A stretch of 64,000 nt of DNA from Stenotrophomonas maltophilia (GTDB lineage Bacteria; Pseudomonadota; Gammaproteobacteria; Xanthomonadales; Xanthomonadaceae), in the NCBI RefSeq assembly GCF_006970445.1, contig NZ_CP033877.1, forward strand, positions 876,750 to 940,749. Reading direction: 5' to 3'. Of this stretch, positions 1 through 64,000 are shown piece after piece; positions within the stretch are counted from its first letter, which is position 1; each line of letters begins with the position of its first letter. A program made the position numbers and the translations under genes. The notes beneath the pieces are model-generated. The model did no database searches. It was not told the origin of the DNA and saw only the letters and a program-made list of their open reading frames with translations.

Positions 1-4162
<4,162 letters not shown>

Positions 4163-4168
4163 TACACC

Positions 4169-4190
4169 GGTCCGGCCGCGAGGCCGGACC
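4169..4190 (+). terminator. Hairpin just after rpoC
   Basis: A 9-bp perfect stem (GGTCCGGCC/GGCCGGACC) with a GCGA loop starts 7 nt after the rpoC stop. No T run follows, so it is not a classical intrinsic terminator; it may protect the 3' end or work with Rho. Confidence 0.4.
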
Positions 4191-4324
4191 ACCCCCATCG
4201 ATCCATTGATGGGATTGGGATAGGGCAGGGGGATCGTTCGCGATCCTCCCCGCCAACCTGAACGGGGTACATGGAGGCCCCCCAGTAACGTCCCGGGATC
4301 AGGGACGGGCTTGACAGGAGGCGT

Positions 4325-4354
4325 TTGACTGCTTTCCTGGCGGGTTGCTACAAT
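4325..4354 (+). promoter_or_regulatory. Promoter of the str operon
   Basis: TTGACT (4325-4330), an 18-nt spacer, then TACAAT (4349-4354) preceded by TGC, giving an extended -10. It lies about 90 nt upstream of rpsL and is one of the best sigma-70 matches in the window. A TTGACA at 4311 is an alternative -35 but is too far away. Confidence 0.75.
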
Positions 4355-4365
4355 CGTCTGTCTCA

Positions 4366-4387
4366 GCAGGCCAAAATTTCGGCCTGC
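4366..4387 (+). promoter_or_regulatory. Hairpin at the 5' end of the str leader
   Basis: GCAGGCC/GGCCTGC, 7 bp with an 8-nt loop (AAAATTTC), followed by TTT. It begins within about 10 nt of the expected transcription start, so it is a 5' stabilising stem or a weak attenuator. Confidence 0.45.
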
Positions 4388-4445
4388 TTTAACATTTCCG
4401 CATCTCTGGTCGGATTTTCCGGCCACCAATCAGAAGAACCTACTG

Positions 4446-4820
4446 ATGGCGACGATCAACCAGCTGGTCCGCAAGCCGCGGCAAGCGACCACCTACAAGA
4501 GTGCCTCGCCGGCGCTCGACAAGTGCCCGCAGCGCCGTGGCGTCTGCACCCGTGTCTACACCACCACTCCGAAGAAGCCGAACTCGGCTCTGCGCAAGGT
4601 TGCCAAGGTCCGCCTGACCAACCAGGAAGAAGTGATTTCCTACATCGGTGGTGAAGGCCACAACCTGCAGGAGCACTCCGTGGTCCTGATCCGGGGCGGT
4701 CGCGTCAAGGACCTGCCGGGTGTGCGTTACCACACCGTTCGTGGCTCGCTCGACGCCGCCGGCGTTGCCAAGCGTCGCCAGGCCCGTTCCAAGTACGGCG
4801 CCAAGCGTCCGAAGGCATAA
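4446..4820 (+). CDS. rpsL: 30S ribosomal protein S12
   Basis: Decoding-centre protein of the small subunit, first gene of the str operon. At 124 residues it has the usual length and the conserved [13 protein letters not shown] and [13 protein letters not shown] segments. Lys43 and Lys88, the classical streptomycin-resistance positions, are both wild-type lysine, so no target-site resistance is encoded. Asp89, the RimO methylthiolation site in relatives, is present. The stop is 12 nt before rpsG, so there is no room for the long rpsL-rpsG regulatory spacer used by S7 in E. coli. Confidence 0.98.
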
Positions 4821-4832
4821 GGAGAGAGCACT

Positions 4833-5306
4833 ATGTCGCGTAAGGGTAATACTCCGCAGCGTTCCGTCCTGCCCGATCCGAAGCACGGAAGCGAAACCAT
4901 CGCCCGCTTCATCAACATGGTCATGCAGAGCGGCAAGAAGTCCGTCGCCGAAAAGATCGTGTACGGCGCCATGGACGTGATCACCGAGAAGAACAGCAGC
5001 GCCAACGCCATTGAACTGGTGCAGAAGGCTCTGGACAACGTCGCTCCGGCGGTCGAAGTCAAGTCGCGCCGCGTCGGTGGTGCCACCTACCAGGTGCCGG
5101 TCGAAGTGCGTTCGTCGCGCAAGATGGCCCTGGCCATGCGCTGGCTGATCGACTCCGCGCGCAAGCGTGGTGAGAACACCATGCCGAAGAAGCTGGCTGC
5201 TGAACTGATCGACGCCTCGGAAAACCGTGGCGGCGCCATCAAAAAGCGCGAAGAAACCCACCGCATGGCCGAAGCCAACAAGGCATTCGCCCACTACCGC
5301 TGGTGA
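4833..5306 (+). CDS. rpsG: 30S ribosomal protein S7
   Basis: Primary assembly protein of the 30S head, contacting the E site. It is 157 residues with the [16 protein letters not shown] start and the basic C-terminal [15 protein letters not shown] end typical of the family. A strong Shine-Dalgarno sequence (TAAGGAGAGAG) overlaps the end of rpsL, indicating one transcript. The next gene, fusA, is 141 nt away across two hairpins, so the structured spacer in this operon sits after S7 rather than before it. Confidence 0.97.
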
Positions 5307-5332
5307 GTTTGACGGCCTTGTAAAACAGGCAG

Positions 5333-5408
5333 GGCAGCACCACTTCGGTGCGTGCTGCCTCGCGGTCCCGGAAGGACTGCGCCAATCCGAAGGCCGCCGA
5401 AAGGCGGC
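5333..5408 (+). promoter_or_regulatory. Two hairpins between rpsG and fusA
   Basis: First, an 8-bp plus 3-bp stem closed by a UUCG loop with one bulged C (5333-5359). Second, GCCGCC/GGCGGC with a GAAA tetraloop (5393-5408). They fill a 141-nt spacer ahead of the GTG-initiated fusA. Possible roles are transcript processing, partial termination or translational control of fusA. Confidence 0.5.
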
Positions 5409-5447
5409 GTTCGGCCATCCGAAATCCAAGAAATCTGAGAGGCTCCC

Positions 5448-7589
5448 GTGGCCCGTTCCACTCCCATCGAGCGTTACCGTAACTTCGGCATCATGGCTCA
5501 CATTGATGCCGGCAAGACCACCACGTCCGAGCGCATCCTGTTCTACACCGGCAAGAGCCACAAGATCGGTGAAGTGCACGACGGCGCCGCCACCATGGAC
5601 TGGATGGAGCAGGAGCAGGAGCGTGGCATCACGATCCAGTCCGCTGCCACCACCGCGTTCTGGAAGGGCATGGACAAGTCCCTGCCGGAGCATCGCTTCA
5701 ACATCATCGACACCCCCGGGCACGTCGACTTCACCATCGAAGTGGAGCGCTCGCTGCGCGTGCTCGACGGTGCGGTGTTCGTGCTGTGTGCCGTTGGTGG
5801 CGTGCAGCCGCAGTCGGAAACCGTGTGGCGCCAGGCCAACCGGTACAAGGTGCCGCGCATTGCGTTCGTCAACAAGATGGACCGCACCGGCGCCAACTTC
5901 TACAAGGTCCGTGACCAGCTGAAGGCCAAGCTCGGCGCCGTCGCCGTACCGATGCAGCTGCCGATCGGCGCTGAAGAAGGCTTCAAGGGCGTCGTCGACC
6001 TGCTGAAGATGAAGGCCATCCACTGGGATGAAGCCTCGCAGGGCATGAAGTTCGAGTACGGCGACATCCCGGCCGACCTGCAGGAAAAGGCTGAAGAAGC
6101 CCGTACCTTCATGATCGAAGCCGCGGCTGAAGCCAGCGAAGAGCTGATGGAAAAGTACCTGGGCGGCGAAGAGCTGGCCGAGGCTGAAATCATCAACGCG
6201 CTGCGTACCCGCACCCTGGCCACCGAGATCGTGCCGATGTACTGCGGCTCGGCGTTCAAGAACAAGGGCGTGCAGGCTATGCTGGACGGCGTGATCCAGC
6301 TGCTGCCGTCGCCGGTCGACGTTCCGGACGTGACCGGTACCGACGTGGACGATGAAAACATCGCCATGACCCGCAAGTCCGACGACAAGGCTCCGTTCTC
6401 GTCGCTGGCCTTCAAGATCATCACCGACCCGTTCGTCGGCGCGCTGACCTTCTTCCGTGTCTACTCGGGCACCCTGAACGGTGGCGACACCGTGCTGAAC
6501 TCGGTGAAGGGCAAGAAGGAGCGCATCGGCCGCATCCTGCAGATGCACTCGAACAACCGCGAGGAAATCAAGGAAGTTCTGGCGGGTGACATCGCTGCTG
6601 CCGTGGGCCTGAAGGACACCACCACCGGTGACACCCTGTGTGCGGTCGACAAGCCGATCATCCTGGAGCGCATGACGTTCCCGGAGCCGGTGATCTCGAT
6701 GGCCGTCGAGCCGAAGACCAAGTCGGACCAGGAAAAGATGGGTCTGGCGCTGGGTCGCCTGGCGCAGGAAGATCCGTCGTTCCGCGTCAAGACCGACGAA
6801 GAATCCGGCCAGACCATCATCTCGGGCATGGGCGAGCTGCACCTGGACATCATCGTTGACCGCCTGAAGCGCGAGTTCAACGTTGAAGCCAACGTCGGCG
6901 CACCGCAGGTGGCCTACCGCGAAACCATCACCCTGGCTGACGTCAAGTCGGACTACAAGCACGCCAAGCAGTCCGGTGGTAAGGGTCAGTACGGTCACGT
7001 CGTGATCGAGCTGTCGCCGCTGACCGCTGAAGACCGTGCCGACGCCAAGCTTGCTCCGGCGATCAAGGACGACTTCCTGTTCGTCAACGACATCACCGGT
7101 GGTGTGATTCCGAAGGAATTCATCCCGTCGATCGAAAAGGGCCTGCGCGAAACCATCACCAGCGGTCCGCTGGCTGGCTTCCCGGTCGTGGACGTCAAGG
7201 TGAAGCTGGTGTTCGGTTCGTACCACGACGTCGACTCCTCGGAAATGGCGTTCAAGCTGGCTTCGTCGATGGCCTTCAAGCAGGGCTTCGCCAAGGCGAA
7301 GCCGGTGCTGCTGGAGCCGATCATGAAGGTCGAGATCGTGACCCCGGAGGACTACCAGGGTGACGTGATGGGCGACGTGAGCCGTCGTCGCGGCGTGCTG
7401 CAGGGTTCCGACACCACCGGTGACGGTTCGGCCAGCATCATCAACGCGATGATCCCGCTGGGTGAAATGTTCGGCTACGCCACGGCTCTGCGTTCGCAGA
7501 CCCAGGGTCGCGCCACCTTCACCATGGAATTCGACCATTACGAGCCGGCGCCGAACAACATCGCCGAAGCCGTCATGAAGAAGGGCTGA
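5448..7589 (+). CDS. fusA: Elongation factor G
   Basis: GTPase that drives ribosomal translocation and, with RRF, ribosome recycling. The 713-residue protein starts at GTG with GAGAGG upstream. The P-loop is AHIDAGKT (residues 17-24), followed by DTPGH and NKMD G motifs, then domains II-V with the VAYRE segment and the domain [13 protein letters not shown] loop. Third gene of the str operon, 51 nt ahead of tuf. A long antisense open frame over this gene is a GC-rich shadow. Confidence 0.98.
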
Positions 7590-7640
7590 GCTCCGCTCAG
7601 CCTCTCCTGAAAACTACTTACATAATCAAGGTATAGAACA

Positions 7641-8831
<1,191 letters not shown>

Positions 8832-8845
8832 TCTGGTAGTATCTG

Positions 8846-8879
8846 CGCCCCGATGTTGCCTGGGTAGGGCATCGGGGCG
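8846..8879 (+). terminator. Hairpin after tuf
   Basis: CGCCCCGATG/CATCGGGGCG, a 10-bp perfect stem with a 14-nt loop, 14 nt after the tuf stop. There is no T tract. It probably marks the 3' end of the str transcript, because a new promoter lies 90 nt further on. Confidence 0.5.
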
Positions 8880-8969
8880 TATCAAATGGGAAAGCAGGCA
8901 CAGGATGTGCCTTGTGTTCCCCGGACCAGGAAGGGTCAATGCCATTCAGGCGGCGTCAACAGGCGACTG

Positions 8970-8998
8970 TTGACAGCTGCCTTGCGTGCCATTATGCT
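8970..8998 (+). promoter_or_regulatory. Promoter of the S10 operon
   Basis: TTGACA (8970-8975), exactly 17 nt, TATGCT (8993-8998): a near-consensus sigma-70 promoter. Transcription would start near 9005, leaving a leader of about 160 nt before rpsJ. Confidence 0.8.
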
Positions 8999-9008
8999 TC
9001 TACGTCTG

Positions 9009-9086
9009 GGCAGGCCGGGTGACTGGTCTGCCTACGTTTTTGAGGTCTAGGGATTGACCTTGGCGGCCTGCAGGAGTGCGGGCCGT
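9009..9086 (+). promoter_or_regulatory. Structured S10 leader with possible attenuator
   Basis: Two consecutive hairpins. The first (9009-9032) is an 8-bp stem, GGCAGGCC with GGTCTGCC including one G-U, followed 3 nt later by GTTTTTG. The second (9063-9086) is a stem of 9 bp plus a terminal G-U wobble, with a GGAG loop. A hairpin followed by a U run inside a ribosomal leader suggests attenuation. In E. coli the S10 leader is controlled by L4 through comparable tandem hairpins, but no sequence identity with that leader is claimed. Confidence 0.6.
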
Positions 9087-9163
9087 CTGTATTCAGGAAT
9101 TTCATGGGGCAAAGCAACCCAGAGGCTTTGTCTGTCGCTCTTTTAACGAAGGAACCTACCGCC

Positions 9164-9475
9164 ATGGCGGACCAAAAGATCCGGATCCGGCTGAAAGCGT
9201 TCGATCATCGTCTGATCGACCGTTCGGCCAGCGAGATCGTTGAAACGGCAAAGCGGACCGGCGCGCAAGTGCGTGGCCCGATCCCGCTGCCGACCAAGAT
9301 CGAGCGTTACACCGTTCTCGTTTCCCCGCACGTCGACAAGGACGCGCGTGACCAGTACGAGACCCGCACGCACAAGCGCGTGCTCGATATCGTTGACCCG
9401 AATGACAAGACCGTGGACGCGCTGATGAAGCTCGAACTGGCTGCCGGCGTCGACGTTCAGATCAAGCTGACCTGA
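9164..9475 (+). CDS. rpsJ: 30S ribosomal protein S10
   Basis: Small-subunit head protein that also serves as NusE in antitermination. The start is placed at ATG 9164 ([19 protein letters not shown]), giving the family length of 103 residues; a frame open from 9104 would add 20 residues with no counterpart in the family. AACGAAGGAAC upstream is the ribosome binding site. First gene of the S10 operon, 11 nt before rplC. Confidence 0.97.
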
Positions 9476-9486
9476 GGACTACGACC

Positions 9487-10137
9487 ATGACGAAGAAGTA
9501 TTCGTTGGGCTTCGTGGGCCGCAAGGCTGGCATGAGCCGCGTGTTCACTGAAGATGGCCGCTCCATCCCGGTGACCCTGATCGAAGCAACCCCGAACCGC
9601 ATCGCGCAGATCAAGACCGTCGAAACCGACGGCTACAGCGCCGTGCAGGTGACCGTCGGCGCGCGTCGCGCTGCCCTGGTCAACAAGCCGGAAGCCGGCC
9701 ACTTCGCCAAGGCGAAGGTGGAAGCGGGTCGTGGCCTGTGGGAATTCCGCGTTGAAGACGCGCAGCTCGGCGATTTCGCCGTTGGCGGCGAAGTCAAGGC
9801 GGACATCTTCGAAGTCGGCCAGATCGTCGACGTCCAGGGTGTCACCAAGGGTAAGGGCTTCCAGGGCACCATCAAGCGCCACAACTTCCGTATGGGCGAT
9901 GCAACCCACGGTAACTCGCTGTCGCATCGCGCGCCGGGTTCGCTGGGTCAGCGCCAGACCCCGGGTCGCGTTTTCCCGGGCAAGAAGATGTCGGGCCACA
10001 TGGGCGCGGTGCAGCAGAGCACCCAGAACCTGGAAGTGGTCAAGGTCGACGTCGAGCGCGGTCTGATCGCCGTTCGCGGCGCCGTTCCGGGCGCGGCGGG
10101 TGGCGACGTGATCGTCCGTCCGGCGAGCAAGGCATAA
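9487..10137 (+). CDS. rplC: 50S ribosomal protein L3
   Basis: Early-assembly large-subunit protein with a loop reaching the peptidyl-transferase centre. It is 216 residues, starting [20 protein letters not shown]. The conserved loop [18 protein letters not shown] carries Gln155, the site methylated by PrmB in relatives. It sits between rpsJ and rplD with short spacers, all one transcript. Confidence 0.97.
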
Positions 10138-10149
10138 GGAGAGATGACG

Positions 10150-10755
10150 ATGGAACTCGTTATCACGGGTAGCAACAACAAGGTCTCGGTCTCCGACGCC
10201 GTGTTCGGTCGCGATTTCAGCGAAGATCTGGTCCACCAGGTCGTCGTTGCTTACCGCAACGCCGGTCGCGCCGGCACCAAGGCACAGAAGACTCGCTCTG
10301 AAGTGGCTGGTACCACCAAGAAGTCGAAGAAGCAGAAGGGCGGCGGCGCGCGTCATGGCGCACTGACGGCTCCGATCTTCGTCGGCGGCGGTGTCACCTT
10401 CGCGGCCAAGCCGCGCAGCTTCGAGCAGAAGGTCAATCGTAAGCAGTACCGTGCCGCCATGTGCGCGATCCTGTCCGAGCTGAACCGTCAGGGCCGTCTG
10501 ACCATCGTGGAGTCCTTCGATGTCGAAGTGACCAACACGAAGGGTCTGATCGCCAAGCTGGCCGGCCTGGAAGTGGGCAAGCGCCCGCTGATCGTCACTG
10601 AAGAAGCGTCCGAGCACCTGTACCTGTCCGCCCGCAATCTGCCGTACGTGCAGGTGCGTGACGTCCAGGGTCTGGATCCGGTCTCGCTGGTTGGTGCCGA
10701 CACGGTCGTCATCACCGCTGACGCGGTCAAGAAGGTCGAGGAGTGGCTGGCATGA
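10150..10755 (+). CDS. rplD: 50S ribosomal protein L4
   Basis: Large-subunit exit-tunnel protein and, in E. coli, the repressor of its own S10 operon. The start at 10150 ([14 protein letters not shown]) is preferred: AAGGAGAG ends 7 nt before it but directly abuts the alternative ATG at 10144. At 201 residues the length matches the family. The tunnel loop [16 protein letters not shown] is present. The last codon overlaps the rplW start as ATGA, implying translational coupling. Confidence 0.95.
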
Positions 10756-11051
10756 ACAGCAACGAAAAAATCTTCAGCGTGCTGCGTGCCCCGCGTGTCT
10801 CCGAAAAGACCGCGCGCCTGCAGGAACTCTCCAATCAGTATGTCTTCGAAGTTTCGAACGAAGCCACCAAGGCCGATGTAAAGGCCGCGGTTGAGCAGCT
10901 GTTCGACGTCAAGGTCGAAGCCGTCAACGTGGTCAACGTCAAGGGCAAGAACAAGTCCTTCCGTAACCGTGCTGGCCGCCGCGGCGATTGGCGCAAGGCG
11001 TACGTTCGTCTGGCCGACGGCCAGTCGATCGATGTAACGGCCAAGGCCTGA
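10752..11051 (+). CDS. rplW: 50S ribosomal protein L23
   Basis: Protein at the tunnel exit where trigger factor and SRP dock. The start is at 10752 ([20 protein letters not shown]), in a four-base ATGA overlap with rplD; an ATG at 10743 inside rplD would add three residues. It has 99 residues, with the basic beta-hairpin [20 protein letters not shown] that binds 23S rRNA. Confidence 0.95.
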
Positions 11052-11061
11052 GGTACATCCC

Positions 11062-11889
11062 ATGCCATTGATGAAATTCAAGCCCACCTCCCCCGGCCGC
11101 CGTTCGGCCGTGCGCGTGGTCACCCCCGACCTGCACAAGGGTGCTCCGCACGCCGCACTGGTCGAGTCGCAGAGCCGCTCGGGTGGTCGTAACCACCATG
11201 GCCGCATCACCGTGCGTCACGTCGGTGGTGGTGCCAAGCAGCACTACCGCATCATCGACTTCAAGCGCAACAAGCTGGGCATCCCGGCGCGCGTGGAACG
11301 CATCGAATACGATCCGAACCGCACCGCCCACATCGCTCTGCTGTGCTACGTCGACGGTGAGCGTCGCTACATCATTGCCCCGAAGGGCCTGAAGGCTGGT
11401 GATCAGGTGATCGCTGGTTCGGACGCCCCGATCAAGGCTGGCAACACCCTGCCGCTGCGCAACATCCCGGTCGGTACCACCATCCACTGCATCGAACTGA
11501 AGCCGGGCAAGGGCGCTCAGATCGCTCGCGCCGCTGGTGCGGCCGTGCAGCTGGTGGCTCGTGAAGGCATCTACGCCACCCTGCGCCTGCGCTCGGGTGA
11601 AATGCGTAAGGTTCCGGTCGAGTGCTGCGCCACCATCGGCGAAGTCGGCAACGACGAGCACAGCCTGGAAAAGCTGGGCAAGGCCGGTGCCAAGCGTTGG
11701 CGCGGCGTCCGCCCGACCGTTCGTGGTGCTGCCATGAACCCGGTTGACCACCCGCACGGTGGTGGTGAGGCGAAGGCCGGCCAGGGTAATCCGCATCCGG
11801 TCACCCCGTGGGGTGTCCCGACCAAGGGTTACAAGACGCGCCATAACAAGCGCACTCAGCAGTTCATCGTCCGCGATCGTAGGGGCTAA
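11062..11889 (+). CDS. rplB: 50S ribosomal protein L2
   Basis: Highly conserved protein needed for subunit association and peptidyl-transferase activity. It is 275 residues. The hallmark [11 protein letters not shown] lies at 226-236 with His230 in the position of the functionally important His229 of E. coli. The C-terminus is the usual basic tail. It is 10 nt after rplW and 6 nt before rpsS. Confidence 0.98.
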
Positions 11890-11895
11890 TCGACC

Positions 11896-12165
11896 ATGGC
11901 ACGTTCACTCAAGAAGGGCCCGTTCGTCGATCACCACCTCGTCAAGAAGGTGGAGGCCGCTGCGGGCAGCAAGAAGCCGATCAAGACCTGGTCGCGCCGT
12001 TCGATGATCCTGCCTGACATGGTAGGCGTCACCATTGCCGTGCATAACGGCAAGAACCACATCCCGGTTCTCGTCAACGAGAACATGGTCGGCCACAAGC
12101 TCGGCGAATTTGCCATCACCCGGACCTTCAAGGGTCACGGTGGTGACAAGAAGTCGGGCAAGTAA
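11896..12165 (+). CDS. rpsS: 30S ribosomal protein S19
   Basis: Small-subunit head protein next to S13. It is 89 residues, starting [19 protein letters not shown], with the conserved [15 protein letters not shown] and GHKLGEFA segments. It is 6 nt after rplB and separated from rplV by a ribosome binding site only. Confidence 0.97.
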
Positions 12166-12177
12166 GGAGAGATGACA

Positions 12178-12513
12178 ATGGAAGCGAAAGCCATCCTGCG
12201 CACTGCGCGCATCTCCCCGCAGAAGGCTCGTCTGGTCGCTGACCAGGTGCGCGGTCTGCCGGCCGAGCGTGCGGTCAACCTGCTGAAGTTCTCGGACAAG
12301 AAGGCTGCCCACCTGATCAAGAAGGTGGTGGAGTCGGCAATTGCCAACGCCGAGAACAACCAGGGCGCCGACGTCGACGAGCTGAAGGTTCAGACCATCA
12401 TGGTTGATGAAGGTCCGACCCTGAAGCGTTTCATGGCGCGGGCGAAAGGCCGCGGTACCCGCATCCTCAAGCGCACCAGCCACATCACTGTGGTTGTGGG
12501 CGCCGCCAAGTAA
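12178..12513 (+). CDS. rplV: 50S ribosomal protein L22
   Basis: Globular protein with a long hairpin lining the exit tunnel, at the macrolide-resistance site. Start 12178 ([20 protein letters not shown]) gives 111 residues; ATG 12172 is rejected because AAGGAGAG touches it. The start context is almost identical to that of rplD. The hairpin region [18 protein letters not shown] is intact, with no tunnel deletion of the kind that confers macrolide resistance. Confidence 0.95.
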
Positions 12514-12531
12514 GCGGATAAGGAAAAGACC

Positions 12532-13266
12532 ATGGGTCATAAAGTTCATCCGATTGGTATCCGCCTCGGCATTTCCAAGGACTGGAACTCCAAGTGGTAC
12601 GCCAACAAGGCCGAGTTCGCTGGTTACCTGGCAGCCGACCTGAAAGTGCGCGAAATGCTGCGCAAGAAGCTGGCTCAGGCCGGCATCAGCAAGATCCTGA
12701 TCGAGCGTCCGGCCAAGACCGCTCGCGTGACGATCCACACCGCCCGTCCGGGCGTGGTGATCGGCAAGCGCGGTGAGGACATCGAGAAGCTGCGCAAGGA
12801 AGTGAGCGAGATGATGGGCGTCCCGGCGCACATCAACGTCACCGAAGTGCGCAAGCCGGAACTGGACGCGCAGCTCGTTGCCGAGTCGATCGCCCAGCAG
12901 CTGGAGCGTCGCATCATGTTCCGCCGCGCAATGAAGCGCTCGGTCGGCAACGCGATGCGCCTGGGTGCCCTGGGCATCAAGGTCAACGTGGGTGGCCGCC
13001 TCAACGGTGCAGAAATCGCCCGTTCGGAGTGGTACCGCGAAGGCCGCGTGCCGCTGCACACCCTGCGTGCCGACATCGACTATGGCTTCGCTGAAGCCAA
13101 GACGACCTACGGCATCATCGGCATCAAGGTCTGGATCTACAAGGGCGAAGTCTTCGATTTCTCCCAGGTTGGCCAGGAAAAGCAGGACGACACCCCGTCG
13201 CGCAACGATCGTCATGATCGCGGCGACCGCGGTGACCGTCAGCGCCCGGCCCGTGAAGCGAGGTAA
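12532..13266 (+). CDS. rpsC: 30S ribosomal protein S3
   Basis: mRNA-entry-channel protein with a KH domain; the GXXG loop is GKRG at 78-81. Start [19 protein letters not shown]. At 244 residues it is about ten longer than E. coli S3 because of a low-complexity, charged C-terminal tail made of DR/DRG repeats (last ~25 residues). It overlaps nothing and is followed 5 nt later by rplP. Confidence 0.97.
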
Positions 13267-13271
13267 CGACA

Positions 13272-13685
13272 ATGTTGCAACCCAAGCGAACCAAGTACCG
13301 CAAGGTACACAAAGGCCGTAACGATGGCCTGAGCTGGAGCGCCAACGCTGTCAGCTTCGGCGAGTACGGCCTGAAGGCAACCGCCCACGGTCAGCTGACC
13401 GCGCGTCAGATCGAAGCGGCCCGCCGCTCGATCAGCCGCTACGTCAAGCGCGGTGGCAAGATGTGGATCCGCGTGTTCCCCGACAAGCCCATCACCAAGA
13501 AGCCCATCGAAGTTCGAATGGGTTCGGGTAAGGGCAACGTGGAATACTGGGTGGCCCAGATCCAGCCCGGCCGCATGATCTATGAAATCGAGGGTGTTTC
13601 CGAGGAAGTGGCACGCGAGGCGTTCCGCCTGGCCGCCGCGAAGCTCTCGGTCACCACCACTTTCGTGACCCGGACGGTGCGCTGA
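13272..13685 (+). CDS. rplP: 50S ribosomal protein L16
   Basis: Binds near the A site and helps position tRNA. It is 137 residues, starting [19 protein letters not shown]. Arg82 in VRMGSGKG corresponds to the arginine hydroxylated by the oxygenase YcfD/RoxA in E. coli. Its TGA shares one base with the ATG of rpmC (TGATG), so the two are translationally coupled. Confidence 0.97.
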
Positions 13686-13870
13686 TGGATATCAAAACTC
13701 TCCGTGAAAAGTCGGCTGACGAACTCAAGGCCCACCTGATCGACCTGCGTAAGGAACAGTTCTCTGTCCGTATGCAGCAGGTCACCGGCCAGCTGCCGAA
13801 GACCCACGACATCCGCCGGGTCCGTCGCGAGATTGCTCGCGTCAAGACCCTGCTCGGCAGCACGAAGTAA
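13685..13870 (+). CDS. rpmC: 50S ribosomal protein L29
   Basis: Small helical-hairpin protein at the tunnel exit, beside L23. It is 61 residues, starting [18 protein letters not shown], with the typical [12 protein letters not shown] and [14 protein letters not shown] helices. The start codon overlaps the rplP stop by one base. Confidence 0.96.
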
Positions 13871-13881
13871 GGATGGCCGCT

Positions 13882-14151
13882 ATGAGCGACAATACTGAAA
13901 ACAAGACGCTGCGCACGGTCGAAGGCCGTGTCGTCAGCAACAAGATGGACAAGACGGTTACCGTCCTGGTTGAGCGTCAGGTCAAGCACGCGCTGTACGG
14001 CAAGTACATCAAGCGCTCGACCAAGCTGCACGCCCACGATGCCGACAACGCCTGCAAGGAAGGCGATGTCGTCCGCGTGACCGAGATTGCTCCGATGTCC
14101 AAGACCAAGAACTGGCGCGTGGTGGAAGTCATCACGCGTGCGGCTGAATAA
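13882..14151 (+). CDS. rpsQ: 30S ribosomal protein S17
   Basis: Primary 16S rRNA binder with an OB fold. Start 13882 ([19 protein letters not shown]) is chosen over ATG 13873, because the TAAGGA motif at the end of rpmC directly abuts the earlier ATG and is correctly spaced only for the later one. It is 89 residues, with the conserved [10 protein letters not shown] and KIAPMSK-like motifs. Last gene of the S10 group. Confidence 0.95.
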
Positions 14152-14163
14152 GGAGTCTGAATC

Positions 14164-14532
14164 ATGATCCAGATGCAGAGCTACCTTGACGTCGCGGACA
14201 ATTCGGGTGCCAAGCAGGTGATGTGCTTCAAGGTGCTGGGTGGTTCCAAGCGCCGTTACGCCGGTATCGGCGACATCATCAAGGTCACCGTGAAGGATGC
14301 AATTCCGCGCGGCAAGGTCAAGAAGGGTGAAGTGTATGACGCCGTCGTGGTGCGTACCCGCAAGGGTGTGCGTCGCGCCGACGGTTCGCTGATCCGCTTC
14401 GACGGCAACGCTGCCGTCCTGCTGAACAACAAGCAGGAGCCGATCGGTACCCGTATCTTCGGGCCGGTGACCCGTGAACTTCGTTCGGAGAAGTTCATGA
14501 AGATCGTCTCGCTCGCTCCCGAAGTGCTGTGA
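14164..14532 (+). CDS. rplN: 50S ribosomal protein L14
   Basis: Subunit-interface protein contacting 16S rRNA helix 14. It is 122 residues with [21 protein letters not shown] and [17 protein letters not shown]. It opens the spc group; the spacer from rpsQ is 12 nt with no visible promoter, so S10 and spc appear co-transcribed here. Confidence 0.97.
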
Positions 14533-14548
14533 GCGACAGGAGATAATC

Positions 14549-14866
14549 ATGGCTAACCGTATCAAGAAGGGCGACCAGGTTGTCGTCAACGCTGGCAAGG
14601 ACAAGGGCAAGCAGGGCGAAGTCGTCCGCGTCGACGGCGACCGTGTGGTCGTCGCCAACGTGAACATCGTCAAGCGCCACACCAAGCCGAACCCGCAGGC
14701 AGGTGTTGCCGGCGGCGTGGTCGAGCGCGAAGCTTCGATCCATATCTCCAACGTGAATGTTCTGAACCCGGCTTCGGGCAAGGGCGAACGCGTTGGCTTC
14801 AAGGTGCTGGAGGATGGACGCAAACTGCGTGTGTTCCGCTCCAGCGGTGAGGCGCTCGACGCCTGA
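14549..14866 (+). CDS. rplX: 50S ribosomal protein L24
   Basis: Assembly-initiator protein with a KOW motif ([20 protein letters not shown]). It is 105 residues. It is followed 11 nt later by rplE. In E. coli the S8 repressor binds mRNA around the rplX-rplE junction; this short spacer does not allow me to identify such a site by eye. Confidence 0.96.
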
Positions 14867-14877
14867 GGAATGAGAAG

Positions 14878-15420
14878 ATGAGTTCCCGTCTCGAAAAGTT
14901 CTACAAGGACGAAGTGGTGCCGGCGCTGATGAAGCAGTTCGGCTACACCAATCCGATGGAAGTGCCGAAGCTGGTCAAGGTCACCCTGAACATGGGTGTC
15001 GGCGAAGCGGCCACCAACAAGAAGATCCTGGAAAACGCCGTCGGCGACATGACCAAGATTTCCGGCCAGAAGCCGGTTGTCACCAAGTCGCGTGTGTCGG
15101 TTGCGTCGTTCAAGATCCGCGATGGTTGGCCGATCGGCTGCAAGACCACGCTGCGTCGCCACAAGATGTACGAGTTCCTGGATCGCCTGATCAACATCTC
15201 GCTGCCGCGCGTGCGCGACTTCCGTGGTGTTTCTGGTCGTTCCTTCGACGGTCGCGGCAACTTCAACATGGGTGTGAAGGAACAGATCATCTTCCCGGAA
15301 ATCGACTTCGACGCTGTCGACGCGATCCGCGGCATGGATATCGCCATCACCACCACTGCGAAGACCGACGCGGAAGCGAAGGCGCTGCTGGCAGCGTTCA
15401 AGTTCCCGTTCCGTAACTGA
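14878..15420 (+). CDS. rplE: 50S ribosomal protein L5
   Basis: Central-protuberance protein that binds 5S rRNA and contacts P-site tRNA. It is 180 residues, starting [20 protein letters not shown], with the conserved [11 protein letters not shown] and [17 protein letters not shown] segments. AGGAATGAGAAG precedes the start. It is 18 nt ahead of rpsN. Confidence 0.97.
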
Positions 15421-15438
15421 TCTGTCGAGGAAACCGAA

Positions 15439-15744
15439 ATGGCAAAGACCTCCATGGTCAACCGCGACATCAAGCGGGAAAAGCTGGCAAAGAAGTACGC
15501 TGAAAAGCGTGCGGCTCTGAAGAAGATCGTGTCCTCCGTGGACGCGACCTACGAAGAGAAGATCGACGCCGCAACCAAGCTGGCCAAGCTGCCGCGCGAT
15601 TCGTCGCCGAGCCGCCAGCGCAACCGTTGCGAGCTGTCGGGTCGTCCGCGTGGCGTCTACAGCAAGTTCGGCCTCGGCCGTAACAAGCTGCGCGAAGCCA
15701 CCATGCGTGGCGACGTCCCGGGTCTGCGCAAGGCCAGCTGGTAA
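15439..15744 (+). CDS. rpsN: 30S ribosomal protein S14, zinc-free type
   Basis: Small-subunit head protein. It is 101 residues and belongs to the long form: only one cysteine is present ([12 protein letters not shown]), so the four-cysteine zinc ribbon is absent and the protein needs no zinc. It is followed by a 259-nt gap with an intrinsic terminator, unlike E. coli where rpsH follows closely. Confidence 0.97.
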
Positions 15745-15763
15745 TCCCAGCCGGCCCTGCGAT

Positions 15764-15787
15764 CAGGAGCCCCTTCGGGGGCTGCTG
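15764..15787 (+). other. UUCG hairpin after rpsN
   Basis: AGCCCC-TTCG-GGGGCT, 6 bp extended by CAG/CTG outside one mismatch. There is no T run. It is the first structure in the rpsN-rpsH gap and may be an RNA-stability stem. Confidence 0.55.
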
Positions 15788-15833
15788 AACCGGGGAGGGG
15801 AGGCGTTCAGCTTCCTTTCTGCGAAAAAACCCG

Positions 15834-15861
15834 AAGAGCCCGACGCAAATCGGGCTCTTTT
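15834..15861 (+). terminator. Intrinsic terminator inside the spc operon
   Basis: AAGAGCCCGA/TCGGGCTCTT, a 10-bp stem with a CGCAAA loop, continuing into TTTT. A run of six A lies just upstream (15824-15829), so it could act on both strands. It lies between rpsN and rpsH, where a complete stop would cut off S8 to SecY unless transcription restarts or reads through. Confidence 0.75.
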
Positions 15862-15865
15862 GGCG

Positions 15866-15871
15866 TATACT
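15866..15871 (+). promoter_or_regulatory. Candidate -10 for a second spc transcript
   Basis: TATACT directly after the terminator, 133 nt before rpsH. The region 17 nt upstream has no good -35 and overlaps the terminator stem. The leader that would follow contains a hairpin at 15907-15923 (stem of 6 bp around a TTTCG loop). Confidence 0.4.
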
Positions 15872-16003
15872 CCCGCGTCTTGCCCTGCGCAAACGGGGTT
15901 GTAGGAGTGGGCTTTCGGCCCGCTGCATCAAGGGACCTGGCCCGTTTCCAGGAGACAACAGATTTTCGCGAAAGCGGATATCGGTGCACTCAAAGGTACT
16001 CAT

Positions 16004-16402
16004 ATGAGCATGACTGATCCCATCGCCGACCTGCTGGTCCGCATCAAGAATGCGGCCGCGGTTGGCAAGCAGACGGTGAAAGCCCCGTCGTCCAAGATCA
16101 AGGTTGCGATCGCCCAGGTCCTGAAGGACGAGGGTTACATCACCGACCTGCGCGTGACCCAGCTGGAAAACAACAAGTCCGAGCTGGAAATCGTGCTGAA
16201 GTATTTCGAAGGCAAGCCGGTCATCGCGACCCTGAAGCGCTTCTCGCGTTCGGGCCTGCGCCAGTACCGCGGCAAGAGCGAGCTGCCGAAGGTCATGAAT
16301 GGCCTGGGTATCTCCATCATTTCCACCTCCAAGGGCATCATGACTGATGCGCAGGCGCGCCAGCTGGGCGTCGGCGGCGAAGTCCTGTGCTTCGTGGCCT
16401 AA
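16004..16402 (+). CDS. rpsH: 30S ribosomal protein S8
   Basis: Central 16S rRNA binder and translational repressor of spc in E. coli. It is 132 residues, starting [17 protein letters not shown]; a second ATG two codons in (16010) is possible. AAAGG upstream is the ribosome binding site. The C-terminal RNA-binding motif [14 protein letters not shown] is conserved. It is the first gene after the internal spc terminator. Confidence 0.97.
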
Positions 16403-16420
16403 GGCGAAAGGAGTAGAACT

Positions 16421-16945
16421 ATGTCCCGCGTAGCCAAGAAGCCCGTCACCCTGGGTAAGGTTGAACTGAACGTCCAGTCGGAAAGCATCACCGTCAAGGG
16501 CCCGAAGGGCACCCTGTCGCTGGTCAAGCCGGCCGGTATTGCCATCAATGTCGACAGCGGCGTTGCCACCCTGAGCACCGAGAACGCCGACCTGGTCGCG
16601 CTGACCGGTACCGTGCGTGCGATCCTGGCCAACATGGTCAAGGGCGTGTCCGAAGGCTTCGAGCGCAAGCTGGAGCTGGTCGGCGTGGGTTACCGCGCTG
16701 CCATGCAGGGCAAGGATCTGAGCCTGTCGCTCGGTTTCTCGCACCCGGTCGTGTTCGTGGCGCCGGAAGGCATCACCATCACCACCCCGACCCAGACCGA
16801 GATCCTGGTCCAGGGCGCTGACAAGCAGGTCGTCGGTGAAGTCGCCGCCAAGATCCGTGCGTTCCGCAAGCCGGAGCCGTACAAGGGCAAGGGCGTGAAG
16901 TACTCCGACGAAGTCATCATCCGTAAGGAAGCCAAGAAGGCCTAA
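16421..16945 (+). CDS. rplF: 50S ribosomal protein L6
   Basis: Two-domain protein near the sarcin-ricin loop. It is 174 residues, starting [18 protein letters not shown], with the C-terminal [18 protein letters not shown] motif. AAAGGAGTAGAA precedes the start. It is 32 nt ahead of rplR. Confidence 0.97.
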
Positions 16946-16977
16946 TTAGGCGCTTCCGCTTTCAAGGGAAAAACATC

Positions 16978-17331
16978 ATGAACAAGAACATCGCCCGCCT
17001 GCGTCGCGCCAAGTCGACCCGCGCCCACATCCGTGAGCTCGGCGTCGCCCGCCTGTCGGTGCTGCGCACCGGCCAGCACCTGTACGCCCAGGTCTTCACC
17101 GCCGACGGTTCCAAGGTGCTGGCTGCCGCCAACACCACCCAGACCGACGTCATGGAAGGCCTGAAGAACGGCAAGAACGCCGATGCCGCTGCCAAGGTTG
17201 GCCGCATCGTCGCTGAGCGCGCCAAGGCCGCCGGCGTCGAGAAGGTTGCCTTCGATCGTTCGGGCTACCGCTACCACGGCCGCATCAAGGCCCTGGCAGA
17301 AGCCGCGCGCGAAGCTGGCCTGCAGTTCTAA
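16978..17331 (+). CDS. rplR: 50S ribosomal protein L18
   Basis: 5S rRNA-binding protein of the central protuberance. It is 117 residues, starting [20 protein letters not shown] and ending in the [24 protein letters not shown] motif of the family. It is followed by an unusually long 161-nt spacer with two hairpins before rpsE. Confidence 0.97.
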
Positions 17332-17339
17332 GGGATCAG

Positions 17340-17393
17340 GGCAGGGGGCCGATGGCCTCCTGCCCGCCTGCTCGCCAGCCTGAGTGAGGCTGG
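17340..17393 (+). promoter_or_regulatory. Tandem hairpins between rplR and rpsE
   Basis: The first stem is 11 bp with one G-U and a GAT loop (17340-17364). The second is CCAGCCT/AGGCTGG with a 5-nt loop (17375-17393). Neither is followed by a T run. They lie in a 161-nt spacer that in E. coli is only a few bases. Confidence 0.6.
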
Positions 17394-17492
17394 ACGGCGC
17401 CGCTCTTCTGCAGTGGCCCACCGGAACGACGCGTCACTTCACAACCATAAGCGGCCCTGAGCCGTACATACCCAAACAACCAAGGAATCAAC

Positions 17493-18035
17493 ATGGCAGA
17501 AGAGCGTCAGCAGCGGGGTCGCGATCGCGACCGTAACCGCGAAGAGAAGATCGACGACGGCATGATCGAAAAGCTGGTCGCGGTCAACCGCGTCAGCAAG
17601 ACCGTCAAGGGTGGCCGCCAGTTCACCTTCACCGCCCTGACCGTTGTCGGCGACGGCGAAGGCAAGGTCGGTTTCGGTTATGGCAAGGCCCGCGAAGTGC
17701 CGGTCGCCATCCAGAAGTCGATGGAACAGGCTCGCAAGAACCTGGTCAGCGTTGACCTGAACAACGGCACCCTGTGGCACACCATCAAGGATGGTCACGG
17801 CGCAGCCCGCGTGTTCATGCAGCCGGCTTCGGAAGGTACTGGCGTCATCGCCGGTGGTGCCATGCGCGCCGTGCTGGAAGCCGTTGGCGTGAAGAACGTG
17901 CTGGCCAAGGCCACCGGTTCGCGCAACCCGATCAATCTGGTGCGTGCCACCGTGAAGGGCCTGACTGCTGCGCAGTCGCCGGCTCGCATCGCGGCCAAGC
18001 GCGGCAAGAAGGTGGAGGAACTCAACCATGGCTAA
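17493..18035 (+). CDS. rpsE: 30S ribosomal protein S5
   Basis: Fidelity protein at the back of the decoding centre. It is 180 residues. The N-terminal part is charged ([17 protein letters not shown]), followed by the double-stranded-RNA-binding fold and the [14 protein letters not shown] segment. The spectinomycin-site loop around [14 protein letters not shown] shows no deletion. It overlaps rpmD by 8 nt. Confidence 0.97.
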
Positions 18036-18219
18036 TGAGTCCAACAAGACTGTGAAGGTGCGCCTGGTGCGCGGCCTGCGTGGTACTCAGTCGCGTCACC
18101 GCCTGTCGGTGCGTGCTCTGGGCCTGAACAAGCTCAACGATGTGCGTGAACTGAAGGACAGCCCGCAGGTTCGCGGCCTGATCAACACCGTTCACTACCT
18201 CGTCAAGGTTGAGGAGTAA
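18028..18219 (+). CDS. rpmD: 50S ribosomal protein L30
   Basis: Small large-subunit protein of 63 residues, with the typical [19 protein letters not shown] and [12 protein letters not shown] segments. It overlaps the end of rpsE by 8 nt and its AGGAGT end supplies the ribosome binding site of rplO 6 nt later. Confidence 0.96.
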
Positions 18220-18225
18220 TCGATC

Positions 18226-18669
18226 ATGACTCTGCGTCTCAATGAACTGAGCCCGGCACCGGGCGCCCGCACCGAGCGCACCCGCGTCGGTCGCGGTATC
18301 GGCTCGGGCCTGGGCAAGACTGCCGGCCGCGGCCACAAGGGTTCGTTCGCCCGTAAGGGTGGCGGCAAGATCAAGGCTGGCTTCGAAGGCGGCCAGACCC
18401 CCATGCAGCGTCGTCTGCCGAAGATCGGCTTCCGTTCGCCGATCGCCAAGGACACCGCTGAAGTGCTGCTGTACGCGCTGGACAAGCTGCCGGCCGGTGA
18501 GATCGACTTCGCCGCCCTGCGTGCTGCCAAGCTGGTCCCGAGCACCGCAAAGAAGGCCAAGGTCGTCGTCAAGGGCGAAGTGACCAAGGCGTTCACCCTG
18601 AAGGGTATTGCTGCCACGGCTGGTGCCAAGGCCGCGATCGAAGCTGCCGGCGGCAGCGTAACGGAGTAA
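18226..18669 (+). CDS. rplO: 50S ribosomal protein L15
   Basis: Late-assembly large-subunit protein. It is 147 residues, with the Gly/Lys-rich N-terminal half ([18 protein letters not shown]) and the [17 protein letters not shown] motif. It is 7 nt upstream of secY, in the canonical rplO-secY arrangement. Confidence 0.97.
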
Positions 18670-18676
18670 GAAAATC

Positions 18677-20044
18677 ATGGCGCAAGCTGGCATCGGTAAC
18701 CTCGCGGGCGGAATGGGCAAGTTCACTGAACTTCGCCAACGTTTGCTGTTCGTCGTCGGGGCTTTGATCGTCTATCGCATCGGCTGCTACGTGCCGGTGC
18801 CGGGCGTCAATCCCGATGCCATGCTTGCCATGATGCAAACGCAGGGCGGCGGCATCGTGGACATGTTCAACATGTTCTCGGGCGGCGCCCTGCACCGTTT
18901 CAGCATCTTCGCGCTGAACGTGATGCCGTACATCTCGGCATCGATCGTGATGCAGCTGGCCGTGCACATCTTCCCCGCCCTGAAGGCGATGCAGAAGGAA
19001 GGTGAGTCCGGTCGCCGCAAGATCACCCAGTATTCGCGCATCGGCGCCGTGCTGCTGGCAGTGGTGCAGGGCGGCTCGATCGCGCTGGCCCTGCAGGGCC
19101 AGGTCTCGCCGTCGGGCGCTCCGGTCGTGTATGCGCCGGGCATGGGCTTCGTGCTCACTGCCGTGGTCGCACTGACCGCTGGCACCATGTTCCTGATGTG
19201 GGTCGGTGAGCAGGTCACCGAGCGCGGCATCGGCAACGGCGTGTCGCTGATCATCTTCGCCGGTATCGTGGCGGGCCTGCCGGGTGCGGTCATCCACACC
19301 TTCGACGCCTACCGCGACGGCAACATCCAGTTCATCCAGCTGCTGCTGATCGCCATCGTGGTGCTCGCCTTCACCTTCTTCGTGGTGTTCGTCGAGCGTG
19401 GCCAGCGCCGGATCACGGTCAATTACGCGCGCCGCCAGGGCGGTCGCAACGCGTACATGAACCAGACCTCGTTCCTGCCGCTGAAGCTCAACATGGCTGG
19501 CGTCATCCCGGCGATCTTCGCCTCGAGCCTGCTGGCCTTCCCGGCCACCCTGGCCATGTGGTCCGGCCAGGCCGCCAACCAGAGCAGCTTCGGTCAGGTC
19601 CTGCAGAAGGTCGCCAATGCCCTGGGTCCGGGCGAGCCGCTGCACATGATCGTGTTCGCCGCGCTGATCACCGGTTTCGCGTTCTTCTATACCGCGCTGG
19701 TGTTCAACTCGCAGGAAACCGCTGACAACCTGAAGAAGTCGGGCGCGCTGATTCCGGGCATCCGTCCGGGCAAGGCCACCGCCGACTACATCGACGGCGT
19801 GCTGACCCGCCTGACCGCGGCCGGCTCGGCGTACCTGGTGATCGTCTGCTTGCTGCCGGAACTGATGCGCACGCAGCTGAATGCTTCGTTCTACTTCGGT
19901 GGTACTTCGCTGCTGATCGTGGTGGTGGTGGTGATGGACTTCATCGCCCAGGTGCAGGCGCACCTGATGTCCCATCAGTACGAGAGCCTGCTGAAGAAGG
20001 CCAACCTGAAGGGTGGCAACCGCGGCGGTTTTGCCCGCGGCTGA
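18677..20044 (+). CDS. secY: Protein translocase subunit SecY
   Basis: Pore subunit of the SecYEG translocon in the inner membrane. It is 455 residues with about ten hydrophobic segments; visible family marks are the [21 protein letters not shown] region near residue 60, the [10 protein letters not shown] cytosolic loop and the C-terminal [20 protein letters not shown]. Last gene of spc. The rpmJ gene that follows secY in E. coli is absent; a promoter for the alpha operon overlaps the last codons. Confidence 0.98.
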
Positions 20045-20059
20045 TAGGCCTGTTATACT
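20031..20059 (+). promoter_or_regulatory. Promoter of the alpha operon
   Basis: TTGCCC (20031-20036), 17 nt, TATACT (20054-20059), preceded by TGT as an extended -10. The -35 lies within the last codons of secY. Transcription from here gives a roughly 330-nt leader before rpsM. Confidence 0.7.
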
Positions 20060-20080
20060 TTCGTCTTCCTGACGTGATGG

Positions 20081-20280
20081 TCCCTCCGCTTCGCGGACTC
20101 CGGCCACACAAACGAAGGGCGGCCCCCGCAGCGGTTCCGGGTGGGGGTGTGATGAGGTGGTCCCGCGCTGGAGTAGCGCGGGCGGCTCCGGGGGAAACCC
20201 CAGGTCCAACCCCATCCGGCGCCGGAGCCTGGGCACACTCCCCAGGCCGGGTTCATGAAACCAATGGTTTCACGGGCTTC
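20081..20280 (+). promoter_or_regulatory. Highly structured leader of the alpha operon
   Basis: The 347-nt gap between secY and rpsM holds no gene but a chain of stems: TCCGC/GCGGA (20085-20097); CCCCCGC pairing with GTGGGGG further on; CCCGCGCT/AGCGCGGG (20162-20182); GCCTGGG/CCCAGGC (20227-20247); TGAAACC/GGTTTCA (20256-20272). In E. coli the alpha leader folds into a pseudoknot bound by S4. This leader is longer and not recognisably the same, but could serve the same feedback. No cobalamin or other known riboswitch signature was found. Confidence 0.55.
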
Positions 20281-20391
20281 CATGTAAACCGGAACCTTGT
20301 TAGTATCGCTAGTTCACTTTTTTGATCCATCCTGCCGGATTGGCGTGCCCGAGGCGCGCTGTCGGCCATCACTCAGCTGGAGAACCGCGTC

Positions 20392-20748
20392 ATGGCGCGT
20401 ATTGCAGGCGTCAACCTGCCAGCCCAGAAGCACGTCTGGGTCGGGTTGCAAAGCATTTACGGCATCGGCCGTACCCGTTCGAAGAAGGTCTGCGAAGTCG
20501 CAGGCGTTGCTTCGACCACCAAGATCCGCGATCTGTCGGAGCCGGAAATCGAGCGCCTGCGCGCCGAAGTCGGCAAGTACATCGTGGAAGGCGATCTGCG
20601 CCGTGAAATCGGCATCGCGATCAAGCGCCTGATGGACCTGGGCTGCTACCGCGGCCTGCGTCACCGTCGCGGTCTGCCGCTGCGTGGCCAGCGCACCCGT
20701 ACCAACGCCCGCACCCGCAAGGGCCCGCGCAAGGCGATCAGGAAGTAA
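20392..20748 (+). CDS. rpsM: 30S ribosomal protein S13
   Basis: Head protein contacting the P-site tRNA and the bridge to L5. It is 118 residues, starting [20 protein letters not shown], with the C-terminal [20 protein letters not shown] tail. CTGGAG precedes the start. First gene of the alpha operon. Confidence 0.97.
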
Positions 20749-20759
20749 GGGACCTATAA

Positions 20760-21149
20760 ATGGCTAAGCCCGCTGCTAAGACCAAGAAGAAGATCAAGCG
20801 CGTCGTCACCGACGGCGTTGCCCACGTCCACGCTTCGTTCAACAACACCATCGTCACCATCACCGACCGCCAGGGCAACGCTCTGTCGTGGGCAACCTCC
20901 GGTGGCGCTGGCTTCCGCGGTTCGCGCAAGTCGACCCCGTTCGCTGCCCAGGTGGCTGCTGAAAAGGCCGGTCGTGCTGCGCTGGACTACGGCGTGAAGT
21001 CGCTGGAAGTCCGCATCAAGGGCCCGGGTCCGGGCCGTGAGTCGGCCGTGCGTTCGTTGAACAACGTCGGCTACAAGATCACCAACATCATCGACGTGAC
21101 GCCTATCCCGCACAACGGGTGCCGTCCGCCGAAGAAGCGTCGCGTCTAA
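20760..21149 (+). CDS. rpsK: 30S ribosomal protein S11
   Basis: Platform protein of the small subunit. It is 129 residues, with the conserved [19 protein letters not shown] and the C-terminal [16 protein letters not shown] motif that includes the Asn-Gly site prone to isoaspartate formation. It is 11 nt after rpsM. Confidence 0.97.
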
Positions 21150-21164
21150 AGGGAGCGATAAGAA

Positions 21165-21794
21165 ATGGCTCGTTATATCGGTCCTACCTGTAAGCTCGCC
21201 CGTCGCGAAGGCGCCGACCTGTCCCTGAAGAGCCCGGCGCGTGCGCTGGACTCGAAGTGCAAGCTGGAGCAGAAGCCCGGCCAGCACGGCGCCACTGCCC
21301 GCAAGGGCAAGCTGTCCGACTACGCCACCCAGCTGCGTGAAAAGCAGAAGGTCAAGCGTATCTACGGCCTGCTGGAGCGTCAGTTCCGCAACTACTACAA
21401 GAAGGCCTCGACCAAGAAGGGCAACACCGGCGAGAACCTGCTGCAGCTGCTGGAAACCCGTCTGGACAACGTCGTCTACCGCATGGGCTTCGCCGTGACC
21501 CGTCCGGCTGCCCGTCAGCTGGTGTCGCACCGCGGCGTCACCGTGAATGGCAAGTCGGTCAACCTGGCTTCGTACCAGGTCAAGGCTGGCGACGCCATCG
21601 CCCTGTCTGAAAAGGCTGCCAAGCAGCTGCGCGTCCAGGAAGCCCTGACCGTCGCCGCCCAGCATGACCTGAGCCCGTCGTGGGTTGAAGTGGATTCCGG
21701 CAAGTTCACCGGCATCTTCAAGGCTGTTCCGGATCGTTCGGATCTGCCTGCGGACATCAACGAAGCGCTGATCGTCGAGCTGTATTCGAAGTAA
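21165..21794 (+). CDS. rpsD: 30S ribosomal protein S4, zinc-free type
   Basis: Primary 16S binder and, in E. coli, translational repressor of the alpha operon. It is 209 residues; the N-terminus has only Cys9 and Cys32, so there is no four-cysteine zinc site. The S4 domain is visible around [20 protein letters not shown] and [10 protein letters not shown]. It is separated from rpoA by 55 nt that hold a hairpin. Confidence 0.97.
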
Positions 21795-21808
21795 TTCACA
21801 TTGGAGAG

Positions 21809-21828
21809 CCCCCGGCGACGGCCGGGGG
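21809..21828 (+). other. Hairpin between rpsD and rpoA
   Basis: CCCCCGGC/GCCGGGGG, an 8-bp perfect stem with a GACG loop, followed by TTCAC and then the rpoA ribosome binding site. It could lower rpoA expression relative to the ribosomal genes or serve as a processing site. Confidence 0.5.
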
Positions 21829-21849
21829 TTCACTAGGAGAACCCGCAAC

Positions 21850-22848
21850 ATGACGGTTACCGCCAACCAGGTTCTGCGTCCTCGCGGTCCGCAGATCGAA
21901 CGCCTTACCGACACCCGTGCAAAGGTCGTTATCGAACCTTTGGAGCGGGGTTACGGGCATACGCTGGGCAACGCCCTGCGTCGCGTGCTGCTGTCGTCCA
22001 TCCCGGGCTTCGCCATCACGGAAGTCGAAATCGACGGCGTGTTGCATGAGTACACCACGGTCGAAGGTCTGCAGGAGGACGTGCTCGAAGTCCTGCTGAA
22101 CCTGAAGGACGTGGCCATCCGTATGCACTCCGGCGACAGCGCCACCCTGTCCCTGTCCAAGCAGGGCCCGGGCGTTGTCACCGCTGCCGATATCAAGGTC
22201 GACCACAATGTGGAGATCCTGAACGGCGACCATGTGATCTGCCACCTGACCAAGGATACGGCGATCAACATGCGTCTGAAGATCGAACGTGGTTTCGGCT
22301 ACCAGCCGGCTGCCGCGCGTCGTCGTCCGGACGAAGAAACCCGTGCCATCGGCCGCCTGGTCCTGGATGCCTCGTTCTCGCCGGTCCGCCGTGTCGCCTA
22401 TGCCGTGGAAGCGGCACGTGTCGAACAGCGCACCGACCTGGACAAGCTGGTCATCGATATCGAGACCAACGGCACCATCGACGCCGAGGAAGCCGTGCGC
22501 ACCGCCGCCGACATCCTCAGCGACCAGCTGTCGGTGTTCGGTGACTTCACCCACCGCGACCGCGGTGCGGCCAAGCCGGCCAACAACGGCGTGGATCCGG
22601 TGCTGCTGCGCCCGATCGACGATCTGGAGCTGACCGTGCGTTCGGCCAACTGCCTGAAGGCTGAAAGCATCTACTACATCGGCGATCTGATCCAGAAGAC
22701 CGAAGTGGAGCTGCTGAAGACCCCGAACCTGGGCAAGAAGTCGCTCACCGAGATCAAGGAAGTGCTGGCTCAGCGCGGCCTGTCGCTCGGCATGAAGCTG
22801 GAGAACTGGCCGCCGGCCGGCGTCGCCAGCCACGGCATGCTGGGCTGA
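21850..22848 (+). CDS. rpoA: RNA polymerase subunit alpha
   Basis: Dimerising scaffold of RNA polymerase. It is 332 residues: an N-terminal domain with the [19 protein letters not shown] dimerisation segment, a linker near 235-245, and a C-terminal domain ([20 protein letters not shown] to LENWPPA) that binds UP elements and activators. It is placed between rpsD and rplQ as usual. Confidence 0.98.
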
Positions 22849-22862
22849 TATCGGTAATGCCT

Positions 22863-22892
22863 GAAGGCTCCACCGTTCGCGGTGGGGCCTTC
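22863..22892 (+). other. 13-bp UUCG hairpin between rpoA and rplQ
   Basis: GAAGGCTCCACCG pairs fully with CGGTGGGGCCTTC (one T-G pair) around a TTCG tetraloop. It has no T run, so it is more likely a stability or processing stem than a terminator. It lies 15 nt after the rpoA stop in a 191-nt gap; the rest of the gap shows only short GC-rich inverted repeats. Confidence 0.65.
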
Positions 22893-23039
22893 AACGCAAC
22901 ACAACATGCCACGACGAACCGCAGGTTCGCGGGGCAGGTCGTCCAGGACGGGCGACCAGGACCAACCGCAGTCCGCGCAGCAACGCCAGGATGGCGACAA
23001 CGATCCGCACAGCCTCATCATTAACCAAGGAATATCACC

Positions 23040-23423
23040 ATGCGTCACCAGAAGTCTGGCCGTAAGTTCAGCCGTACCAGCGCCCACCGCGAAGCGATGT
23101 TCAAGAACATGGCCGCCTCGCTGTTCAAGCACGAACTGATCAAGACCACCCTGCCGAAGGCCAAGGAACTGCGCCGCGTTGCCGAGCCGCTGATCACCCT
23201 GGCCAAGGTCGACTCCGTCGCCAACCGCCGTCTGGCCTTCGCCCGCCTGCGCGACAACGAAGCCGTGGGCAACCTGTTCACCATCCTGGGCCCGCGCTAC
23301 GCGAACCGTCCGGGCGGCTACCTGCGTCTGCTGAAGTGCGGCTTCCGCGCCGGCGACAACGCGCCGATGGCCTATGTCGAGCTGGTTGACCGTCCGGTCG
23401 TGGCCGAGGAAGTGGCCGAGTAA
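23040..23423 (+). CDS. rplQ: 50S ribosomal protein L17
   Basis: Large-subunit protein near the tunnel exit. It is 127 residues, starting [20 protein letters not shown], with the [11 protein letters not shown] and [20 protein letters not shown] segments of the family. Ends the alpha operon and is followed by an intrinsic terminator. Confidence 0.97.
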
Positions 23424-23449
23424 TCGGACCGCTTCAACGCGACACAGCG

Positions 23450-23474
23450 AAAGCCCGGCCTCTGCCGGGCTTTT
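23450..23474 (+). terminator. Terminator of the alpha operon
   Basis: AAAGCCCGGC/GCCGGGCTTT, 10 bp with a CTCT loop, continuing to TTTT. It lies 27 nt after the rplQ stop. Confidence 0.85.
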
Positions 23475-23584
23475 GCGTTTTCAGGGATCTGACCCGCACC
23501 GTTCCGACAGGCGTCACCTGTGGCGGTTCGAATGGCGCGCACTCTCGGTTACGCTTGGCGCATTGATCCATTCGAGCGTTGACG

Positions 23585-24091
23585 ATGAATCCACTGCGCT
23601 GGCCCTTCCGCGCCCAGTTCTTCCTGGGCTTCCTGATCTGCGCGGGCCTGCTCGGCTACGCGATCTTCCTGCAGCTGAAGATGGGCCTGGAGCCGTGTCC
23701 GCTGTGCATCTTCCAGCGCCTGGCATTTGCCGCGCTGGGCCTGCTGTTCCTGATCGGCGCACTGCACGGACCCTCCAACCGTCCCGGCCGGGCAACCTAC
23801 GGCGTGCTCGCCTTCATTGCCGCCGCAGTGGGCGTCGGCATCGCAGCGCGCCACGTGTACGTGCAGATGCTGCCGCCGGAGATGGGTGCGACCTGCGGCC
23901 CGCCGCTGAGCTTCCTGCGCGAGACCATGGGGCCGCTGGAAGTGTTCCGCACGGTGCTGACCGGTACCGGCAACTGCGGCAACATCGACTGGACGTTCCT
24001 GGGCCTGACCATGCCGATGTGGTCGGGCGTATGGTTCGTGCTGCTGGCGCTGTGGGCGCTGGTGGTGTCGCTGCGCAAGGTCAAGCGCTGA
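23585..24091 (+). CDS. dsbB: Disulfide bond formation protein B
   Basis: Inner-membrane oxidoreductase that reoxidises periplasmic DsbA and passes electrons to quinone. Start at ATG 23585 (MNPLRWPFRAQFFLG), 168 residues; a TTG two codons earlier is less likely. Four hydrophobic segments are visible. The first periplasmic loop has the redox pair CPLC (EPCPLCIFQR); the second loop carries ATCGPPL and GNCG. It stands alone between the alpha terminator and a convergent TonB receptor gene. Confidence 0.93.
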   Translation: MNPLRWPFRAQFFLGFLICAGLLGYAIFLQLKMGLEPCPLCIFQRLAFAALGLLFLIGALHGPSNRPGRATYGVLAFIAAAVGVGIAARHVYVQMLPPEMGATCGPPLSFLRETMGPLEVFRTVLTGTGNCGNIDWTFLGLTMPMWSGVWFVLLALWALVVSLRKVKR

Positions 24092-24097
24092 AGCAGG

Positions 24098-24154
24098 GTA
24101 GTGCCGGCCGCTGGCCGGCATACCGTGGGAATGCCGGCCAGCGGCCGGCACTAT
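24098..24154. repeat. Inverted SMAG pair between convergent genes
   Basis: Two copies of the GTAG-ended palindrome (GTAG followed by TGCCGGCC...GGCCGGCA) in opposite orientation, separated by 11 nt. The right copy ends in CTAT instead of CTAC. SMAG elements are an established S. maltophilia repeat family. This pair begins 7 nt after the dsbB stop and ends at the last codon of the TonB receptor, so it probably serves as a two-way transcript end. Confidence 0.9.
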
Positions 24155-24155
24155 C

Positions 24156-26279
24156 TCAGAACTCCTGCTGCAGGCTCAGGTAGGCGCCGCGGCGCGGTCC
24201 CCACTGCGGGGCGAATACACCGACGCCGCCGCCATCGCGCAACTGGTAGCTGCGATCCAATGCATTGATCACGGCCAGCTGCACATGCAGCGGATGGCCG
24301 CTGTCGGCATTGAAGTCATGCCCGGCGCTGAGGTTCACCTGCAGGTAGGACGGCAGCTCGCCGCCGTTGGGCACGCCCTCGATGTCCGAACGCAGGCCGC
24401 TACCGAACACGTAGTTGGCGCCGACCCGGTTGTGGCCGGCGAAGGCGTAGCTGAAGCCGCCCGATGAGGTCAGCTTCTGGTCGTGGTCGAGGTGGATCCA
24501 GTGGTTGGCCACATAGGCCAGCGCGTCCGGATCGAGGTTGTACTGGCCGGTGATGACCTGGGTGCCGATGGCCTTGTTGTACGCCGCGTTGAAGTAGGCG
24601 CTGAACGGACCGTTGCTGTAGTCGGCACTGAACTCCAGGCCACGGATATGGCCGCGGCGGTAGTTGAACGTCGAGTAGATGTAGGCGGCGCCGAACTGGC
24701 CTTCGTCCTGCAGGCGCGCGACACGGCGGTCGTAGGCGTCCAGGCCCAGGGTCAGGTGTTCGCCCAGCTGCTGCGAGACGCCGATGTCGTAGTAGTCGCT
24801 GCGTTCGGCCAGTGGCGTGTTGTTGCCGCCGCTCGGCTGCTGGTTGGTGGTGCCGTCGTACAGGGCGATATCACTGCTGGCGATCAGCTCACTGGCCGGA
24901 GGCGTGAAGTAGCGCGAATAGCCGGCATGCACCGTGGTGCTGTCGCTCGCATTCCAGACCACCCCCACGCGGGGGCTGAGCTGGCCCTCGGTGTGGCCGA
25001 AGGCCTTGTAGCGATCTCCGCGCAGGCCGTAGTTGACGGTCCAGTCGTCGCCGAGCTTCCATTCATCCTGCAGGTACAACGCCAGCGTGCTGGCATGGAA
25101 GGCGCCGCGGTCAGGAATCAGCAGCGGCGTGGTGCTGGACTGCTGGCCGGCGTCATCGACCGGGAACACCCAGCTGCTGTTGCTGGCCCGTGCGTTCTCG
25201 TAGTTGCCGTACAGGCCATAGCGCAACGTGTGGTCGTTGCCCAATGGGGTGGAGAAATCGGCCTGCAGGGTGTTGGCGCGGTTGCTGCGCTGCACCTGCG
25301 AGGCGACGCCACTGAACACCAGATCGCCGATGACATCCGGGTTGAACGCCACATCGCTGTAGCGCTGCCCGGCTGACAGCTGGTAGGCGGTGCTGCCCAA
25401 CGTGCCCTGCAGCACCAGCATGCCGAAGCGCGTGGTCTCGCGCTGGGTTTCATCCAGCTGGCTGGAGTCGAAGGTGGTGGTGTCCAGGTAACCGAACTGC
25501 GGGGTCTGCCCGGGGTTGACCGGGATCTGGAAGCGATTGTTGGCGAAGCCGGCGAACACGCTCAGGCGGGTGTTCTCGTTGACCAGGTAAGTGAGGTCGG
25601 CGAACGCTTTGCCCTGGTGGGTGTCGTCGTGCAGCGGCTTGCGCGAGGAGGTCGGGTTCTCCAGGCCGACCTCGTTCTGGTCGTAGTTGCCAGTCAGGAA
25701 CCAGCTCCAGCGCCCCTGGTTGCCCCACCACGAGGCATTCGGATTGATCTTGCCGAACGAGCCTGCGGTCAGACCGGCGCTGCCGCCATTGCCGAGCTCG
25801 GCGCCACTGCGGGTGGTGATGTCGACCACTGCAGCGGTGCGCTCGCCGAACTGCGCCGGCAGCGCGCCATCCATCAGGCGGATGCTCTTGATGGTGCGTG
25901 CATCCAGCGTCTGGCCGAAGCCCGAGATCGATTCGGGCAGCAGCACGCCGTTGATGCGGTACTGCAGATTGGCGTGGTCGCCGCGCACGTGCACGCCGCC
26001 GTAGGAATCCTGGACCACGCCCGGGGCCTGCAGCAGCACCTGGCTGAGCGGCGCGGAGGCACCCAGCGGCTGTTTCTGGATGTCCTCGGCGGTGATCTGG
26101 TACTGGCTGCTGCCGATGTCCGGCGACAGCGCATTGCGGGCCTGGTCGAGCTGGGCGCTGACGGTGACCGTGTCGAGGTCCTTCACCGGAGCGGTGGCAT
26201 CGGCGGCCACAGCGAGGGAAGGCAGGCTGGCCAGGGTCAGGGCGAAGGTGATGCCGGTAGCAAGCAGGGAGGGCTTCAT
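24156..26279 (-). CDS. TonB-dependent outer-membrane receptor
   Basis: Active importer through the outer membrane. It is 707 residues: a signal peptide ending near SLAVAADA, a TonB-box-like DTVTVSA at about 36-42, a plug domain (SQVLLQAPGVVQDSYGG, YRINGVLLPE, RTAAVVDITTRSG) to about residue 165, then a 22-strand-type barrel ending in the terminal phenylalanine of LQQEF. The ligand cannot be read from the sequence. A TGTTAC-TTC-GTAACA palindrome lies 38 nt upstream of the start. Divergent from the DAHP synthase gene. Confidence 0.9.
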   Translation of the reverse strand: MKPSLLATGITFALTLASLPSLAVAADATAPVKDLDTVTVSAQLDQARNALSPDIGSSQYQITAEDIQKQPLGASAPLSQVLLQAPGVVQDSYGGVHVRGDHANLQYRINGVLLPESISGFGQTLDARTIKSIRLMDGALPAQFGERTAAVVDITTRSGAELGNGGSAGLTAGSFGKINPNASWWGNQGRWSWFLTGNYDQNEVGLENPTSSRKPLHDDTHQGKAFADLTYLVNENTRLSVFAGFANNRFQIPVNPGQTPQFGYLDTTTFDSSQLDETQRETTRFGMLVLQGTLGSTAYQLSAGQRYSDVAFNPDVIGDLVFSGVASQVQRSNRANTLQADFSTPLGNDHTLRYGLYGNYENARASNSSWVFPVDDAGQQSSTTPLLIPDRGAFHASTLALYLQDEWKLGDDWTVNYGLRGDRYKAFGHTEGQLSPRVGVVWNASDSTTVHAGYSRYFTPPASELIASSDIALYDGTTNQQPSGGNNTPLAERSDYYDIGVSQQLGEHLTLGLDAYDRRVARLQDEGQFGAAYIYSTFNYRRGHIRGLEFSADYSNGPFSAYFNAAYNKAIGTQVITGQYNLDPDALAYVANHWIHLDHDQKLTSSGGFSYAFAGHNRVGANYVFGSGLRSDIEGVPNGGELPSYLQVNLSAGHDFNADSGHPLHVQLAVINALDRSYQLRDGGGVGVFAPQWGPRRGAYLSLQQEF

Positions 26280-26316
26280 GGCGGATAGGCTGTGGAAGGG
26301 GCCAATGGGGATTGAG

Positions 26317-26331
26317 TGTTACTTCGTAACA
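26317..26331. promoter_or_regulatory. Operator-like palindrome upstream of the TonB receptor
   Basis: TGTTAC-TTC-GTAACA, a perfect 6-bp inverted repeat with a 3-nt centre, in the 217-bp divergent region. The GTTA...TAAC half-sites resemble Zur boxes, but other repressors use similar sites and it could also be a small hairpin. Confidence 0.35.
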
Positions 26332-26496
26332 GTGCGTGGCGAATCATGCGCCTGTCCGGGCGGGTGTGGGCATGCGGTTTTTGGCCGATCGCGATGCCCT
26401 TTCCCCGGCGTTCAGTCATGTGCAGACGGCGTTCGGCCCTTTGCGACAGCGGTCGGCTCTGCGACCATGAACGTCCCCCACCTCCGGAAGTCTGCA

Positions 26497-27888
<1,392 letters not shown>

Positions 27889-27932
27889 GGGGTTTTCGGC
27901 AGGGCTTGCAGCCCTGCACCTGCGGACGCGAT

Positions 27933-27989
27933 GGCAACGGCAACGGCAACGGCAACGGCCGAAGCAACGGCCGAAGCAACGGCAACAGC
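27933..27989 (+). repeat. GGCAAC hexanucleotide microsatellite
   Basis: Four GGCAAC units, two GGCCGAAGCAAC units, then GGCAACAGC. The region 28390-28417 (CTTCTGCTTCGGCTGTTGC...) is the complementary type on the other side of the block, so the two could pair. Confidence 0.8.
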
Positions 27990-28005
27990 ATGCATTCCGT
28001 GGGAT

Positions 28006-28109
28006 GGCGGGGCGGTGTGGGCAGGCAGGACACGCCGTAAACCCATCCATGGGGGCTCGATGGCGCCATCCATGGCGCCAACGGTCCTGCCTGCCCACAC
28101 CGCCCCGCC
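28006..28109 (-). repeat. Double-hairpin element 1
   Basis: Perfect 26-bp outer arms (28006-28031 and 28084-28109) enclose the conserved core, read on the minus strand. Inner hairpin P2 is TGGCGCCAT-GG-ATGGCGCCA. P3 has loop ATGGAT and a TTTAC bulge. Both loops present CATGGATG, a match to the CsrA/RsmA consensus CANGGANG. Confidence 0.85.
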
Positions 28110-28133
28110 TCTGACAGATTCCTGCTGCTGTTG

Positions 28134-28180
28134 GTAGGTGTCGACCTTGGTCGACACGGTAGATCCACGCCATGCGTGGA
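28134..28180 (+). repeat. Two GTAG palindromes
   Basis: GTAG plus GTGTCGACC/GGTCGACAC (28134-28157), then GTAG plus ATCCACGC/GCGTGGA (28159-28180), head to tail. These are diverged SMAG subtypes. Confidence 0.8.
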
Positions 28181-28226
28181 CGCTTATCGTTTCCAATTCG
28201 AAATATTCGATTTCGATGGAGATTCA

Positions 28227-28248
28227 TCCACGCATGGCGTGGATCTAC
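28227..28248 (-). repeat. GTAG palindrome, reverse orientation
   Basis: Inverted copy of the GTAGATCCACGCC type. Together with the copy at 28159 it brackets a roughly 46-bp AT-rich centre (28181-28226) that contains TTCGAAATATTCGA. Confidence 0.8.
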
Positions 28249-28272
28249 GACAGATTGCGGAAAACTGTCGAA

Positions 28273-28374
28273 GGCGGGGTGGGTCCGGTTGCGGGGGCGT
28301 GAGCGCCATGAATGGCGCGACCGAGGCTACATGGACGTATTTACGCCGTCCCCCGCAACCGGGCCCACCCCGCC
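28273..28374 (+). repeat. Double-hairpin element 2
   Basis: 25-bp outer arms (28273-28297 and 28350-28374) with a single T-G pair. P2 is GCGCCAT-GA-ATGGCGC, the only one of ten loops in which GGA has become GAA. P3 pairs GC...TAC with GTA...GC around ATGGACG; three of its pairs differ from the consensus with compensation. Its P3 loop ACATGGACGT matches the full CsrA SELEX-type core. Confidence 0.85.
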
Positions 28375-28542
28375 ATCCCACAGGAAACCCGCTTCTGCTT
28401 CGGCTGTTGCTGTTGCTCCAGCTCGCAGCAGGTGCAGGGCTGCAAGCCCTGCCGAGCAACACCCTCCTTACGAACGACTGACGTGACGCTCATGCATCAT
28501 GCGCGAGGCTGTCCGCTTGCTGTTCGAGTGGAGGTGGCAACG

Positions 28543-29682
28543 GTGCACTGGCAAAGCGCACAGGCGTATGCATGGCCGCTGGGGGGGGCGGTGCTGGTGG
28601 GTGGCATCGGCGCGTGGCTGATCCTGTGGATCTACCATCGGCTGAAGGGGCGTGATCGTCGGCGCGCGCGCATCGGGCGTGTGCTCGGGCTTCCGATGGC
28701 CACTGCATGGCCGCTGCTGCTGTTGATCCCCGCATTGCAGGCCACGCCACTGCGGGATCCGTTGCTGGCCAACCTGCAGCATGTGCTGCACATCGCGCTG
28801 ACTGCCTGCTTCATCTGGTTGCTGGTGCGGGCGGTGGCGGCCGGTGAGCGGGCAATCCTGCGCAGCCATCCCATCGATGTCTCCGACAACCTGGAGGCGC
28901 GCCGCATCCAGACCCAGACGCGGGTGCTCAGCCGCGTGCTGATGGGCGGCATCATCGTGCTGGGCGCGTCGCTGGTGCTGCTGACCTTCCCGATGGTGCA
29001 GAAGATCGGTACCGCCCTGCTGGCCTCGGCCGGCCTGATCGGCCTGGTGGCCGGTATCGCCGCCAAGCCGGTGTTCGGCAACCTGATCGCCGGTCTGCAG
29101 ATCGCGGTGACGCAGCCGATCCGGCTGGATGACGTGGTGATCGTGGAGGGCGAGTGGGGGCGTGTCGAGGAGATCGGCAGCAGCTATGTGGTGGTGCGCA
29201 TCTGGGATGAGCGGCGGATGGTGGTGCCGCTGACCTGGTTCATCGAGAACCCCTTCCAGAACTGGACGCGACGCAGCGCCGACCTGCTTGGCACGGCGTT
29301 TCTGTGGCTGGACTATCGTGCCCCGATCGCGGCAATTCGCGCCGAGCTGGAGCGCATCTGCCGGGGTGAAGCGCTGTGGGATGGCCGGGTCTGCGTGACC
29401 CAGGTGACCGAGACCAGCGAGCGTGCGATCCAGGTGCGCCTGCTGGTCAGTGCGCGCAGCTCGGGCGATGCCTTCGATCTGCGCTGCCTGGTGCGCGAAC
29501 GCATGCTTGATTTCCTGGCGCGTGAGCATCCGCAGTCGCTGCCGCAGGTGCGTGCGCGGCTGCAGCATGCAGACGAGCTGGACATGCCGCGCGGTCCACG
29601 TGCACGCACCGTGGATGTGCGATCGCCGGGGGCTGAAGATGGGGAGGCGGCAATCTTGCCGATGGAGCCACAGGATCGGTAG
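28543..29682 (+). CDS. Mechanosensitive ion channel, MscS family
   Basis: Small-conductance tension-gated channel of the inner membrane. The start is placed at GTG 28543 (MHWQSAQAYAWPLGG), 8 nt after GGAGG, giving 379 residues; ATG 28492 is an alternative, and the frame further upstream runs into repeat block 1. N-terminal hydrophobic helices near 10-30, 55-75 and 85-105, then the pore helix TALLASAGLIGLVAGIAAKP and the MscS beta domain (IRLDDVVIVEGEWGRVEEIG, VPLTWFIENPFQNW). The stop codon TAG is formed by the GTAG end of the following SMAG element. Confidence 0.85.
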   Translation: MHWQSAQAYAWPLGGAVLVGGIGAWLILWIYHRLKGRDRRRARIGRVLGLPMATAWPLLLLIPALQATPLRDPLLANLQHVLHIALTACFIWLLVRAVAAGERAILRSHPIDVSDNLEARRIQTQTRVLSRVLMGGIIVLGASLVLLTFPMVQKIGTALLASAGLIGLVAGIAAKPVFGNLIAGLQIAVTQPIRLDDVVIVEGEWGRVEEIGSSYVVVRIWDERRMVVPLTWFIENPFQNWTRRSADLLGTAFLWLDYRAPIAAIRAELERICRGEALWDGRVCVTQVTETSERAIQVRLLVSARSSGDAFDLRCLVRERMLDFLAREHPQSLPQVRARLQHADELDMPRGPRARTVDVRSPGAEDGEAAILPMEPQDR

Positions 29683-29742
29683 TGCCGGCCGCTGGCCGGC
29701 AACGCCGGAGCGATCGAGCTGCCGGCCAGCGGCCGGCACTAC
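29679..29742. repeat. Inverted SMAG pair between convergent genes
   Basis: Two perfect GTAG palindromes (29679-29701 forward, 29720-29742 reverse) separated by 18 nt, between the MscS-type gene and the convergent amidase gene. The first element supplies the TAG stop of the channel gene. Confidence 0.9.
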
Positions 29743-29774
29743 CGGAAGTCAAGATTTTGCGGCGTCACCGGAGC

Positions 29775-31397
29775 TCACGGCTCGCCGGCGTCGATCAGGG
29801 TGTCGGTGTCGAAGCGCGGTGGTCGCCGCGCGCGGGTGCGCTGCTCGTAGGCGTAGGCCATTTCGATCAGCTTCGGTTCGCTCCAGGCGGTGCCCATGAA
29901 CAGCAGGCCGACCGGTAGGCCATTGATCTGGCCCATCGGCACGCTGAGGCTGGGATAGCCGGCCACGGCGGCGGCGCTGTAGCTCTCGCCGGGGAAGTCG
30001 TCGCCTTCGCTGCGGATCGGCCACGCCACGCCGGTGGTGGGTGCGACCAGCGCGTCGAGCTGGTGGGCGGCGAGGGCGGCGTCGATGCCTTCCGGGCCAG
30101 CCAGCCGGCGCGCATCGCTGCGTGCGCGGATGTAGGCGGGGTCGGCCAGGCCGGCGGTAGCGTCGGCCTCCACCAGCAGTTCCTGGCCGAACAGGCCCAG
30201 TTCCTGCTTGCTGTGCGCCTGGTTGAAGGCGATCAGTTCGGCCAGGCTGCGCAGGGGCGCGCGATGGGCGTTGAAGTAACGCTCCAGCCCGGCCTTGAAC
30301 TCGTACAGCAGTACCGTGCGTTCGGCCTCGGCCCAGGCGCCCTGGTTGGGCAGTTCCACTGGCACCACGATGGCACCCGCCCGACGCAGCTCGGTGGCGG
30401 CCTGCTCAATCAGCGGTGGCATGCCGCGGTACTTCAGCAGCGGCGTCTGCAGCAGGCCGATGCGCTTGCCACGCAGGCCCTGAGGATCCAACCGCGCGGT
30501 GTAGTCGTACACCGCGCGACCGGGCATGGTCGCCGTGGCCGGGTCGGCATCGTCGCGCCCGGCGATCGCGGTCAGTACGGCCGCGGCGTCGGCGACGCTG
30601 CGGGTCATCGGCCCCGCCGTGTCCTGGCTGAAGGAAATCGGGATGATGCCGTCGCGGCTGACCAGGCCGACGGTCGGCTTGAGACCGACGATGCCATTGA
30701 TCGCCGCAGGACAGACGATGCTGCCGTCGGTTTCGGTGCCGATCGCCACGCTGCCAAGGTTGGCGGCGACTGCCACCGCACTGCCGCTGCTGGAGCCGCA
30801 GGGTGAGTGGCTGAGGCGATAGGGATTGCGGGTCTGGCCGCCGCGCGCGCTCCAGCCGGACACCGAATCGTTGCCGCGGAAATTGGCCCATTCGCTGAGA
30901 TTGGTCTTGCCCAGCACCACGGCGCCGGCTTCGCGCAGCCGCCGCACCAGATACGCGTCGTCCGGGCGGAACCCCTGCAGTGCCAGCGAGCCAGCGCTGG
31001 TGGCCATCGGGGCGGCGTTGATGTTGTCCTTCAGCAGCACCGGGATGCCGTGCAGCGGGCCGCGCAGGCGTCCATCACGGCGCTCGCGGTCGCGTTCGGC
31101 GGCTTCCTTCAGGGCATCGGGGTTGAGCTCGATCACCGCGCGCAGGCGTGGCCCGGCGCGATCCAGGGCGGCGATGCGCTGCAGGTAGGCCTGGACCAGG
31201 CTGGCGCTGTCCAGCTCGCCGGCGCTCATCCGCGCCTGCAGGTCAACGACATCGGTTTCGGCGTACGGGAACGGCACGTTGCGGCTCGCGGGTTCGGCTG
31301 CATGCGCGCTGGACGTGGCCGGGCTGCAGCCAGCCGAAAGCAGCGCAGGCAGCGCGGCAAGCAGGCAGGTCAGCAGAGGCGGCAAGGACGGGCGCAT
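29775..31397 (-). CDS. Exported amidase-signature hydrolase
   Basis: Hydrolyses an amide or carbamoyl bond; the physiological substrate is unknown. Start chosen at 31397 ([20 protein letters not shown]), giving 540 residues with an N-terminal signal peptide; the cysteine in SAGCSP hints at a lipoprotein but the lipobox is imperfect, and signal peptidase I could cut after AHA. The amidase signature is clear: catalytic Lys in [10 protein letters not shown], the Gly/Ser loop [13 protein letters not shown] and the nucleophile in [13 protein letters not shown]. Convergent with the MscS-type gene. Confidence 0.88.
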
Positions 31398-31438
31398 GGG
31401 GCGGCTTGGTCGGCTCCAATCCCCAGTGTAGCCGGTGC

Positions 31439-31906
31439 TCAGCGATGGCGCTTGCGCAGGTCGCGGGCGAGGACGTAGACCACGATCAAGTTGATCGCCA
31501 GGATCGTCCACGACGGCCAGCCGGGGTGGCGGATGATCGCGAAGATGTCGAAGGGCAGGTACAGAGAGGCGGTCAGGCAGCCCAGCCAGGAGGCCCAGGC
31601 CTTGGCCCGCCAAAGGCCCCAGGCTTCGACCAGGTGCAGCAGGCCGTAGCCGATCATCCCCGCCGCGGCCAGGTGGACCGCGTCGGGGCTGATCATGTGC
31701 AGCAGCGAGGGCAGGGTGCCGTGGTCCGGATCCAGGCTGAAACGCCGGATCAGGACCATGATGCCGTGCCGCAGCGGCTGCGGTCCGAGCACTTCCAGCC
31801 CGGTGGCGGCCAACAACGCCAGCATCGCCTTGCTCGCTTCGAGCAGGGCGATGACATGGAGACCCGGATGCCGGTGCGGATCCGGGTTGTAGCCGCTCTG
31901 GTTCAC
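31439..31906 (-). CDS. DUF2127 membrane protein
   Basis: Small integral membrane protein of unknown function. It is 155 residues from a GTG start (MNQSGYNPDPHRHPGLHVIA). The family signature LHVIALLEASKAMLA and the HLVEAWGLWRAKAWASWLG to YLPFDIF region are visible, with about four hydrophobic segments. It begins 12 nt after the typA stop, so the two are likely co-transcribed; the start has a poor Shine-Dalgarno sequence. Confidence 0.75.
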   Translation of the reverse strand: MNQSGYNPDPHRHPGLHVIALLEASKAMLALLAATGLEVLGPQPLRHGIMVLIRRFSLDPDHGTLPSLLHMISPDAVHLAAAGMIGYGLLHLVEAWGLWRAKAWASWLGCLTASLYLPFDIFAIIRHPGWPSWTILAINLIVVYVLARDLRKRHR

Positions 31907-31917
31907 GAGGTGCTGGC

Positions 31918-33765
31918 TCAGCCGCCGCGCGAAGCCTTCTTGCGATCGCTTTCGGTCAGGAACTTCTTGCGCAGACGGATCTCCTTCGGGGTGATCTCGA
32001 CCAGCTCGTCGTCTTCGATGAAGTCCAGGGCCTGTTCCAGCGAGTACTTGATCGCCGGGGTCAGCTGGATCGCATCGTCCTTGCCCGAAGCGCGCATGTT
32101 GGTCAGCGGCTTGGTCTTGATCGCGTTGACGGTCAGGTCATTGTCCTTGGAGTGGATGCCGACCAGCTGACCTTCATACACGTTGTCGCCTTCAGCAGCG
32201 AAGAGCTTGCCGCGCTCCTGCAGCGGGCCCAGCGAGTACGCCGGGGTGGTACCCGGGGCATTCGCGATCATCACACCGTTGATGCGCTTGGCGATGGCGC
32301 CCTGTTCCTTCGGGCCGTAATGGTCGAACACGTGGAACAGCAGGCCCGAACCCTGGGTCAGGGTCTTGAACTCGTTCTGGAAACCGATCAGGCCACGGGC
32401 CGGGATCTGGTACTCCAGGCGCACACGGCCCTTGCCGTCCGGTTCCATGTTCTTCAGCTGGCCCTTGCGGGTACCGAGCTTTTCCATCACGCCGCCCTGG
32501 TGCACTTCTTCGATGTCCACCACCAGCTGCTCGATCGGCTCCATCATCTGGCCGTCGATTTCCTTGATGATCACTTCCGGGCGCGACACGGCCAGCTCGT
32601 AGCCTTCACGACGCATGTTCTCGATCAGCACCGACAGGTGCAGTTCGCCACGGCCGGAGACCAGGAACTTGTCGGCGTCTTCCAGCTGTTCGACCTTCAG
32701 GGCCACGTTGTGGACCTGTTCGCGGTCCAGACGGTCCTTGATCTGGCGGCTGGTCAGGAACTTGCCACCGGACAGGTCCTTGTTGCCGGCGAACGGCGAG
32801 TTGTTGACCTGGAAGGTCATCGAGATGGTCGGCTCGTCGACGGTCAGCGCCGGCAGGGCTTCCGGGTTTTCCGGGTGGCACAGGGTGTCGGAGATGGTCA
32901 GTTCCGGAATACCGGAAATGGCCACGATGTCACCGGCTTCGGCAGAGTCCTGCTCGATGCGCTCCAGGCCCAGGAAGCCCAGCACCTGGGCGACCTTGCC
33001 GTTGCGCTTCTTGCCTTCACGGTCGATGACAGCGACCTGCATGTTCTTCTTCAGGGTGCCGCGCTGGATGCGGCCGATACCGATCACGCCCACGAAGTTG
33101 TTGTAGTCCAGCTGGCTGATGCGCATCTGGAACGGGCCTTCCGGATCCACTTCCGGACGCGGGGCGTGCTGCATGATCGCTTCGTACAGCGGGGTCATGT
33201 CGCCGTCGCGCACGGTGTCTTCCAGGCCGGCGTAGCCGTTCAGGGCCGAGGCGTAGACGATCGGGAAGTCCAGCTGCTCATTGGTGGCGCCGAGCTTGTC
33301 GAACAGGTCGAAGACCTGGTCGATCACCCACTCCGGACGCGAGCCCGGGCGGTCGACCTTGTTGACCACGACGATCGGCTTGAAGCCCATCGCGAAGGCC
33401 TTCTGGGTCACGAAGCGGGTCTGCGGCATCGGGCCGTCCATCGCGTCGACCAGGATCAGCACGGTGTCGACCATCGACAGCACGCGCTCGACCTCACCGC
33501 CGAAGTCGGCGTGGCCGGGGGTGTCGACGATGTTGATCCGGTTCTTGATACCGGTCTTCTTGTCTTCCCAGGTGATGGCGGTGTTCTTGGCCAGGATGGT
33601 GATGCCGCGTTCCTTTTCCTGGTCGTTGCTGTCCATCACGCGCTCGGCGAGGACGGTACGCTCGGACAGGGTGCCGGACTGCTTCAGCAGCTGGTCGACC
33701 AGGGTGGTCTTGCCATGGTCGACGTGGGCGACGATGGCGATGTTGCGAAGATTTTCGATGGACAT
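31918..33765 (-). CDS. typA: Ribosome-associated GTPase TypA/BipA
   Basis: Translational GTPase needed for 50S assembly and growth under stress and cold. Start at 33765 ([20 protein letters not shown]), 615 residues; the longer open frame upstream is not coding. P-loop [18 protein letters not shown] and NKVDRPGSR are present, then EF-G-like domains and the BipA-specific C-terminal domain ([19 protein letters not shown]). A divergent promoter region with ppiB lies upstream. Confidence 0.96.
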
Positions 33766-33811
33766 ACGAAAGGGGGCCAGTCGGCGCCGGATTTGGAAAA
33801 AGAAGTCCAAC

Positions 33812-33840
33812 ATTATACGTCGAACTTGACGATTCGCGAA
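33812..33840 (-). promoter_or_regulatory. Candidate promoter of typA
   Basis: On the minus strand TTCGCG, 17 nt, TATAAT (plus-strand ATTATA at 33812-33817), about 47 nt before the typA start codon. The -10 is perfect, the -35 weak. Confidence 0.5.
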
Positions 33841-34015
33841 AAGGTGGATTTCACGCCGGTCAGGGGCCCCATTCAGCTGACTGCCTGCCGCCCGGCCGGA
33901 GCTCCCCTTCCGGTGACTGAAGCCGGGGTCTCCACCGATGGTCGAAGGCTCCGGCGCCACGAGGCAGGTGTAAACTAGGTGGCTAGACGCATTCCCCTTT
34001 GCATCAAGGATCTTC

Positions 34016-35612
<1,597 letters not shown>

Positions 35613-35653
35613 TGCAGGCGGTACCGGCTCCGGCCGGTACGTCTCCCATCAAG

Positions 35654-35678
35654 GTAGGTGCCGACCGTTGGTCGGTAC
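35654..35678 (+). repeat. GTAG palindrome after mdh
   Basis: GTAG, then GTGCCGACC/GGTCGGTAC with a GTT loop and one G-T pair. A SMAG subtype placed just before the mdh terminator. Confidence 0.75.
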
Positions 35679-35682
35679 GCAG

Positions 35683-35713
35683 AAAACGGGGAAGCTTCGG
35701 CTTCCCCGTTTTT
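35683..35713 (+). terminator. Terminator of mdh
   Basis: AAAACGGGGAAGC-TTCG-GCTTCCCCGTTTT, a 13-bp perfect stem with a UUCG loop running into TTTTT. Textbook intrinsic terminator. Confidence 0.92.
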
Positions 35714-35735
35714 GTTTGGACGGATACGGAACCGC

Positions 35736-36350
35736 ATGATCCATCTGCACTACATCGACGACGCGCTGCTGGTGGCCGAGAAGCCCGCCGGCCTGCTGTC
35801 CGTGCCCGGCCGCAGCGCCGAGAACCAGGACTGCGTGGTCGCGCGCCTGCAGGCGCTTTACCCGGATGCGTTGACCGTGCACCGCCTGGATCAGGTGACC
35901 TCCGGGCTGCTGCTGCATGCGCGTGGCAAGGACATGCAGGCGGCGTTGTCGATGCAGTTCGAGCAGCGCCAGGTCGGCAAGCGGTATGAAGCGGTGGTGC
36001 AGGGGCTGCTCGCGGGCGATGCCGGCGAAGTGGACCTGCCGTTGATCGTCGACTGGCTGAACCGGCCGAAGCAGATGATCGATCACGAACGCGGTAAGCC
36101 GGCACTGACGCGCTGGCGCGTAATGGCGCGTGATGTCGAAGCGCAGCGCACCCGCGTGGAGTTGGAACCGATCACGGGCCGCAGCCATCAGCTGCGCCTG
36201 CACATGGCCAGCCTGGGCCATCCCATCGTCGGTGACGTGCTGTATGACGCCGCGCCGGCGCAGCGTGTGCATCTGCATGCGCGCAACCTGAGCTTCACCC
36301 ACCCGGTGACGGGCGTGGCGCTCGCGTTCGAGTCCGCGACTCCGTTCTAG
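35736..36350 (+). CDS. rluA: Pseudouridine synthase RluA
   Basis: In E. coli RluA modifies U746 of 23S rRNA and U32 of several tRNAs. Start at ATG 35736 (MIHLHYIDDALLVAEKPAGL), 204 residues; an upstream extension would run through the mdh terminator. Family marks: EKPAGLLSVPGR, catalytic Asp in HRLDQVTSG, LPLIVDWLNRPKQ (close to RluA) and ITGRSHQLRLHM. There is no S4 domain, as in RluA. Repeat block 2 begins 7 nt after the stop. Confidence 0.9.
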   Translation: MIHLHYIDDALLVAEKPAGLLSVPGRSAENQDCVVARLQALYPDALTVHRLDQVTSGLLLHARGKDMQAALSMQFEQRQVGKRYEAVVQGLLAGDAGEVDLPLIVDWLNRPKQMIDHERGKPALTRWRVMARDVEAQRTRVELEPITGRSHQLRLHMASLGHPIVGDVLYDAAPAQRVHLHARNLSFTHPVTGVALAFESATPF

Positions 36351-36383
36351 GGGTTCGGCAGGGCTTGCAGCCCTGCACCTGCG

Positions 36384-36406
36384 GTAGTGCCGGCCGCTGG
36401 CCGGCA
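36384..36406 (+). repeat. Single SMAG element
   Basis: Canonical GTAG palindrome (CCGGCC/GGCCGG core) inserted immediately after the left boundary palindrome of block 2; block 1 lacks it. Confidence 0.85.
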
Positions 36407-36446
36407 ACAGCAATAGCAACAGCAACAGCGTGCATTCTGCGGGTTG

Positions 36447-36550
36447 GGCGGGGCGGTGTGGGTGGGCAGGACACGCCGTAAACCCGTCCATGGGGGCTCG
36501 ATGGCGCCATCCATGGCGCCCACGGTCCTGCCCACCCACACCGCCCCACC
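36447..36550 (-). repeat. Double-hairpin element 3
   Basis: Outer arms of 23 perfect base pairs (36450-36472 and 36525-36547), extendable past one mismatch. Compared with element 1, two positions in the arm changed on both sides, preserving pairing. Minus-strand core: P2 loop CATGGATG, P3 loop CATGGACG. Confidence 0.85.
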
Positions 36551-36606
36551 TCTGACAGATTTCCGCGGCTGTTGGTAACTGCGGCCGTCGTTCTGCGCCG
36601 CTGTTG

Positions 36607-36630
36607 GTAGGTGTCGACCTTGGTCGACAC
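36607..36630 (+). repeat. GTAG palindrome
   Basis: GTAG plus GTGTCGACC/GGTCGACAC, identical to the copy in block 1 at 28134. Confidence 0.8.
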
Positions 36631-36659
36631 GATTTTTCTTTCAGATATCGAATGAATCA

Positions 36660-36731
36660 TCCACGCATGGCGTGGATCTACCGTGTCGACCAAGGTCGAC
36701 ACCTACCAGAGCAGTCGACCAAGGTCGACAC
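36660..36731 (-). repeat. Cluster of reverse GTAG palindromes
   Basis: The GTAGATCCACGCC type reversed (36660-36681), the GTAGGTGTCGACC type reversed (36683-36706) and a third GTCGACC/GGTCGAC copy lacking the GTAG end (36714-36731). Confidence 0.75.
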
Positions 36732-36778
36732 CCGCCAAGGCAGAACGCCGTTCCGACAGATCGCGGCAGTCTGCCGAA

Positions 36779-36880
36779 GGCGGGGTGGGTCCGGTTGAGG
36801 GGGCGTGAGCCGCATGGATGCGGCGACCGAGCCTCCATGGACGGATTCACGGCGTCCCCCGCAACCGGACCCACCCCGCC
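36779..36880 (+). repeat. Double-hairpin element 4
   Basis: 25-bp outer arms (36779-36803 and 36856-36880) with one A-G mismatch. P2 is GCCGCAT-GG-ATGCGGC, differing from the others by a compensated swap. P3 contains a T-A pair where others have C-G. Loops are CATGGATG and CATGGACG. Confidence 0.85.
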
Positions 36881-37035
36881 ATCCCCCAGTAAGCCAGCTT
36901 CTGCTGTTGCTTCGGCTTCTGCAGGTGCAGGGCGCAGCCCTGCATGAAAATCCCACCCCCTACCAAGGTAGGGCGGCCCGCGCGGCAGCGCCGGACTATC
37001 CTCGAACCCATGACTTTGTCTGGGAGGGCTGCGTC

Positions 37036-38916
37036 ATGAACTACGAGGAAACCTACCGTCGCTCGATCGACGAGCCGGAGGCCTTCTGGGGCGAGGAAGC
37101 CAAGCGCATCCATTGGCACAAACCGCCGCAGCAGGTGCTCGATTACAGCAACCCGCCGTTCCGGCGCTGGTTCGTCGGTGGTGAAACCAATCTCTGCTAC
37201 AACGCCGTCGATCGCCACCTGGCCGAGCGCGCCGACCAGCTCGCGCTGGTTGCCATTTCCACCGAGACCAACAGCACCCGCGAGATCACCTATCGCCAGC
37301 TGTATCGCGAAGTGAACGACTTCGCCGCGGTGCTCAAGCATCTCGGCGTTGGCCACGGCGACCGCGTGGTGATCTACATGCCGAACATGGCCGAAGCCGT
37401 GTTCGCGATGCTGGCCTGCGCGCGCATCGGTGCGGTGCACTCGGTGGTGTTTGGTGGCTTCGCCGCGCACAACCTGGCGCTGCGCATCGACGATGCGAAG
37501 CCCAGGCTGCTGATCGCCGCCGATGCCGGCATGCGCGGTGGCAAGTTGATTCCGTACAAGCCGATGGTCGACGCCGCCTGCGCCGAAGCCACGTCGCCGC
37601 CGCCGCACGTGCTGATCGTGTCGCGCGGACTGGATGCAGCCGAGCCTCGCGTGTCGGGCCGCGATGTGGAATACGCCGCGCTGCGTGCGCAGGTGGGTGA
37701 AGTCGATGTGCCGGTGCAGTGGCTGGAAGCAAGTGAGCCGAGCTACCTGCTGTACACCTCCGGCACCACCGGCAAGCCGAAGGGCGTGCAGCGCGACGTG
37801 GGGGGCTACGCGGTGGCGATGGCGCAGTCGATGGAGACCGTGTTCGACTGCAAGCCGGGGCAGGTGATGTTCTCCACCTCCGATGTCGGCTGGGCGGTGG
37901 GCCATTCCTACAACGTGTACGGCCCGCTGATCGGCGGCTGCACCTCCCTGTTGTATGAAGGGCTGCCGACGAATCCGGACCCGGGCATCTGGTGGGCACT
38001 GTGCGAGCAGTACAACGTGCGCACCATGTTCTCTTCGCCCACCGCCATCCGCGTGCTGAAAAAGCACGACGCGGACTTCATCCATCGCCACGATCTGCGC
38101 GCGCTGAAGTATCTGTTCCTGGCCGGCGAGCCGCTGGACGAACCCACCGCGCACTGGATCAGCGAAGCGCTTGGCAAGCCGATCATCGACAACTACTGGC
38201 AGACCGAAACCGGCTGGCCGGCACTGACCCTGCTGCCGGGCCTGGAGATGAAGCCGGTGCGCTTCGGTTCGCCGGGCTTCCCCAACCTCGGCTACCGGAT
38301 GAAGGTGATCGATGAGAACACCGGCGAGGAAGTCGCCCCGGGGCAGAAGGGCGTGCTGGTGGTGTCGCCGCCGTTGCCGCCGGGCTGCATGAGCACGGTG
38401 TGGAACGACGACAGCCGTTTCCTGCAGAGTTACTTCAGCCACTTCAAGGAACTGCTGTACAGCTCGCTGGACTGGGCGATCCGCGATGATGATGGCTACA
38501 CCTTCATCCTCGGCCGCACCGATGATGTGATCAACGTGGCCGGGCACCGCCTGGGCACGCGCGAGATCGAGGAGGCCATTTCCAGTCACCCGCGCGTGGC
38601 CGAGGCCGCCGTGATCGGGGTCAAGGATGAGCTGAAGGGGCAGGTGCCGCTGGTGTTTGTCACCCTCAAGCAGGGTCTGGATGGCGAGGATCCGGCGCCG
38701 GTGGTGGCCGAGATGATGGCCACGGTGACCACCTCGCTCGGCGCGGTGGCGCGCCCGGCGCACGTGCACGTGGTCAATGCACTGCCCAAGACCCGTTCGG
38801 GCAAGCTGCTGCGGCGATCGTTGCAGGCGCTGGCGGAGCAGCGCGACCCGGGTGACCTGTCGACGCTGGACGACCCCAGCGCGCTGGAGGAGATCCGCCG
38901 GGCGCTGGGCCGCTGA
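37036..38916 (+). CDS. prpE: Propionyl-CoA synthetase type acyl-CoA ligase
   Basis: Activates propionate (or a similar short acid) to the acyl-CoA through an acyl-adenylate. Start at ATG 37036 (MNYEETYRRSIDEPEAFWG) after GGAGG, 626 residues; the open frame further upstream is repeat block 2. AMP-binding motif YTSGTTGKPKGVQRD near 240, DNYWQTETGWP, the LGRTDDVINVAGHRLGT hinge and the PKTRSGKLLRRSL acetyl-regulated lysine are present. The RDVGG after the P-loop is typical of PrpE rather than acetyl-CoA synthetase. No other prp gene is nearby. Confidence 0.88.
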   Translation: MNYEETYRRSIDEPEAFWGEEAKRIHWHKPPQQVLDYSNPPFRRWFVGGETNLCYNAVDRHLAERADQLALVAISTETNSTREITYRQLYREVNDFAAVLKHLGVGHGDRVVIYMPNMAEAVFAMLACARIGAVHSVVFGGFAAHNLALRIDDAKPRLLIAADAGMRGGKLIPYKPMVDAACAEATSPPPHVLIVSRGLDAAEPRVSGRDVEYAALRAQVGEVDVPVQWLEASEPSYLLYTSGTTGKPKGVQRDVGGYAVAMAQSMETVFDCKPGQVMFSTSDVGWAVGHSYNVYGPLIGGCTSLLYEGLPTNPDPGIWWALCEQYNVRTMFSSPTAIRVLKKHDADFIHRHDLRALKYLFLAGEPLDEPTAHWISEALGKPIIDNYWQTETGWPALTLLPGLEMKPVRFGSPGFPNLGYRMKVIDENTGEEVAPGQKGVLVVSPPLPPGCMSTVWNDDSRFLQSYFSHFKELLYSSLDWAIRDDDGYTFILGRTDDVINVAGHRLGTREIEEAISSHPRVAEAAVIGVKDELKGQVPLVFVTLKQGLDGEDPAPVVAEMMATVTTSLGAVARPAHVHVVNALPKTRSGKLLRRSLQALAEQRDPGDLSTLDDPSALEEIRRALGR

Positions 38917-38924
38917 CCCGGTAA

Positions 38925-38947
38925 TGCCGGCCAGCGGCCGGCACTAC
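38925..38947 (-). repeat. Single SMAG element
   Basis: Reverse-oriented SMAG 8 nt after the prpE stop, with a degenerate GTAA on its left side. Probably part of the prpE mRNA 3' end. Confidence 0.85.
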
Positions 38948-39100
38948 CCTCCGCGTCCAGCACTTGCGCTAAGCTCGGCCTGTCATCGACCTGCAATACG
39001 CGGCGCGCGCCGGGGAAGGCGCGCGTCGTTCGCGGATGGCACACAGGGGGGCGTGCCCGCGAGGGCGCGTCGGCATGGCGCATCAAGGGAGGGGGATGCA

Positions 39101-39604
39101 ATGGCATTGCTGCACGCCAAGACGGCTGCTGGCCGTCAGGAAATCGAAGACCGTGGCCGGCGCCTGCCGGCGGCACTGCGTTCAATCCTGCTGATGGTCG
39201 ATGGCCATCGCGATGACACCGAACTGCGCGGCCTGTTCGATGGCTTGCGCGCACCACCCGATGCACTGGAGCAGCTGGTCACGCAGGGCCTGATCGAAGT
39301 GATCGGCGGAAGCGCAGAGGCGGCACCGGCGCGCGGCATCAGCACCGGGCGCGAACAGGACCCGGCGCTGTACCAGCAGTTGTACGACGCGATGAGCGAG
39401 GCGGTGCGGCGCCATCTGGGGTTGAAGGGCTACTTCATGCAGTTGAAGATCGAGCGTTGCACCGATGCGCTGGCGCTGGAACGCCTGTGCCCGGAACTGT
39501 TGGCGGCGGTGGGCAAGGCGCGCAGCCCGGCGTTGGCCCAGCGCTGGTGGCAGGAAACCCAGTCGGCCGTGCTGAACGCTGGCCATGAGGTCGTGCAGGC
39601 CTGA
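39101..39604 (+). CDS. Hypothetical protein
   Basis: Not recognised. It is 167 residues from ATG 39101 (MALLHAKTAAGRQEIEDRGR) with AGGGAGGGGGA upstream. Residues about 20-65 (LPAALRSILLMVDGHRDDTE, then LEQLVTQGLIEVIGG) look like a small winged-helix segment seen in various regulators; the C-terminal half is helical with no signal peptide or membrane segment. Its stop is 46 nt before the SUFU-domain gene on the same strand, so the two may form an operon. Confidence 0.7.
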   Translation: MALLHAKTAAGRQEIEDRGRRLPAALRSILLMVDGHRDDTELRGLFDGLRAPPDALEQLVTQGLIEVIGGSAEAAPARGISTGREQDPALYQQLYDAMSEAVRRHLGLKGYFMQLKIERCTDALALERLCPELLAAVGKARSPALAQRWWQETQSAVLNAGHEVVQA

Positions 39605-39650
39605 GCCACGGCGTAAAGTGATCGGTTCACTTCCCCACAAGGAGTCCCGC

Positions 39651-40706
39651 GTGCAGGACGACCACGACGACACCGACACCCCTGGCTGGGACGCGATCAA
39701 TGCGGCGTTGGCGCCGCTGTATGCCGGCCAGGAACCCCGTCACTACGGTACGGCGTTGCCGTACACGCTGGGTGGCCAGGATCCGCTGGATGGCATCAGC
39801 GTGTACTGGGCAGATGCGCCGGTACCGCATTGGCACTACATCACCTACGGTTTCTCCGAGCTGTACGCCAAGGAGAGCAGTGATGCGACCGCCAGCGGCT
39901 ATGGTTTCGAGCTGACCTTCCGCCTCGCCGCCGAAGCCGGTGAGAACGCCGACAGCACGCCGCCAGTGTGGCCGATGAACCTGCTGCAGAACCTGGCGCG
40001 CTATGTGTTTGGCAGCGGCAATGTGTTCGAGGATGGCCACCACCTCAACGCCAACGGCCCGATCGCGCTGGAGACCGACACGCGGCTGTGCCACCTGGCC
40101 TTCATTGCCGACCCGCAGTTGCCGGCACGCGACACCGCCAATGGCAGCCTGCAGTTCCTGCAGCTGGTCGGATTGACCGATGAGGAGATGGAGGCGGTCA
40201 AGCGCTGGTCGACGCGCGGCGTGCTGCAGGCATTGCAGCCGGCCATGCCGCTGTGGATCAGCGACCTGCACCGCGGCAACCTGCTGGAGGATCCGGCACT
40301 GTCCGCACAGGTGAGGGCCGGCAGCGAGCACGAGGGCTCCAGCACCGGCATGCTGTTCATCGAGACGCTGGACTGGCGGCAGGAGGCGGGCGTCACCACG
40401 CTGGTGCTCGGCGCCGGCCAGGTGGCCAGCGTGTGCGAGCTGCTGCCGCTGCGCCTGCGCCACGGCAAATCGCTGGAACTGGTCAGCCGCGAGCGGCAGT
40501 GGGAATTCATTCCGGCCGCGCGCGGTGAAACCGGCGAGGTATCGGCCGACAGCGCGCGCTGGGCATTGGACGAGACGGGCCTGCAGGCCTTGGCAGGCGT
40601 GCGTGCCGAGCGCGGGATCTACCCGGTGGCCGGGGCGCTGCGCATCGAAGTGGTGCCGACCTACCTGCGCGATGCCAAGGGTGAAGTGATCCGCCAGATC
40701 GGTTGA
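39651..40706 (+). CDS. Suppressor-of-fused (SUFU) domain protein
   Basis: Start at GTG 39651 (MQDDHDDTDTPGWDAINAAL) 7 nt after AAGGAG; 351 residues. The N-terminal two thirds match the bacterial SUFU family: PHWHYITYGFSELYAKES, GYGFELTFRLA, PPVWPMNLLQNLARYVF, GHHLNANGPI. SUFU is a Hedgehog regulator in animals; bacterial versions are often found with polymorphic toxins as immunity-type proteins, but no toxin gene is adjacent here. Cytosolic, role unknown. Confidence 0.8.
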   Translation: MQDDHDDTDTPGWDAINAALAPLYAGQEPRHYGTALPYTLGGQDPLDGISVYWADAPVPHWHYITYGFSELYAKESSDATASGYGFELTFRLAAEAGENADSTPPVWPMNLLQNLARYVFGSGNVFEDGHHLNANGPIALETDTRLCHLAFIADPQLPARDTANGSLQFLQLVGLTDEEMEAVKRWSTRGVLQALQPAMPLWISDLHRGNLLEDPALSAQVRAGSEHEGSSTGMLFIETLDWRQEAGVTTLVLGAGQVASVCELLPLRLRHGKSLELVSRERQWEFIPAARGETGEVSADSARWALDETGLQALAGVRAERGIYPVAGALRIEVVPTYLRDAKGEVIRQIG

Positions 40707-40725
40707 TCACCCCGTTGGAGCCGAG

Positions 40726-40764
40726 GGGGTCAGAGCCGCCTGCTGCGCAGACGGATCCGACCCC
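40726..40764. repeat. GGGGTCAGA...GATCCGACCCC hairpin repeat, copy 1
   Basis: Outer stem GGGGTC/GACCCC, then an AGA/ATCC interior loop and variable inner stems CCG/CGG and CTGC/GCAG. The same frame with a different inner stem recurs at 50090-50128. It lies between the SUFU gene and the convergent gst gene and may end both transcripts. Confidence 0.65.
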
Positions 40765-40782
40765 GCTTGGTAGCCAGTGGCG

Positions 40783-41394
40783 TCAGGCCAGGCCTTCAGC
40801 CTTCAGTGCGGCCTGCACGCCGGCATCGGCATCCATGCGCGCCTTGTAGGCGGCCAGGTTGTCCAGGCCGGACAGGTCGACCTTGGTGCCGGCGGCCCAG
40901 CGCAGGGTGATGTAGAAGTACGGGTCGGCGAAGCTGCGGAAGCCGGCCAGCCAGGGCTTGTCGGCCAGCTGCTTGTCGGCGGTCTCGAACAGGCCACGCA
41001 GGCGCTTGTGTGCGGCGGCGCGGATCGCGTCGTACTGGCCTTCGTCGGCAATGAACTTGCCCGGCGAGAACAGCGGCGAGAAGGCCGGATGCACGTCGGA
41101 ATTGACGAAGGCCAACCAGCGGGTGGCTTCGGCGCGCTGGCGCGGGTTGCCATCGCCGCCGAGGCCGGCCTGCGGGAAGCTGTCGGCGATGTAGCCCATG
41201 ATCGCGGCGTTCTGCAGCAGCACGAAGTCGCCGTCGACCAGCGCGGGAACGGCGCCGGCCGGATTGATCTTGAGGAATTCCGGACCCTTCAGGGTGTCCT
41301 TGTTCAGCAGTTCAACCTCGAACGGCTGGCCGGTCCACTGCAGGGCGATGTGGTCGGCGGTGGAACAGGCACCGGGCTTGCTGTACAGCTTCAT
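40783..41394 (-). CDS. gst: Glutathione S-transferase, beta class
   Basis: Conjugates glutathione to electrophiles in the cytosol. Start at 41394 (MKLYSKPGACSTADHIALQW), 203 residues. Cys10 in KPGACS is the beta-class catalytic cysteine, NPAGAVPAL includes the cis-proline and LLQNAAIMGYIADSFP the glutathione-binding Gln/Asn region. Overall spacing matches E. coli GstA. Confidence 0.92.
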   Translation of the reverse strand: MKLYSKPGACSTADHIALQWTGQPFEVELLNKDTLKGPEFLKINPAGAVPALVDGDFVLLQNAAIMGYIADSFPQAGLGGDGNPRQRAEATRWLAFVNSDVHPAFSPLFSPGKFIADEGQYDAIRAAAHKRLRGLFETADKQLADKPWLAGFRSFADPYFYITLRWAAGTKVDLSGLDNLAAYKARMDADAGVQAALKAEGLA

Positions 41395-41478
41395 GGGAAC
41401 TCCAGGTGAGGCGGGCGGGAAACACCCACTATCCCAGAGCCTGCCGGCGGGCGGCAACGCTGCCGCCAGCACGGATCG

Positions 41479-41937
41479 TTACGACTGCCGCGGCTTGAGG
41501 TTCTGCACCTTATAGAAGGTGTGATCGCCGATGGTGGCCACCTGGTAGGCATTGCGCCAGTTTGGGCTGGCGATGGACAGCGCAGCAAAGTGGCTGGCAC
41601 CGGGCACGATCTCGCGGCGCTCGCCTGCGGGCAGCGCCCAGTTGCGCTCGGCGTCGAAGGCGACGTTCATCGCTTCGCTCCAGGCGGCGTCGTTGCCCAG
41701 CTGGGTGCCGGGAGAGACGATGGTCGGCGCGAACTGCTTGCGTGCGGTGACCACCTGGCACATCGAGTCGCCCCACAGGCCACTGTCGAGACGGCGCAGG
41801 GCGACCTCGGCGACGGCTTGCTGGCCGCGCAGGGTCTGGTCGCGGGCTTCCAGGTAAACGGTGGTGCTCAGACACAGTGAATCAGCGGCCGGCTGCGGCA
41901 ACAACTGCGACAGCCAGAGAATCCAGGCCAGTTTCAT
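41479..41937 (-). CDS. Cell wall hydrolase, SleB-like
   Basis: Predicted peptidoglycan hydrolase of the hydrolase_2 family. Start at 41937 (MKLAWILWLSQLLPQPAADS) after AAGGAGTTAT, 152 residues with an N-terminal signal peptide. The family core VYLEARDQTLRGQQAVAEVALRR with its catalytic Glu, and the later W-rich GASHFAAL region are visible. In spore-formers these act in germination; in this non-sporulating group the role is unclear. Confidence 0.8.
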   Translation of the reverse strand: MKLAWILWLSQLLPQPAADSLCLSTTVYLEARDQTLRGQQAVAEVALRRLDSGLWGDSMCQVVTARKQFAPTIVSPGTQLGNDAAWSEAMNVAFDAERNWALPAGERREIVPGASHFAALSIASPNWRNAYQVATIGDHTFYKVQNLKPRQS

Positions 41938-42234
41938 ATAACTCCTTGCTCCGTATGGGCCGCACTCTCCGGTTCCGGCCGCGGGGCGACAGGAGGCGGG
42001 GGACGACTTGGCGTCATGGGGAGGCGGCCATCGGGGCCGCCCCGTGGGCAGCCCCAAAAGAAACGATCAGTACCGATCGTGGGGGCTGCGCCGGCTCACC
42101 GGAAACTGGCTGGTGAGCGGAAAGATGGCGCAAGGTAGGGGGGCATAGCCGAACGCATCGTGAACCGCTCGGCTTGACATTCAGGTTCAACGGGGGTGAC
42201 GGAAATCACATTCCGCCCCCCATTCAGGCGCTCA

Positions 42235-44797
<2,563 letters not shown>

Positions 44798-44808
44798 TAC
44801 GGGGCAGC

Positions 44809-45441
44809 TCAGGGTGATTGCGGTTGCCGGCCAGCGGCCGGCACTACCGGCGCGGGCCGACCGATCCCGAACCAGCCCAGCGTGATCCCGCACAGCGGAC
44901 CGATCAGCAGGGCGAAGGCGAGGGTGCCGAGGCCGACATTGCCGCCCAACCACCAGCCCAGCAGCAATACGCTGCCTTCGATCAGGCTGCGCACCTTCCA
45001 GATCGGCCAGCCGGTGCGGGCATGCAGGCCGGTCATCAGGCCATCGCGTGGGCCGGGACCGAGGCGGGCGCCGATGTACAGGCCGGTGGCCAGCGCGACC
45101 AGCAGCATGCCCGCGCAGAACATCGCCAGCTGCCAGCCAAGGCCGACGGCCGGCGGCAGCAGCCACAGCCCGAACTGTGCGGAAGGGCCGATCAGCATCA
45201 CGTTGAGCACGGTGCCGACGCCTGGCTTCTGGCGCAGCGGCCACCACAGCAACAGCACCAGTGCGCCGATGACATTGGTCGCCAGGCCGAACGACAGCGG
45301 CGTCTGCGCGGCGATGCCCTGCGACAGCACATCCCACGGCGCTACACCGATGGCGGCACGGATCATCAGCGAGGCGCCGAAGCCGTACAGGAACAGGCCG
45401 GTGATCAGTTGCAGCAGGCGCAGGGGCAGGGCGGTGGGCAT
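44809..45441 (-). CDS. YczE-like integral membrane protein
   Basis: Start at 45441 (MPTALPLRLLQLITGLFLYG), 210 residues with about five hydrophobic helices. It contains GARLGPGPRDGLMTGLHARTGWP, a hallmark of the YczE/YyaS family whose function is not established. The final residues VVPAAGR are encoded by a reverse SMAG (44825-44847), so the C-terminus has been made or extended by the repeat. Upstream of it lies the oxidoreductase gene, same strand. Confidence 0.8.
   Translation of the reverse strand: MPTALPLRLLQLITGLFLYGFGASLMIRAAIGVAPWDVLSQGIAAQTPLSFGLATNVIGALVLLLWWPLRQKPGVGTVLNVMLIGPSAQFGLWLLPPAVGLGWQLAMFCAGMLLVALATGLYIGARLGPGPRDGLMTGLHARTGWPIWKVRSLIEGSVLLLGWWLGGNVGLGTLAFALLIGPLCGITLGWFGIGRPAPVVPAAGRQPQSP
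44825..44847 (-). repeat. SMAG inside the 3' end of the YczE-like gene
   Basis: Perfect SMAG in reverse orientation, wholly within the coding frame, translated as VVPAAGR near the C-terminus. Confidence 0.88.
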
Positions 45442-45523
45442 GGCAGTCTCGGGGGAACGGGATCTGTTTCCACTGTATCCCTGTTTCTTCAGCATCCATA
45501 GATACAGATGCCGGCCAATCCGC

Positions 45524-45565
45524 CGCTACAGCAGAGCCGAGCCCACGCTCGGCTCTGCTGTAGCG
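45524..45565. repeat. 18-bp perfect inverted repeat with GTAG-type ends
   Basis: The arms are 45524-45541 and 45548-45565, fully complementary, separated by CCCACG. The inner part GAGCCGAG/CTCGGCTC resembles a SMAG subtype extended outward. It lies 43 nt downstream of the oxidoreductase stop on the minus strand and may terminate that transcript. Confidence 0.75.
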
Positions 45566-45607
45566 CTCGAGCCCGGCCGAAAGCAGGATCCACGCCACGC
45601 GACGGGC

Positions 45608-46627
45608 TCAGTCGTCCCAGCCCGCCAGCGCCAGCTTGCCCACCGTGCGTCCGCTGGCCAGGCGCTGATGCGCGATGTCCAGGTTGGCCGCATTGATCGT
45701 GCCCAGCGTCTCGCTGAGCGTGCCGCGCAGCTGGCCGGCATCGATCATGCTGGCGGCGCGGCTGAGGATGCGGTGCTGCTCGATGCGGTCGGCGGTGGCG
45801 AAGCGCGACCGCGCGAACATGAATTCCCAGTGGATGCCGATGCATTTGGCCTTGTAGGGATCGCCGATGTGCAGCGCGCCACGCGGCTCGACGATCAGGC
45901 CGACATGGCCCTGCGGTGCCAGCAGCTGGCCCAGCTCGTCCCAGTAGTGGTCGGTGTCGGCCAGATTGAGCGCCACCTGCACCGCAGCGATGCCCAGCGC
46001 CTGCAACTGGGGCTGCAGTGGCTGCCGATGGTCGATCACGTGCGTGGCCCCCATCTGCCGGCACCAGTCGATCGAGGCCTCGCGCGAGGCGGTGGCGATC
46101 ACCTCGAAACCGGCATGGCGCGCCAGCTGGATCGCCATCGAGCCGACGCCGCCGGCGCCACCGATCACCAGCAGGTGCTGGCCGACATGGCGGCGGTCAT
46201 CCAGCTGCAGCGGCATGCGCTGGAACAGCAGTTCCCAGGCTGTGAGGGTGGTCAGCGGCAGCGCGGCCGCTTCAGCGAAGTCGAGCGTGGTCGGCTTGCG
46301 CGCGACCAGGCGCTCGTCCACCCACTGGTACTGGGCGTTGCAGCCCGGCCGGGTGACGTCGCCGGCGAAGTACACCTCGTCACCGGAGGCGAACAGGATG
46401 GCCTCGTCACCAATGGCTTCGACCACGCCGGCTGCGTCCCAGCCGAGCACCCGGGGGACCTCGAGGGTGGCCGGATCGGTGGCGGCCCGCTGCTTGCCAT
46501 CGACAGGGTTGACCGATACCGCTTCGATCCGCACCAGCAGGTCGCGGCCGCGAGGAGGCAGTGGCGGCGGCAACTGGACATCACGCAGGGCAGGCGCGTA
46601 TTCACGACTCAGGGCGACGGCTTTCAT
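45608..46627 (-). CDS. Zinc-type alcohol dehydrogenase-like oxidoreductase
   Basis: Medium-chain dehydrogenase/reductase. Start at 46627 (MKAVALSREYAPALRDVQLP), 339 residues. The GroES-like N-domain has VNPVDGKQR and VLGWDAAGVVEAIGD; the nucleotide-binding motif is LLVIGGAGGVGSMAIQLAR. The cysteines of a structural zinc site are missing, so it is probably a zinc-free NADPH quinone reductase type despite the family name. Substrate unknown. Confidence 0.85.
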   Translation of the reverse strand: MKAVALSREYAPALRDVQLPPPLPPRGRDLLVRIEAVSVNPVDGKQRAATDPATLEVPRVLGWDAAGVVEAIGDEAILFASGDEVYFAGDVTRPGCNAQYQWVDERLVARKPTTLDFAEAAALPLTTLTAWELLFQRMPLQLDDRRHVGQHLLVIGGAGGVGSMAIQLARHAGFEVIATASREASIDWCRQMGATHVIDHRQPLQPQLQALGIAAVQVALNLADTDHYWDELGQLLAPQGHVGLIVEPRGALHIGDPYKAKCIGIHWEFMFARSRFATADRIEQHRILSRAASMIDAGQLRGTLSETLGTINAANLDIAHQRLASGRTVGKLALAGWDD

Positions 46628-46984
46628 CACGGCTCCGGCTGGGTTCGTGATCCCATCATAAGGTTCCTCACGTTTCCGCAAACGCGCTGAACCGTGTGAT
46701 GCAGCGCGTTGCGCAATATGTCGTTTTTTGCGCTTAAACCCCGTCAAACCCTTGCAGCGTGTGGGTCTTGCGGATTTTCATCATCCTGTATAGGGTTTCA
46801 ACGTCGGACCGGTGGACGGTCGGGCGCAACACTTCACATGTTACGGGACTGTTAACATGGCCTTCACCCGCCTGAGCATAATGTTCGCGGCGGTGGCGTG
46901 CTGAATCGGCTGTCGTACATCGACGCACTAGTGCTGGCCCATGCCTCTACCGGTTTCATACCCCCGAAATAGGAGCTGTACTCA
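46628..46984 (+). promoter_or_regulatory. Upstream region of the OmpA-family gene
   Basis: A 357-nt gap between divergent genes with lower GC than its surroundings. It holds CATGTTA/TAACATG inverted repeats around 46837-46859 and a CATAAT at 46877-46882 that could be a -10, with TTAACA 19 nt upstream as a poor -35. An ATAGGAGCTG ribosome binding site precedes the ATG. A long leader is possible. No small gene was recognised. Confidence 0.4.
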
Positions 46985-48076
46985 ATGAACAAGAAGATCC
47001 TTACTGCCGCGCTGCTGGGCGGCCTGGCTTTTGCCCAGGCAGCTTCGGCGCAGGAGTTCGATGACCGCTGGTACCTGACCGGTTCGGCCGGCTTCAACTT
47101 CCAGGACAGCGACCGTCTGACCAATGACGCTCCGTTCGTGACCCTGGGCCTGGGTAAGTTCATCAGCCCGAACTGGTCGCTGGACGGTGAGCTGAACTAC
47201 CAGAACCCGAACTTCGACAGCAACCAGGACCTGAACTGGTCGCAGTACGGCGTCTCGCTGGACCTGCGTCGCCACTTCATCAAGGAAGGCCGCGGCTGGA
47301 ACCCGTACATCGTCGGTGGCCTGGGCTACCAGAAGTCGGAAGAGCAGTACGCTGCCCTGGACAACAACGGTCCGCGCAAGCGTAAGGACGGCAACGTTGC
47401 CGCCAAGCTGGGCGTCGGCCTGCAGACCACCTTCGAGAAGCGTGTTGCTGTCCGCGCCGAAGTGGCCTACCGCGCTGACTTCGACGACCAGAGCATCGCC
47501 GCCAAGGACGAAAGCTGGTTCGGCGACGTGCTGGCTTCGGTCGGCGTCGTGATCCCGCTGGGCCCGGCTCCGGTCGCGGCTGCTCCGGCTCCGGCTCCGG
47601 TTGCCCCGAGCTGCGCCGACCTGGATGACGACGGTGACGGCGTCAACAACTGCGACGACAAGTGCCCGAACTCGCAGCCGGGTCAGACCATCGGTCCGGA
47701 CGGTTGCCCGGTTCCGGTCTCCATCGACCTGAAGGGCGTCAACTTCGACTTCGACAAGTCGAACCTGCGTCCGGACGCCGTGGCGATCCTGAGCGAAGCC
47801 ACCGAGATCCTGAAGCGTTACCCGGATCTGCGCGTTGAAGTTGCCGGTCACACCGACTCGAAGGGTACCGACGCTTACAACCAGAAGCTGTCGGAGCGTC
47901 GTGCTACCGCCGTGTACAACTACCTGACCAAGAACGGCGTTGACGCCGGTCGCCTGGTCGGCCCGATCGGCTACGGCGAGAGCCGTCCGATTGCTCCGAA
48001 CACCAACCCGGATGGTTCGGACAACCCGGAAGGTCGCGCCAAGAACCGTCGTACCGAGCTGAACGTCCAGAACTAA
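46985..48076 (+). CDS. OmpA/OprF-family outer-membrane protein
   Basis: Major structural porin anchoring the outer membrane to peptidoglycan. It is 363 residues: signal peptide cut after AQAASA, an eight-strand-type beta-barrel to about residue 195, a proline/alanine linker, a calcium-binding thrombospondin-3-like segment (DLDDDGDGVNNCDDKCPNS), then the C-terminal OmpA domain with VNFDFDKSNLRPDA and GHTDSKGTDAYNQKLSERRA. Codon use is strongly biased as in highly expressed genes. Followed by a UUCG terminator. Confidence 0.93.
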   Translation: MNKKILTAALLGGLAFAQAASAQEFDDRWYLTGSAGFNFQDSDRLTNDAPFVTLGLGKFISPNWSLDGELNYQNPNFDSNQDLNWSQYGVSLDLRRHFIKEGRGWNPYIVGGLGYQKSEEQYAALDNNGPRKRKDGNVAAKLGVGLQTTFEKRVAVRAEVAYRADFDDQSIAAKDESWFGDVLASVGVVIPLGPAPVAAAPAPAPVAPSCADLDDDGDGVNNCDDKCPNSQPGQTIGPDGCPVPVSIDLKGVNFDFDKSNLRPDAVAILSEATEILKRYPDLRVEVAGHTDSKGTDAYNQKLSERRATAVYNYLTKNGVDAGRLVGPIGYGESRPIAPNTNPDGSDNPEGRAKNRRTELNVQN

Positions 48077-48107
48077 GTTCTGACGCTCTGCCAGTAGGAC
48101 ACAGCAG

Positions 48108-48136
48108 GACCCGGCTTCGGCCGGGTCTTGTTGTTT
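48108..48136 (+). terminator. Terminator of the OmpA-family gene
   Basis: GACCCGGC-TTCG-GCCGGGTC, 8 bp, followed by TTGTTGTTT. Confidence 0.85.
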
Positions 48137-48294
48137 CTGCGGCCGGGAATCTGGATTTTCATGCGTGAGGGCAACCGTTCGTCGGTATTTTGTCCGTAAA
48201 ACCAATGAGTTGCCGTATTCATTGAAAGTGGCGCTTGAAAGCTGACGCGGCATTGCTAAACTCGCCGCGTCACTTCCTTCCGTGGATGTCCCTC

Positions 48295-48801
48295 ATGCTG
48301 CGCTCTGCATCGGCCGCCGTCCTGGCGCTGGCCCTGGTTCCCGCCGCCCACGCTGCGGTCGATTGCTCGGTCAACACCAGCGCATCGCCGCTGCCGTTGC
48401 CGGCCACGACCATCGCGCCGGTGGCCGACGAGCTGTACATCCGCGGCAATCAGCTGGGCATGCCGGCCGGCGTGCTGAGCGGCAACTACGATCCGTCGCA
48501 GTCGCTGGACCAGGTGTTGCAGCGCCTGCGCATCGATGGCTGCCAGAGCATCGCCAAGGCCATCCCGAGCGCGCCGGCAGTGAAGCCGAACGATCCGGCG
48601 GCCTACAAGCCGCAGACCGAGTTCGACAACACGCCGTGGCGGTTCGACATGAGCCAGAACGGCAAGCGCATGACCGCCGAAGAATTCGATGCCTGGATGA
48701 AGGCGCGCGGTGTGCGCGTGGTCAAGGCGCGTCCGGCCCCGGCCGCCACTCCGGCCCCGGCCGAAGCACCGGCTGAGACCAAGCCGGTCGACAAGAAGTA
48801 A
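48295..48801 (+). CDS. Exported protein with DEFDAWMK-type C-terminal module
   Basis: Not recognised as a named family. Start at ATG 48295 (MLRSASAAVLALALVPAAHA), with ATG 48286 possible; 168 residues, signal peptide cut after AHA. The middle has two cysteines (VDCSV and DGCQS). The end has WRFDMSQNGKRMTAEEFDAW, a module shared with the lipoprotein encoded at 49713, then a proline/alanine tail. The next gene, the RsuA-type enzyme, begins 20 nt later, so the two are co-transcribed. Confidence 0.75.
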   Translation: MLRSASAAVLALALVPAAHAAVDCSVNTSASPLPLPATTIAPVADELYIRGNQLGMPAGVLSGNYDPSQSLDQVLQRLRIDGCQSIAKAIPSAPAVKPNDPAAYKPQTEFDNTPWRFDMSQNGKRMTAEEFDAWMKARGVRVVKARPAPAATPAPAEAPAETKPVDKK

Positions 48802-48821
48802 GCGCCGCGGGGAGCAGAGGC

Positions 48822-49628
48822 TTGCGTACGCGCCGCCCACCTGCCGCCCCCGCCGCCCGCTCCCACGCATCGCGTGGGCGTGCGGCTCCGAATGTCTCCA
48901 GTGGCGTGCGCCACGGCTTGGCGCGCGTGCTGTCCAAAGCCGGCGTGTGCTCGCGCACCGAGGCCGCGCGCTGGATCGCCGAGGGTCGCGTACGCGTGTC
49001 CGGCCGCATCGTTCGTGATCCCGAGTTCCCGATTGCCAGTCCGCACCCGCCGATCGAGGTCGATGGCCAGCCGATGGGCGCGCCGCAGCGCCTGTACCTG
49101 ATGCTCAACAAGCCGCGCGGGGTGGTGACCACCGCGCAGGACGAGCGTGGCCGCGACACCGTGTACCGCTGCTTTGACGGCGCTGGCCTGCCGTGGATCG
49201 CGCCGGTTGGGCGCCTGGACAAGGCCAGTGAAGGGCTGTTGCTGTTCAGCAACGATCCGCAGTGGGCCGCGCGCCTGACCGATCCGCAGACCGGGCCGGA
49301 CAAGACCTACCACGTGCAGGTTGATGGCCTGCCCGATGACGCCACCCTGGCGGCACTGCAGGCCGGCGTGGAGGACGAGGGCGAGTTCCTCGCCGCCCAG
49401 GCCGTGCGCGTGCTGCGCAGTGGCGACAAGACCGCATGGCTGGAGGTGGTCCTCGACGAGGGCCGCAACCGTCATATCCGCCGCCTGTTGGCGGCCTTCG
49501 ACCTGCAGGTGCTGCGCCTGGTCCGGGTCGCGATCGGTGGGCTGGTGCTCGGCGATCTCGGCAAGGGCCAGTGGCGGGTTCTGGAGGTCAGCGACCAGCA
49601 GCGGCTGGGGGCCGCTGCACCGGGCTGA
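48822..49628 (+). CDS. Pseudouridine synthase, RsuA/RluB family
   Basis: Modifies a ribosomal RNA uridine. The frame is open from a TTG at 48822 (268 residues) preceded by GGGAGCAGAGG; a GTG at 48906 would start just before the S4 domain and is a serious alternative. The S4 RNA-binding domain is LARVLSKAGVCSRTEAARWI; the catalytic part has MLNKPRGVVTT, Asp in GRLDKASEGLLLFSND and GRNRHIRRLLAAF. Which of RsuA, RluB, RluE or RluF it equals is not decided. Confidence 0.85.
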   Translation: MRTRRPPAAPAARSHASRGRAAPNVSSGVRHGLARVLSKAGVCSRTEAARWIAEGRVRVSGRIVRDPEFPIASPHPPIEVDGQPMGAPQRLYLMLNKPRGVVTTAQDERGRDTVYRCFDGAGLPWIAPVGRLDKASEGLLLFSNDPQWAARLTDPQTGPDKTYHVQVDGLPDDATLAALQAGVEDEGEFLAAQAVRVLRSGDKTAWLEVVLDEGRNRHIRRLLAAFDLQVLRLVRVAIGGLVLGDLGKGQWRVLEVSDQQRLGAAAPG

Positions 49629-49639
49629 TCACCGCCCGC

Positions 49640-49657
49640 GGCCGGCAGTTGCCGGCC
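49640..49657. other. Palindrome after the RsuA-type gene
   Basis: GGCCGGC/GCCGGCC, 7 bp with an AGTT loop, 11 nt after the stop. It resembles a SMAG core without the GTAG end. Confidence 0.5.
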
Positions 49658-49712
49658 ACCGTTCCAGGCGTAGGGGGCGTCTGGCTGTCGAAATTCCCGA
49701 ACGGAGCCTGCC

Positions 49713-50048
49713 ATGTACCACCCGACCCTCAATCAAACCCTGCGCTGTGCAGGCCTGCTGCTGCCGATGGTGCTGCTGACCGCCTGTGGCGGCCACAAGA
49801 AGGTGGCCAAGGCGGAAACGCCTGCCGAGACCCCGGTGGTGGAAGTGAAGACCCCGGAGCTGGATGGTCGCGGCAGCTACCGCTTCCTGATGAGCAACGG
49901 CGACAAGAAGATGACCGCCGATGAGTTCGATGCCTGGATGAAGGCCAACGGCATCCGCGTTGCCAAGGGCAACGGCCAGGACGCTGCCGCCAAGCCGGTG
50001 GTGGTGGCCAGCAAGGAAGAGCCGAAGGGCAAGAAGAAAAAGAAGTGA
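49713..50048 (+). CDS. Small lipoprotein with DEFDAWMK-type module
   Basis: It is 111 residues; lipobox LLTAC at about 21-25 marks a lipoprotein, with Gly-Gly after the cysteine. Residues about 55-85 (YRFLMSNGDKKMTADEFDAW then MKANGIRV) match the C-terminal module of the exported protein at 48295. The C-terminus is a lysine run (GKKKKK). Function unknown; probably co-regulated with its neighbours. Confidence 0.78.
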   Translation: MYHPTLNQTLRCAGLLLPMVLLTACGGHKKVAKAETPAETPVVEVKTPELDGRGSYRFLMSNGDKKMTADEFDAWMKANGIRVAKGNGQDAAAKPVVVASKEEPKGKKKKK

Positions 50049-50054
50049 CGCCGG

Positions 50055-50078
50055 GAGGTGCCGACCTGGGTCGGCACG
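50055..50078 (+). repeat. Degenerate GTAG palindrome
   Basis: GTGCCGACC/GGTCGGCAC with GGAG in place of GTAG. Related to the copy after mdh at 35654. Confidence 0.6.
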
Positions 50079-50089
50079 CTTTGGGTGAT

Positions 50090-50128
50090 GGGGTCAGAAC
50101 CCTTTCCTGTGGAAAGGGATCCGACCCC
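50090..50128. repeat. GGGGTCAGA...GATCCGACCCC hairpin repeat, copy 2
   Basis: Outer stem GGGGTC/GACCCC, interior loop, inner stem CCCTTTCC/GGAAAGGG with a TGT loop. It lies between the lipoprotein gene and the convergent kbl gene, the same setting as copy 1. Confidence 0.7.
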
Positions 50129-50136
50129 GGCCATGA

Positions 50137-51345
50137 TCAGCCCTTGACCACGCCCAGTTCGATGCCGATGCGGGTGAAGGCATCGATCGCGCGGTCCAGG
50201 TGCTCGCGGCTGTGCGCGGCGCTGATCTGGGTGCGGATGCGGGCCTGGCCCTTGGGCACGACCGGGAAGAAGAAGCCGATGGCGTAGATGCCTTCTTCGA
50301 GCAGGCGCTCGGCGAACTTCTGCGCCAGCGGTGCGTCATACAGCATCACCGGGCTGATCGGATGCACGCCCGGCTTCACGTCGAAACCGGCGGCGGTCAT
50401 CTTTTCGCGGAAGTAGGCGGTGTTCTCGGCCAGGGTGCTGCGCAGGTCGTCGGCGGCAGCCAGCATTTCGAATGCCTTGATGCCGGCGGCCACGACGTGC
50501 GGCGGCAGCGAGTTGGAGAACAGGTACGGGCGCGAGCGCTGGCGCAGCAGTTCGATCACTTCGGCGCTGGCGCAGGTGAAGCCGCCCAGTGCGCCGCCCA
50601 TGGCCTTGCCCAGGGTGCCGGTGATGATGTCGATCTTCTCCAGCACGCCCTTGACCTCGGCCGAGCCGCGGCCGGTGGCACCGAGGAAGCCGGTGGCGTG
50701 GCACTCATCGATGTGCACCAGCGCGTTGTACTTCTTTGCCAGCGCGGTTATCTCGTCCAGCGGCGCGATGAAGCCGTCCATCGAGAACACGCCGTCGGTG
50801 GTGATCAGCTTGGTCTTGCAGCCGGCGGCATCGGCAGCCTGCAGCTGGGCTTCCAGGTCGGCCATGTCGCAGTTGGCGTAGCGGAAGCGCTTGGCCTTGC
50901 ACAGGCGCACGCCGTCGATGATCGAAGCGTGGTTCAGCGCGTCGGAAATGATCGCGTCGTTCTCGCCGAGCAGCGGCTCGAACAGGCCGCCGTTGGCGTC
51001 GAAGCAGGCCGCGTACAGGATGGTGTCCTGCTTGCCGAAGAAGTCGGCGATCTGCTTCTCCAGCTGCTTGTGCAGGTCCTGGGTACCGCAGATGAAGCGC
51101 ACCGAGGCCATGCCGAAGCCGTGGGTATCCAGTGCGTCCTTGGCGGCCTGGATCAGGTCCGGATGGTCGGCCAGGCCCAGGTAGTTGTTGGCACAGAAGT
51201 TCAGCACCTTGCGGCCGTCGTCGAGGGTGATCTCGGCCGACTGCGGGCTGGTGATGATCCGCTCGGACTTGAACAGGCCCTGGGCGCGGATGGCGTCCAG
51301 TTCCTCGGCGTAGTGGCGGGTCAGGGCGGAGGAGGCGTCGGTCAT
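50137..51345 (-). CDS. kbl: Glycine C-acetyltransferase (2-amino-3-ketobutyrate CoA ligase)
   Basis: PLP enzyme splitting 2-amino-3-ketobutyrate with CoA into glycine and acetyl-CoA, the second step of threonine breakdown. It is 402 residues, starting [20 protein letters not shown]. Fold-type I aminotransferase marks include [27 protein letters not shown] and the PLP lysine in GTLGKAMGG. Its partner tdh is on the same strand about 1 kb away, with an opposite-strand porin gene between. Confidence 0.95.
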
Positions 51346-51441
51346 GGCGTGGGCACGGCTCTGAACGGGAAACCGCTGATTCTACCGGGCATCGCCGCGT
51401 GCCAACCGGCCCGGATGGGGCATCGCCACGGCCGGCACATG

Positions 51442-51470
51442 TTGCATCGCAATAGCAAACTGGTTAAAAA
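51442..51470 (+). promoter_or_regulatory. Candidate promoter of the TorF-type porin gene
   Basis: TTGCAT, 17 nt, TAAAAA, about 80 nt before the start codon at 51551. Confidence 0.4.
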
Positions 51471-51550
51471 TTCGTGAACCGGAGCTGTCCCGTTCCGGCT
51501 GAAACGCCCGCTCCCCGCCTTCCACGCCACCGCCCCCACCGGAGACGCTC

Positions 51551-52243
51551 ATGAAGCACGCCCGTGCCTGCCTCGCCATTGCCGCTGCCCTGACCCTCGC
51601 ACCGTTCGCGGCCAGCGCCCAGGAAAACGAATCGCCGTACAGCTGGAACGTGACCGCCGTTTCCGATTACCTGTTCCGTGGCGTGTCGCAGACCGACGAG
51701 AAGCCGACCCTGCAGGCAGGCTTCACCTACACCTCGCCGGTGGGCCTGTACGCCGGTGTCTGGGGTTCGGGCGTGGACTTCGGTCCGGGCGACCCGAACA
51801 CCGAGATCGATTACCAGATCGGCTACGGCGTGGACGTCACCCCGCGCGTCAACTTCGATGTGCTGCTGAACCGCTATACCTACATCGGTGGCAGTGACCA
51901 GAACTACAACGAGCTGGTCACCACCACCACGCTGGATGAGACCTACAAGCTGACCGTGGCCTACACCAACGACCAGTGGAACAGCGGTACCGACGGCTGG
52001 TACTACGGTGTCGGCGGCCAGTGGGGCCTGCCGCAGGAATTCACCCTCAACGCCAATGTCGGCCGCAGCCGCTTCGAGAAGGGCCTGGCCAAGAACTACA
52101 CCGACTGGAACGTCGGCGTCGCACGCCAGTTCGGCATGTTCAACGTGGGCCTGGGCTACTACGGTACCGACAGCAACGGCCGCGAGAACTCGGGCAAGCT
52201 GGCACACAGCCGCGTGCTGCTGACCGTGGCGATCGGCAAATAA
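51551..52243 (+). CDS. TorF-family putative porin
   Basis: Outer-membrane beta-barrel of the family defined by the N-terminal SDYLFRGVSQTDEKPTLQAG motif. It is 230 residues, signal peptide cut after AASA, then alternating aromatic strands ending RVLLTVAIGK. Transport substrate unknown. It sits between kbl and tdh on the opposite strand. Confidence 0.85.
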   Translation: MKHARACLAIAAALTLAPFAASAQENESPYSWNVTAVSDYLFRGVSQTDEKPTLQAGFTYTSPVGLYAGVWGSGVDFGPGDPNTEIDYQIGYGVDVTPRVNFDVLLNRYTYIGGSDQNYNELVTTTTLDETYKLTVAYTNDQWNSGTDGWYYGVGGQWGLPQEFTLNANVGRSRFEKGLAKNYTDWNVGVARQFGMFNVGLGYYGTDSNGRENSGKLAHSRVLLTVAIGK

Positions 52244-52254
52244 CCCGCGCTTCG

Positions 52255-52279
52255 GTAGGTGCCAGGCTTGCCTGGCACG
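52255..52279 (+). repeat. GTAG palindrome
   Basis: GTAG plus GTGCCAGG/CCTGGCAC with a CTTG loop, directly after the porin stop. Confidence 0.75.
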
Positions 52280-52285
52280 CTTTAC

Positions 52286-52314
52286 GAAAAAGGCGCCCAT
52301 CGGGCGCCTTTTTC
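52286..52314. terminator. Bidirectional terminator between the porin gene and tdh
   Basis: GAAAAAGGCGCCC-ATC-GGGCGCCTTTTTC: a 13-bp perfect stem with an A run on one side and a T run on the other, between two convergent genes. Confidence 0.9.
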
Positions 52315-52320
52315 ATTTCG

Positions 52321-52343
52321 GTAGCGCCGGGCCATGCCCGGCG
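52321..52343 (+). repeat. GTAG palindrome
   Basis: GTAG plus CGCCGGGC/GCCCGGCG with an AT centre, just downstream of the tdh stop on the minus strand. Confidence 0.8.
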
Positions 52344-52358
52344 TCGCCGTGTGCCGGG

Positions 52359-53381
52359 TCAATTCCAGCTCAATACAACCTTGCCGGCCTTGCCTTCTTC
52401 CATCAGGTCGAAGCCCTTCTGGAAGTCGTCGATCGGCAGCTGGTGGGTCATCACCTTGCCGAGCGGGAAGCCGGACAGCACCAGTTGGGTCATCTTGTAC
52501 CAGGTCTCGTACATCTTGCGGCCGTAGATGCCCTGCACGGTCAGGCCCTTGAAGATGATCTTGTCCCAGTCGCAGCCGGCGCCCTTGGGCATGATGCCGA
52601 GCATGGCGATCTTGCCGCCGTGGTACATGCAGTCGAGCATGTCGTTGAACGCGCGCGGGTTGCCGCTCATTTCCAGGCCCACGTCGAAGCCCTCCATGTG
52701 CAGTTCCTTCATCACGTCCTTCAGCGACTGGTTGGCGACGTTGACCACGCGGGTGGCGCCCATGTCGGCGGCCAGCTTCAGGCGGAAGTCGTTGACGTCG
52801 GTCACCACCACGTTGCGCGCACCGATGTGCTTGCAGATGCCGGCGGCGATGATGCCGATCGGGCCCGCGCCGGTGATCAGCACGTCTTCACCGATCACGT
52901 TGAACTCCAGCGCACAGTGCGCGGCGTTGCCGTACGGGTCGAAGAACGCAGCCAGCTCCGACGGGATCTGGTCCGGGATCGGCCACAGGTTGCTGGCCGG
53001 CATCACCATGTATTCGGCGAAGGCGCCGTTGACGTTGACGCCGATGCCGACGGTGTTCGGGCACAGGTGCGGGCGGCCGCCACGGCAGTTGCGGCAGTGG
53101 CCGCAGACGATGTGGCCTTCGGCCGAGACGCGCTGGCCGATCTCATAGCCGGTCACTGCTGAGCCGAGTGCGGCGACGCGACCGACGAACTCGTGGCCGA
53201 TGGTCAGGCCCGGCTTGATCGTGCGCTGGCTCCACTCGTCCCACAGGTAGATGTGCAGGTCGGTGCCGCAGATCGCGGTCTTCTCGAGCTTGATCAGGAC
53301 CTCGTTCGGGCCCGGGGTCGGAACCGGAACTTCTTCCAGCCAGATGCCCTTGGCCGCTTCGCGCTTGACCAGGGCCTTCAT
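52359..53381 (-). CDS. tdh: L-threonine 3-dehydrogenase
   Basis: Zinc- and NAD-dependent oxidation of threonine to 2-amino-3-ketobutyrate, the substrate of Kbl. Start at 53381 ([20 protein letters not shown]) gives 340 residues, matching E. coli Tdh; ATGs at 53396 and 53411 are alternatives since none has a good Shine-Dalgarno sequence. The catalytic zinc site is in [12 protein letters not shown] with GHEFVG; structural zinc cysteines [18 protein letters not shown] site [13 protein letters not shown]. The open frame continues far upstream only as antisense of the peptidase gene. Confidence 0.94.
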
Positions 53382-53540
53382 CGTTTGCTGCGCCATCGGG
53401 GTGGAACTCATCAGGGGGAAAGCGCGGATTATAGGGTGCCGCGCGGATTTCCCATGTTGCGCTGCGGGTGCAGTGGCGGAACGAAAGGCGTGCGCCGGCG
53501 GGCGTTTCGAACGTACTGCGAACAGGGGCGTCGCTTCGCT

Positions 53541-53563
53541 CGCCGGGCATGGCTCGGCGCTAC
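53541..53563 (-). repeat. Degenerate GTAG palindrome, reverse
   Basis: GTAGCGCCG...CGGCG type with one mismatch in the stem, related to 52321. Confidence 0.6.
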
Positions 53564-53587
53564 CGTCCGAGGCCAGGGGACTGTGGG

Positions 53588-53695
53588 GAGGCGAGAGGCC
53601 AGGCCGATGCAGGACCGTGAGCGCCATGGATGGCGCGACCGAGCCCCCATGGATGGGTTTACGGCGTGTCCTGCATCGGCCTGGCCTCTCGCCTC
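53588..53695 (+). repeat. Double-hairpin element 5
   Basis: Outer arms of at least 26 perfect base pairs (53590-53615 and 53668-53693), extending by A-T and G-C to 53588/53695. The arm sequence differs completely from elements 1-4. Core: P2 GCGCCAT-GG-ATGGCGC (53621-53636), linker GACCGAG, P3 at 53644-53664 with loop ATGGAT and bulge TTTAC. GGA triplets at 53628 and 53651, 23 nt apart, both in CATGGATG. Confidence 0.87.
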
Positions 53696-53813
53696 TGACC
53701 GATCGCAATGGAGACGCTGAACGGTGGAAGCACCTGATTGCATGACTTCCGGGGTTCGGGCCGGGGCAGGGCAGCGGGCTACAATCGAGGGTTCCACTAC
53801 CAGGGGCCGCTCC

Positions 53814-55976
53814 ATGCGCTCGAACCTGCTTGCATTCTCCATCGTCGCCAGCCTTGGGCTGGTCCAGGTCGCCCATGCCGCAGAAGGCATGTGGGTGCCG
53901 CAGCAGCTGCCGGAAATCGCCGGCCCGCTGCAGAAGGCCGGCCTGAAGCTGTCCCCGGAACAGCTGGCCAACCTGACCGGCGACCCGATGGGCGCGGTGG
54001 TTGCGCTGGGTGGCTGCACCGCCAGCTTCGTCTCGCCGCAGGGCCTGGTGGTCACCAACCACCACTGCGCTTATGGCGCCATCCAGCTGAATTCGACCGC
54101 GCAGAAGAACCTGATCAAGGACGGCTTCAACGCGCCGACCCTGAAGGACGAACTGAGCGCCGGCCCGAACGCCCGCGTGTTCGTGCTCGACCAGATCACC
54201 GACGTCACCGCCCAGGCCAAGGCCGCCATTGCCGGCGCCGGCAACGACCCGCTGGCCCGCAGCCGCGCACTGGACGCCTTCGACAAGGCCCAGGTCGCCG
54301 CCTGTGAAGCCGATGCCGGCTTCCGCTGCCGCCTGTACAGCTTCTCCGGCGGCAACACCTATCGCCTGTTCCGCAACATGGAAATCAAGGACGTGCGCCT
54401 GGTCTACGCGCCCCCGGGCAGCGTAGGCAAGTTCGGTGGCGACGTCGACAACTGGATGTGGCCGCGCCACACCGGCGATTTCTCGTTCTACCGCGCCTAC
54501 GTCGGCAAGGACGGCAAGCCGGCCGCCTTCGCCGCCGACAACGTGCCGTACCAGCCCAAGCACTTCCTGAAGTTCGCCGACCAGCCGCTGGGCGCCGACG
54601 ACTTCGTGATGGTGGCCGGCTACCCGGGCCGCACCAACCGCTACGCCCTGGCCGGTGAATTCAACGAAACCGCCAGCTTCACCTACCCGACCATCGCCAA
54701 GCACTACAACGCGGTGCTGAAGATGATCGCCGACGCCGGCAAGGCCGACGCCGACGTCAAGGTGAAGTACGCCGCCACCGCCGCCAGCATGAACAACGTG
54801 GCCAAGAACTACCTGGGCCAGCTGGAAGGTTTCAAGCGCATCGACGCAGCCGGCCAGAAGCAGGCCGAGGAAGCCGCCGTACTGGCCTGGCTGAAGAAGC
54901 AGGGCGCTGCCGGCAAGCCGGCCCTGGCGGCACACGCGCAGCTGCTCAAGCATCTGGATACCAGCAAGTCGACCCGCGAGCGTGACCTGTTCGTCGGCCA
55001 GTTCAACAACACCTCGGCCGTTGGCGCGGCGATCACCCTGTACCGCCTGTCGATCGAGCGCAGCAAGCCGGATGCCGAACGCGAAGCGGGTTACCAGGAA
55101 CGCGACCTGACCACCATCGAAGGTGGCCTGAAGCAGATGGACCGCCGCTACGTGGCGAAGATGGACCAGCAGCTGCAGACCTACTGGCTGGACCAGTACG
55201 TGGCCCTGCCGGCCGCGCAGCGTGACAACGAAGTGCTGAACAAGTGGCTGGCCGGCAGCGATGCCGCTGCGGTGAAGTCGCTGGTGGCCAAGCTGGGCGG
55301 CACCGAACTGGGCAGCCTGGACACCCGCCTGAAGTGGTTCAAGGCCGACCGTGCCGCGTTTGAAGCCAGCAGCGATCCGGCCATCCAGTACGCCGTGGCC
55401 GTCATGCCGGCACTGCTGAAGCAGGAAGAGCAGAAGAAGATCCGCGAAGGCGAATCGCTGACCGCGCGTCCGCTGTACCTGCAGGCCGTGGCCGACTACA
55501 AGAAGAGCCAGGGTGAGTTCGTCTACCCGGACGCCAACCTGTCGCTGCGCATCACCTTCGGCAACGTCATGGGCTATGGCAAGGACGGCGTGAAGTACAC
55601 CCCGTTCACCACCCTGGAAGGCGTGGCGGCGAAGGAAACCGGTGAAGATCCGTTCGATTCGCCGAAGGCGCTGCTCGACGCGGTCAAGGCCAAGCGTTAC
55701 GGCGGCCTGGAAGACAAGCGCATTGGTTCGGTGCCGGTCAACTTCCTGTCCAACCTGGACATCACCGGCGGCAACTCGGGTTCGCCGGTGCTGGACGCCA
55801 ACGGCAAGCTGGTCGGCCTGGCATTCGATGGCAACTGGGAATCGGTCAGTTCCAACTGGGTGTTCGACCCGGTGATGACCCGCATGATCGCCGTCGATAG
55901 CCGCTACATGCAGTGGATCATGCAGGAAGTGGCGCCGGCGCCGCAGCTGCTGAAGGAACTGAACCTGGCCAAGTAA
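53814..55976 (+). CDS. S46-family dipeptidyl aminopeptidase (DPP7/DAP BII type)
   Basis: Periplasmic serine peptidase releasing N-terminal dipeptides. Start at ATG 53814 ([20 protein letters not shown]), 720 residues, signal peptide cut after AHA. Chymotrypsin-type triad: His84 in TNHHCAYG, Asp222 in HTGDF, Ser655 in GGNSGSP. The order and spacing match DAP BII of Pseudoxanthomonas shifted by two residues. Gly673 (LAFDGNWE) corresponds to the glycine that gives hydrophobic P1 preference, where acid-specific DPP11 has Arg. It ends with KELNLAK. Confidence 0.92.
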
Positions 55977-55999
55977 GGTTCGCGGTCCCTGGCGGTTCA

Positions 56000-56021
56000 T
56001 CCACGCATGGCGTGGATCTAC
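56000..56021 (-). repeat. GTAG palindrome, reverse
   Basis: The GTAGATCCACGCC type reversed, 23 nt after the peptidase stop; identical in type to those in both composite blocks. Confidence 0.8.
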
Positions 56022-56036
56022 TGCTTGTACCGGACG

Positions 56037-56059
56037 GTAGTGCCGGCCGCTGGCCGGCA
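56037..56059 (+). repeat. Single SMAG element
   Basis: Canonical GTAG palindrome, 15 nt after the preceding reverse copy and 27 nt before the terminator. Confidence 0.85.
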
Positions 56060-56086
56060 AACCCGACCCGAGGGCCGGGAGTACCG

Positions 56087-56117
56087 AAACCCCGCGACGC
56101 AGGTCGCGGGGTTTTTT
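56087..56117 (+). terminator. Terminator after the S46 peptidase gene
   Basis: AAACCCCGCGAC/GTCGCGGGGTTT, 12 bp with a GCAG loop, continuing to six T. It lies 110 nt downstream of the stop, after two repeat palindromes. Confidence 0.9.
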
Positions 56118-56226
56118 CATGCCCGACCCGGCCGGGTGCGCCGAACAGGTATCATCCCTGTTCCGCGTACTTCACAGGATGTGAACGAAACGCGGAAACC
56201 TCCTCCCCCCAGGACCCCTTGCACGC

Positions 56227-56871
56227 ATGCGCATCCTGCTTGCCCGCCACGGCGAAACGCCGTGGAACGCCGAAGGCCGCTACCAGGGCCAGATCGATAT
56301 TCCGCTTTCACCGATCGGTGAAGCCCAGGCCCAGGCACTGGGTGCCCGCCTGGCCTCGGTCGACATCACCCGTGCCGTCGCCTCGCCGCTGTCGCGCGCG
56401 CAGCGCACAGCGCAGCTGGCGCTTGGCGCCGCCCGTGCCGACATGCTGCTGACCGAGCCGGAGCTGCAGGAAATTGCCCACGGTGAGTGGGAAGGACTGC
56501 TGGCCAGCGAAATCAACGAGAAGGATCCGTCGCGCCTGCAGGCCTGGCGCGAGGAGCCGGATACCGTGCTGATGCCCGGCGGCGAATCGCTGCGCCTGGT
56601 GCTGGAGCGCAGCTGGCGCGGCCTGGCCCGTGCCACCGAAGGCCTCGGTGAGCACGACACCCTTCTGGTGGTGGCCCATGACGCGGTGAACCGCGTGATC
56701 CTGTGCAAGGTGCTGGGCCTGCCGATTTCCCGCCTGTGGACCTTCCGCCAGGCGCCGACCACGCTCAACCTGCTCGAAGGCGCCGACCTTGACAGCCTGG
56801 AAGTGGTGCGCCTGAACGACTGTGCCCACCACACGCCGTTCTTCGGCGAAGCCAAGCACCGCGCACTCTGA
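56227..56871 (+). CDS. Histidine phosphatase family protein
   Basis: Cytosolic phosphatase of the phosphoglycerate-mutase-like superfamily. It is 214 residues. Phosphohistidine motif LLARHGETPWNAEGRYQGQ at 5-23, acid residue in EIAHGEWEG, second histidine in VVAHDAVNR. CobC-like alpha-ribazole phosphatase, PhoE or GpmB roles are all possible; no cobalamin genes are nearby. folC follows 41 nt later. Confidence 0.85.
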   Translation: MRILLARHGETPWNAEGRYQGQIDIPLSPIGEAQAQALGARLASVDITRAVASPLSRAQRTAQLALGAARADMLLTEPELQEIAHGEWEGLLASEINEKDPSRLQAWREEPDTVLMPGGESLRLVLERSWRGLARATEGLGEHDTLLVVAHDAVNRVILCKVLGLPISRLWTFRQAPTTLNLLEGADLDSLEVVRLNDCAHHTPFFGEAKHRAL

Positions 56872-56912
56872 CCCGCCACACCGAACCACCTGTACCTGCT
56901 GGAAGCACTGCC

Positions 56913-58184
56913 GTGACGAACACCCCGACCACCCTGGCCGACTGGCTGGACTACATTGAACGCCAGCACCCTGCGACCATCGACATGGGCCTGGAGCGCG
57001 TGCGCGCCGTGGCCACGGCGATGGGCCTGGGTACGCCGGCCCAGCGCACCATCGTGGTCGGTGGTACCAACGGCAAGGGCTCGACCGTGGCCTTCATCGA
57101 GGCCATCGGCCGTGCTGCCGGTTGGAAGGTTGGCGCGTACACCTCGCCGCACCTGCTGCGCTACAACGAGCGCGTGCGCATCGACGGGCAGGACGTGGAC
57201 GATGCGGCGCTGGTCGCTGCGTTCAATGCGGTCGAAGCCGCGCGTGGCGAGACCACGCTGACCTATTTCGAGTACGGCACGCTGGCCGCGCTGCAGTTGT
57301 TCGCCGACGCCGGGCTGGACCTGGCGGTACTGGAAGTGGGCCTGGGCGGTCGACTGGATGCGGTCAACATCGTCGATGCCGACGTGGCGGTGATCACTAC
57401 CGTGGACATCGACCATGCCGAATGGCTGGGCGAGGACCGTGAAGCGATCGGCACCGAGAAGGCCGGCATCATCCGTGGCTGGAAGCCGGTGATCCTGGGC
57501 GAGACCGATCCGCCGTCGAGCGTGCTGGCACGTGCCTATCTGGTCGGCGCCAATGCGATCCGTGGCGGCAGCGACTATTTCTACGAGCCGATCGATGCCC
57601 AGCGCTGGCGCTGGCGCGACGTCGGCCTGCGCATGGAACTGCCGACACCGGCGCTGGCCGGCCCGATCCAGCTGGCCAATGCCGGTGCCGCCATCGCTGC
57701 GCTGCGCGCGCTGGACAAGCCGGTGCCGCGTGCGGCGTGGGCTGCCGGTATCGCGGCGGCGCGCATCTCTGGCCGCCTGCAGGCGTTCGAGCGTGACGGT
57801 GTGCAGATCCGCGTCGACGTCGGGCACAACCCGCAGGCCGCGGGCCAGCTGGCGCGCGCACTGAAGGCCGAAACGTCTGCCGGGCGTACCCTGGCGGTGT
57901 ACGCCGCGCTGCAGGACAAGGACGCGGTGGGCGTGGTGCAGGCATTGCAGGACGTGGTCGGCGAGTGGACCCTCGCCGGCCTGGACGGCCCGCGCGGGCA
58001 GAGCGCCGCCCAGTTGCAGGCGCGCCTGGCCGGGACCACCGCCGCCAGCGCGCAACTGGCCGATTCCGTCGAACAGGCACTGGCGCAGGTACTGGCCCGG
58101 GCCGGGCGCGGCGACCGCGTACTGGTGTTCGGCTCCTTCCATACGGCGGCTGCCGCGTTGCAATGGTTGCAGGGCGGCGCCTGA
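56913..58184 (+). CDS. folC: Folylpolyglutamate synthase / dihydrofolate synthase
   Basis: Adds glutamate to dihydropteroate and to folates. GTG start (MTNTPTTLADWLDYIERQHP), 423 residues. ATP-binding GGTNGKGSTVAF near 51-62, YTSPHLLRYNERVRIDG, EVGLGGRLDAVNI and TVDIDHAEWLG are the Mur-ligase-type marks. First of the conserved folC-dedD-cvpA-purF cluster also found in E. coli. Confidence 0.95.
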   Translation: MTNTPTTLADWLDYIERQHPATIDMGLERVRAVATAMGLGTPAQRTIVVGGTNGKGSTVAFIEAIGRAAGWKVGAYTSPHLLRYNERVRIDGQDVDDAALVAAFNAVEAARGETTLTYFEYGTLAALQLFADAGLDLAVLEVGLGGRLDAVNIVDADVAVITTVDIDHAEWLGEDREAIGTEKAGIIRGWKPVILGETDPPSSVLARAYLVGANAIRGGSDYFYEPIDAQRWRWRDVGLRMELPTPALAGPIQLANAGAAIAALRALDKPVPRAAWAAGIAAARISGRLQAFERDGVQIRVDVGHNPQAAGQLARALKAETSAGRTLAVYAALQDKDAVGVVQALQDVVGEWTLAGLDGPRGQSAAQLQARLAGTTAASAQLADSVEQALAQVLARAGRGDRVLVFGSFHTAAAALQWLQGGA

Positions 58185-58226
58185 TCCGCGTTCAGCCAAT
58201 GCCGACGCCGTCCGGTCCGGCACCCG

Positions 58227-58232
58227 TATAAT
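58227..58232 (+). promoter_or_regulatory. Candidate -10 upstream of dedD
   Basis: A perfect TATAAT, 33 nt before the GTG start, in the 80-nt folC-dedD gap. No convincing -35. Confidence 0.4.
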
Positions 58233-58264
58233 CGACCGCAACCTCCGGACAGTTGCCGCCTCAC

Positions 58265-59296
58265 GTGGATACGCCTCTGAAACAGCGTCTGATTGGTGCC
58301 ATCGTGCTGGTCGCACTGGCCGTGATTTTCCTGCCGATGCTGGTCAAGGGGCCTGCACCGGACAGCGGTGTGGCCTCGGTGCCGATCGCCGCGCCGGATG
58401 CCCCCGCCGATGGCCAGTTCGAAACCCGTGAACTGCCTCTGGTTGCTCCGGCCGGTGGAGCAACCGGCCTGCAGACCGGACAGGCCAAGCCGCTGCAGGA
58501 GGCCGCCGCGCCGGCCACGCCGCCGACCGTGGACACGTCCCCGGCGGTTGCCGCCGGCAACTACGCGGTCACTTTTGGTGCGTACGGCAGCAAGGCCGAC
58601 GCCGATGCGGTGATCGCCTACCTGAAACGCTCGCAGATGCCGGGCTTCGCCGAAACGACCACCATCAGCGGGCGTCAGGCGTGGCGTGTGCGCGTCGGAC
58701 CGTATGCCGATCGTGCCCAGGCCGAGGCTGCCCGTCTGCAGGCTGTGAAGATCCGCGCCGATGTGAAGGCCGAAGTCATTACCCTGGATGCTGCGGCGGT
58801 CGCCGCCGCGCCGGCGCCGACGGCCAGCACCCCGGTGGCGGCCACCACGCCGTCGGCCACCAGCAACCCGGTGCGCAGCGAAAGCCTGCCGCCGAGCCCG
58901 CCGACCGCGACCACCACGCCGGCTGCCAAGCCGGAGCCGCCCAAGCCGGCGCCGAAGCCCGAGACCCCGAAGCCGGAAGCCAAGCCTGAGCCGAAGCCGG
59001 AGGCCACCGCCAGCAAGCCGGCGACGGCGCCGACCACACCGGCAGCACCGGCTGCCAGCGGCGTCGGCTTCGCCGTGCAGCTGGGTGCGTTCGGCCAGGC
59101 CAACGATGCCAATGCGCTGCGTGACAAGGTCCGTGCCGCCGGCTTCAGCGCCTTCGTCGAGCAGGTGCGCACCGAAAAGGGCACCCTGCATCGCGTCCGC
59201 GTCGGACCGGTGGCCAACCGGGCCGACGCCGAGCAGCTGAAGGCGCAGGTCGCCGCCAAGGTTGGCGTCGCCGGCATGGTCCGACCGCACCCATGA
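58265..59296 (+). CDS. dedD: SPOR-domain cell division protein DedD
   Basis: Inner-membrane protein that helps septation by binding denuded glycan. GTG start at 58265 (MDTPLKQRLIGAIVLVALAV); a TTG at 58253 is possible. 343 residues: short cytosolic end, transmembrane helix to about residue 27, then a first SPOR-like repeat (YAVTFGAYGSKADADAVIAY), a 90-residue PKPEP/TTP low-complexity linker and a second SPOR domain (FAVQLGAFGQANDANALRDK). Two SPOR units are unusual; E. coli DedD has one. It sits between folC and cvpA as in E. coli. Confidence 0.88.
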   Translation: MDTPLKQRLIGAIVLVALAVIFLPMLVKGPAPDSGVASVPIAAPDAPADGQFETRELPLVAPAGGATGLQTGQAKPLQEAAAPATPPTVDTSPAVAAGNYAVTFGAYGSKADADAVIAYLKRSQMPGFAETTTISGRQAWRVRVGPYADRAQAEAARLQAVKIRADVKAEVITLDAAAVAAAPAPTASTPVAATTPSATSNPVRSESLPPSPPTATTTPAAKPEPPKPAPKPETPKPEAKPEPKPEATASKPATAPTTPAAPAASGVGFAVQLGAFGQANDANALRDKVRAAGFSAFVEQVRTEKGTLHRVRVGPVANRADAEQLKAQVAAKVGVAGMVRPHP

Positions 59297-59342
59297 CCCA
59301 CGCGCAGGCCCGTTGCCAGCGCCGCCGAAGGAGCGGGGCGCC

Positions 59343-60122
59343 ATGATCGACGTGGTGCTGCTGATCGTGATCGCCGCCTCGACCCTGCTCGGGATGCTGC
59401 GTGGCTTCGTGGGAATCGTCATCGGCACGTTGTCGTGGCTGCTGGCCGCGTGGGCGGCCTTCGCCTTCGGCAACGATGCGGCGCGCTGGTGGGCGGCCCC
59501 GGCCGCCCCCGGCGGCGAGCATTTCGTCGGCGGCTACCTGGGCGTGGGCATTGGCGTGATGATCGTGGTTGCGGTGATCGGCATGGTCATCAAGGCGATG
59601 ATCCACCGCAGCATGCTGACCAGCCTGGACCGGTTGCTGGGCGGTGTACTGGGAGCCGTGCGCGGCGGCCTGATCGCGGCGATCCTGGTGCTGCTGGCTG
59701 GCTTCACCCCGCTGACCGCCGAACCCTCCTGGAAGCGCTCGGCGGTCCGCCCGGTGCTGAACCCGGCCGTGGCCTGGATGAACGGGAAGCTGCCGCACTG
59801 GCAGGTGCCCGGCGCCGATCTGCTGCCCAAGACCTTGCCGACCGACATGCTGTCCCCATCTGCATTGATGGAGTTGGGAAAGAGCGCAGGCGCCGATTTG
59901 GGAAAGCCGGGCGCGGCAGGCGATAATGGCATCCTCAACCAGGTAGTGGCGGGCAGCGGATGGCTGCGGCCCGCGAAAGCGGAACAGGGCGACGCATACG
60001 ATCCGGCCGAAGTGCGCCCGGACGCCCCAGCACTGCCAGACAGTATCGAGCCGGGCGATCCGGCCAATGTCGACCGCAGGCGCGGCGACCACCGCGGCCA
60101 GGTACGGCCACCTTCCTTGTAA
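59343..60122 (+). CDS. cvpA: CvpA-family membrane protein
   Basis: Named for colicin V production in E. coli; it supports envelope integrity. Start at ATG 59343 (MIDVVLLIVIAASTLLGMLR), 259 residues. Four hydrophobic helices in the first 130 residues, with RGFVGIVIGTLSW and LDRLLGGVLGAVRGG typical. The C-terminal roughly 100 residues are a polar extension longer than in E. coli. 30 nt before purF. Confidence 0.9.
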   Translation: MIDVVLLIVIAASTLLGMLRGFVGIVIGTLSWLLAAWAAFAFGNDAARWWAAPAAPGGEHFVGGYLGVGIGVMIVVAVIGMVIKAMIHRSMLTSLDRLLGGVLGAVRGGLIAAILVLLAGFTPLTAEPSWKRSAVRPVLNPAVAWMNGKLPHWQVPGADLLPKTLPTDMLSPSALMELGKSAGADLGKPGAAGDNGILNQVVAGSGWLRPAKAEQGDAYDPAEVRPDAPALPDSIEPGDPANVDRRRGDHRGQVRPPSL

Positions 60123-60152
60123 CTGGGCACAGCCCAGCGGAGACCTCGCACC

Positions 60153-61619
60153 ATGTGTGGCATCGTCGGAATCGTCGGCAACCAGAACGTCGCCGGGCAG
60201 TTGTATGACGGCTTGACCGTTCTCCAGCACCGTGGCCAGGACGCGGCGGGCATCGCCACCGCCAGTGGCAGCCGCCTGCGCGTGCAGAAGGCCACCGGCC
60301 TGGTCCGCGATGTGTTCGATGCCCGCACCATGTCCACTCTGGAAGGCAGCGTCGGCATCGCCCACGTACGTTACCCGACCGCGGGTTCGGAAGGCATGGA
60401 CGAGGCACAGCCGTTCTATGTGAACTCGCCGTACGGCATCGCGTTGGCCCACAACGGCAACCTGATCAACACCGAGGCGCTGCGCCAGCAGGTGTTCGAA
60501 CAGGACCGCCGCAACGTCAACACCGATTCGGACAGCGAGGTGCTGCTGAACGTGTTCGCCTACGAACTGGAGCAGCAGCGCCAGCTCAGCCCGGAAGCTG
60601 CGATCCGCGCGGTGGCCGGCGTGCACCGCCGCTGCAAGGGCGGCTATGCGGTGGTCAGCGTGGTGCTGGGCCTGGGCCTGGTCGCCTTCCGCGACCCGCA
60701 TGGCATCCGCCCGCTGGTGCTGGGCAAGCGCAGCCACGCCGAGGGCGATGAGTACATCGTCGCCTCCGAATCGGCCGCGCTGGACGTGCTGGGCTTCCAG
60801 CGCGTGCGTGACGTGCAACCCGGCGAAGCGCTGGTGATCACCGCGCGCGGCGAGCTGTTCTCGGAAATCTGCGCCGAGCCGGCCGAGCACACTCCGTGCA
60901 TCTTCGAGTACGTGTACTTCGCGCGCCCGGATTCGATGATCGACAACGTCTCGGTGCACAAGGCGCGCATGCGCATGGGCATCAAGCTGGGCGAGAAGAT
61001 CCTGCGCCTGCGCCCGGACCACGACATCGACACCATCATCCCGATTCCGGATACCTCGCGCGATGCCGCGCTGGAGATCTCCAACGTGCTCGGGGTGAAG
61101 TACCGCGAAGGCTTCATCAAGAACCGCTACATCGGCCGCACCTTCATCATGCCGGGGCAGGGTGAGCGCGTGAAGTCGGTGCGTCGCAAGCTCAACCCGA
61201 TCCACCTGGAGTTCCGCAACCGCGTGGTGCTGCTGGTGGACGATTCGATCGTGCGTGGCACCACCAGCCAGCAGATCGTGCAGATGGCCCGTGATGCGGG
61301 CGCGCGCAAGGTCTACCTGGCCAGCGCCGCACCGCCGGTGCGCTACCCGAACATCTACGGCATCGACATGCCGGCGGCCGAAGAGCTGGTCGCGCACAAC
61401 CGCACGGTGGAAGAGATCGAGGCCCACCTGGGCTGCGACTGGCTGATCTACCAGGACCTGGAAGACATGGAAGCGGCGGTGAGCGAGGGCAACCCGGCGC
61501 TGCGCAACTTCGATTCGTCCTGCTTCAACGGCCACTACCCGACGGGTATCGAGCCGGGCTACTTCGAGCGCATCCAGCAGCTGCGCTCGGACGACGCCAA
61601 GCACAAGCGCCGCGCCTGA
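60153..61619 (+). CDS. purF: Amidophosphoribosyltransferase
   Basis: First committed step of purine synthesis: PRPP plus glutamine to phosphoribosylamine. It is 488 residues. The N-terminal nucleophile is Cys2 ([15 protein letters not shown]), so Met1 removal should suffice with no propeptide. Glutaminase marks include [10 protein letters not shown] and AHNGNL; the PRPP loop is [17 protein letters not shown]. Closely follows cvpA and is followed 9 nt later by a ferritin-like gene. Confidence 0.97.
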
Positions 61620-61628
61620 GGTCCAGGC

Positions 61629-62453
61629 GTGGTTGAGGTGCCCGACGTTGGAGGTGACCTGCTGCGCGCGGCGCAGCAGTGCCTGGCCGAAGCCGACCCG
61701 CTGCGCAAGGTCGCGCTGACCCAGGTGTATGCCGCCGCGTTCCGTGCCGGTCGCCTGAAGGTGGCCGCCGATGCGCCGCCGCCGGAACCGATCCGCATGC
61801 CCGGCCGGCCGGCGCAGCTGGTGCTGGTGCATCCGCGCGAAGTACCGCGGCGTGGACTGGGCGGCGTGGAAGGGCGAGCGGCCTTCATCCACGCCATCGC
61901 CCACATCGAACTCAACGCGATCGACCTGGCCTGGGATGCGGTGTACCGCTTCCGCGGCCTGCCGCCGGCGTTCCATGCCGACTGGGTCAGCTGTGCCGAC
62001 GACGAATCGCGGCACTTCATGCTGCTGCGCGAGCGCCTGCAGGCGCATGGCCACGATTACGCCGATTTCCCCGCGCACAACGGCCTGTGGGAAATGTGCG
62101 AAAAGACCGCGCATGATGGCCTGGCGCGCATGGCGCTGGTGCCGCGCGTGCTTGAAGCGCGCGGCCTGGACGTCACCCCGGGCATGATCGAGAAGCTGCG
62201 CAACGTCGGTGATGGCGAAACCGCCGACGTGCTGGAAGTGATCCTGCGCGAGGAAGTGGCGCATGTTGCCGCCGGTTCGCGCTGGTACCGCTGGTACTGC
62301 GACCGCGCCGGCGTCGAACCGCGCGCGCGGTTCAAGGAGCTGCTGGTGGAATACGCCGGCGGCTACCTGCATGGGCCGTTCAACATGGAAGCGCGCCTGC
62401 TGGCCGGCTTCGATGCCGACGAACTCGCCAACCTGGTCGAACAGGCCGGCTGA
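61629..62453 (+). CDS. DUF455 ferritin-like protein
   Basis: Predicted di-iron helical-bundle protein. GTG start (MVEVPDVGGDLLRAAQQCLA), 274 residues. Metal-binding pattern: HAIAHIELNAIDLAWDA, CADDESRHFMLL and REEVAHVAAGSRWY, giving the Glu/His ligands of a ferritin-like site. Sometimes called MiaE-like, but the tRNA hydroxylase role is unproven for this family. Last gene of the purF cluster; the stop is 2 nt before a large palindrome. Confidence 0.85.
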   Translation: MVEVPDVGGDLLRAAQQCLAEADPLRKVALTQVYAAAFRAGRLKVAADAPPPEPIRMPGRPAQLVLVHPREVPRRGLGGVEGRAAFIHAIAHIELNAIDLAWDAVYRFRGLPPAFHADWVSCADDESRHFMLLRERLQAHGHDYADFPAHNGLWEMCEKTAHDGLARMALVPRVLEARGLDVTPGMIEKLRNVGDGETADVLEVILREEVAHVAAGSRWYRWYCDRAGVEPRARFKELLVEYAGGYLHGPFNMEARLLAGFDADELANLVEQAG

Positions 62454-62455
62454 CA

Positions 62456-62523
62456 AAAAAAGGGGACGGAGGGAATTAAGTCGTTTATGCATAAACGACT
62501 TAATTCCCTCCGTCCCCTTTTTT
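62456..62523. terminator. 68-bp perfect palindrome, bidirectional terminator
   Basis: 34-bp arms with A runs at the left end and T runs at the right, arms reading AGGGGACGGAGGGAATTAAG then TCGTTTATG at the centre. It lies between two convergent genes and its last base is the first base of the downstream gene's stop triplet. Similar GGGGACGGAGGGAATTAAG palindromes are scattered in xanthomonads and may belong to another REP-type family. Confidence 0.9.
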
Positions 62524-63980
62524 CATGCGTTCGGCAGCACCACGCGCTTGCCATCCACCGTTGGCCGGTTGATGTAGAACAAGCCGGGGCCCGGTCGATA
62601 CGGCAGCTCGCTGACGCCGGCGTCGGCGGCATAGGTCAGCGCGGTGTCGCCCAGCGCGTCGAAATTCCAGTGCGCCGACTGCATCAGGTAGCGCCGCCGC
62701 AACAACGCCTCCTGGGTCTGGGTCAGCGCCTGTCCTGCCACCAGCCGCCGAGCGATCGGCTGCAGGGCGGCGGGTAGTTCCCAGCCGGGAACCTCGGCGG
62801 CGTTGGCGTGCCATTGCACGCCGGCATCGATGGCGTGCTGCTGCATCACCTGTAGCGCGATCAACTGGTAGCGCCAATCGATGCGCCGGCGCAGCACCAC
62901 GGCGGCGGTGACATACAGCATCGGGGAGAGCAGCACGCTGCGGCTGCCGGCGCGACGCTGCTGCTGCCACTGGTGCCAGACATCGACCCAGACCTCTTTC
63001 TCGTCAACACCCAGCTGTTGCCGCCAGCGCTCGGCGTCGGCCTGTGCTTCGGCATAGGCCGTGGTGGCCTGCAGGACCGCCAACGGTGGCGTCTGGTAGT
63101 CAGCCACGGTCGAGCGGCGCAGCAACTGCCTGCGTGGACGACTGAGCAGCTTGGGCCCTTCTTCGAGCTGGTTGTAGCCGCCGCCGATGTTGGCGTGCAC
63201 GCCGGGCAGCGCGATCTCGGGGAAGGGAGGCGACACACTGGTGAGCGGGTAGTGCTGGCGATGCTCGTCGCGTGCGCTCAGCTGCAGCACCTGCCTGGCA
63301 ACGCCGGCCTGCAGTGCGAGATGGGGTTGTTCGTCGGCGCGGCCACCGTTGACCGCAACCACGGTGTCGAACAAGCCGATGAAGCGCAGCACCGGTTCTG
63401 CAGGGGCGAGGTCCGTTGCGCAGGACAGGCCGGCGGCCTGCAACAACTGTCGCCAGTGCGTGCCATCCCAGGCCTGCAACTGGTGGGCGACATCGCGCGC
63501 GGCGGCTGCACCCCGTGAAAAGCCGAACAGATCCAGTTGCACGCGTCGCAGGGGTTGCCGCCAGCGCGTAGCAAGCGCGCTCAATGCAGCCGGCAGCAAT
63601 ACCTGCAGCGCACGCTGCACTTTGGCGCGCACACCGCTGGCACCGATACCGAACGCCAGTCCGATCAGGTCGTCGTCGGCGTCATCGCGGGTACCGACAC
63701 CTTCCACGTAGATCGACAGCGAGGGGGTGGCCGATGTGCCGGTGCGGCTGTCCGGGTACAGCTGCTGCAGGCGGGCGATGTTGGTCAGGCCGTTGTCGTA
63801 GCTGCTGGTCAGCCGGCTCTGGTAGGTCGAATCGTCATCCGCACGCAGCTGCGCCGGGCGTGGTTGCGGCAGCTGGGGTCGACCACGCGCCAGGTTGTGT
63901 GCGTTGTTGCGAGTGCCATCGAAGAACAGGCCTATCCGCAGCAAGCCGACATCTTCGTCCGTGTCCAGCGGTGGTGCCAT
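62523..63980 (-). CDS. DUF2235 alpha/beta hydrolase, Tle1-like
   Basis: Start at 63980 (MAPPLDTDEDVGLLRIGLFF) with GGGGA correctly spaced; ATG 63986 is too close to it. 485 residues. N-terminal FFDGTRNNA, the nucleophile elbow LFGFSRGAAAAR, the Asp in GLFDTVVAV and His in GVHANIGGGY form a lipase-type triad. This domain defines the Tle1 phospholipase effectors of type VI secretion. No VgrG or immunity gene is visible before the window ends 20 nt upstream of the start. Confidence 0.85.
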   Translation of the reverse strand: MAPPLDTDEDVGLLRIGLFFDGTRNNAHNLARGRPQLPQPRPAQLRADDDSTYQSRLTSSYDNGLTNIARLQQLYPDSRTGTSATPSLSIYVEGVGTRDDADDDLIGLAFGIGASGVRAKVQRALQVLLPAALSALATRWRQPLRRVQLDLFGFSRGAAAARDVAHQLQAWDGTHWRQLLQAAGLSCATDLAPAEPVLRFIGLFDTVVAVNGGRADEQPHLALQAGVARQVLQLSARDEHRQHYPLTSVSPPFPEIALPGVHANIGGGYNQLEEGPKLLSRPRRQLLRRSTVADYQTPPLAVLQATTAYAEAQADAERWRQQLGVDEKEVWVDVWHQWQQQRRAGSRSVLLSPMLYVTAAVVLRRRIDWRYQLIALQVMQQHAIDAGVQWHANAAEVPGWELPAALQPIARRLVAGQALTQTQEALLRRRYLMQSAHWNFDALGDTALTYAADAGVSELPYRPGPGLFYINRPTVDGKRVVLPNA

Positions 63981-64000
63981 GTGCATTCCCCGTCGTGGCT

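Follow-up and report, generated by a model that had tools for sequence, protein, structure and literature searches.

A large family of dispersed double-hairpin repeats in Stenotrophomonas maltophilia with paired ANGGAN loops, candidate docking modules for RsmA

The five double-hairpin elements in the 64,000-nucleotide stretch of Stenotrophomonas maltophilia DNA analyzed here (the window) are members of a large hairpin family scattered through this genome and many related ones. The copies share one structure, a constraint on their loops and loop spacing, and one folding strand. On sequence grounds, the idea that these elements bind RsmA is well supported, though not wholly new, and we think it probable that they represent CsrA/RsmA docking RNA modules that are read from the GGA strand and together titrate RsmA.

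Direct reading confirmed the coordinates, strands, and sequences originally claimed for the five elements, and a covariance model (R1) trained on 86 copies, of which other genomes supplied 78, recovered exactly these five in the window (E values of 4.9e-25 to 7.3e-20) and no sixth. Pair 1 consists of element 1 on the minus strand (left member, 28006 to 28109; 104.8 bits at 28011 to 28106) and element 2 on the plus strand (right member, 28273 to 28374; 85.3 bits at 28275 to 28370). Pair 2 consists of element 3 on the minus strand (left member, 36447 to 36550; 100.1 bits at 36452 to 36547) and element 4 on the plus strand (right member, 36779 to 36880; 94.6 bits at 36781 to 36876). Both pairs are enclosed by composite repeats of about 0.55 to 0.59 kb with inverted ends, which recur in this and in related genomes: the repeat around pair 1 (27899 to 28452, approximately 0.55 kb) has GCAGGGCTTGCAGCCCTGCACCTGC-like ends, and the one around pair 2 (36358 to 36943) has, from its sequence, inverted ends of the same kind. 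The pair-1 span gave many matches in the own and related genomes, ending near query positions 186 to 199 and 753 to 771. Element 5 (53588 to 53695, plus strand; 98.7 bits at 53593 to 53688) is unpaired and lies in the gap between two divergent open reading frames, whose products we take by eye to be threonine-dehydrogenase-like (minus strand) and S46-peptidase-like (plus strand).

In element 5, an outer stem of about 28 bp (P1) is followed inward by hairpin P2 (53621 to 53636, plus strand; GGA at 53628 to 53630) and hairpin P3 with its TTTAC bulge (53643 to 53665, plus strand; GGA at 53651 to 53653), both supported by the sequence and by covariation in the family. The two GGA triplets start at 53628 and 53651, that is, 23 nt apart as originally stated, with 20 nt between them. 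The reading of the loops was likewise correct: nine of the ten are CATGGAYG, and the tenth, in P2 of element 2 (28273 to 28374), is CATGAATG, the sole loop without GGA. The folding energies of all five elements lay well below those of 200 shuffles each (z scores of -7.7 to -10.8), and no shuffle was as good. The elements had also been said to fold alike, which holds for the fold supported by covariation but not for the minimum-energy folds, as only two of the five (28004 to 28111 and 36445 to 36552) show two separate hairpins. In the other three, the palindromic CATG/CCATGG of one loop pairs with that of the other loop.

Covariance modeling and genome searches, along the lines of the check proposed with the original prediction, yielded a large family whose nearest Rfam kin is RF01731. 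An exact pattern found 56 copies in the own genome (4.55 Mb, a single contig), 25 on the plus and 31 on the minus strand, compared to none with the reversed pattern, and R1 gave 145 matches at E ≤ 0.01, far more than the five first noted. We aligned and read 133 of these; the other 12, which are outside our loop counts for this genome, comprise 11 weak or partial matches and one strong one (at 1831642). Neighbors less than 700 nt apart among the 145 matches formed 49 pairs spaced by 178 to 366 nt, all 49 in (-)(+) order, so that the two 5' sides of a pair face each other.

Searching one genome per species with the pattern returned at least 119 stretches, and 77 of the 80 titled stretches among the matches listed are, going by name, from Gammaproteobacteria. 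In an R1 survey of 397 genomes of the phylum, with at most 10 candidates scored per genome, 40 were positive, all belonging to this one class. A CsrA gene was present in 40 of the 40 R1-positive genomes, compared to 199 of the 397 sampled overall, which is consistent with a dependence on CsrA and is confounded by phylogeny.

We relied on two alignments. The first (A2) retained 86 of 120 references, 34 having been dropped by eye as chance hits, irregular or near-duplicate copies, or copies from the own genome (12). The second (A3) covered 100 loci, namely, 79 of the 119 pattern-scan stretches and 21 of 30 R1 loci, and included 150 of 152 matches. Among these 150 copies outside the own genome, from up to 100 loci, 93.5% of the cells were paired; shuffles reached 52.4%, and sliding one side left no more than 46.6%. 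Since A3 was fitted to the structure of the model, its pair counts lean toward that structure. Cells changed on both sides numbered 2034, compared to 612 in shuffles; counted by pair, 33 of 33 were altered on both sides, hardly more than the 31.0 in shuffles. The sequence of the outer stem varies widely between loci, and its pairing is kept. Among the orthologues of element 5, inspected by eye, three of seven (L187 to L189) have compensating stem changes; pairing is complete in the stems of L188 and L189, the stem of L187 shows additional changes that are unpaired or wobble, and that of L186 includes one unpaired change. Judging by this covariation, the structure of the elements is under selection.

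The reading CANGGANG holds for both loops, including where the search pattern did not demand it. P2 was not part of the pattern, and counts for P3 were restricted to rows that did not match it. GGA was found in P2 in 130 of 133 rows from the own genome and 139 of 150 rows from other genomes and, in rows not selected on P3, in the P3 loop of 73 of 78 and 49 of 52, respectively. Conservation of GGA, on which the original prediction had been staked, is therefore seen genome-wide, in the own and other genomes and in both loops. The base preceding GGA in P3, a fixed T in the R1 training rows, was variable (T in 20, G in 19, A in 8, and C in 4 rows from other genomes; G in 41, T in 22, and A in 14 rows from the own genome), and the base at -2 was an A in every row with a letter there (51 of 51 from other genomes and 78 of 78 own). 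GGA was present in P2 in 86 of 86 rows of A2, a set filtered by eye. An unfiltered automatic count of P2 in other genomes (n = 122) gave 66 CANGGAYG loops, 26 other loops with GGA, 19 without GGA, and 11 rows without a hairpin; many of the rows without GGA we judged to be misplaced hairpins, inserts, or chance hits. The distance between the two GGA triplets was 20 nt in 93 of 136 copies (range, 17 to 24 nt). CsrA and RsmE sites are described in PMC7652899 as ANGGAN loops with a variable N, occurring in pairs 10 to 63 nt apart with an optimum above 18 nt, at which one dimer bridges both sites. The elements show the same sequence features, with ANGGAN in hairpin loops and two sites within that range of distances.

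Should only the GGA strand fold, G.U pairs would be tolerated in its stems and A.C mismatches removed, whereas equal counts are expected if both strands behave alike. We counted both on copies found by pattern and not by the model. At stem positions 8 to 28, a range fixed in the same analysis that first displayed the profile, the ratio of G.U to A.C was 146:18 in other genomes and 33:8 in the own genome, where 11 of the 33 G.U pairs fall on one position and are probably inherited. The excess of G.U ends at about position 28, where the stem ends. Over all aligned positions, the ratio was 167:47 in 96 elements from other genomes and 54:37 in 52 elements of the own genome (P = 0.09, not significant), and control hairpins from the same loci (n = 44) gave 36:47. 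The asymmetry was found both with an upstream gene directed toward the element (113:18) and with one directed away from it (36:3). Because G.U outnumbers A.C on it, the GGA strand appears to be the folding strand, which supports the earlier view that GGA gives the element a transcriptional sense. The simplest reading of these counts is that the folded molecule would be RNA. G.T is the better-tolerated mismatch in DNA too, and the asymmetry alone is thus compatible with a folded single DNA strand.

The closest known system is TwoAYGGAY (RF01731), which Rfam types as Cis-reg and places in clan CL00106, shared with CsrB. The architecture of TwoAYGGAY, an outer stem enclosing two hairpins whose AYGGAY-type loops lie on the same strand, is present in our elements, and the two also have in common a CAAG/CGAG-like linker and poor conservation of the outer stem. 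In the own genome, RF01731 gave 19 matches, all 19 of which fell on an R1 match of the same strand, and 15 of them spanned the whole model at E ≤ 0.2. Nine more loci in four other genomes (G006, G022, G040, and G087) matched both models. No match exceeded the gathering cut-off in the window or in the own genome (best score, 42.8 versus 43 bits), nor at 18 loci from other genomes; in 20 R1-positive genomes, 11 had a match at E ≤ 0.01, 2 were above the cut-off, and 9 had no match at this E value. By Rfam's rule, the elements are not members of RF01731, since their scores fall below the cut-off, although the architecture is the same. They differ from TwoAYGGAY in having a conserved TTYAC bulge, GGCG 3' of P3, and a shorter P3, and in being dispersed as over 100 copies that are often in pairs.

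CsrB, RsmY, and RsmZ are single genes with many sites. The elements resemble them in having GGA hairpin loops but carry two sites per module, with many modules per genome. Members from Yersinia (L116) and Sodalis (L117) score above the threshold of Ysr224 (RF02770), a family that is annotated on the complement of the GGA strand, without GGA loops. On elements of the own genome, the Ysr224 model reached 25 to 37 bits, again on the complement, compared to a gathering score of 70. Ysr224 is listed as temperature responsive in PMC9029176.

PMC2864571, where TwoAYGGAY was described, lists it for the human gut, gamma-Proteobacteria, and Clostridiales, and binding of CsrA by TwoAYGGAY was proposed in 2014 (PMC4333381). 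The earlier remark on the lack of a known published description thus holds only in part, as a cousin and the proposal of CsrA binding for it are in print. We found no description of the dispersed, paired form in our searches of open-licence PMC papers, and neither a literature search on RsmA and Stenotrophomonas nor passages of an Alcanivorax sRNA paper yielded anything on these repeats. The scale of copies, the pairing, and the strand evidence thus look new, while the motif and the CsrA idea had already been published for a close cousin.

Binding of RsmA, transcription, and titration by the elements are what we infer from these sequences. A locus-specific stem of 25 to 28 bp would present two hairpins with ANGGAN hexaloops about 20 nt apart, a geometry that one CsrA/RsmA dimer could clamp. 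This TwoAYGGAY-like family would be an intergenic repeat that has spread across gammaproteobacterial genomes. In the own genome, it mostly takes the form of outward-facing (-)(+) pairs, and a transcript that runs through such a pair in either direction should contain one binding module. The most likely role would be the joint docking and titration of RsmA by many copies, each weakly transcribed; the long stem may protect the RNA, and local effects on the transcript that carries it are possible. Several observations speak against such docking modules. According to PMC7652899, SELEX ligands mostly have at most 4 contiguous pairs, compared to the long stems of the elements, and very stable structure is said to possibly disfavor CsrA. 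Moreover, three of the five minimum-energy folds hide the loops, the annotation of Ysr224 is for the opposite strand, orthologous sites turn over, and, as described below, elements in tandem gaps lie sense and antisense at similar frequencies.

The strand asymmetry could also arise from folding of the GGA strand as DNA, into single-stranded hairpins of a mobile element whose loops contact a transposase or recombinase. We regard this as unlikely. It would account for dispersed, multicopy intergenic repeats with inverted pairs and for the composite repeats with inverted ends; strand-specific folding does not itself separate RNA from single-stranded DNA, and the asymmetry does not depend on how the genes are oriented (the ratio is 36:3 where the upstream gene faces away). 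However, a free base before an invariant GGA is predicted by CsrA and not by a DNA recognition loop, and R1 had no match at 32 loci with a Y1 transposase (PF01797), a set made up of the two such genes in the own genome and of 30 taken from over 150 matches in the genus. Neither plasmids nor phages nor E. coli gave a blastn match to a 96-nt element query, a weak probe because this query includes a unique stem, and a stricter core pattern found one exact match among IMG/VR viral contigs (L274), the only one in that collection.

The elements share with the REP/BIME and TIR families of RAYT and TIRYT transposases (PMC3733652 and PMC2817692) a palindromic, intergenic nature, inverted pairs, and the same host genus, and they differ in lacking a GTAG foot and in having a strand-specific pairing constraint and ANGGAN loops. 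REPs do occur in the window, e.g., GTAGATCCACGCCATGCGTGGAT, and these are Stenotrophomonas REPs published in PMC2817692. A link to RAYT or TIRYT is unsupported, given the result at the 32 Y1 loci. The TIR-1152 repeats of S. maltophilia are characterized as "self-complementary, close together" in PMC3733652. We rejected identity with this TIR of Di Nocera, as the TIR next to the likely orthologue of the "1152" TIRYT gene (L220, assigned by genome position and not by name) is GGGGTCAGATCCCTTTCGC..., an unrelated palindrome. A Y1 transposase gene, L054 (G000:C1:4342806), lies between inverted repeats AAAAGGGGACGGAGGGGATTAAGTCG and is of the TIRYT kind.

RsmA docking modules acting in trans can be set against cis-acting mRNA elements, i.e., RsmA sites in 5' or 3' untranslated regions that control the neighboring gene, which we hold to be improbable. 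Gene calls came from our own codon-bias predictor and not from annotation; in other genomes, 117 elements had genes on both sides, and 30 of 147 without a gene on one side were set aside. The typing of RF01731 as Cis-reg agrees with a cis role, as do the 3' sides of the elements, which are close to a gene (median of 132 nt from the center in other genomes), and the upstream gene, which mostly points at the element (72:45 in other genomes, P = 0.016; 35:21 in the own genome). This excess, however, stems from convergent gaps outnumbering divergent ones (37 versus 9 of 117 in other genomes and 13 versus 6 of 56 in the own genome), and few contexts are divergent. Tandem gaps were occupied alike in sense and antisense (35 versus 36 in other genomes; in the own genome, 22 versus 15 and, in a second run of the predictor, 17 versus 13), and the neighbors therefore give no assurance that the GGA strand is transcribed. 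Additionally, elements are gained, lost, and swapped at orthologous sites. Among the best 30 of the loci from 61 genomes (the own included) for the site of element 5, 7 have the element, one of them with a P3 insert, 9 have a different, oppositely oriented element, and 14 lack a complete element. For the site of pair 1, 19 loci were compared: both matches are strong in 13 of them, and in three others one match is strong and the second weak or truncated. Among further loci of this site, some have lost one or both elements. The context speaks against a plain untranslated-region role and for a function independent of the neighbors. Promoter scores 5' of the elements exceeded those of the mirror control (P = 2e-7 in the own and P = 0.008 in other genomes) and were set aside because the copies are related and their flanks differ in composition.

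Least likely, and very improbable, is that the elements are REP-like repeats (mRNA stabilizers, transcription barriers, or chromosome palindromes) whose GGA was kept by copying from a few masters and gene conversion: they are always intergenic (0 of 56 own and 0 of 117 other elements lie inside called genes), prefer convergent over divergent gaps, and have exchanged interiors between subtypes, but their stems differ yet stay paired, the N beside GGA varies while GGA is constant across many genera, and no T-run follows the stem on the GGA strand. An intrinsic terminator on the GGA strand was ruled out by this missing T-run, as at least 6 T in the 8 positions directly 3' of the stem were found in 0 of 54 own and 1 of 112 other elements (mirror control, 0 and 5).

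If RsmA binds the elements, the number of candidate high-affinity sites would rise by hundreds, dependent on pervasive transcription, and modeling of Csr/Rsm titration would change. We tentatively put forward, as a conjecture we ourselves rather doubt, that the elements are a self-spreading, RNA-active gammaproteobacterial repeat whose sole product is a two-site RsmA/CsrA module, and that read-through on either strand would turn them into an RsmA sink, a genome-distributed Csr buffer beside the CsrB-type sRNAs. Were RsmA to bind the elements, repeats usually dismissed as structural noise would have a function in trans, and the Rfam families TwoAYGGAY and Ysr224 would join into one. The comparison of G.U and A.C between strands is a cheap probe for other palindromic repeats.

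Some copies depart from the usual layout. Tandem or clustered arrays with a spacing of about 130 to 230 nt occur at L260:818-2050, L064:3111-3744, and L169:4879-5805, and at L196 a remnant, GAGGGGGCGaccACGCCCCCTC, occupies the site where relatives have an element and looks like an internal deletion that left the base of the stem. An insert of about 75 to 90 nt in the P2 loop, with hairpins of its own bearing AGGA loops, was seen in L287, L310, and L311 and, at different loci and in different species, in L191, L197, L198, L200, and L206 as well as in L003 and L052 of the own genome. Several copies of one Methylotuvimicrobium genome (L131, L156, L084, L066, and L133) have another P2 insert (GCAGGGCAGATTTTTGCTCC...). 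A different insert of about 75 to 80 nt enters the P3 loop at a constant point in L190, L307, L308, and L310 and is found in the own genome too (L006:1733-1908 and L375:56-225).
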